Of a stretch of DNA of 35,487 nucleotides, positions 1 to 35,487 are shown piece after piece; positions within the stretch are counted from its first letter, which is position 1; the number at the start of each line of letters is the position of its first letter. The notes beneath the pieces were generated by a model, which was not told where the DNA came from, did no database searches, and saw only the letters and a program-made list of their open reading frames with translations. A program made the position numbers and the translations under genes. The DNA comes from Candidatus Thioglobus sp. (GTDB lineage Bacteria; Pseudomonadota; Gammaproteobacteria; PS1; Pseudothioglobaceae): contig VSKZ01000004.1 of assembly GCA_008364125.1 (NCBI GenBank), forward strand, positions 1-35,487, written 5' to 3'.

Positions 1-103
1 TGCAAACAATGCGCTCATTGAGGTCAAAAATTTAGTGCGCGAATTGAAGTTTTATTCGCAACTAAGTGCGCAAGCAAAGCAATTAATGGATGAATGGCTA
101 TGA
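1..103 (+). CDS. hscB: HscB co-chaperone, C-terminal end (partial)
   Basis: The last 33 codons of a gene that begins before the window, ending at a TGA at 101-103. The residues form an amphipathic helix with Leu/Gln/Ala-rich heptads ending in LMDEWL, as expected for the C-terminal three-helix domain of HscB, which binds IscU. The identification rests mainly on context: hscA and fdx follow on the same strand, the standard isc operon order. HscB is the J-protein that delivers the scaffold IscU to HscA and stimulates its ATPase. The stop overlaps the ATG of the next small reading frame (ATGA). Too little sequence is present to check the J-domain. Confidence 0.7.
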   Translation, partial: ANNALIEVKNLVRELKFYSQLSAQAKQLMDEWL

Positions 104-248
104 AACAATTTGATGAAAAAATAGAATTTGTAAAAAAAGCGATTAACGCTGGATTTTTTTATAAGATTGATTTTTAGAATTGCTAATAGAAACGAAAAAA
201 TACGAACAAATGCCTGATTGGGCGCAAAGCATATTTAATAATATTTAA
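100..248 (+). pseudogene. Small gene between hscB and hscA, interrupted by a frameshift
   Basis: An ATG at 100 overlaps the hscB stop (ATGA) and opens a frame that reads 25 residues and stops at TAG 175-177, just after a run of five T (171-175). The reading then continues sensibly in the -1 frame from 177 to a TAA at 246-248, giving a further charged, helix-like segment ending [12 protein letters not shown]. One extra T, or a -1 ribosomal slip on the UUU before the UAG, would restore one 49-residue protein that exactly fills the hscB-hscA gap and ends 5 nt before the hscA ATG. The joined product is hydrophilic, with no signal peptide or membrane segment. I do not recognise the family. It could be a recent pseudogene, a homopolymer sequencing error, or a frameshifted gene. 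It is not IscX, which has a different sequence and usually follows fdx. Confidence 0.55.
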
Positions 249-253
249 TAATT

Positions 254-2101
254 ATGGCACTCCTGCAAATCTCAGAACCCGGACAAACAACCGCCCCGCA
301 TCAGCATAAATTAGCAATCGGTATTGATTTAGGCACTACAAATTCTTTGGCAGCAGCAGTGCAAAGTGGCAAAATTAGGGTGCTGACGAACGAAAATAAT
401 GAGGCGATTTTGCCTTCGGTGGTGCATTGCGGCGAGGGCAAACTCACTGTCGGCATTGATGCTTGCCCGTATGCAAAAATCGACCCGACCAACACCATTA
501 TTTCGGTGAAACGATTTATGGGTCTGAGTTACAAAGAGGTTAAGGACTTTAAAAATTGCCCTTATGACTTGATAGAAAATGGCAATAATGTGCAATTTCG
601 CACGGCGATGGGCGATTTGTCTGCTGTGGAAATATCCTCTGCTATTCTCAGTGCCTTGAAACAGCGCGCTGAAAAAACCTTGGGCGGCGAGCTTGTCGGC
701 GCGGTGATTACTGTTCCAGCGTATTTTAATGATGCCCAGCGTCAATCTACCAAAGATGCGGCAACCTTAGCAGGATTGAATGTTTTGCGTTTGCTAAATG
801 AGCCGACAGCGGCAGCAGTGGCGTATGGATTAGACTCTGGCGAAGAGGGGATTCATGCGATTTATGACCTCGGCGGCGGCACTTTTGACATCTCTATTCT
901 CAGCTTTCAAAAAGGCATTTTCAAGGTTTTATCCACTGGCGGCGATTCCACTCTTGGCGGTGATGATTTTGACCAATTGATTATTGACGATTGCCTCAAA
1001 ACCCTGAAACTGGGCGAATTGACACCAATGCAAATGCAAAAAATCAAGCAATTTGCAAGAAGCGCAAAAGAGACATTAAGCACCGATGATTTTGCCGAAT
1101 TTAACTGCATCGAAGCGCCATATCGCATTGGTAAAGAAAAGTTTGAAAATCTCTCTAAAACTTTGATTAAGCGCACTTTATTGCTGGCAAAACGCGCTCT
1201 TAGAGATGCGCAAGTTGAGCCATCTGAGGTCAAAGATATTGTGATGGTCGGCGGATCAACGCGTATGCCGCTGGTGCGTAAAATGGTCTCCGAACTATTT
1301 AATAAGCCGGTTTTATGCTCTATCAATCCGGACGAAGTGGTGGCAAAAGGTGCTGGTATTCAGGCCAATTTACTAGCAGGCAACAAATCGCAGAACGAGG
1401 TGCTATTGCTGGATATTTTGCCTTTGTCATTGGGATTGGAAACTATGGGCGGCTTGGTAGAAAAATTAGTGCATCGAAACACCACTATCCCGATTACGCG
1501 CGCCCAAGAATTTACCACTTTTAAAGACGGACAAACTGCTATGAGCTTGCATATTTTGCAAGGTGAACGAGAATTAGTCGAAGACTGCCGCTCGCTTGGC
1601 AAATTTGAGTTGCAAGGAATTTTGCCTATGGTGGCAGGCAATGCGCGAATTCTGGTGGAATTTCAAGTTGATGCCGATGGTTTGTTATCGGTCAGTGCCA
1701 GCGAAAAAACCTCTGGTGTTAAGGTTAATGTAAGCATCAAACCGACTTATGGTTTGAGCGATTCTGAGATGGAAAAGATGCTCAAAGATTCGGTTTTGTT
1801 TGCCAAAGACGACATTAAAACTCGTCAGTGCCGTGAAACTCAGCTGGAAGCCAGCAGAACGATAGAGGCGATTGATTCTGCACTTGCCAAAGACAAACAA
1901 ATGCTAAGTAAAGAGATGGTTGATGATATTATGCAAGTTAGGTCGGAGCTTTTAACCGTTGCCAAAAGTGCAGATGAAAAAGCTATTAAAGCAAAAATAG
2001 AAAAGCTTGAAGCAGTGAGTGCAAAATTTGTGCAAATGCGGATGGATGCCGCAATTGCCAAAACTATGCAAGGTCATAATATTAAAGAATTTGAAGAATA
2101 G
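254..2101 (+). CDS. hscA: Fe-S cluster assembly chaperone HscA
   Basis: Specialised Hsp70 that, with HscB, acts on cluster-loaded IscU by binding its LPPVK motif and promotes transfer of the [2Fe-2S] cluster to acceptors in the cytosol. The 615-residue product begins [10 protein letters not shown], the typical HscA N-terminus, which supports the start. It carries the three Hsp70 signatures: IDLGTTNS at residues 24-31, [10 protein letters not shown] around 205-214, and [11 protein letters not shown] at 329-339. The remainder is the substrate-binding beta domain and helical lid; length is normal for HscA (about 616) and shorter than DnaK. No SD sequence is visible before the ATG, so translation may depend on coupling to the small upstream frame that ends 5 nt before it. 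fdx follows 11 nt downstream in the same operon. Confidence 0.97.
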
Positions 2102-2112
2102 GAGTAGAAAAA

Positions 2113-2451
2113 ATGCCACAATTAATCATATTACCACACCAAGATTTATGTCCAGAAGGGGCAGTTATTGAGGTCGAAAAAGGGGCAAGTATTTGCCGAT
2201 CTATGCTTAAAAATAATATTGAAATAGAGCATGCCTGTGAGATGTCAAATGCTTGCACCACTTGCCACATCTATGTTCGAGAAGGTTTTGACACAATCGA
2301 AGAATCCGATGAAATAGAAGATGATTTGCTCGATAAAGCTTGGGGGTTAGACCCGGATTCTCGCCTCAGCTGTCAGGCGCTTGTTGGCGATGCTGATTTG
2401 ACTATAGAAATTCCAAAATATACCATCAATCAAGTTTCTGAAAACCATTAA
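2113..2451 (+). CDS. fdx: ISC-type [2Fe-2S] ferredoxin
   Basis: Adrenodoxin-type ferredoxin that supplies electrons to the ISC machinery for cluster assembly on IscU. The 112-residue protein matches the E. coli Fdx pattern throughout: N-terminal ILPHQDLCPEGA, cluster ligands C42, C48, C51 and C87, and the C-terminal IPKYTIN motif. The extra cysteine found in E. coli (EKSCACTTC) is Asn here (EMSNACTTC), but all four ligands remain. An SD sequence, AGGAG, overlaps the hscA stop and sits at good spacing. It ends the operon: iscX, which follows fdx in E. coli, is absent, and the next gene is convergent only 10 nt away. Confidence 0.96.
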   Translation: MPQLIILPHQDLCPEGAVIEVEKGASICRSMLKNNIEIEHACEMSNACTTCHIYVREGFDTIEESDEIEDDLLDKAWGLDPDSRLSCQALVGDADLTIEIPKYTINQVSENH

Positions 2452-2461
2452 GATTAGTATC

Positions 2462-2644
2462 TTAAAAGTCAAATTTTGCTGGCTTTTCAGTGGCTGCATA
2501 AGCAGGCTTAGTTTTGGATAATAACCATTGCGAAATTAGCGGGTTTTCACTGCTACAAGATTTACCGAGGTTGTTTGGGTGGAATATTTTTACAAAACTT
2601 GGACTTTCAAAATCGTCCACATACACAATTCCGCAATAGCGCAT
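2462..2644 (-). CDS. Small hypothetical protein downstream of mrp
   Basis: A 60-residue reading frame on the minus strand, filling the gap between the ends of fdx and mrp. It begins MRYCGIVYVDDFESPSFVKIF and continues with HPNNLGKSC, then a Ser/Lys/Pro-rich tail. Composition is protein-like (aromatic, Gly, Pro and charged residues well mixed; two Cys, C4 and C29), with no signal peptide or membrane segment. I chose the ATG at 2644 over an immediately upstream GTG; no clear SD is present. It lies 37 nt downstream of mrp on the same strand and may be cotranscribed with it. I do not recognise a family and assign no function. The alternative is a chance frame, but its composition and snug fit argue that it is coding. 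Confidence 0.6.
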   Translation of the reverse strand: MRYCGIVYVDDFESPSFVKIFHPNNLGKSCSSENPLISQWLLSKTKPAYAATEKPAKFDF

Positions 2645-2681
2645 CACAATTTGGGTTAAATAGCCCAGCTATCAGCGCAAA

Positions 2682-3764
2682 TTATTCAATAGTGATGCTT
2701 GGAAATGCACTGAGAGCTTTGTCTTGCGCGGTTAATTTGGCTGCGACTTTTTTGGCAATTTCTTTGTAGATTTGTGCCACTTTGCCATCTGGGTCTTTGG
2801 CAACTGTTGGTGTGCCTTCGTCAACATCAGAGCGAATATCCATCTCTAAAGGCAAGGCTCCTAAGAAATTTACCTTGGCTTCTTTTGCCATTGACTGTCC
2901 GCCACCAGTGCCGAAAATTGCCTCTTCGTGCTGGCATTTTGAGCAAATGTGCAACGACATATTTTCGACGATGCCAAGAATTGGGATGTTGACTTTTTCA
3001 AACATTTTCAGACCTTTTTTAGCATCAAGCAAAGCAATATCCTGCGGCGTGGTTACTATTACAGCACCGCTGACTGGGATTTTTTGCGACAAAGTTAACT
3101 GCGTGTCGCCAGTGCCGGGCGGCAGGTCGATAATCATATAATCTATTCCGCGCCACAAAGTATCACGCAACATTTGCTCCAAAGCCTGCGTTACCATAGG
3201 GCCGCGCCAAATCATTGGATTTTCTTCATCGACCAAATAACCGATAGACATACTTTGCATTCCATGTCCCAAAATCGGTAGCAGCTTGCCTTCGCCAGTG
3301 GTTTCGGGCTTAAGCTTGGAAACTCCGAGCATTCTCGGCTGTGAAGGACCATAAATATCAGCATCTAAAATTGCCACTTTTGCACCTTCAGCTTGCAATG
3401 CCAGCGCTAAATTGACCGTTGTAGTTGACTTTCCAACGCCGCCTTTGCCTGAGGCAACTGCAATAATATTTTTAACTTCTGGCAAAACATCTACACCTTT
3501 TTGGGTGGAATATTTGGCAATTTTTGTGTCAATATTGACGCTGACATCATCAATTCCAGCATCTGATAATGCGCTGGTAATTGCCTCTGATAAAGGCTTA
3601 TGATAGCTTTGAGCCGGATAACTAAGAGAAATATTGACTATAACTTTGCCATCGTTAATTTCGATACTATCAACTTCGTTTGCACTAACAATATCTTGTT
3701 CGGTATAAATATCGGTAACGCCAGCAAGAATTTTTTCAATTTTGTCTTTAGTTAAATCTGTCAT
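2682..3764 (-). CDS. mrp: Mrp/ApbC family iron-sulfur cluster carrier ATPase
   Basis: P-loop ATPase of the Mrp/NBP35 family (also called ApbC) that binds a [4Fe-4S] cluster at a dimer interface and passes it to apo-proteins. With the ATG at 3764 it has 360 residues: an N-terminal MIP18/DUF59-like domain (about 1-85), then the deviant Walker A GKGGVGKS at 106-113, the DLPPGTGD switch region around 214, and the cluster-binding pair C274 and C277 (CSKC). Length and order are normal for the family. A longer form starting from TTG at 3776 adds four residues and seems less likely. It is divergent from metG with 80 bp between start codons, a common mrp-metG arrangement in gammaproteobacteria. The function fits the isc genes on the other side. 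Confidence 0.95.
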   Translation of the reverse strand: MTDLTKDKIEKILAGVTDIYTEQDIVSANEVDSIEINDGKVIVNISLSYPAQSYHKPLSEAITSALSDAGIDDVSVNIDTKIAKYSTQKGVDVLPEVKNIIAVASGKGGVGKSTTTVNLALALQAEGAKVAILDADIYGPSQPRMLGVSKLKPETTGEGKLLPILGHGMQSMSIGYLVDEENPMIWRGPMVTQALEQMLRDTLWRGIDYMIIDLPPGTGDTQLTLSQKIPVSGAVIVTTPQDIALLDAKKGLKMFEKVNIPILGIVENMSLHICSKCQHEEAIFGTGGGQSMAKEAKVNFLGALPLEMDIRSDVDEGTPTVAKDPDGKVAQIYKEIAKKVAAKLTAQDKALSAFPSITIE

Positions 3765-3844
3765 AGCCTTGTCCAATTAAGTAAAATAAGCTATTTTAGC
3801 GTATAACGATATAAGCTAAGCATAATATAACCTTAATATTTATA

Positions 3845-5842
3845 ATGACACCAAGAAAAATACTTGTTACAGCGGCGCTGCCTTATGCGAATGGAGAAAT
3901 TCACCTCGGGCATTTGCTGGAATATATTCAAACCGATATTTGGGTGCGTTTTCAAAAAATGATGGGCAATAAATGCCATTTTGTTTGCGCCGATGATGCC
4001 CATGGCACGCCGATTATGCTCAAAGCCGATGAACTTGGAATCAGCGCAGAAAAGCTAATTGCAGATGTAAGTAAGCGCCACCAGGAGGATTTTAAAGAGT
4101 TTTATATTGATTTTAGCCAATATCATTCAACTCATTCGCCAGAAAATAAGGCAATCTTAACAAGTATTTACAATAAATTAAATGCTGCCGGATTTATCAA
4201 AAAACGCATCATATCACAAGCATTTGACCCAGAAAAAAAAATGTTTTTGCCCGATAGATTTATCCAAGGAGATTGCCCAAAATGCGCTGCCAAAGAACAA
4301 TACGGCGATAATTGCGAGGTTTGCGGTGCGACTTATTCGCCGACTGAATTAAAAAATGCAAAATCAGCCATCTCTGGGGCAACTCCTATCACTAAAAATT
4401 CTGAGCACTATTTTTTTGATTTGCCACAATTTGAAACACAACTAAAAAAATGGACGCAATCTGGACATTTGCAAGATGAAATTAGCAATAAATTGGCAGA
4501 ATGGTTTGAGCAAGGCTTGCAACAGTGGGACATTTCTCGTGATATGCCGTATTTTGGTTTTCAAATACCGGGCGCGGCAGACAAATATTTTTATGTCTGG
4601 TTAGACGCGCCGATTGGCTATATGGCGAGCTTTAAAAAGCTTTGCGAGAGAGAAAATATTGATTTTGATGAGTATTTTTCTAAGGATACAAAAACTGAGT
4701 TGTATCATTTTATTGGCAAAGACATCGTTTATTTTCATGCCCTGTTTTGGCCAGCGATGTTGATGGGTGCTGATTATCGCACTCCGAATGCGATTTTTGC
4801 ACACGGATTTTTAACCGTTAACGGGCAAAAAATGAGCAAATCTCGCGGCACATTTATCCAAGCAAAAACCTATTTAGAGAGTTTAAATCCCGAATATTTG
4901 CGCTATTATTATGCTTACAAACTCAGCGACAAAATCAATGATATTGACCTTAATTTTGAAGATTTTAAACAAAGAGTCAACTCTGATTTAGTCGGCAAAG
5001 TAGTAAATATTGCCTCTCGCAGCGCTGGTTTTATTGTCAAAAAATTTGATAAAACACTGTCTGCGTATGCGATTGAAGGCGATTTGTATAATCAGTTTGT
5101 TGCTAAAAGCGAGGTCATTGCCAAGCATTATGAGGCGCGTCAATACAGCCGAGCGATGCGCGAAATTATGCAGCTTGCCGACCAGGCAAATCAATATATT
5201 GATGAGCAAAAGCCTTGGCAACTAATTAAGCAAGATGGTAACGAGGCAAAAGTGCATGATGTGGCTTCGCTGGCAATTAATTTATTTCGAGTGTTAATGA
5301 CTTACTTGAAGCCAGTTTTGCCGGAAATGGCAAAGCAAGTCGAGCAATTTTTGCAGGTGGATTTAAACTGGCAGGACTTAAAACATCCGCTCACTAAACA
5401 CAAAATTAACAAATTTAAGCCGCTGATGTTGCGCATCGAAGATGAGCAAATCGAGCAAGTAATAAGCGCTTCAAAAAGCAGCATACAGCCAAACGAAAAC
5501 ACAAAAGAGGATGATAATATGATTCAAATTGACGACTTTACTAAGATTGATTTACGCGTTGCTAAAATTGTTAAAGCACAGGCGGTGGACGGCGCAGACA
5601 AATTGTTGCAGCTGACTCTTGACATTGGCGAGCCGGAAAATCGCAATGTATTTGCTGGCATCAAATCGCACTACAAACCAGAAGATTTAGAAGGCCAGCT
5701 GACGGTTATGGTCGCCAATCTTGCCCCCAGAAAAATGCAATTTGGCATCTCAGAAGGTATGGTTCTCGCCGCTGGTGATGGTAAATCCTTGCACATTTTA
5801 GCCCCCGATTCTGGCGCAAAAGCCGGAATGAAAATCAGCTAA
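3845..5842 (+). CDS. metG: Methionyl-tRNA synthetase
   Basis: Class I aminoacyl-tRNA synthetase charging initiator and elongator tRNA-Met in the cytosol. The 665-residue protein has the HIGH-type motif HLGH at 20-23, a zinc knuckle with C144, C147, C157 and C160, and KMSKS at 329-333. After the anticodon-binding helical domain, a linker around 550 leads into a C-terminal tRNA-binding dimerisation domain of the Trbp111/EMAP type ([15 protein letters not shown]), as in the E. coli enzyme (677). The ATG at 3845 gives the usual [17 protein letters not shown] start. No SD is visible; a CATAAT box at 3821-3826 lies so close upstream that the mRNA may have a very short leader. tRNA-Ser follows 34 nt after the stop. 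Confidence 0.97.
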
Positions 5843-5876
5843 ATTTTTTTGCAAAAATCAGTAAAATATCAGCTTC

Positions 5877-5964
5877 GGAGAGATGTCAGAGCGGTTTATT
5901 TTGCTCGCTTGGAAAGCGGGTGTACCTTTTGGTACCGAGGGTTCAAATCCCTCTCTCTCCACCA
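5877..5964 (+). tRNA. tRNA-Ser (anticodon GGA)
   Basis: A class II tRNA with a 7-bp acceptor stem (GGAGAGA with TCTCTCC), anticodon stem CTCGC/GCGGG with loop TTGGAAA (anticodon GGA, reads UCC/UCU), a long variable arm (GTACC-TTTT-GGTAC) and T arm GAGGG-TTCAAAT-CCCTC. The CCA end is encoded (5962-5964). Two oddities: the discriminator base is A, where E. coli serine tRNAs have G, and the D stem is weak, since the usual GCC/GGC pairs are replaced by TCA/TTT and pair only if shifted by one base. A T-run follows directly (5967-5972) and may end the transcript. Confidence 0.93.
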
Positions 5965-6084
5965 AATTTTTTGTTTTGCCCTAATCTTGCATTTATGGCA
6001 TTTCAACAACGCCATCAGCTATAAATTATACTGCACTGCAAATATAACATTTATTAGCAACCAATAATTTTGAGCTAATTGGGT

Positions 6085-6672
6085 TTACTTATTCTGTAAA
6101 GCTTGGCGGATTAGTTCTTCGGTGGAGAGGGAATTGTCTGACACATTGGCGAGCATTTTTTCTGCTTCTTTGACTTTGAAACCGAGTGATTGCAGTGCTG
6201 ATAAGGCCTGTGGGTTGCTTTGATTATGGCTATTTGTGGCTGCGGTTTGCGCTCCGCTATCTATGAAATTGAGTTTTGCGAGGCGGTCTTTTAGCTCAAC
6301 AATTAGCTTTTGAGCGGTTTTTTTGCCGATGCCAGGAGTTTTGGCAATCAAGGCATCATCTTCGTTTTGCACTGCGCTAACTAATTGATTTATCTCTAAA
6401 TATGACAAAATTGCCAAGGCGACTTTAGGTCCAACTCCGCTTACTCTGATGAGTTCGCGGAAAATGGTTTTTTCGTCTTTGCTGGCGAAACCAAATAAGG
6501 TGTGTGAATCTTCTTTGATGCTCAAATGCGTGTGTAGCGAGATGTTGATTTGCTCGCCGATTGCATAAAAACTGGACATCGGACAGAGGATTTCATAGCC
6601 AATGCCGCCGACTTCAAGCAACAGTTCGGGCGGGTTTTTTGTCAAAATAGTGCCGGTGAGTTTTCCAATCAT
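6085..6672 (-). CDS. ruvA: Holliday junction branch migration protein RuvA
   Basis: RuvA tetramers bind four-way DNA junctions and load the RuvB motor for branch migration. The product starts MIGKLTGTI, the canonical start, and has an N-terminal OB-fold domain (about 1-63), two helix-hairpin-helix motifs ([13 protein letters not shown] and [20 protein letters not shown]), a Ser/Asn/Gln-rich linker and the small C-terminal RuvB-binding domain. At 195 residues it is close to the E. coli length (203). The ATG at 6672 overlaps the leuD stop (ATGA), so I reject the TTG two codons upstream. Its neighbours are leuCD rather than the usual ruvC and ruvB, neither of which is in this window. Confidence 0.96.
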
Positions 6673-7283
6673 AGCCAATTATATTTGTTGAAATATTTTT
6701 GCTCAAAAGCCTTTATATCATCGCTATATTGCAAGGTTAAATCAATATCATCAATGCCATTTAAGAGCCGGCGTTTGCGCTCAGAATCTATATTAAAAGC
6801 ATAAATTTTACCAGCAGCAGTGATGGTTTGCGCTTGCAAATCAACGCTTAAAACACCATCAGTTGCAAACAATTCGTCCATTATTTTATCTGTTTGTATA
6901 ATCGGTAAAATGCCATTTTTGAAACAATTATTGTAAAAAATATCCGCAAAACTCGGAGCAATTATGGCTTGAAAACCGTAATCCAGCAGAGCCCAAGGTG
7001 CATGTTCACGAGACGATCCGCAGCCAAAATTCTCACGCGCCAGTAAAATTTTTGCATCTTTATATTTTGGATTATTGAGCACAAAATCTTGGTTTAACGG
7101 ACGCTTAGAATTGTTGCCCCCGACCTCTCCATGGTCCAAATAGCGCCACTCGTCAAACAAATTTACCCCAAAACCAGAGCGCTTAATTGATTTCAAAAAT
7201 TGCTTAGGAATAATCGCATCGGTGTCCACATTTGCCCGATTTAGTGGCATGGCGATGGAGGTTAATTTAGTGAATGCTTGCAT
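6669..7283 (-). CDS. leuD: 3-isopropylmalate dehydratase small subunit
   Basis: Small (swivel-domain) subunit of isopropylmalate isomerase, which with LeuC converts 2-isopropylmalate to 3-isopropylmalate in leucine synthesis. The 204 residues contain the family features: [17 protein letters not shown] near the N-terminus, and the conserved [16 protein letters not shown] segment whose Ser-Ser-Arg loop contacts substrate. Length matches E. coli LeuD (201). Its ATG shares one base with the leuC stop (TAATG) and its own stop overlaps the ruvA start (ATGA), so all three are probably translated from one message. Confidence 0.97.
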
Positions 7284-8683
7284 TATTGTGCCTTGGAAAA
7301 ATGGCCAGCAATGGCGCTGGCAGCGGCGATGGCAGGGCTGACGAGGTGAGTGAATGAGCCTTGACCTTGGCGGCCTTCAAAGTTGCGATTTGAGGTGCTG
7401 GCGCAGCGCTGGCCGGGCTCTAATTTGTCGGCATTCATCGCCAAACACATTGAGCATCCGGCTTCGCGCCATTCAAATCCGCAATCGGTGAAAATTTTGT
7501 CCAGCCCCTCGTCTTCAGCTTGTTTTTTAATCAAGCCAGAACCAGGGACGACCAAGGCTAATTTGATATTTTTGGCAATTTTTTTGCCCTTGGCAACGGC
7601 GGCGGCGCTGCGTAAATCTTCGATGCGAGAATTGGTGCAAGAGCCGATGAAAATTTTGTCAATTTTGATGTCGGTGATTTTGGTGTCAGCCGCAAGATGA
7701 GTGTATTTTAGGGCATTTTCCCAACTAGTTTTCTCTACCTGATTTTTGGCATTTTTGGGATTTGGAACGCATTCATCAATTGCCACCACCATTTCTGGCG
7801 AAGTTCCCCATGTAACTTGTGGTTTGATTTTGGCGGCATCAAAGTGCAGAGTTTTGTCGAAAAATGCGCCAGCGTCTGAGTGCAAAGTTTGCCAATAAGC
7901 GGTTGCTTTTTCCCATTGTGAGCCTGTCGGAGCTAACGGACGGCCTTTGACATAATCAATGGTTTTGGCATCTACGGCCACAATTCCAACGCGAGCGCCA
8001 GCTTCGATTGCCATATTGCATAAGGTCATCCTGCCTTCAATGGATAGATTTTGAATGGCGACTCCGCTAAATTCAATAGCAAAACCAGTGGCGCCGGCAG
8101 TGCCGATTTGACCGATGATATATAGAGCAATATCCTTGGCGCTAACGCCTTTATTGAGCTTGCCGCTAACTTCAATATTGAGGTTTTTTGACTTAGATTG
8201 CCACAAGCATCCAGTTGCCAAAACATGCTCAACTTCGCTGGTGCCGATGCCAAATGCTAACGCTCCGAGAGCGCCGTGAGTTGAGGTGTGCGAATCGCCG
8301 CAAACGATGCTCATCCCCGGCAGAGTAGCGCCTTGCTCGGGGCCGATGACATGGACGATGCCTTGGCGAATGTCGTTCATTGCAATTTCGTTAATGCCAA
8401 AATCATCGCAGTTTTTATCCAAGGTTTCAATTTGCAATTTAGCAATCGGATCGGCAATGCCTTTTACACCTGATGAGCGTTTGGTGGTGGGCACATTGTG
8501 GTCAGGCACAGCGAGATTTGCGGCAATACGCCATGGCTTTCTACCAGCCATTTTCAGACCTTCAAAAGCTTGTGGAGAAGTAACTTCATGAATCAACTGA
8601 CGATCAATATAAAGTAGCCTTGTTGCTGACTCTTCGCGCACAGTATGAACATTAATTAACTTGTCGTAAAGTGTTTGCGGCAT
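7283..8683 (-). CDS. leuC: 3-isopropylmalate dehydratase large subunit
   Basis: Aconitase-family large subunit carrying the catalytic [4Fe-4S] cluster of isopropylmalate isomerase. The 466-residue protein has cluster ligands C349 (in [12 protein letters not shown]), C410 and C413 (GCSMCLAMN), matching E. coli C347, C407 and C410, plus the [14 protein letters not shown] motif around 128-140. It begins [15 protein letters not shown], typical of LeuC. It is first in a leuC-leuD-ruvA operon and divergent from the asnB-type gene with 53 bp between starts. leuA and leuB are not in the window, so the leucine pathway genes are split in this genome. Confidence 0.98.
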
Positions 8684-8736
8684 TGTTTGGACGATAACTT
8701 GATAAAATAACCTATTTTACATTTTCATTAAAACCT

Positions 8737-10497
8737 ATGTGCGGAATTTGTGGGCAATTAAGATTTGACCAGTCAGCAGTTAAAACTGTTGATTTACAGG
8801 CTATGACAGATAAAATTGCGCGCCGAGGCCCAGACGACAGCGGCATTTGGCAGGACAAAAATATCGGTTTTGGGCATCGGCGGCTGAGCATAATTGACTT
8901 GTCTAATCACGCTCATCAGCCGATGGTGGACGAAGATTTGGGGATGGTTTTGGTGTTTAATGGCACGATTTACAACTATCAATTTTTGCGCCAAAAACTT
9001 GGCAAACTGGGCTACAAATTTTTTTCCACTTCCGACAGTGAAGTGTTGCTAAAAGCCTATCACCATTGGGGTGAAGATTGTGTTTTGCATCTTGATGGGA
9101 TGTTTGCTTTTTGTATTTGGAATGGTAAAAAACTATTTGTGGCTCGCGATAGAATGGGCGTTAAACCGCTGTATTTTAATGTGGATAAAAATGCGTTTAG
9201 TTTTGCCTCAAACACCCAAGCGCTAATTGCAATTGGAGCTGATTGCAGCATTAATTCAGCAGCTTTGCAGCAGCAATTATCCTTGCATGGCGTGATTCCT
9301 GCACCGAATACAATTTTAAATGGCGTTAGTAAAATTAAGCCAGCAACCACTCTGACAATTGATACGAATGGCAAAATTAGTGAAAAAACTTATTGGCAGC
9401 CAAAGGCACAAAGAACAGGGATTTCTGACGATGAATATTTAGAAAAAACCCAAGATTTGCTGGTTAAAGCAGTGAATAAAATGATGCTGGCAACCGATGT
9501 GCCGATTGGAGTTTTGCTGTCTGGCGGGATAGATTCTTCGCTTTTAGTCGGGCTTTTGAACCAAGCAGGGCATCAAAATATTAACACTTTTTCCATTGGT
9601 TTTGAAAATATCGGCGCTGAGGTTGGCTCAGAATTTGAATATTCTGACCAGATTTCTGCTCAATTTAATAGCAAGCATAAAAAATATCTTGTGCCTAATT
9701 CGCAGGTGCTAAAACGCCTTGGCGAGGCAGTTGCTAATATGTCGGAGCCGATGGTCGGGCAAGATGCGATTGGTTTTTATCTGCTTTCTGAGCAAGTTTC
9801 AAAGCATATAAAAGTGGTTCTTTCTGGGCAGGGGGCAGATGAGGCGTTTGCCGGATATTTTTGGTATGAACGGATGCAAAAGGCTGTTGGCAGTGAGTTT
9901 GAGCGCTTTGCTCCGCATTATATTGACAGGCCATATGAGGAATATTTGCAAACTGTTGATTGTAAGTTTCATAGTGGAAATGCTACTAAAAATTGGCTTA
10001 ATAAAGAGTTTGCAAAGAACGATGCTGATGAATTTATGGATAAAGTTTTGCGCACCGATATTACGCGTTTGGTGGTTGATGATCCGGTTAAACGAGTGGA
10101 CAATATGACTATGGCTTGGGGGCTGGAGGCGCGAGTGCCGTTTTTGGATCAGCAGTTGGTGGAACATGCGTTGACGATGCCGCCGAGCTTGAAAATGCGC
10201 GATGGTGGCAAATATCCATTAAAACAAATTGCACGAGGAATGTTGCCTGATAGCGTGATTGATAGGAAAAAAGGCTATTTCCCGATGCCAGCATTAAAGT
10301 ATGTTCGCGGCGAATTTTTGCAGTTTATGGCAGATATTTTAAATTCCAGTCAATGTGTCAATCGCGGGATTTATAATCAGGATTTTGTGCAAAAAGTTAT
10401 CAATCAGCCGGAGAAATATATGACTGCATTAAATGGCTCAAGATTGTGGCATTTGGCATTATTGGAGTATTGGTTACAGGTGAATGTTGATGGATAA
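8737..10497 (+). CDS. Glutamine-dependent amidotransferase, asparagine synthetase family (N-acetylglutaminylglutamine type)
   Basis: A 586-residue two-domain enzyme. The N-terminal class II glutaminase domain (about 2-190) starts with the nucleophile C2 in MCGICG; the C-terminal synthetase domain has the PP-loop ATP motif SGGIDSS at 262-268. Ordinary AsnB makes asparagine. Here several stretches ([69 protein letters not shown]) resemble, from memory, the amidotransferase that converts N-acetylglutaminylglutamine to its amide, an osmolyte. That is family recall, not an alignment. The usual partners, the GNAT-type ligase and an M42 peptidase, are not adjacent. The gene is divergent from leuC and overlaps rnhA by 8 nt. 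Plain asparagine synthetase remains the alternative. Confidence 0.8.
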
Positions 10498-10930
10498 AAT
10501 CATTATTTATACTGATGGAGGATGTCGTGGAAATCCAGGTATTGGCGGCTGGGGAGCGGTTTTGCGTTATGGAAATGCGTGGAAAAAACTCAGCGGATTT
10601 GAAAAAAACACCACCAATAATCGGATGGAATTGATGGCAGCAATTAAGGCATTGGAGGCGCTAAAATCAGACAAAATTCAGGTGGATTTATACACTGATT
10701 CCAAATATGTGATGAATGGAATTAACGATTGGATTGTCAATTGGAAGCAAAAAAACTGGAAAACAGCAGCAAAAAAACCAGTAAAAAATGTAGATTTGTG
10801 GAAAAAATTGGATAATCTCAACCAAAAAAACCAAGTAACTTGGCACTGGGTCAAAGGGCATAGCGGTGATGAGGGCAACGATATGGCGGATTTATTGGCA
10901 AATCAGGCGATGGATATTGCTAAATCATAA
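10490..10930 (+). CDS. rnhA: Ribonuclease HI
   Basis: Cleaves the RNA strand of RNA-DNA hybrids (R-loops, primer remnants). With the ATG at 10490 the protein has 146 residues and begins [17 protein letters not shown]. The four metal-binding acidic residues are present: D9 in YTDGG, E47 in NRMEL, the Asp of YTDSKY near 70, and the Asp of GNDMAD near 133; the histidine-bearing [13 protein letters not shown] loop is also intact. I prefer this start to the ATG two codons upstream because AGGTGA at 10478-10483 then sits 6 nt before it. It overlaps the end of the amidotransferase gene by 8 nt. Confidence 0.96.
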
Positions 10931-11014
10931 TATTATGAAAAGTTGATAGAGTTGCAAAGTGTTTTTTATTGTGAATAATAAGCAACTTAATTAAATAAAA
11001 ATTCAGGAGAACAA

Positions 11015-11245
11015 ATGAAAAAGTTAGTGATATTATTCGGGTTATTGATAAGTTTTAGTGCGTTTGCAGATGAGCGAGATGGCGTTGCCGTGCTTGGCGA
11101 CAATCCAACTGAGGCGCAAATGCAAACAGTTCGAGATGGCGGAAAAGACCGCTGTGAAGATATTGATGATGATAATAAGCGTGAGGTTTGCGTGGTTGAT
11201 TATTACGCGCAACACAACTTAGAGGAAGAGCCAAGTTGCGATTAA
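11015..11245 (+). CDS. Small exported acidic protein with three cysteines
   Basis: A 76-residue product with a clear Sec signal peptide (MKKLVILFGLLISFSAFA, probable cut after A18) and a short, acidic mature part with three cysteines (C47, C59, C75). I do not recognise the family. An AGGAG sits 6 nt before the ATG. An 84-nt gap separates it from rnhA, so it probably has its own promoter; it opens the group of five exported proteins on this strand up to 14072. The odd number of cysteines would allow one disulfide with one free thiol, or pairing with another protein; this is speculation. Confidence 0.8.
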   Translation: MKKLVILFGLLISFSAFADERDGVAVLGDNPTEAQMQTVRDGGKDRCEDIDDDNKREVCVVDYYAQHNLEEEPSCD

Positions 11246-11254
11246 CAGAATTTT

Positions 11255-11304
11255 TAGCTATGAAAATTAGCTATAAATAACCGGCTCGAAAGGGCTATTT
11301 TTTA
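11255..11304 (+). other. Hairpin-forming spacer between the small exported protein and the first rhodanese gene
   Basis: The gap holds a repeated palindrome TAGCTA (11255-11260 and 11268-11273), which can pair with itself, followed by an imperfect hairpin AATAACC/GGGCTATT (11276-11282 with 11292-11299) ending in a T-run. This could be a weak terminator or attenuator ahead of the rhodanese genes. The stem has a mismatch, so this is tentative. Confidence 0.3.
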
Positions 11305-11321
11305 ATAAGAGGAGATAAGAA

Positions 11322-11963
11322 ATGAAGTTTAAAACATTAGTAATAAGCGCTGCATCAGTAGCGTTATTGGCGTCAACGGCAGCAGTAGCAAAGCCAGTTG
11401 GTATCGTCAAAGGCGTTATGAATATTGCGGGAATTTCACGCAATCAAAATAACAAAAACACAATCCACCCAGCTTTTGCATTTACATCACGCAAATGCCC
11501 ACCGTTTTGTATTCAGCCAACACATCCGTTTGCCCCAGCAGAAGTTGAGACAATCAGTGAGCTTGATATAATTCACGCAGCACGCGATATTGCTAATGGT
11601 GATAAAACTAAGCTATTGATGGACAACAGAACTCCGGTTTGGACAACTGCCAAAAAAGGCGGAACCATTCCTCATTCTGTTAATATCCCGTTTAACACTA
11701 TCAACAGCAAGGCAGTTACTAAAGATCCAGATGCGGTTATGGAAATCATAACCTCTAAGTTTGGCGTAAAAGAGCAAGACGGCATCTTTGATTTTAGTAA
11801 GGCAAAAACTCTGTATATGTTTTGTAATGGCGCATGGTGTGGACAATCACCTGCTGGCATCAAAGCGCTATTGTCTTTAGGTTATCCTGAGCACAAGCTT
11901 AAATACTACCGCGGTGGTATGAACGCTTGGCATCAGTTTGGCTTGACTACAATAAACAAATAA
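11322..11963 (+). CDS. Exported rhodanese-like protein (soluble paralogue)
   Basis: A 213-residue protein with a Sec signal peptide (cut probably after AVA-23), so predicted periplasmic. The mature N-terminus carries a CPPFC motif (C59, C63) in a Pro-rich segment. The rhodanese domain follows (about 75-213), with the DNRTPVW substrate-loop segment near 101, the candidate active-site C168 in MFCNGAWCGQSP, a second cysteine C173 in the same loop, and the YYRGGMNAW motif near 195-203. Rhodanese domains move sulfane sulfur or act as binding modules; the substrate here is unknown. A strong SD (AGAGGAGA) precedes the ATG. It is the upstream member of a tandem pair with the gene at 11991. Confidence 0.85.
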   Translation: MKFKTLVISAASVALLASTAAVAKPVGIVKGVMNIAGISRNQNNKNTIHPAFAFTSRKCPPFCIQPTHPFAPAEVETISELDIIHAARDIANGDKTKLLMDNRTPVWTTAKKGGTIPHSVNIPFNTINSKAVTKDPDAVMEIITSKFGVKEQDGIFDFSKAKTLYMFCNGAWCGQSPAGIKALLSLGYPEHKLKYYRGGMNAWHQFGLTTINK

Positions 11964-12656
11964 CTATTTTTAAATTATTAGGAGACTATTATGAAAATTA
12001 AATTACTATTTATTGCACTAAGTGCATTGATTTTAACGGCTTGTAGTGGCGGCAGTGGCAGTGTTAAAAGTCATCCGGGCAGCAAGCCGGTTGGCATCAC
12101 TAAAACTGCTATGGAAATTGCAGGTATTTCACGCAATCAAAATAACAAAAACAAAATCCACCCAGCTTTTGCATTTACATCACGCAAATGCCCACCGTTT
12201 TGTATCCAGCCAACACATCCGTTTGCCCCAGCAAAAGTTGAGACAATCAGTGAGCTTGATATAATTCACGCAGCACGCGATATTGCTAATGGTGATAAAA
12301 CTAAGCTATTGATGGACAACAGAACTCCGGTTTGGACAACTGCCAAAAAAGGCGGAACCATTCCTCATTCTGTTAATATCCCGTTTAACACTATCAACAG
12401 CAAGGCAATTGCTAAAGATCCAGATGCGGTTATGGGAATCATAACCTCTAAGTTTGGCGTAACTGAGCAAGACGGCATTTTAAACTTTAACAATGCTAAA
12501 ACCTTGTTTATGTTCTGTAATGGCGCATGGTGTGGACAATCACCTGCTGGCATCAAAGCTTTGTTGAAATTGGGTTATCCTGAAAGCAAGTTGAAATACT
12601 ACCGCGGTGGTATGAACGCTTGGCATCGCTTTGGTTTGACCACAGTGAACAGGTAA
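11433..12656 (+). repeat. Tandem duplication of the rhodanese coding region (unit 693 bp)
   Basis: Positions 11433-11963 align without any gap to 12126-12656, at a constant offset of 693 bp. Within this, 11542-11714 and 12235-12407 read as 173 identical bases, including all synonymous positions. Differences are few upstream of that block and become frequent after about 11766. The sequences before each copy (signal peptides) are unrelated. This indicates a recent duplication, or gene conversion acting on the middle of the gene. Confidence 0.93.
11991..12656 (+). CDS. Rhodanese-like lipoprotein (membrane-anchored paralogue)
   Basis: A 221-residue paralogue of the preceding gene with a different sorting signal: MKIKLLFIALSALILTAC has a lipobox (LTAC, lipidated C18) followed by a Ser/Gly linker. 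Position +2 is Ser, so the outer membrane is the likely destination if the Lol rule applies. The mature part keeps CPPFC, the DNRTPVW segment, the two-cysteine loop CNGAWCGQSP and YYRGGMNAW. An AGGAG precedes the ATG and the gap to the first copy is 27 nt, so the two are probably cotranscribed. One paralogue is thus soluble and one membrane-tethered, with nearly the same domain. Confidence 0.85.
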   Translation: MKIKLLFIALSALILTACSGGSGSVKSHPGSKPVGITKTAMEIAGISRNQNNKNKIHPAFAFTSRKCPPFCIQPTHPFAPAKVETISELDIIHAARDIANGDKTKLLMDNRTPVWTTAKKGGTIPHSVNIPFNTINSKAIAKDPDAVMGIITSKFGVTEQDGILNFNNAKTLFMFCNGAWCGQSPAGIKALLKLGYPESKLKYYRGGMNAWHRFGLTTVNR

Positions 12657-12661
12657 TTATA

Positions 12662-12687
12662 AAAACCAAATGTTAATTATTGGTTTT
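12662..12687 (+). other. Inverted repeat after the rhodanese lipoprotein gene
   Basis: AAAACCAA at 12662-12669 and TTGGTTTT at 12680-12687 form a perfect 8-bp stem with a 10-nt loop. The first possible ATG of the Sel1 gene (12670) lies inside the loop. It may act as the first of two tandem terminator-like hairpins, or hide that start. Confidence 0.6.
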
Positions 12688-13209
12688 AAAAGAAGGGCGC
12701 TATTGGCGTCCTTTTTTTTGATTTTGATAATGGCGCAGTCAGTCGCTTTTGCTATTGGCAAGGCTGATTTGTGGTATCGGACTGGCTTTGATTATTCACA
12801 AAAAGGCAATAATGACAAGGCTTTTAGTTATATGTTGCGCGCTGCTGATAGCGGGCATACGGCGGCACAAAATAATATTGGGCTGAGTTATTTGCACGGT
12901 CTGGGCGTGGAAAAAGACGAAAACAAGGCATTTATTTGGTTTGAAAAAGCTGCTAAGAAAGGCTTGAAATACGCTCAAAATGAGCTGGGAATGCTATATC
13001 AGCGCCAAGGAAATGATATCAAGGCGCAGCGCTGGTGGTCAATTGCGGCAAATGCTGACGATGAATATGCACAGTTTAATTTGGCATCGTTGTTTTTACA
13101 ACAAAAGAAGATTAAAAAGGCGTATTATTGGTTCAAGCAAGCCAATGAAAACCAACATCCGCAGGCACAAATGGCACTTAATGAGTTGAAAAAAATGGAG
13201 GTAGAATGA
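12670..13209 (+). CDS. Exported Sel1-repeat protein
   Basis: The 179-residue frame has a basic, hydrophobic N-terminus that reads as a signal peptide ending AFA near residue 28, then Sel1-like helical repeats (motifs such as AAQNNIGLSYLHGLGVEKDENKA, then AQNELGMLYQRQGNDIKA) to the end. Such repeats mediate protein-protein contacts; the partner is unknown. The start is uncertain: the ATG at 12670 lies in a hairpin loop with no good SD, and codons 9-17 overlap a strong terminator-like hairpin with a T-run. A TTG at 12703 has GAAGGG 5 nt upstream, but would lose the basic end of the signal. The stop overlaps the next start (ATGA), so the two are probably coupled. Confidence 0.75.
   Translation: MLIIGFKRRALLASFFLILIMAQSVAFAIGKADLWYRTGFDYSQKGNNDKAFSYMLRAADSGHTAAQNNIGLSYLHGLGVEKDENKAFIWFEKAAKKGLKYAQNELGMLYQRQGNDIKAQRWWSIAANADDEYAQFNLASLFLQQKKIKKAYYWFKQANENQHPQAQMALNELKKMEVE
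12694..12719 (+). terminator. Rho-independent terminator-like hairpin inside the start of the Sel1 gene
   Basis: AGGGCGC (12694-12700), loop TATTG, GCGTCCT (12706-12712) gives a 7-bp stem with one G-U pair, followed directly by eight T (12712-12719). This would end the rhodanese transcript, but it lies within the longest reading frame of the downstream Sel1 gene. Either the Sel1 gene starts further down, or it is expressed by read-through. Confidence 0.7.
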
Positions 13210-14072
13210 GCAAAATATTAGCATTGAGTTTGTTATTAGTTCAAAGCAGTTATGCTTTTGTGCCGAGTATGCCAGCGCTTCCGGGGCTGCCGATGTTTGG
13301 CGATTTTAATCCGAATAAATTGCGCGCTGAATTTAATCAGTTTGTAGGGGTTGAGCCAGATTTTTCCAGAGAAAAGCGCTTAGTTTCTGAGATTGAAGAT
13401 GCAGTTTTAGATGGTGATGTAGAATATTTACCGCTTAAAAACTCTAAAGAAGTTTTTTCTATTTTTATGGAAAGTGAGGCGGGCAAAGTTAAAGGTGGAG
13501 TTATCATCCTCCATAATCGCGGGCAACACGCAAATTGGGCAGACGCGATAAAGCCGCTACGCACTGGGCTGGCAGTAAAAGGCTGGGACACGCTATCAGT
13601 GCAAATGCCGGTTCTGGACAAGCATGCTAAGTATTATGATTATGTGCCGATTTTTCCGTATTCACACCAGCGCATCGATGCAGCTATTGATTTTTATCAG
13701 CAAAAAGGCATTGATAATGTGGTGATTATTGCCCACGGCTGTGGCGTGCATATGGCGATGAGTTATATTGATAAATATGGTGATGGCAAGCTTAAAGCCT
13801 TTGTCGGTATCGGTATGGGGGCAACGGATTATCGGCAAAAATTGATAAATGATTATCCGCTATATAAAATGAAAGTGCCGATTTTGGATATTTATGCGCA
13901 GCAAGATTTTCACGGAGTGCTACAAATGGCAGGGCATAGAAAAATGTTGATGGAGATAGGGGGCAACAAAAAATCTGAGCAAATTGTGGTTAAAGATGCG
14001 GGGCATTATTACCAAAACGAAGCAGCAGAGCGGCTGGTGGATAAGGTTTCTGGCTGGTTAAATGTTTTGTAG
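13206..14072 (+). CDS. DUF3530 family exported protein (alpha/beta-hydrolase-like)
   Basis: A 288-residue protein with a signal peptide (MSKILALSLLLVQSSYA) and the alpha/beta-hydrolase-like pattern of DUF3530: a strand then ILHNRGQHANWADAIKPLRTGLAVKGWDTLSVQMPVL, and near the C-terminus KDAGHYYQ with a candidate His. The position of the nucleophile elbow reads AHGCGVHMA (HGCG at 177-180), so the usual Ser of GxSxG is replaced, possibly by C179. DUF3530 proteins have no settled function and many lack a normal catalytic Ser. The start overlaps the Sel1 stop (ATGA). The 3' end overlaps the convergent DUF455 gene by 15 nt. Confidence 0.8.
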   Translation: MSKILALSLLLVQSSYAFVPSMPALPGLPMFGDFNPNKLRAEFNQFVGVEPDFSREKRLVSEIEDAVLDGDVEYLPLKNSKEVFSIFMESEAGKVKGGVIILHNRGQHANWADAIKPLRTGLAVKGWDTLSVQMPVLDKHAKYYDYVPIFPYSHQRIDAAIDFYQQKGIDNVVIIAHGCGVHMAMSYIDKYGDGKLKAFVGIGMGATDYRQKLINDYPLYKMKVPILDIYAQQDFHGVLQMAGHRKMLMEIGGNKKSEQIVVKDAGHYYQNEAAERLVDKVSGWLNVL

Positions 14073-14855
14073 ATAATCTAATTCTTGCGCCGAAAAATCT
14101 GCCAATTTTCGCGCTTCAATATTAAACGGGCCACGCAAATTTGAGCCAATATGCTTTTGCACCAAAGCGTCAAAAGTTATTAAAGGCTCAATATTTCTCT
14201 GCTGACACAAATAATGAAACCAGCTATTGCCGATTTTTACATGCCCAATTTCATCCGCAAAAATAACATCCAAAATCCCCACCATCTTAGAGAATTTTGA
14301 GCTGCGAAAGCGTTTTTGAATTTTAGGAGTAGCGTCCAAACCTTTTGCCTCTAACACTCTTGGCACTAATGCCATTCGCGCCAAAACATCATAATCGGTA
14401 TCAGTCGTCATTTTCCAGAGCCCATTATGACCAGCAAAATCGCCGTATTGATAGCCTAATTCAAGCAAATAATTATTCAGCATACTAAAATGCTTTGACT
14501 CTTCAAAAGCAACTTTTATCCAATCTTGATAAAATTTATCCGGCATATTTTGAAAGCGATAGGCAGCGTCCAGCGCCAAATTTATGGCATTAAATTCAAT
14601 ATGGCAAATGGCGTGAATGCTTGCTATAAAGCCAATATCAGAATTATCTCGTGCTGGCATATCGGCAAACTTTGCCAACTTTGGCTTGTTTGGCCTGCCG
14701 GGATTTAAGATTTTTTCAACAGCAAATTCTTGGTTATAATCAAGTTTTTGACTAAGATTCAGAGCGTGCAGATTATGAGTGAGTGCTATTTTTTCGTCAA
14801 TTTGAGCGCTCATCAAAGCCTTATGCGCTAAGGCGAATACATTTGTTTCAGCCAT
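14058..14855 (-). CDS. DUF455 family ferritin-like protein
   Basis: A 265-residue all-helical protein with the DUF455 hallmarks: LNPGRPNKPKL near 50-60, HIEFNAINLALDA (85-97), FEESKHFSML (117-126), ARMALVPRVLEAKGLD (159-173) and DEIGHVKIGNSWF (201-213). The spaced Glu/His residues (E87, E118, H122, E169, E202, H205) are placed as in ferritin-like di-metal proteins, so a di-iron site is likely; the substrate is not known. The start overlaps the upstream pseudouridine synthase gene by 8 nt, giving a ratA-rluE-DUF455 operon. No signal peptide, so cytosolic. The 3' end overlaps the convergent DUF3530 gene by 15 nt. Confidence 0.9.
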   Translation of the reverse strand: MAETNVFALAHKALMSAQIDEKIALTHNLHALNLSQKLDYNQEFAVEKILNPGRPNKPKLAKFADMPARDNSDIGFIASIHAICHIEFNAINLALDAAYRFQNMPDKFYQDWIKVAFEESKHFSMLNNYLLELGYQYGDFAGHNGLWKMTTDTDYDVLARMALVPRVLEAKGLDATPKIQKRFRSSKFSKMVGILDVIFADEIGHVKIGNSWFHYLCQQRNIEPLITFDALVQKHIGSNLRGPFNIEARKLADFSAQELDYLQNI

Positions 14856-15381
14856 TTTTATATTGCCCTGATGCGATTTTACCGAGCTTCCAAATGCCTA
14901 TTTGTGTGCGAATGAGCCTCAAAGTTGGCAGCCCGAGTGCCGCTGTCATTCGCCGAACTTGACGGTTTTTGCCCTCGGTGATTTTCATCTCAATCCACGA
15001 AGTTGGAATGTTTTTCCGCTGGCGTATCGGTGGATTTCGCTCCCATAACCAATCAGGCTGCTGGGTAATTTTTACTTTGGCAGGCTTGCTCAGACCATCT
15101 TTGAGCAGTATTCCTTGTTGCAATTTTGAAATCAAAGCACTATTTGCCAGCCCTTCAACTTGAACTAAATAGGTTTTTTCCTTATTGAATTTAGGGTGCG
15201 ATATTTGATGTTGCAGCCTGCCATCATCAGTGAGCAATAGCAACCCCTCAGAATCTTTGTCCAAACGACCTGCTGGATAAAAACCCTTTTGCTTGATGAA
15301 AGTGGATAGATTTTTACCCTCGCCACTAAATTGGCACAAAACCCCAAAAGGCTTGTTGAATAATATTATCTGGCTATCCAT
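14848..15381 (-). CDS. rluE: 23S rRNA pseudouridine synthase, RluE type
   Basis: RsuA-family pseudouridine synthase; the RluE branch modifies U2457 of 23S rRNA (E. coli numbering). From the ATG at 15381 it has 177 residues, starting [19 protein letters not shown], with the catalytic motif GRLDKDSEGLLLLT (38-51, nucleophile D41) and the later GKNRQVRRMTAALG motif. There is no N-terminal S4 domain, as in RluE and unlike RsuA or RluB. An upstream ATG at 15450 would add 23 residues and overlap ratA by 77 nt, so I reject it; the chosen start overlaps ratA by 8 nt. RluF or RluB function is less likely on length and lack of S4. Confidence 0.87.
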   Translation of the reverse strand: MDSQIILFNKPFGVLCQFSGEGKNLSTFIKQKGFYPAGRLDKDSEGLLLLTDDGRLQHQISHPKFNKEKTYLVQVEGLANSALISKLQQGILLKDGLSKPAKVKITQQPDWLWERNPPIRQRKNIPTSWIEMKITEGKNRQVRRMTAALGLPTLRLIRTQIGIWKLGKIASGQYKNG

Positions 15382-15805
15382 AGATTTTTTTTGCTCTTTC
15401 AACAAAGGCATCAAGTTGGGCGTTAGCAATTGTGGTAAAAATCGGCGCAATGGTAATATCCATCAGTTTAGAAGCAAAGCTAAATTGCAATTCAAGATTG
15501 ATTTTGCAGGCATTATCGCCCAGTTTTGTGAAAATCCAACTGCCTTGCAATTGCTCAAAAGGGCCATCTTTAAGCTGTATATCAATACGCTTATTGGCGC
15601 TAAGACTGTTGATTGTGGTGAAAGTTTGATTAAAAGCGCTTTTGTTAATTGTAATAGAAGCGACAATTTGCTCCTCGGTTTTATTTAAAATACTGGCAGC
15701 AGAGCACCAATTAAGAAATTGCGGATAATCACCGATTTGATTAATCAATTGATACATTTGGCTGCTTGAATATGTAACAATAGCACTTTTGGAAATTTGA
15801 TGCAT
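15374..15805 (-). CDS. ratA: RatA / START-domain ubiquinone-binding-type protein
   Basis: A 143-residue SRPBCC (START/Coq10-like) protein. The sequence follows E. coli Rat[22 protein letters not shown] at the start, YPQFLNWCS, the [14 protein letters not shown] segment and a C-terminal [10 protein letters not shown]. RatA was described as a toxin blocking 70S assembly in E. coli; relatives of the Coq10 type bind ubiquinone, so the role here is open. The ATG at 15805 gives the canonical N-terminus; a longer form to 15853 would run into smpB. ratA and smpB are divergent, with a single base between their start codons (CATAATG). The 3' end overlaps rluE by 8 nt. Confidence 0.92.
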
Positions 15806-15806
15806 A

Positions 15807-16289
15807 ATGGCTAAGAAAAATAAAAAAACAAATTTAAATACAATTGCCGTCAATAAAAAAGCACGACATGACTATTTTATAGAACAAAGCATTGAGGCCG
15901 GACTTTCTTTACAAGGCTGGGAGGTAAAAAGCCTGCGAGAAGGCAAAGTTCAGATTAAAGAGGCTTATGTTATTTTGAAAAATGGAGAGTTATTTTTGTT
16001 TGGCAGTCACATTTCGCCGCTAAATACAGCGTCAACTCACATAAATGCTGATCCTATCAGAAGCAGAAAGTTATTGCTTAATCGTATAGAAATCAACAAA
16101 ATCAGAGATAAGGTTGAGCAAAAAGGTGCTACGGTTGTTCCGCTAAAACTTTATTGGTCTGCTGGCAAAATAAAGTTGGAAATCGGCGTAGCCAAAGGAA
16201 AAAAAGCCTACGACAAGCGCCAAGATATTAAAGAAAAAGATTGGAAAAGAGACAAACAAAGGTCTTTAAAAGAGAGTTTTAAACAATAA
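15807..16289 (+). CDS. smpB: SsrA-binding protein SmpB
   Basis: Partner of tmRNA in trans-translation, which rescues stalled ribosomes. The 160-residue protein has the family motifs: [29 protein letters not shown], the GSHISPL loop, [10 protein letters not shown], and the basic C-terminal tail [20 protein letters not shown] that enters the mRNA channel. Length is normal (E. coli 160). The region upstream is ratA coding sequence, with only a weak GGA about 13 nt before the ATG, so the leader must lie within ratA or be absent. The ssrA gene is not in the window. Confidence 0.96.
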
Positions 16290-16313
16290 AACGATTTTTT
16301 TATTTAAAAGTCG

Positions 16314-16341
16314 TTGACACGAGTAGATTTATGTTTATAAT
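16314..16341 (+). promoter_or_regulatory. Sigma70 promoter of hup
   Basis: Perfect consensus -35 TTGACA (16314-16319) and -10 TATAAT (16336-16341) with a 16-bp spacer. Transcription should begin near 16348, leaving a leader of about 100 nt before hup. A second TTGACA copy overlaps the end of the -10 box (16341-16346). The leader can form a small hairpin AAGATG/CATCTT (16359-16364 with 16386-16391). Confidence 0.85.
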
Positions 16342-16446
16342 TGACACCACTAAATGACAAGATGCAGGCGATGATGAGTTGTTTTCATCTTTTAATTAAG
16401 TAAAACTTTTAGTATTTTTAAATAAAAACCCTTGAGGAGAATAAAC

Positions 16447-16722
16447 ATGAATAAATCAGAATTAATTGATGCAATTGCATCATCAGCAAATCTTTCTAAA
16501 GCAGACGCAGGTCGTGCACTAAACTCAACTACAGAAGCTATCACTGGCGCTATGGCTAAAGGCGATAGTGTTCAGTTGACTGGATTTGGTTCTTTTGTAG
16601 TTAGGGCGCGTGCAGCACGCACAGGCCGTAACCCGCAAACTGGAGCAACAATTCAAATCAAAGCATCCAAAGTTGCTGCATTTAAGGCTGGTAAAGCACT
16701 TAAAGAAGCTGTAAATCGTTAA
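16447..16722 (+). CDS. hup: DNA-binding protein HU
   Basis: Histone-like protein HU, a small dimeric DNA-bending protein of the nucleoid. The 91 residues from [11 protein letters not shown] include the dimerisation helices (1-45), the [28 protein letters not shown] beta-arm region (46-75) with the conserved RNP tip, and the C-terminal helix. The ATG at 16447 has GAGGAGA at ideal spacing, so I reject the in-frame start five codons earlier. It has its own consensus promoter and terminator and is monocistronic. The sequence could be called HU-alpha or HU-beta; I cannot separate these. Confidence 0.96.
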
Positions 16723-16745
16723 TATTTAACTGTTTACCAAAAAAA

Positions 16746-16769
16746 AGCGCCTTTACGGTGCTTTTTTTT
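16746..16769 (+). terminator. Rho-independent terminator after hup
   Basis: AGCGCC (16746-16751), loop TTTAC, GGTGCT (16757-16762) and a run of eight T to 16769. It ends four bases before the rlmN ATG, so rlmN must use read-through or a promoter inside this region. Confidence 0.9.
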
Positions 16770-16773
16770 CGTT

Positions 16774-17841
16774 ATGACAAAGAGCAAAATTAATCTTTTA
16801 GGTCTAAACCAAGAACAGCTGACAGGTTTACTTGCAACTTTTGGCGAGAATCTTTATCGCACCAAGCAATTGATGCAATGGATTTACAAATACCAACAGT
16901 TTGATTTTAATAAAATGCTTAATCTTAGCAAAAAACTTAGGCAGCAATTGCAAGAGTCCGCCTGCATTGAGATACCCAAAGTAGTCAAGCAAGATAATGC
17001 CTTGGATGGAGTGATTAAATGGGTGATTGATGCGGGTGCTGGCAATTTTATAGAAACGGTATATATCCCCGAAAAAGATAGGGGAACGCTGTGCATTTCC
17101 TCACAGGTCGGCTGTTCGCTGGCTTGCACTTTTTGTTCAACAGGGATGCAGGGTTTTAATCGCAATTTGAGCGCCGCAGAGATTATCGGCCAAGTGATGA
17201 TGGCGAATTTGTATTTGCAAGATAAAGGCAAACGCATTTCTAATGTGGTTTTTATGGGTATGGGCGAGCCGTTGCTAAATGAAAAAGCGGTTTATCCTGC
17301 TTGCGATTTATTGCTTGATGACTTGGCATTTGGGCTTTCCCGACGCAAAGTAACAATTTCAACCTCTGGCGTGGTGCCAGCATTATTGCGTATGGCAGAT
17401 AGAATACCAGTTAGTTTGGCAGTTTCTTTGCACGCAGCAGACGACAATTTGCGCGATGAATTAGTGCCGATAAACCAAAAATATCCAATTCAAGAGCTAC
17501 TTGCTGCTTGCAAAGTTTATCTAAATGCTGGCACTCAAGAGCGCCATATTTTGTTTGAATATGTTATGCTGGACGGGGTTAATGACAGCAGTGCTCAAGG
17601 CAAAAAATTGGCAATTTTGCTTAAAGGGATGTCGGCAAAAGTGAATTTAATTCCCTTTAATCCATTCCCAGAAAGCCGATATAAAACCTCAAAAAAGGTT
17701 ACAATTGAAAAGTTCCAAGATGTATTATTTGCCGCCAACATTCGCACCACCACCAGAAGCACACGCGGAGAGGATGTAGATGCGGCTTGTGGGCAACTTG
17801 CTGGAAAAATTATTGATAAAACTAAGCGAACTAAAAAATAA
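16774..17841 (+). CDS. rlmN: Dual-specificity 23S rRNA A2503 / tRNA A37 methyltransferase RlmN
   Basis: Radical SAM enzyme making 2-methyladenosine in 23S rRNA and several tRNAs. The 355-residue protein has the CX3CX2C cluster motif at C114, C118 and C121 (GCSLACTFCSTG), the SAM-binding GMGEPLLN near 161-169, and the C-terminal C339 (in GEDVDAACGQL), which carries the intermediate methyl group. N-terminal helical RNA-binding domain about 1-90. Length is close to the family norm (E. coli 384). In E. coli rlmN is followed by rodZ and ispG; here a small membrane protein gene takes the rodZ place. Confidence 0.97.
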   Translation: MTKSKINLLGLNQEQLTGLLATFGENLYRTKQLMQWIYKYQQFDFNKMLNLSKKLRQQLQESACIEIPKVVKQDNALDGVIKWVIDAGAGNFIETVYIPEKDRGTLCISSQVGCSLACTFCSTGMQGFNRNLSAAEIIGQVMMANLYLQDKGKRISNVVFMGMGEPLLNEKAVYPACDLLLDDLAFGLSRRKVTISTSGVVPALLRMADRIPVSLAVSLHAADDNLRDELVPINQKYPIQELLAACKVYLNAGTQERHILFEYVMLDGVNDSSAQGKKLAILLKGMSAKVNLIPFNPFPESRYKTSKKVTIEKFQDVLFAANIRTTTRSTRGEDVDAACGQLAGKIIDKTKRTKK

Positions 17842-17849
17842 CAAAAAAA

Positions 17850-18161
17850 ATGGTAGAAGGTATTTATTATTATCCTAAGCAAAAAAAAAGCAAGAGTAAG
17901 CACGCTAAATTAGCCGTTGCAATACTTGTATTGGGTGCTATTATTTTTTATTATTTGGCTACTGATGAGCAAATTATAGAAAAATCACAGAAAAATTTGA
18001 TTACGATTAAAGAGGCAGAAAGTGATGCCGCTAAAATTATCACAATTCCGCTAAATGTTGAAACCAGCAGCAGCATCAGCACCAACAATGACAAAGTAAA
18101 AAAACCAGAAATATTGGAGAATTTGGACGAAGTATTGCAAATTCAACAAAAACTACGATGA
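17850..18161 (+). CDS. Small single-pass membrane protein between rlmN and ispG
   Basis: A 103-residue protein with a basic N-terminus ([11 protein letters not shown], 10-20), one transmembrane helix (about 21-37, [16 protein letters not shown]) and a hydrophilic tail that ends in a predicted helix ([18 protein letters not shown]). Positive-inside topology puts the tail in the periplasm. I do not recognise a family. It occupies the position that rodZ holds in E. coli (rlmN-rodZ-ispG) but lacks the N-terminal helix-turn-helix of RodZ and is about a third of its length. No SD is seen before the ATG, 8 nt after rlmN. The stop overlaps the ispG start (ATGA), implying coupling. Confidence 0.8.
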
Positions 18162-19231
18162 AGCCAATTCATAGTATTAGCAGAAGAAAATCCAAGCAAA
18201 TTTTCGTTGGCAATGTTGCTATTGGCGGCTCAGCGCCTATTGCCGTGCAAAGTATGACCAACACCAATACCTGTGATATTGAGGCGACTTGCGCGCAAAT
18301 AAAAGCCATTCAAGATGCTGGCGCTGATTTAGTGCGCGTCTCTGTGCCGACTATGGAAGCTGCTGACGCCTTCAAAATTATCAAGCAAAAAAGCAATATT
18401 CCACTAATTGCCGACATTCATTTTGACTATAAAATTGCACTAAAAGTGGCTGAATATGGCGCTGACTGCCTACGAATCAATCCGGGAAATATCGGCAAAG
18501 AGCATCGAGTGCGCGAGGTGGTGGCAGCGGCAAAAGACTGTAATATCCCCATTCGCATTGGTGTTAATGCTGGCTCTTTGGAAAAAGATTTGCAAAAAAA
18601 ATACACCGAGCCAACCCCAGAAGCGATGGTTGAATCCGCTTTTAGGCACATTGATATTTTAAACAAACTTGATTTTGATAACTTCAAAATCTCGCTCAAA
18701 GCCAGTGAGGTTTTTATGAGCGTTTTTGCCTACAAACAGCTGGCAGCGCAGATTGACAACCCACTTCATCTTGGAATTACCGAAGCAGGCTCGCTTAGGT
18801 CAGGCTCGGTGAAATCTTCTATTGGTCTGGGATTGCTGCTTGCAGAAGGCATTGGCGACACTATTCGCGTCTCTCTTGCTTCTGACCCGGTTGATGAAAT
18901 CAAAGTTGGTTTTGACATTCTAAATGCGCTTGGCTTGCGGCAAAAGGGCGTTAATCTCATTGCTTGCCCTTCCTGTTCTCGGCAAAAATTTGATGTAATT
19001 AAAGTGGTGAATGAGTTGGAACAACGCTTAGAAGATATAAATGAGCCGATTGATGTGGCAGTGATTGGTTGCGTGGTTAATGGCCCCGGAGAGGCTAAGG
19101 AAGTGGATATCGGACTAACTGGCGGCGAGCCTAATTTGATGTATATCAACGGATTGACGCATTCCAAAGTAACAAATGCAAATTTAGTGGATGAGTTAGA
19201 AGCGCAAATTCGCAGCCGTTTAAAGGGTTAA
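18158..19231 (+). CDS. ispG: 4-hydroxy-3-methylbut-2-enyl diphosphate synthase IspG
   Basis: Penultimate enzyme of the MEP isoprenoid pathway, converting MEcPP to HMBPP with a [4Fe-4S] cluster. The 357-residue protein has a TIM-barrel domain ([15 protein letters not shown] near 30-44, ADIHFDY near 85) and the C-terminal cluster domain with C270, C273, C305 and E312 ([13 protein letters not shown] and [10 protein letters not shown]). Two-domain bacterial form, normal length (E. coli 372). It overlaps the preceding membrane protein gene by 4 nt and its 3' end overlaps the convergent DUF2062 gene by 4 nt. Confidence 0.97.
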
Positions 19232-19719
19232 TTCCAAGCTTTTTTATAGGCTTTGTAGCGGTAAATTGTCTGAACGCTGAAATAGCCTATTATCGCGCTA
19301 CCAGTGGCAACAATCAAGCATCCGAGCAAAAATGGCTGCCAAATTATACCAAGCGCCTGCCAAACATATTCAAGCGACATCACAAAATCTTGCTCAATGC
19401 CAGTGCCCAAAATCCAAGCGCCAAGTTTGTAACAGGCATAAAAAATTGGCGGCATTGTCAGCGGATTAGTAACCCATACTAAGGCAATAGACAACGGCAG
19501 ATTTGCCCGAAAAATTACCGCGCTAGGAGCTGCTAATAGCATTTGAAATGGCACAGGGATAAATGCGCAAAACAGACCTACAGCAAAGGCTTTAGATATG
19601 GATTTACGATTAAAATTCCATAAAGTTGAATTGTGTAAATGCCTTCCCAGCCAGCCCAGATATTTATGGTTTTTTAGCTCTTCAGCGTTTGGAGAATAGC
19701 GTCTTAGCAGCTTTTTCAT
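19228..19719 (-). CDS. DUF2062 family membrane protein
   Basis: A 163-residue protein with the DUF2062 signature: [23 protein letters not shown] (about 41-63), a second hydrophobic stretch with [20 protein letters not shown] (about 82-101), and a third near the C-terminus ([21 protein letters not shown]). Three to four membrane segments in the inner membrane are likely. Function of the family is not established. The start overlaps the dxs stop by 4 nt (ATGA), so it is probably translated with dxs. A role tied to isoprenoids is only suggested by position. Confidence 0.9.
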
Positions 19720-21515
19720 TGTGCAGCTTTTTTGATTGCTTCAACAGTCAGAGAGTATTGCTTATATAATTCTTGCTGAGAGCCTTGCTCGGTGAAATCA
19801 TCTGGCAGGGCTAAAATTTGCAATTTTGTGCTGATTTTTTGCTGATGCAAATATTCGCTAATAGCACTGCCGCCGCCACCAAATTCAGCGTTATCTTCAA
19901 TAGAAATAAGCTGCTGATGAGAGCTTGCCATTTGGCTAATAAGAGCGTTATCAAGCGGTTTGACAAAACGCATATCAATAACTGTCGCACCCAATTCTTT
20001 GCCAGCTTGCAAAGCGCAGTCGACAAAATTCCCATAGGCAAAAATGGCAGTTTTTTTGCCTTCAAACAACACCTTTGCCTTGCCAATTTCAATAATTTCA
20101 TCACTCTCATAATGCTCTACATTCGCCGCTGCTCGCGGATAACGAATGCATACAGGAGTTGTCATTTTCAGAGCAGTGTTGAACATTTGATACATTTCCA
20201 AGCCATCGCTCGGCGCCATAATTGTCAGATTTGGAATGCATCTTAAAAAACTCAAATCAAAACATCCGGCGTGAGTAGCCCCGTCAGCACCCACCAAGCC
20301 AGCACGGTCAATCGCAAAAATAACATTGAGATTTTGCAGGGCAATATCGTGAATTAGTTGATCGTAGCCTCGTTGTAAAAAAGTGGAATAAATCGCAACC
20401 ACGGGCTTAAAACCTTGAGTTGCCAAGCCGCCTGCAAAAGTTAGCGCATGCTGCTCGGCTATGCCGACATCAAAATATTGCTGGGGGAACTTTTGCTCAA
20501 ACTCACTCATACCAGAGCCAGCTCCCATTGCTGGAGTGATGGCAATCAATTTTTTGTTGTTTTGTGCGGTGTTGACCAGCCAGCGTCCAAACACATCGCT
20601 ATAACTGGAAGTGGTTTTTGCGTTAGAACCAGCTGGGGCAATGCCGTGAAATTTGCAAGGGTCGCTTTCTGCGCTGTCCAAGCCGTAGCCTTTTTTGGTG
20701 ATAATATGCAATAATCTGGGCTTATTTTTCAACTTTAAATTTTGTAAAGTTTTTATTAAAGTTGGCAAATCATGCCCATTAATTGGACCATAATATTCAA
20801 TGCCCATCTCCTCAAACAAGGTGCTGGGCAACACCATACCTTTTAGATGTTCCTCCGAGCGTTTGGCAAATTTATGCAAATTCGGCATCTTTTCCAAAAC
20901 TCCAAGAGACTTGTCTTTTATCGCTGAATACATTTTGCCAGATATGAGTTTAGTTAAATATTTGCTCATTGCGCCAACATTTTTAGAGATGCTCATATCG
21001 TTGTCATTGAGGACAATTAGCAGGTCTGCATCGCTATCTCCAGCGTGGTTTAGTGCCTCAAATGACATTCCGCCAGTGAGAGCGCCATCACCAATTACAG
21101 CGATGGATTTGTGGTTATTAGCGTTGATTTTATTGCCAATTGCAATGCCCAGAGCGGCGCTGATAGAAGTGGATGAGTGTCCAGCACCGAAGCTATCATA
21201 CTCACTTTCTGTGCGTTTAGTAAATCCAGATAAGCCACCTTTTTGGCGCATAGTTTGCATTTTGTCTTTGCGACCGGTGATGATTTTGTGGGTGTATGCC
21301 TGATGTCCAACATCAAAAACCAAACTGTCTTTTGGCGTATCAAACACATAATGAATGGCAATAGACATCTCCACCGTGCCAAGATTTGGCGCTAGATGCC
21401 CGCCAGTTTTCTGCACATTTTCGATTAGAAACTCACGAATTTCATCCGCCAAAATCTGTAATTCCTCCAAATTTAGCTGTTTAATATCTTGCGGATAATT
21501 AATAGAATCAAGCAC
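19716..21515 (-). CDS. dxs: 1-deoxy-D-xylulose-5-phosphate synthase
   Basis: Thiamine diphosphate enzyme condensing pyruvate and glyceraldehyde 3-phosphate, the first step of the MEP pathway, also feeding thiamine and pyridoxal synthesis. The 599-residue protein has the ThDP motif GDGALTGG (142-149) through NDNDMSIS (170-177), a conserved HQAYTHKIITGR near 71-82, and the transketolase-type pyrimidine domain with DVGIAEQHALTFAGG and DRAGLVGADGATHAG. Slightly shorter than E. coli (620). It starts with GTG (codon at 21515-21513); no SD is clear. DUF2062 follows with a 4-nt overlap. Confidence 0.97.
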   Translation of the reverse strand: MLDSINYPQDIKQLNLEELQILADEIREFLIENVQKTGGHLAPNLGTVEMSIAIHYVFDTPKDSLVFDVGHQAYTHKIITGRKDKMQTMRQKGGLSGFTKRTESEYDSFGAGHSSTSISAALGIAIGNKINANNHKSIAVIGDGALTGGMSFEALNHAGDSDADLLIVLNDNDMSISKNVGAMSKYLTKLISGKMYSAIKDKSLGVLEKMPNLHKFAKRSEEHLKGMVLPSTLFEEMGIEYYGPINGHDLPTLIKTLQNLKLKNKPRLLHIITKKGYGLDSAESDPCKFHGIAPAGSNAKTTSSYSDVFGRWLVNTAQNNKKLIAITPAMGAGSGMSEFEQKFPQQYFDVGIAEQHALTFAGGLATQGFKPVVAIYSTFLQRGYDQLIHDIALQNLNVIFAIDRAGLVGADGATHAGCFDLSFLRCIPNLTIMAPSDGLEMYQMFNTALKMTTPVCIRYPRAAANVEHYESDEIIEIGKAKVLFEGKKTAIFAYGNFVDCALQAGKELGATVIDMRFVKPLDNALISQMASSHQQLISIEDNAEFGGGGSAISEYLHQQKISTKLQILALPDDFTEQGSQQELYKQYSLTVEAIKKAAQ

Positions 21516-21542
21516 GCGGTAATAAATATTTTAAAGTTGAAT

Positions 21543-21548
21543 ATTATA
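21543..21548 (-). promoter_or_regulatory. Candidate -10 box for dxs
   Basis: A perfect TATAAT on the minus strand, 27 nt upstream of the dxs GTG. I find no good -35 hexamer at standard spacing, so this is a weak prediction. Confidence 0.35.
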
Positions 21549-21605
21549 CGCTGACAAATATTTATATCTCATTGTAAAATAACAGCTTTTATTACAACAA
21601 ACTTT

Positions 21606-22550
21606 ATGTTTACCGTTTGCGCCCTGTATCAATTTGTTCGCCTTGATGATTTTGAAGAATTTAGCCATCCGCTAAGAAAATTGTTATTATGTTTGGAAAT
21701 TAAAGGCACGCTGCTTTTGGCTTTAGAAGGGCTAAACGGCACTGTTGCCGGCAGTCAAAGTTCAATTGACAAACTGCTTGCATTTTTGGCAAAAGATGGT
21801 CGTTTTAACAACTTAGAAATAAAATTTTCCAAAAGCCAAAAACTCCCGTTTAAAAGACTTAAAGTCAAGCTCAAACAAGAAATAGTTACTCTTGGAGTGG
21901 CAAATATTGACCCACTTTCGTCAGTCGGAACTTATGTAAAACCTAAAAATTGGAACGCTCTAATCAGCGATTCAAATGTTGTTTTAATCGACACGCGCAA
22001 CGATTATGAATATGCAATCGGTAGTTTTCGCGGTGCTATCAACCCAAATACCGAGACTTTCAGAGAGTTTCCAAGTTATAGCAAAAAAAATCTAGAACAA
22101 TATCGCCACAAAAAAATAGCAATGTTTTGCACCGGCGGCATTCGTTGTGAAAAATCCACAGCATATCTAAAATCGCAAGGTTTTGAGCAAGTTTATCATC
22201 TGCAAGGCGGGGTGCTAAAATATCTTGAAGAGGTCGATCAGGCCAATAGCCTGTGGGATGGAGAGTGTTTTGTGTTTGATGAAAGGGTGGCAGTTAAGCA
22301 CAATTTGCAGCAAGGACAATACGACCAATGCCACGCCTGTCGCTATCCAATTACCGAATTGGAAAAAGAGCATCATCATTATGAAAAAGGCGTCTGTTGC
22401 CCGCGCTGCTATGGCACTCGTTCTGCCAAACAATTGGAGCGTTATAAGGAAAGACAAAAGCAAGTTGAGCTGGCAAAAGCGCGCGGCGAAGAGCATATCG
22501 GCGATAATGCAGCGGTTTTTATGAATGCTAAAAAAGTGGGGCAACAATAA
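21606..22550 (+). CDS. trhO: tRNA uridine(34) hydroxylase TrhO
   Basis: Rhodanese-family enzyme (formerly YceA) that hydroxylates U34 of tRNAs using molecular oxygen, starting cmo5U/mo5U synthesis. The 314-residue protein has an N-terminal domain ([19 protein letters not shown], 31-49), a rhodanese domain with [19 protein letters not shown] (126-144) and the active loop CTGGIRC (C175 and C181), the QGGVLKYLE motif, and a Cys-rich C-terminus ([15 protein letters not shown]) that may bind zinc. Family length about 300-350. No SD is visible. The stop shares a base with the next start (TAATG). Confidence 0.95.
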
Positions 22551-23143
22551 TGTTTTTTAGAAAAGATATTACCAAATTAAAGCAAGATTTGAATATTCAA
22601 ACAAATTTATTAGGCTTTGATTTAAGCTTCAAAACCCGCTGGGGCGTATTTTCGCCACGAGCAATTGACGCTGGCACCGACTTATTAATGCGCCATTTAG
22701 AAATCGGCGAGCAGGGCAGATTTTTAGACCTCGGTTGCGGCTATGGCGCGATCGGTTTAGCCGTTGCCAAAGCCTGTCCACAGGGAGAAGTGCAGATGGT
22801 GGACAAGGATTTTGTAGCAGTTGAATTGGCAAATATTAACGCTAAACTCAACAATTTGCCCAACGCCAACGCCTATTTATCCGATGCTTTTTTGAGCGTG
22901 AACAAAGATAATTATTTTGACCAAATCATATCCAATGTCCCAGCAAAAGTAGGCAGAGAACAACTTAGCATAATTTTATACGATGCTTATGATGCGCTAA
23001 AACCCGGCGGCAAAATCGTTTTCGTAACCATCAACGGGCTGCGAGAATTTATTAAAGATAACTTCAAAAGCGTTTTTGGCAACTATAAAAAAATAAAACA
23101 AGGGCAAAAATACACTATTGCCGAAGCAATCAAAGTAAAATAG
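22550..23143 (+). CDS. Class I SAM-dependent methyltransferase, RsmC-like
   Basis: A 197-residue Rossmann-fold methyltransferase of the small-domain MTS type found in RsmC and RlmG. Motif I is LDLGCGYGAIGL (59-70), motif II acidic region MVDKD (83-87), and the catalytic-loop position reads SNVPAK (128-133) where base N-methyltransferases usually have NPPF/Y. GGKIVFVTIN is the later strand. The first half of full RsmC is absent. The target is probably RNA, given that the gene overlaps trhO by one base, but the changed catalytic loop makes substrate assignment unsafe. No signal peptide. Confidence 0.82.
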   Translation: MFFRKDITKLKQDLNIQTNLLGFDLSFKTRWGVFSPRAIDAGTDLLMRHLEIGEQGRFLDLGCGYGAIGLAVAKACPQGEVQMVDKDFVAVELANINAKLNNLPNANAYLSDAFLSVNKDNYFDQIISNVPAKVGREQLSIILYDAYDALKPGGKIVFVTINGLREFIKDNFKSVFGNYKKIKQGQKYTIAEAIKVK

Positions 23144-23176
23144 TCAAGTATTAAAATTTTAAATCAGGAGTAATTT

Positions 23177-23506
23177 ATGGATGTATTAGCGAGAATTAAA
23201 CAACAAGTTGACAGCGCCCCAATCGTTTTATATATGAAAGGCACGCCGCAATTTCCCCAATGTGGATTCTCTTCAACTGCGGCGCAAACTCTTTCTGCAA
23301 CTGGAATTGAGTTCGCGTATGTGAATATTTTTGAAGACCAAGAAGTTATGCAAAACCTGCCAGCCTTTGCCGATTGGCCAACTTTTCCGCAAGTTTATAT
23401 GAACGGCGAATTAGTCGGCGGCGGCGATATTATAGTTGAAATGGCAGAAACAAGCGCCCTCAAAGATGCTATGACCACAGCCACCAAAAAATTTAACAAC
23501 AAATAA
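23177..23506 (+). CDS. grxD: Monothiol glutaredoxin GrxD (Grx4 type)
   Basis: CGFS-type glutaredoxin that holds a bridging [2Fe-2S] cluster with glutathione and BolA and delivers clusters. The 109-residue protein has MKGTPQFPQCGFSS (active C29), the TFPQVYMNGELVGGGDII glutathione-binding segment, and the usual length. A good SD (AGGAG) precedes the ATG. It has a 33-nt gap from the methyltransferase gene and is followed by a structured spacer. Confidence 0.96.
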   Translation: MDVLARIKQQVDSAPIVLYMKGTPQFPQCGFSSTAAQTLSATGIEFAYVNIFEDQEVMQNLPAFADWPTFPQVYMNGELVGGGDIIVEMAETSALKDAMTTATKKFNNK

Positions 23507-23508
23507 AC

Positions 23509-23557
23509 CTTGCCTTTCGCCTTTTATAAGGGCAAACGAAAGTTATTTTGAGGCAAG
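23509..23557 (+). other. Nested hairpin between grxD and the HIT gene
   Basis: Outer stem CTTGCCT (23509-23515) with AGGCAAG (23551-23557), middle stem TTCG (23516-23519) with CGAA (23537-23540), and an apical hairpin CCTT-TTAT-AAGG (23520-23531). All pairings are exact. There is no T-run right after it, so it is not a standard terminator. It may stabilise the grxD mRNA end or be a processing site. Confidence 0.5.
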
Positions 23558-23571
23558 AATAGTAAAAGGCA

Positions 23572-23590
23572 AAACCATTATTTTTGGTTT
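23572..23590 (+). other. AAACCA/TGGTTT hairpin upstream of the HIT gene
   Basis: AAACCA (23572-23577), loop TTATTTT, TGGTTT (23585-23590), then GTTT. It resembles the inverted repeat at 12662-12687. It may be a weak terminator for grxD; it ends 19 nt before the HIT start. Confidence 0.4.
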
Positions 23591-23609
23591 GTTTAAAAAG
23601 AGATATTCA

Positions 23610-24008
23610 ATGAGCAAAGACTGCATTTTTTGTAAACTAAAAAACGAGCGCATAATTGGCGAATGTGAGTTGACAAAATCCTTTATCGACAGCTATCCAG
23701 CCTCAGCAGGGCATACGCTGATTGTGCCAAAACGCCACTTTGCCAATTATTTTGAAGCCACTGATGACGAGTTATTGGCGTTGGGAAAAGCAGTGCAAAA
23801 TGCCAAAAAAATACTAGATCAAGAATTTGCCCCAGACGCATATAATATCGGCATCAACAATGGCAAGCCCGCTGGACAAAGCGTTATGCACCTGCACATT
23901 CACCTTATTCCTCGTTATATAGGCGATGTTGAAAATCCTAAGGGCGGAGTGCGCTGGGTGTTGAAAAACAAAGCAAATTATTGGGATGAAAAGTCAGCAA
24001 TAAAATAA
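23610..24008 (+). CDS. HIT family protein (HinT-like nucleotide hydrolase)
   Basis: Histidine-triad protein that hydrolyses nucleoside phosphoramidates or related adenylated compounds. The 132 residues from MSKDCIFCKL have a CxxC pair (C5, C8) often used for zinc, the SAGHTLIVPKRH segment (32-43), and the triad HLHIHLIPR with H94, H96 and H98. I moved the start to the ATG at 23610, since the longer frame uses a TTG inside a hairpin. The ATG has only a weak AGAGA upstream. The exact substrate cannot be told from sequence. Confidence 0.92.
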   Translation: MSKDCIFCKLKNERIIGECELTKSFIDSYPASAGHTLIVPKRHFANYFEATDDELLALGKAVQNAKKILDQEFAPDAYNIGINNGKPAGQSVMHLHIHLIPRYIGDVENPKGGVRWVLKNKANYWDEKSAIK

Positions 24009-24020
24009 TAAACAATAAAA

Positions 24021-24044
24021 AACCCGCTAATTGCGGGCTTTTTT
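24021..24044. terminator. Bidirectional terminator between the HIT gene and ssb
   Basis: CCCGC (24023-24027), loop TAATT, GCGGG (24033-24037), with an A-run before and a T-run after, so it works in either direction for the two convergent genes. Confidence 0.88.
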
Positions 24045-24064
24045 ATGCTTATTGATAGGTCAAT

Positions 24065-24541
24065 TTAGAATGGAATATCATCATCAAAAGCATTGTCGTC
24101 AACTGGAGTAATGGGGTCTTGCGCCGGTGCTGCCGCTGCCGCTGCCGTTGGAGCGGCGGCTGCTGCTGGGGCTTGCTGCTGTGGAGCATCGCCGCCTCTT
24201 TTGTCTAACATTTGCAAAGTGCCGTTAAAGCTTGAAATAACTACCTCGGTGGTGTAGCGGTCGACGCCGTCTTTGTCCTGCCATTTGCGAGTTTGTAATT
24301 TGCCTTCAACATAAACTTTTGAGCCTTTATCCAAATATTGCCCAGCTATTTCTGCCAATTTGCCAAATAAACTAACTCTGTGCCATTCGGTTTTTTCTTG
24401 TTTTTCGCCAGTGTTTTTGTCTTTCCAACTTTCGCTGGTTGCTACGCTCAAATTCGCCATTGCAGTGCCAGATGCGCCGTATTTTACTTCAGGTTTTTGT
24501 CCCAAATTTCCTATTAAAATTACTTTATTTATTCCTGCCAT
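24065..24541 (-). CDS. ssb: Single-stranded DNA-binding protein
   Basis: SSB coats single-stranded DNA in replication, repair and recombination. The 158-residue protein has the OB fold (1-110; [21 protein letters not shown] at the start, [35 protein letters not shown]), a low-complexity Ala/Pro/Gln linker (about 117-142) and the acidic protein-docking tip DDDIPF. Its strong SD, AAAGGAGG, is formed by the last codons of the MFS gene, which ends 1 nt before the ssb ATG. A shared terminator lies just downstream. Confidence 0.97.
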
Positions 24542-24542
24542 T

Positions 24543-25715
24543 TTATTTTCCTCCTTTAAGGTTTTGTGATTTGATACTGAACGCCACGCCCAGCCAAATT
24601 ATTGTTGTAAATGTGGTGAATAAGAATACACTATTTAAATCAAAAGTGTGATAAATCCAACCGCCGGCCACCCCGCCAACAAATGCACCAAGAAATTGCG
24701 AGGTGGAATATACGCCCATTGCCAAGCCGCGTTTATCAGCGCTGGCAACCCTTGATATCAGCGATGGTAGCATTGCTTCTATCGCATTGAAGGCAATAAA
24801 AAATAAGGCCATTATAGCTAAAAATGTTGCGTAATTTAGTGTTGTTTTATAAAACAAAAATTGGCTACTTAGCATCATTAAAATGGCAAAAATAATCATA
24901 GTTTTGTGTTTTTTAAATTTCTCAGCAGCGATGATAATCGGCAACATTCCTACAAATGAAAGCAATATCACTGGCAAATAAACACTCCAATTATCGCTCA
25001 AATCAGGCAGAATAATTTTGTTTTCCACCAGCAGTAAAGGCATGACAATAAAAGCGCAAGTTAAAATCAGATGTAGGGTGAAAACGCTAAAATCAAGTTT
25101 GAGTAATTTTGCATTTAGCACTTGTTTAAAACTTGCCGCAGATAGCGAATATTGCACTTGTGGCTTGATGTGTGGCAAAGTGGCAACAGTTATCATTGCC
25201 ACAATAGACAAGCCTGCAATCACCCAAAAAAGCCCTGACAGCCCGAGATTAACAGCAATTATCGGCCCAATAAGCAGCGATAATACAAAAGCTACGCCGA
25301 TTTGCATACCAACAAAAGCATTGGCTTTAGCACGCTGCTGGACGCTCACAAAATCTGCCAAAAAAGCCATCAGCACCGCAGAAATAGCGCCACTGCCTTG
25401 TATGGCTCTGCCGATAAGGACATAAATAATATCGTTTGAATTTGCTGCCAGCACGCTGCCGATAAAGAAAAGCACCAGTCCAATAATAAGCAAAGGTTTG
25501 CGCCCGTGTTGGTCAGATAAATAGCCAAAAGGAATCTGCAATAGTGCTTGGGTTAATCCATAAATGCCGATAGTCAATCCAATTAAATAGGGCGTAGCGT
25601 TGGAATATTGCTGGGCATATACAGAAAAAACCGGAAATATCATAAACAGACCAAGCAATCTGCTTGCCATAATGGAGGATATTTTAAATGCAAAAATGCG
25701 CTCTTGCTTGTTCAT
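24543..25715 (-). CDS. Major facilitator superfamily transporter
   Basis: A 390-residue inner-membrane protein with about 12 hydrophobic segments. The loop between helices 2 and 3 has the MFS motif A form [14 protein letters not shown] (about 63-76); the helix 4-5 region follows with [20 protein letters not shown] (about 108-127). This pattern fits 12-TM drug:H+ antiporter-like or sugar-efflux-like MFS members (YajR-like). The substrate is unknown. It lies between bamD (13 nt upstream) and ssb (1 nt downstream) in one operon; its last codons contain the ssb SD. Confidence 0.9.
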
Positions 25716-25728
25716 CGCAAAATTGGCG

Positions 25729-26496
25729 TTAGTTTAGAGTGTAATGTGGCTGATAAGTTGGATAGCTATTTTTTAATACTCGGCGCGTATCTTTGCTTAA
25801 TTTTTGCATACTTACAATATCGTAATTATGTGCCATTAAATGCAGTGCTGCTGGGACAGATGGCGTGTTTGGAAAATTGCTGATGATGTATTTAGCACGG
25901 TTGATAGCAGCAATATTTGCCCCTCTTTTAGTATAATAAATTGATACAAATAACTCGTGGCGAGCAAGAATATTGCGCAAAATAACCAGCCGAGTTTTTG
26001 CCTCTTCGCTGTATTCGCTGTCGGGAAATTTGCCAATTAGTGCTAAATAATAATTGAAAGCATCACGCACAGAATCAATATCTCGCTGGGCGTTGTCGGT
26101 CAGATAGCCGTCTAAAAAAGAACGCGATTTGTCTTCTGAAATAACGCCACGAAAATAATAAGCATAAGGGGTTGAAAAATGCTGAGGATAAAGTTTAATA
26201 TAATCGTTTAAACGCAAAATCGCAGAATCATATTCATTATTTTTATATAATTCGTAAGCCACTTCCAGCTTGGCTTGCAAGGCATATTTTGAGCTGGGAT
26301 AAGCCGCTTGCAACTGCTCGTATAACTCAATTGCATCATCAGTAGAACCCGATTTAGCGTAATCTTTTGCCTGATTAAAAAAAGTCTTTGGCGACCAGCC
26401 TTTGGTGATGTATTCCCTTTTTTCATCATTTGAGCAAGCACCAAGCGTAAACGCTAAAATAGTTAAAGTGGCTATTAGTTTGACTGTGTTTTTCAT
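25729..26496 (-). CDS. bamD: Outer membrane assembly lipoprotein BamD
   Basis: Essential lipoprotein of the BAM complex that inserts beta-barrel proteins in the outer membrane. The 255-residue precursor has a lipoprotein signal (TLGAC, lipidated C21) and TPR-like helical repeats matching BamD: AKDYAKSGSTDDAIELYEQL, YPSSKYALQAKLEVAYELYKNNEYDSAILRLNDYIKLYPQH, AYYFRGV, then FPDSEYSEEAKTRLVILRNILARHEL. Length is near E. coli BamD (245). It is first of bamD-MFS-ssb and divergent from spoT with a 96-bp gap. Confidence 0.95.
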   Translation of the reverse strand: MKNTVKLIATLTILAFTLGACSNDEKREYITKGWSPKTFFNQAKDYAKSGSTDDAIELYEQLQAAYPSSKYALQAKLEVAYELYKNNEYDSAILRLNDYIKLYPQHFSTPYAYYFRGVISEDKSRSFLDGYLTDNAQRDIDSVRDAFNYYLALIGKFPDSEYSEEAKTRLVILRNILARHELFVSIYYTKRGANIAAINRAKYIISNFPNTPSVPAALHLMAHNYDIVSMQKLSKDTRRVLKNSYPTYQPHYTLN

Positions 26497-26532
26497 ATAA
26501 ATTAAGAAGATTATTTATAAATAAATGAAAAT

Positions 26533-26559
26533 ATTATACTGTTGTAACGGTATTATAAT
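26533..26559. promoter_or_regulatory. Divergent -10 boxes between bamD and spoT
   Basis: TATAAT reads on the plus strand at 26554-26559 (toward spoT) and on the minus strand at 26538-26533 (toward bamD). Neither has a good -35 hexamer at the usual spacing. The placement suits leaders of about 25-35 nt for both genes. Confidence 0.4.
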
Positions 26560-26592
26560 TATCTAATTATCCTTAACAATAAAATTATTAAA

Positions 26593-28722
26593 ATGAGTTC
26601 AAACAGTGGCAGAATTCTAATCAGCGAACTATGCGAAGTGCTGGAAACTTATATGTCAAAATCGCAGGTTGAAAGCGTCTATCAAGCTTATATAATAGCT
26701 GCCACAGCGCACGATGGGCAATATCGCCGCTCGGGTGAAGCCTATGTATTTCATCCGATAAATGTGGCAATGATTTTGGCAAAACTCAAGCTTGATTGCT
26801 ATTGCATTATTGCCGCATTATTGCACGATTGCATTGAAGATACCACTATCACCTTTGAAAATATTGCCAAAGATTTTGGCGAAGAAGTGGCACATATTGT
26901 CCAAGGAGTGTCTAAACTCACAGGCTTAGAATTCAACTCAAATATTGACCAACAGGCGCAAAATTTCAGAAAATTGTTCTTGGCAATGAGCACTGATATG
27001 CGCGTGATGATGATAAAATTAGCGGATCGGTTGCACAATATGCGCACTCTTGACTCTGTTAGTCGGAAAAAACAATTGCGAATTGCCAAAGAAACTGCCG
27101 AAATCCACGCCCCAATTGCCCGCAGGTTAGGGCTAAATAACATCAAAATAGAGATGGAAGGGCTATGCTTCAAATTCATCCATCCATATCGCCATAGGGT
27201 TTTAACTCGCCAAATCGACAAGCGTTACGGCAATCTAAAAGAAGTCATCGAGCAAATTCAACAGTCCATAAAACAGCGCCTCGGACAAGAAGGTCTGGGC
27301 AAAACCCAAATCAGCGGACGCAAAAAAGCTACATACAGCATCTACAAAAAAATGAAAACCAAGCACCTAAAATTTGCAGAAGTGCTTGATAAGTATGCTT
27401 TCAGAGTGATTGTGGACGATGTGTCAGAATGCTATTTAGCGCTGGGAATTATCCACAATTTATACAAACCATTGCCGGGCAAATTCAAAGACTATATCGC
27501 CTTGCCAAAAGTCAATGGTTATCAGTCTTTACACACGATTTTGTTCGGTCCAAACAAGGTTTTTATTGAAGTTCAACTGCGTTCAAAAGAGATGCATTTT
27601 GTCTCTGAATATGGAATCGCTGCGCATTGGCATTATAAAAACAAATCTGGCAACTCCAAAGACCTTGCCAATAACTGGCTCGGCTCTCTGCTTGATATTC
27701 AGGAAAACTCCGGCACCTCGATTGAATTTTTGGAAGAAACCAAAATTGACCTGTTTCCGTCAACAGTATTCGTTTTCACTCCAAATGGCGAAATTGTGCA
27801 ATTGCCACACCGCGCCACAGTGCTGGATTTTGCCTATGCTATTCATACCAAAGTCGGCAATCACACACTTAAAGCCAAGGTTGATAAAGTCAACACCAGC
27901 CTCGACAAACGGCTAAAAAACGGGCAAACTATTGAAATCATAACCGATAAAAATGCCAAGCCACAGCCAGATTGGCTCAAAATGACCGTAACCGCAAAAG
28001 CCAAAACCTCAATCAAATCCAAACTTAAAAAAAGTAGCACAGAAGAGCTGATACAACTGGGAGAATACCTATTAAACAACGCTTTAAGATACCAAGGAGA
28101 TGGCAAACCAATTAGCGAAAAAAGATGGCAAAACTGCATAACTGAGCTCAAATGCGACTCTATGTCCGACCTTCACATCAAAATTGCCATATCAGAAATA
28201 CTCATATCTTTTGTGCTCAGCAAGTTGCAAATCAAATCCACAACTGCCAACGCAGGAAGCATCAGCATCAAAGGCACAAAAGGCACAAAAGGTAATCCAG
28301 TTAGTTTTGCCAGATGCTGCTATCCAATCATTGGCGACAAAATATTCGGCATTATCACTAACAGCAAAGGTATGGTGCTACACCGTGCCAATTGCGGCAA
28401 TTTGCAGCATGCCAAACAAAAAGGCGAACAGTGGTTAAAAGTGGATTTACAAGCTGCTGATGATGATGAGTTTGAAGTGGAAGTTTATGTGGAAATAGAA
28501 AACCGCCGCGGCATATTAGCATCAATTGCCAACGCCATTGCCAAGATAAACATCAACATTGAAAACATCCAAGTAGAAGAACAAAACAACACAATGCGAG
28601 GGATATATTTAGTAATCATCGTGCCAAATATCGCCAAACTTGACGAAGTAATGTATGCCATCAAAAACACCGAATTTGTGCATTCCGTCAAACGCAATAG
28701 CGCTAGCAGAAAGTCTTTTTAA
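26593..28722 (+). CDS. spoT: Bifunctional (p)ppGpp synthetase/hydrolase SpoT
   Basis: Long RelA/SpoT homologue controlling the stringent response. The 709-residue protein has the HD hydrolase domain with H78-D79 and E82-D83 (LLHDCIEDT), intact as in SpoT and unlike RelA; the synthetase domain with SGRKKATYSIYKKM (241-254), FRVIVDD (270-276) and NGYQSLHT (308-315); a TGS domain (about 391-452); a conserved CCYP zinc-finger-like segment (RCCYPIIGDKIFGI); and a C-terminal ACT domain (about 635-705). Length matches SpoT (702 in E. coli). No relA is seen here, and the usual rpoZ neighbour is absent. No SD is visible. Confidence 0.95.
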   Translation: MSSNSGRILISELCEVLETYMSKSQVESVYQAYIIAATAHDGQYRRSGEAYVFHPINVAMILAKLKLDCYCIIAALLHDCIEDTTITFENIAKDFGEEVAHIVQGVSKLTGLEFNSNIDQQAQNFRKLFLAMSTDMRVMMIKLADRLHNMRTLDSVSRKKQLRIAKETAEIHAPIARRLGLNNIKIEMEGLCFKFIHPYRHRVLTRQIDKRYGNLKEVIEQIQQSIKQRLGQEGLGKTQISGRKKATYSIYKKMKTKHLKFAEVLDKYAFRVIVDDVSECYLALGIIHNLYKPLPGKFKDYIALPKVNGYQSLHTILFGPNKVFIEVQLRSKEMHFVSEYGIAAHWHYKNKSGNSKDLANNWLGSLLDIQENSGTSIEFLEETKIDLFPSTVFVFTPNGEIVQLPHRATVLDFAYAIHTKVGNHTLKAKVDKVNTSLDKRLKNGQTIEIITDKNAKPQPDWLKMTVTAKAKTSIKSKLKKSSTEELIQLGEYLLNNALRYQGDGKPISEKRWQNCITELKCDSMSDLHIKIAISEILISFVLSKLQIKSTTANAGSISIKGTKGTKGNPVSFARCCYPIIGDKIFGIITNSKGMVLHRANCGNLQHAKQKGEQWLKVDLQAADDDEFEVEVYVEIENRRGILASIANAIAKININIENIQVEEQNNTMRGIYLVIIVPNIAKLDEVMYAIKNTEFVHSVKRNSASRKSF

Positions 28723-28778
28723 ATAATCAAGCAGAGCTTAAAGTAGGATTTTAAAATTACCAAATGGGTGAAAAACGG

Positions 28779-30629
28779 CTATTTAATCAGCTTATTCATC
28801 CGTTTGATAAACTCAGCAGGCTCTTTGAGCTGTCCGCCTTCACTGAGAACAGCTTGGTCGAAAAGCACATTGACGATGTCTTTGTTGATTTTGGTTTTGA
28901 GTTTTTTTACTAATGGATGGTTTGGATTGATTTCCAAAATCGGCTTGGTATCAGGCACATCTTGACCGAGCGATTTCATAATGCGCTCCATATTACCGCC
29001 CATTTCGTTTTCATCAGCAACGAGGCAAGACGGCGATTCGCTCAGGCGTTTGGAAATTTTGACTTCTTTGACTTGATTTGCAAGAATTTTTTGCATTTTT
29101 TCCACCACTTTATCAAAATCTTTGGCAGTTTTTTCTTTTTCTTTTTTGTCTTCTTTGGAATCTAAATCCTCTAAATCGCCTTTAGCAACTGATTTAAGAG
29201 GGATGCCATCAAATTCGCCAAAGTTGCTAACCATCCATTCATCAACTCTGTCAGAAAGCAGCAAAACCTCAATATCTTTTTGGTTAAAAACCTCCAAATG
29301 TGGCGAGCCTTTTGCGGCTTCGTAAGTTTCAGCGGTGATGTAATAAATGGCTTTTTGCTCTTTTTGCATACTTTTGACATAACATTCAAGAGTGGCAGTT
29401 TGCTTGCTATCAACACTTTTATTGGTGACAAAACGCAGCAATTTGGCGATTTTGTCTTTGTTGGCAAAATCTTCCACAACGCCTTCTTTCATTACCATAC
29501 CAAATTCTTGCCAGAAAGTTGCGTATTTTTCTGGCTGATTTTTTGCCATTTTTTCCAACTCTTTTAAAATGCGACTGACAGAGGCTTTGCGAATGGTATC
29601 AACGACTTTATTGCCTTGCAAAATCTCGCGAGAAACATTTAGCGACAAGTCCGCAGTGTCAATCACGCCTTTGATAAAACGCAAATAAAGCGGCATCAAC
29701 TCTTCGTTATTTTCCATAATAAAAACGCGTTTAGCATATAGTTTTATGCCGCCTTTGCGCTTTGGTTCCCACATATCAAACGGCGCTTTTGTAGGAATAT
29801 AGAGTAAGGAAGTGTAATTTATATTGCCCTCAACTTTGTTGTGTAATTGCGTAAGCGGGGCTTCTAAATCAAAGGTCATAGACTTGTAAAACTCATCATA
29901 ATCTTTTTGTTTGAGCGCACTTTTATCCTGTGCCCAGAAGGCGTTTGCTTTGTTGACAGCCTCATATTCAATTTGTTTTTCATCCTCTGAATGTTTGAGC
30001 ATCATAATCGGCACGGTGATATGGTCGGAATATTTGCTGATAATGCCACGCAAACGATGCTCTTCTAAAAACTCTAATTCTGAATCTTTGATATGCAAAG
30101 TAATTGAGGTGCCAAAATCGGGGCAATCAACTTTTTCAATTGAATATTTGCCCTTGCCAGCGGAGATCCATTTTGTGCCTTTTTTGCCTTTACTGCCAGC
30201 CTTTCTGCTGATTAGCGTAACTTTGTCAGCAACGATAAATGCTGAGTAAAAACCCACACCAAATTGACCAATAAGATTGGTGTCTTGTGCTTGTTTTTTA
30301 TCCATACTTTGCAAGAATTTTTTAGTGCCAGAATTGGCAATAGTGCCGATATTTTTATTGATCTCAGACTCGTTCATACCGATGCCATTGTCAGTGATAG
30401 TAATGGTTTTTTGCTCTTTATCAATACTGACATAAACCGCTAAATCCTGCTTGCCTTCAACCATTTTGTCGTTTGCAAGTGATTCAAATTTGAGCTTGTC
30501 AATCGCATCAGAGGCATTGGAAATCAACTCACGCAAGAAAATTTCTTTGTTTGAATACAAAGAATGAATCATCAAATCCAATAATTGCGAAACCTCTGTT
30601 TGAAAAGTATGTGTTTGTTTTTCTGCCAT
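28779..30629 (-). CDS. htpG: Molecular chaperone HtpG (Hsp90)
   Basis: Cytosolic Hsp90 homologue. From the ATG at 30629 the protein has 616 residues: MAEKQTHTFQTEVSQLLDLMIHSLYSNKEIFLRELISNASDAIDKL, the GHKL ATPase motifs DNGIGM and GQFGVGFYSAFIV, a middle domain with LYAKRVFIM and a catalytic-loop Arg (SREILQGN), a Lys-rich linker around 500, and the C-terminal dimerisation domain. The start has AGGA 7 nt upstream; the longer frame to 30698 would run through the promoter and into xerC. It is convergent with spoT. Confidence 0.97.
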   Translation of the reverse strand: MAEKQTHTFQTEVSQLLDLMIHSLYSNKEIFLRELISNASDAIDKLKFESLANDKMVEGKQDLAVYVSIDKEQKTITITDNGIGMNESEINKNIGTIANSGTKKFLQSMDKKQAQDTNLIGQFGVGFYSAFIVADKVTLISRKAGSKGKKGTKWISAGKGKYSIEKVDCPDFGTSITLHIKDSELEFLEEHRLRGIISKYSDHITVPIMMLKHSEDEKQIEYEAVNKANAFWAQDKSALKQKDYDEFYKSMTFDLEAPLTQLHNKVEGNINYTSLLYIPTKAPFDMWEPKRKGGIKLYAKRVFIMENNEELMPLYLRFIKGVIDTADLSLNVSREILQGNKVVDTIRKASVSRILKELEKMAKNQPEKYATFWQEFGMVMKEGVVEDFANKDKIAKLLRFVTNKSVDSKQTATLECYVKSMQKEQKAIYYITAETYEAAKGSPHLEVFNQKDIEVLLLSDRVDEWMVSNFGEFDGIPLKSVAKGDLEDLDSKEDKKEKEKTAKDFDKVVEKMQKILANQVKEVKISKRLSESPSCLVADENEMGGNMERIMKSLGQDVPDTKPILEINPNHPLVKKLKTKINKDIVNVLFDQAVLSEGGQLKEPAEFIKRMNKLIK

Positions 30630-30661
30630 GATATTTCCTAAGTTGTGCGTAAAATGAGTTA

Positions 30662-30687
30662 ATATAGCCAGAATATAAAAATTCAAG
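30662..30687 (-). promoter_or_regulatory. Candidate heat-shock (sigma32-like) promoter of htpG
   Basis: On the minus strand, CTTGAA (30687-30682) is a perfect sigma32 -35 core, followed after 12 nt by GGCTATAT (30669-30662), a partial match to CCCCATNT. This is at a suitable distance from the htpG ATG at 30629. It nearly abuts the xerC start codon at 30693. Confidence 0.4.
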
Positions 30688-30692
30688 TGATT

Positions 30693-31571
30693 ATGCAAAA
30701 AAATATTGATAATTTTATTTCCTATCTTGAAATTGAACGAAATTATGCGCTAAACACTCGGCGAGCTTACAATAGAGATTTGCAACAATTGCTCAGGTTT
30801 TTGCAGCAGCAGAATATTAATAGTCTATCAACAGTCAGCCCAGAACAGCTCAAAACTACGATAATGAATCTGCGTAGTCGCGGCAGTAACGCTCGCAGTA
30901 TCAGCCGCTATTTGTCTGCTGTGCGTGGGTTTTTTGCTTATTTATTTAATCATAACGCCATCAGCAATAATCCGGCACTTGGCTTGAAAGCGCCTAAAAT
31001 AGAGCAAAATCTACCAAAAATTATTAGTTATGAGCAAATAGCATTATTGCTAAAACCAAGAGCGCAAACGCCATCAGAGCTGCGAGATGTCGCTATTTTA
31101 GAGGTGATTTATGCTTGCGGACTTCGGGTATCGGAATTGACATCTCTTGACATAAATTCCATTGATAAACAGCAAGGTTTTTTGCAAATTGTGGGCAAGG
31201 GCGGGAAAATGCGCCACACCCCAATCGGCAAATTTGCCCAACAGGCAATTAGCAACTATTTGCAAAAAATTGGCAGCAATCAAGGGGCTTTATTTTTAAA
31301 CCAAAAAGGCAACAGAATTAGCACCAGAGCGATTGAATTAATGATTAAAAAACGCGCACTTGAAATCGGCATCAAAATCAGTGTTTATCCACATATGCTA
31401 CGCCATGCCGCCGCTACGCATTTTTTACAATCCAGCCACGACCTGCGTTCTGTGCAAGAATTTTTAGGCCACAAAAGCATAAAATCCACCCAAACTTACA
31501 CCCATTTAGATTTTTTAGAATTATCAAAAGTATATGACCAATGCCATCCCAGAGCCAAAAAACTAAGATGA
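30693..31571 (+). CDS. xerC: Site-specific tyrosine recombinase XerC
   Basis: Resolves chromosome dimers at dif with XerD. From the ATG at 30693 it has 292 residues: an N-terminal SAM-like DNA-binding domain (about 1-85) and the catalytic domain with R145 (GLRVSELT), K169, H234 and R237 (HMLRH), H260 (GHKS) and nucleophile Y269 (QTYTHLDF). The ending YTHLDFLELSKVYDQCHPRAKK is typical of XerC rather than XerD. A GTG two codons upstream is also possible. The stop overlaps the tsaC start (ATGA). Confidence 0.93.
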   Translation: MQKNIDNFISYLEIERNYALNTRRAYNRDLQQLLRFLQQQNINSLSTVSPEQLKTTIMNLRSRGSNARSISRYLSAVRGFFAYLFNHNAISNNPALGLKAPKIEQNLPKIISYEQIALLLKPRAQTPSELRDVAILEVIYACGLRVSELTSLDINSIDKQQGFLQIVGKGGKMRHTPIGKFAQQAISNYLQKIGSNQGALFLNQKGNRISTRAIELMIKKRALEIGIKISVYPHMLRHAAATHFLQSSHDLRSVQEFLGHKSIKSTQTYTHLDFLELSKVYDQCHPRAKKLR

Positions 31572-32116
31572 ATTTTCAGACGCGATTCGCCAGCAAAATT
31601 CTTAATTCTGGCGGGGTGATTAGCCTGCCAACGGACACTATTTACGGGCTGAGTTGCTTGCCTGATTATCAACATTCTATCGAAAAAATGCTACTATTAA
31701 AACGCAGAAATACGGCAAGGGGGCTGATTTTGCTCGCCAGTGATATTGGTTTACTAATGCCGTATGTGCAAGATGCCGATTTGCTGGCAAAAATACAGCC
31801 GCAAAAACGCCCAACCACTTATTTACTCAAAGCGAAAACCACAGTATCAACGCTAATTAGAGGCGATTTTGACACTGTTGCGATACGCCTTACGGACAAT
31901 TTGTTGATTGCTGATTTGTGCAAAAAATGCAATAGTGCGCTGCTTTCTACCAGCGCCAATATCAGCGGTAAACCTACTGCTAACAGCGTTTTGCAACTAA
32001 ATGTCAGTTTCAGGCAACAATTGGATTTTATTCTCAGCCCAAACATCGCAAATAAACAGGATAATGCCCAACCATCACAAATTATTGATATGGCAACAGG
32101 AAAAAAAATACGATGA
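31568..32116 (+). CDS. tsaC: Threonylcarbamoyl-AMP synthase TsaC
   Basis: YrdC/Sua5-type enzyme that makes threonylcarbamoyl-AMP for the t6A modification of ANN-decoding tRNAs. The 182-residue protein has [16 protein letters not shown] (about 15-30), the Lys/Arg motif [13 protein letters not shown], the PTTYLLKA strand, and [11 protein letters not shown]. It is the short TsaC form with no Sua5 domain (E. coli 190). The ATG at 31568 overlaps the xerC stop, so I reject the longer frame to 31541. Its own stop overlaps the hemF start by 4 nt. Confidence 0.94.
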
Positions 32117-33027
32117 TTGAACAAGTTAAAAGCTATTTACTCAGTTTGCAAGCCGATATTTGCCGCCAGTTAGAAGCCGTTGATGGCAAAGAGGTTTTCG
32201 TTAAAGACAAGTGGGAAAAGGGTGCTGGAAAAGGCGATGGGCTGAGTATGGTTTTGACAAATGGAGCAGTTTTTGAACAAGCTGGAGTTAATTATTCCAT
32301 TGTTTATGGTGAAGATATGCCTGCCTCTGCCACCTCGTTGCGCCCCGAGCTGGCAGGGCGCAGTTTTACTGCTTTGGGCGTGTCTTTGGTAATTCATCCA
32401 CGCAATCCTTTTGTGCCAACTTCGCATGCAAATGTGCGTTTTTTTATTGCACAAAAATCCGGCGAAGAACCGATTTGGTGGTTTGGCGGCGGCTTTGATT
32501 TGACCCCATATTACGGCTTTGATGAAGACTGCATCGCTTGGCATCAAAGCGCCAAAGAAGCCTGTGCGCCGTTTGCTGCCGGCACTTATGCAAAATATAA
32601 AAAATGGTGCGATGATTATTTTTATCTTAAACATCGTGACGAGCAGCGCGGCATTGGCGGGCTGTTTTTTGACGATCTGAACGCAGGCGGATTTGATGAA
32701 TGTTTTGCCTTTATGCAAAGTGTTGGCAACAGTTATATCAAGGCTTACAAGCCAATTGTGCAAAAGCGTAAAAACTCAAAATACAGCGAAAACCAGCGCC
32801 AGTTTCAATTATATCGCCGTGGTCGTTATGTGGAATTTAACCTGATTTACGATCGCGGCACGCTGTTTGGCTTGCAAACTGGCGGGCGCACAGAATCTAT
32901 TCTAATGTCGCTGCCGCCTTTGGTGCGCTGGGAATATCAGTATCAGCCCGTTCCAGGTAGTGATGAGGCAAAATTGGTTGATTATTATCTAAAACCCAAG
33001 GAGTGGATTGATGCAAACAAAGATTGA
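32113..33027 (+). CDS. hemF: Oxygen-dependent coproporphyrinogen III oxidase
   Basis: Aerobic enzyme converting coproporphyrinogen III to protoporphyrinogen IX in haem synthesis. The 304-residue protein matches HemF throughout: [70 protein letters not shown], and the C-terminal [21 protein letters not shown]. Normal length (E. coli 299). Translationally linked: ATGA overlap with tsaC upstream and a 17-nt overlap with tusA downstream. Use of this form implies aerobic or microaerobic growth. Confidence 0.97.
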
Positions 33028-33235
33028 CGCCAAAAAATTGCTTTGCCCGATGCCGGTGATTCGCCTCGGTGAAATGATTGACAAAATAACCGTTGGCGAC
33101 AAAATTGAGATAATTGCCACCGACCCTGGGGTTTTATACGATATACCTGCTTGGTGCAAGGTTCACGGGCATAAAGTGCTAAAAATTGACGAAAAAAATG
33201 ATGAGATTATTTTGCTTGTAGAAAAAATAGGGTAG
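33011..33235 (+). CDS. TusA family sulfur carrier protein
   Basis: Small sulfurtransferase of the TusA/SirA/YedF family. The 74 residues from the ATG at 33011 have the CPxP motif [10 protein letters not shown] with persulfide-carrying C12, followed by the expected beta-alpha-beta pattern and [27 protein letters not shown] sits 8 nt before this ATG, within hemF, and supports it. TusA proteins pass sulfane sulfur to tRNA thiolation, Moco synthesis or, in sulfur oxidisers, the Dsr pathway. Which of these applies cannot be told; no dsr or tusBCD genes are in the window. Confidence 0.9.
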
Positions 33236-33318
33236 AATATTTTATTTTTTTGCAAAGTCGCAAATTACAAATACCAGCAACGAAGCGTATTTTTTTTAAA
33301 CCTTATAAGGAGAAAAAC

Positions 33319-34734
33319 ATGTCTGCAAAAGATGTAATGAAAATGATTAAAGAAAACGAGGTCAAATTTATTGATTTTCGTTTTACCGACACCATCGGCA
33401 AAGAGCAACATGTGAGCGTTCCGGCACACACAATCAATGCTGAAAAACTTAAAGAAGGGCAAATGTTTGATGGCTCTTCAATCGCTGGCTGGAAGCCAAT
33501 TAACGAGTCTGATATGATTATGAAACCAGACACGGAAACAGCAGTTTTAGACCCATTCACCCAAGAATCAACGCTCAATATTACCTGTGATATTATCGAA
33601 TCTAGCGACCTAAAAGGCTATGAAAAAGACCCTCGTTCAATCGCCAAAAGAGCCGAAGCTTATTTGCAAAAAACTGGCATAGCTGACACCGCTTATTTTG
33701 GCAACGAGCCAGAATTTTTTGTATTTGACAGCGTCAAATGGGACACTGGTTTTGGCTTAGGCAAAGCCTTTTACGAAATTAACTCTGAAGAAGCAGACTG
33801 GGCAAGTGGCGCTGATTTTGAAGGCGGCAACAAAGGTCACCGGCCGAGAATTAAAGGCGGATATTTTCCAGTTCCACCAGTAGATTCATTGCACGATTTG
33901 CGTGCTGAAATGTGCTTGGCAATTGAAGAAATGGGCGTTACCACCGAAGTTCACCACCACGAAGTCGGCACTGCTGGTCAATGCGAAATCGGCGCTTTGT
34001 TTAATACTTTAGTCAAAAAAGCAGACGAGACGCAAATCCTCAAATATTGTATTCACAATGTGGCAAATTTATACGGCAAAACTGCTACTTTTATGCCCAA
34101 GCCAATCGCTATTGACAACGGCAATGGTATGCATGTTCACCAGTCAATTTCCAAAAATGGCAAGAATTTGTTTGATGGAAATGAGTATGGACAATTGAGC
34201 CAAACCGCGCTTTATTACATCGGCGGCATCATCAAGCATGCTCGCGCTCTCAATGCCTTTACCAACTCTTCAACCAATTCTTACAAGCGTTTAGTGCCGG
34301 GTTTTGAAGCGCCAGAAATGCTGGCTTATTCAGCCAAAAACCGCTCCGCTGCGATTCGTATTCCTTTTGTTTCTAATCCAAAAGGTCGGCGCATTGAAGT
34401 GCGTTTCCCAGACCCAACAGCGAATCCATATTTGGCATTTTCGGCAATGTTAATGGCTGGTCTTGATGGCATCAAAAACAAGATTGATCCAGGTAAGCCG
34501 GGTGATGAAGATTTGTATGAATTGTCTGTGGCAGAAAAAGCCAAAATCCCGAAAGTCTGCGGCTCGCTTGACCAAGCTTTAGAAGCGCTGAGTGCCGACC
34601 GTGAGTTTTTGAAAGCCGGCGGCGTGTTCACCGACAATGTTATTGATTCATTTATTGAGCTAAAAATGGGAGAAGTAACCGCATTGCGCGCCTCGCCTCA
34701 ACCAGTTGAGTTTGATATGTATTACAGTTGTTAA
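33319..34734 (+). CDS. glnA: Glutamine synthetase type I
   Basis: GlnA fixes ammonium into glutamine as a dodecamer. From the ATG at 33319 the protein has 471 residues, starting [24 protein letters not shown]. It has the FDGSSIAGW loop, the EPEFFVFD metal site, the [20 protein letters not shown]-binding segment and the NRSAAIRIP Arg site. Y400 (in EDLYELS) aligns with the adenylylated Tyr of GSI-beta enzymes (LYDL in E. coli), so control by GlnE is likely. Strong SD AAGGAGA. I reject the frame start at 33250. A terminator follows, so glnA is monocistronic. I found no sigma54-type promoter in the 83-bp upstream gap. Confidence 0.98.
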
Positions 34735-34750
34735 GAAATTAGCAACTAAT

Positions 34751-34782
34751 AAAAAAGCCGTGTCATTGCACGGCTTTTTTTT
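34751..34782 (+). terminator. Rho-independent terminator after glnA
   Basis: AGCCGTG (34756-34762), six-base loop, CACGGCT (34769-34775), with A-run before and eight T after. It ends 19 nt before the bioB ATG. Confidence 0.93.
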
Positions 34783-34801
34783 GCGTAAAATAGCGAAAAT
34801 T

Positions 34802-35487
34802 ATGGCAGAAATAAGAAATAATTGGACATTATCAGAGGTTGAGGCATTATTTGCCTTGCCTTTTAACGACTTGCTATTTCAAGCGCACACGGTGCATAGA
34901 GAGTATTTTGAGCCCAATTCTGTGCAAGTCAGCTCGCTGCTGAATATCAAAACCGGCGCCTGTCCAGAAGATTGCTCCTATTGCTCTCAAAGCTCCAAAT
35001 ACGATACTGGCTTAGAGCGCGAAAAATTGATGGAAATTGAGCAAGTGCTTGAACAAGCAAAAGCCGCGCAAGACCAAGGCGCAACCCGTTTTTGTATGGG
35101 CGCTGCGTGGCGTAATCCGACTGACAAAAGTTTAGATAAAGTAATTCCGATGATTCAAGGCGTCAAGAAGATGGGTATGGAAACTTGCGTTACTCTGGGG
35201 ATGCTCACGCAAAATCAGGCGCATACGCTGAAAGAAGCAGGTTTGGATTATTACAATCACAACATCGACACTTCCGAGGAAAATTACGCAAATGTAATCA
35301 GCACTCGCACTTTTGCCGACCGTTTGGACACTTTGCAATCAGTGCAAAACGCCGATATAAATGTATGCAGCGGCGGTATTTTAGGCTTGGGCGAGGAGCA
35401 AACCGACAGGGCATCAATGTTGCGCTCACTTGCCAATTTAGAAAAACACCCAGACAGCGTGCCAATCAATCTTTTAGTGCCAATCCC
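34802..35487 (+). CDS. bioB: Biotin synthase (3' part beyond window)
   Basis: Radical SAM enzyme inserting sulfur into dethiobiotin. The frame is open from ATG 34802 to the end of the window (228 codons). It has the radical SAM motif C54, C58 and C61 ([13 protein letters not shown]) and the [2Fe-2S] ligands C98, C129 and C189, which line up with E. coli C97, C128 and C188; the last ligand Arg lies beyond the window. Other motifs are YYNHNIDTS and GGILGLGE. No SD is clear before the ATG, and the glnA terminator lies just upstream. Confidence 0.97.

Follow-up and report, generated by a model that had tools for sequence, protein, structure and literature searches.

Recurrent partial gene conversion between the cores of two tandem rhodanese genes, rho1 and rho2, is well supported by codon alignments from across the family Thioglobaceae. 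The window (the whole stretch of 35,487 nucleotides analysed here) carries both genes on the forward strand. Our overall account, in which an old tandem with repeated core conversion and copy-specific heads encodes periplasmic SoxL-type sulfurtransferases, is probably correct. rho1 (copy 1; 11322..11963) encodes an exported rhodanese of 213 residues with a plain type I signal peptide and the motifs CPPFC and CNGAWC. rho2 (copy 2; 11991..12656) encodes an exported rhodanese of 221 residues with the same core, an LTAC lipobox and a Ser/Gly linker, and is a predicted lipoprotein. The 27 nt spacer between them (11964..11990, forward strand) is without the hairpin found here in most other genera. 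These are the only homologues in the window genome (G000; 1.18 Mb in 161 contigs), which has Candidatus Thioglobus and Bathymodiolus symbiont genomes among its named relatives. The conserved neighbours, also on the forward strand, are a small exported protein of 76 residues with no Pfam family just 5' of rho1 (11015..11245), an exported Sel1-repeat protein 3' of rho2 (sel1; 12670..13209) and, further downstream, a DUF3530 protein (13206..14072).

From 11391 onward the two copies align gap-free at an offset of 693 bases. The longest run without differences covers 173 bases (forward strand, 11542..11714 in copy 1 and 12235..12407 in copy 2). The homogenised stretch extends beyond this block; near-identity in copy 1 spans 11433..11786 (forward strand, codons ISRNQ to KEQDGI), which gives approximate limits for the converted region. 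The original prediction, made from the window alone, described two rhodanese reading frames at a fixed offset, the 173-base block, and a plain signal peptide in one copy against a lipobox in the other; all of this is borne out. Its position 11433 holds as the onset of near-identity but not as the start of the first gene, which lies at 11322. Over the 56 whole codons of the block (approximately 37 synonymous sites) the copies in the window have no synonymous difference, whereas the same codons show 19-27 synonymous codon differences from any other genome compared. Along the gene, synonymous divergence between the two copies starts at 0.71 in the 5' part, falls to 0 in the middle and rises again, to 0.3-0.6 over the last third and 0.50 in the tail. 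Among polymorphic core codons the copies stay identical for at most 52 in a row (permutation p = 0.0005); restricted to conserved-residue codons, the same test gives p = 0.24, because nearly the whole core is identical. A strong sigma-70-like match (11/12, with TG before the -10 element) lies inside the identical block of both copies (11545-11572 and 12238-12265); we judge these promoter-like sites within the core to be coincidental.

For divergence, run tests and trees, 22 complete rho1/rho2 pairs were codon-aligned. Following synonymous divergence along the gene with both copies aligned, the check proposed with the original prediction, favours conversion over a recent copy: heads are orthologous by copy, cores group mainly by genome and the tracts of zero divergence differ between genomes. 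The 5' tree (first 64 alignment codons) places all 22 copy 1 genes on one side (support 99/97), with one copy-label change. The core tree (codons 76-230) has 15 copy-label changes, equal to the shuffled mean, and groups sequences mostly by genome; the AU test rejects a core tree in which the copy 1 genes are constrained to be monophyletic (p = 0.001). Seven own-copy pairs are starred in the core tree (G000, G014, G017, G020, G025, G028 and G091). Re-duplication within lineages, rather than conversion, could also make cores group by genome, as they do in several lineages, and tandem arrays easily gain or lose copies (several genomes have a single one). It predicts, however, heads and tails as similar as the core, whereas the copy 1 heads all fall into a single clade apart from the copy 2 heads, the spacers are copy-specific and so, in most genera, are the tails. 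We regard re-duplication as very unlikely, and the 5' tree contradicts a recent duplication as the source of the block in the window.

Conversion is also what the divergence values point to. Within genomes, synonymous divergence across the 22 pairs is 0.37-0.72 in the 5' part and mostly lower in the core (0.05-0.54), whereas between genomes the core differs by 0.5-0.7 for either copy. Windows of zero divergence occur in G000, G001, G003, G014, G018, G020, G025, G026, G027, G028, G032, G091 and G099, at positions that differ by genome; since either copy has diverged between genomes, they are not due to constraint. Selection at the nucleotide level, for example on a promoter or RNA element within the gene, or else strong purifying selection might in principle keep the copies alike without recombination: a promoter-like TTGAGA-16-TATAAT lies within the block in both copies and the core is the catalytic domain. 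The 19-27 synonymous differences from every genome compared show instead that no sequence is held fixed, and the zero-divergence tracts shift from genome to genome; both contradict constraint of this kind, which we consider highly improbable. An assembly artefact, one of two outcomes that the original prediction named as fatal to its reading, is equally hard to credit, for although the window genome is in 161 contigs and assemblers can merge repeats, both copies lie in one contig with distinct, continuous flanks on both sides, the tandem recurs in the single-contig genomes G001, G006, G011 and G031, and G001 has zero-divergence windows of its own.

Nine pairs have a longest identical run exceeding that of permutations at p <= 0.001 (G000, G001, G003, G006, G014, G018, G027, G036 and G091); these run-length tests weaken when restricted to conserved-residue codons. 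About seven pairs (G017, G024, G031, G036, G092, G096 and G097) are without a recent tract, and five lineages among these (G024, G031, G092, G096 and G097) have cores that remain distinct by copy; conversion has therefore recurred without being constant. The other refuting outcome named with the original prediction, with each copy conserved separately and no sharing of tracts, is not seen overall, these pairs apart. Tails and spacers are copy-specific in most genera. One genome, G098, has a single gene that joins a copy 1 head to a copy 2 tail, which matches expectation for recombination between the copies. Among single-copy and degraded cases, this hybrid tail and the broken gene of G086 alone are informative on recombination; the downstream sequence of single-copy genomes is weak as proof, since it belongs to sel1 and would be retained by any clean deletion. 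Purifying selection acts on both copies, with pN of 0.01-0.15 and pS of 0.05-0.54 in the core.

Some further features of individual copies were seen. Copy 1 heads (11322-11400 in the window, and relatives) vary little at synonymous sites from genome to genome (0.32-0.42, compared with 0.5-0.7 for the core), a hint that selection acts on the start of the mRNA. In G004 (L040, sense ~3914-5403) copy 1 is frameshifted and an extra stretch separates the copies, giving a 195-nt spacer; a motif similar to this stretch (CTTTGCATAAATA) lies 3' of the single copy of G007.

Gene order and phylogeny indicate that the tandem is old, extends throughout the Thioglobaceae in conserved synteny and did not arise by a recent duplication. 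Homologues are present in 44 of the 83 searchable Thioglobaceae genomes, and every genus with intact genes has the tandem, g2 excepted. The conserved order is leuC / asnB-like - rnhA - 76-residue exported protein - rho1 - rho2 - Sel1 - DUF3530 / DUF455. Genus g3 has no homologues at all among the searchable family genomes. Genus g2 keeps dsrA, while its rho genes are for the most part gone or disrupted (stop codons or fragments in G012, G029, G086 and G088), and no rho genes are found in G002 (97% complete); the genes are therefore dispensable. Outside the family, homologues occur in 67 of approximately 365 sampled members of the class, and none of these 67 carriers has a close tandem.

The heads that distinguish the copies are export signals. 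Copy 1 heads are plain signal peptides, of the ordinary AXA type in the window, where the peptide ends AVA-KPVG. The window's copy 2 carries LTAC as its lipobox, with Cys18 as the lipobox cysteine, and then SGGSGS, with Ser at position +2. The LTAC lipobox is found at the end of the signal peptide in copy 2 of all two-copy members of the window genus (G000, G001, G003, G004, G006 and G011) and in none of the other Thioglobaceae genera examined, where copy 2 of two-copy genomes has a plain signal peptide. Among 31 class-wide relatives one has a lipobox (L087). Under the Lol +2 rule, a lipoprotein with Ser at +2 is sorted to the outer membrane, and copy 2 of the window genus is, on this motif, probably an outer-membrane lipoprotein. 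That the same domain exists in soluble and lipid-anchored forms, as originally proposed, therefore stands as a prediction for the window genome but does not generalise; with the lipobox confined to the window genus, dual localisation cannot explain the family-wide pair. In most genera other than that of the window, copy 2 continues after its signal peptide with a conserved HNWNN(G/T)SS-like stretch.

The locus is punctuated by hairpins, which from their terminator-like form are putative terminators or attenuators; Rfam returns no known RNA family above threshold at the locus. A weak hairpin with a 5-bp stem and a T-run (11283..11302, forward strand) directly precedes the rho1 ribosome-binding site, and similar elements occur in most relatives. 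In 19 of 23 two-copy genomes a terminator-like hairpin, mostly with a T-run, immediately precedes the ribosome-binding site of rho2 (spacers of L041 and L043-L060; z -2.5 to -5.5). G000, G001, G003 and G011, with spacers of 21-30 nt, have no such hairpin. The third hairpin, also with a T-run, lies at 12688..12718 (forward strand) inside the signal-peptide coding region of sel1, where it overlaps the sequence encoding KKGxLIASLFF, so that one stretch is both protein code and RNA hairpin. It is present after rho2 in nearly all genomes, is found at the same place in 32 relatives (alignment A2) and covaries in the 33 genomes, with pairing in 98.3% of cells and 26 two-sided changes, where shuffling gives a mean of 4.0.

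Both proteins match the PF00581 rhodanese domain (34.9 and 32.9 bits, cut-off 22.2). Four cysteines are invariant in an alignment of 49 sequences: Cys59 and Cys63 of CPPFC, and Cys168 and Cys173 of CNGAWC (copy 1 numbering). The AlphaFold model contains a confident rhodanese domain, with pLDDT mostly near 90 from residue 71 onward, and the N-terminal extension that carries CPPFC is poorly defined. The top match by both fold and sequence profile is BH2092, a Bacillus halodurans rhodanese (PDB 3o3w, 3nhv), which has, like the rho proteins, a CxxxxC active loop (CWGPAC). It is approximately 20% identical to them, has no CPPFC extension in the aligned part, and its entry names no function. A phmmer search of one sequence against the PDB gave no match. 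NCBIfam gave no family above cut-off and returned no SoxL model for these proteins; membership of PQQ_CXXCW (TIGR03865) is rejected, at 15.1 bits against a curated cut-off of 128.05. In many Thioglobaceae an Rnf-Nqr subunit gene and prmC flank a third rhodanese paralogue, which is more distant (L117:3333-3956, L118:3765-4388, L120:963-1586, L121:3377-4021 and L122:3101-3772). It is without the CPPFC motif, TTRGKIQPM replacing TSRPCPPFCIQP, and the window genome does not have it. G031 has a second, divergent pair of adjacent homologues (L119:2826-3473 and 3587-4291), approximately 40% identical to the window protein.

The likely role of the pair, inferred from gene context, is that of a periplasmic SoxL-type sulfurtransferase that removes sulfane sulfur from SoxYZ, in two differently exported versions. 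In Allochromatium vinosum, soxL follows soxXAK and its product is proposed to act instead of SoxCD, accepting the sulfane sulfur and regenerating SoxY (PMC3368242). Relatives of the rho proteins, approximately 50% identical to those of the window, occupy comparable positions. In G038 the homologue lies within soxX-soxY-soxZ-soxA-SAXB(soxK)-rho-soxB; in G299, soxX-soxA is followed by a homologue fused to the SoxAX-binding protein (SoxK) in one open reading frame (L110:7459-8427); in G443, soxB directly adjoins the homologue. Among 369 genomes of the class, by counts that ignore phylogeny, soxB occurs in 60 of the 70 with the family and 91 of the 299 without it, and dsrA in 51 of 70 and 66 of 299. 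soxC has no match in any of the 83 Thioglobaceae, whereas the same model matches 53 genomes of the class. Seventeen of the 70 family-bearing genomes have soxC, with no depletion of the family where it is present. SoxL as a general, class-wide substitute for SoxCD is rejected on a tally made by hand, with soxC in 12 of 60 soxB genomes that have the family and 19 of 91 that do not. In no Thioglobaceae genome examined are sox genes found beside the pair, which is flanked by rnhA and sel1; the soxB of the window genome is on a different contig. The SoxL role therefore rests on the distant relatives of the pair. Of the traits of SoxL, periplasmic export is predicted for both copies by inspection and pattern, from the signal peptide of copy 1 and the lipobox signal of copy 2, and a gene directly after soxXAK or within a sox operon is seen in the relatives G038 and G299; the window pair itself is not in a sox cluster. 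We infer that the pair is SoxL-like by context and do not claim outright membership.

A general periplasmic rhodanese that handles thiosulfate or polysulfide in the manner of PspE, and is not a Sox component, is a possible but less favoured alternative, and would leave the conversion history unchanged. The pair is located away from sox genes, 10 of the 70 family-bearing genomes are without soxB (6 without both soxB and dsrA), and E. coli PspE uses thiosulfate to generate sulfane sulfur (PMC10215317); the relatives embedded in, or fused to, sox genes and the strong co-occurrence with soxB argue the other way. For these rhodaneses in SUP05/Thioglobus, the literature holds general mentions only.

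On the SoxL-type reading, an ancestor of the dsr-bearing Thioglobaceae would have had one exported SoxL-type rhodanese gene, tandemly duplicated at the rnhA-sel1 locus. The duplicates retained different export heads, and short-tract gene conversion between the neighbouring copies has since homogenised their cores many times over. The recombination was presumably of the RecA type; the pattern is shown by the sequence and the enzyme is our assumption. The heads, and usually the last dozen codons, stay copy-specific. In the window genus, copy 2 became a predicted lipoprotein, and most members also lost the hairpin between the genes. Each copy would carry sulfane sulfur as a persulfide on Cys168, and Cys173 of the CxxxxC loop and the CPPFC pair would probably relay or resolve it. 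The source of the sulfur would be SoxYZ or thiosulfate, in a Sox system without SoxCD. Conversion would hold both cores fitted to one shared partner, and head and transcript attenuation would set the location and amount of each protein. A SoxL pair tuned in dose and place along these lines, with SoxYZ as the shared partner and the hairpins acting together with the heads, is a tentative proposal.

In this family of marine sulfur oxidisers and animal symbionts, the pair serves as a clean natural experiment: recombination evens out the enzyme core but leaves the export heads distinct. Ordinary phylogenies and automated ortholog calls will mislead for the rho genes, because the core follows the genome and the head follows the copy. 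The Thioglobaceae, which are without soxC, gain a candidate SoxL-type sulfur acceptor that is otherwise annotated just as a rhodanese.

SoxL of A. vinosum (Alvin_2171) is likewise an exported single-domain rhodanese in a host without soxC, and relatives of the rho family occupy the same slot after soxA-soxK. The window genes differ from it in being two tandem copies at an unrelated locus, with homogenised cores and, in the window genus, a copy 2 that is a predicted lipoprotein. Long-lasting concerted evolution in prokaryotes has been described for 26 genes, including amoCAB, tkt and mtrA (PMC6053082; rhodanese or sulfur genes are not mentioned in its main text). As in those cases, which are recurrent and found across genera, the rho paralogues are closer within a genome than are orthologues in the core. 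The flanking parts of the rho genes keep copy identity, which speaks against a fresh duplication, and their difference-free synonymous tracts are longer than chance, though not in every pair. Unlike the genes described earlier, the rho genes are a tandem rhodanese pair in which the core alone is homogenised and the heads are copy-specific. Partial conversion between primate SIGLEC11 and SIGLEC16 keeps the shared ectodomain alike and the other part gives a different function (PMC5701461); those are mammalian receptors, whereas here the protein is a bacterial enzyme and the unconverted part is the export head.
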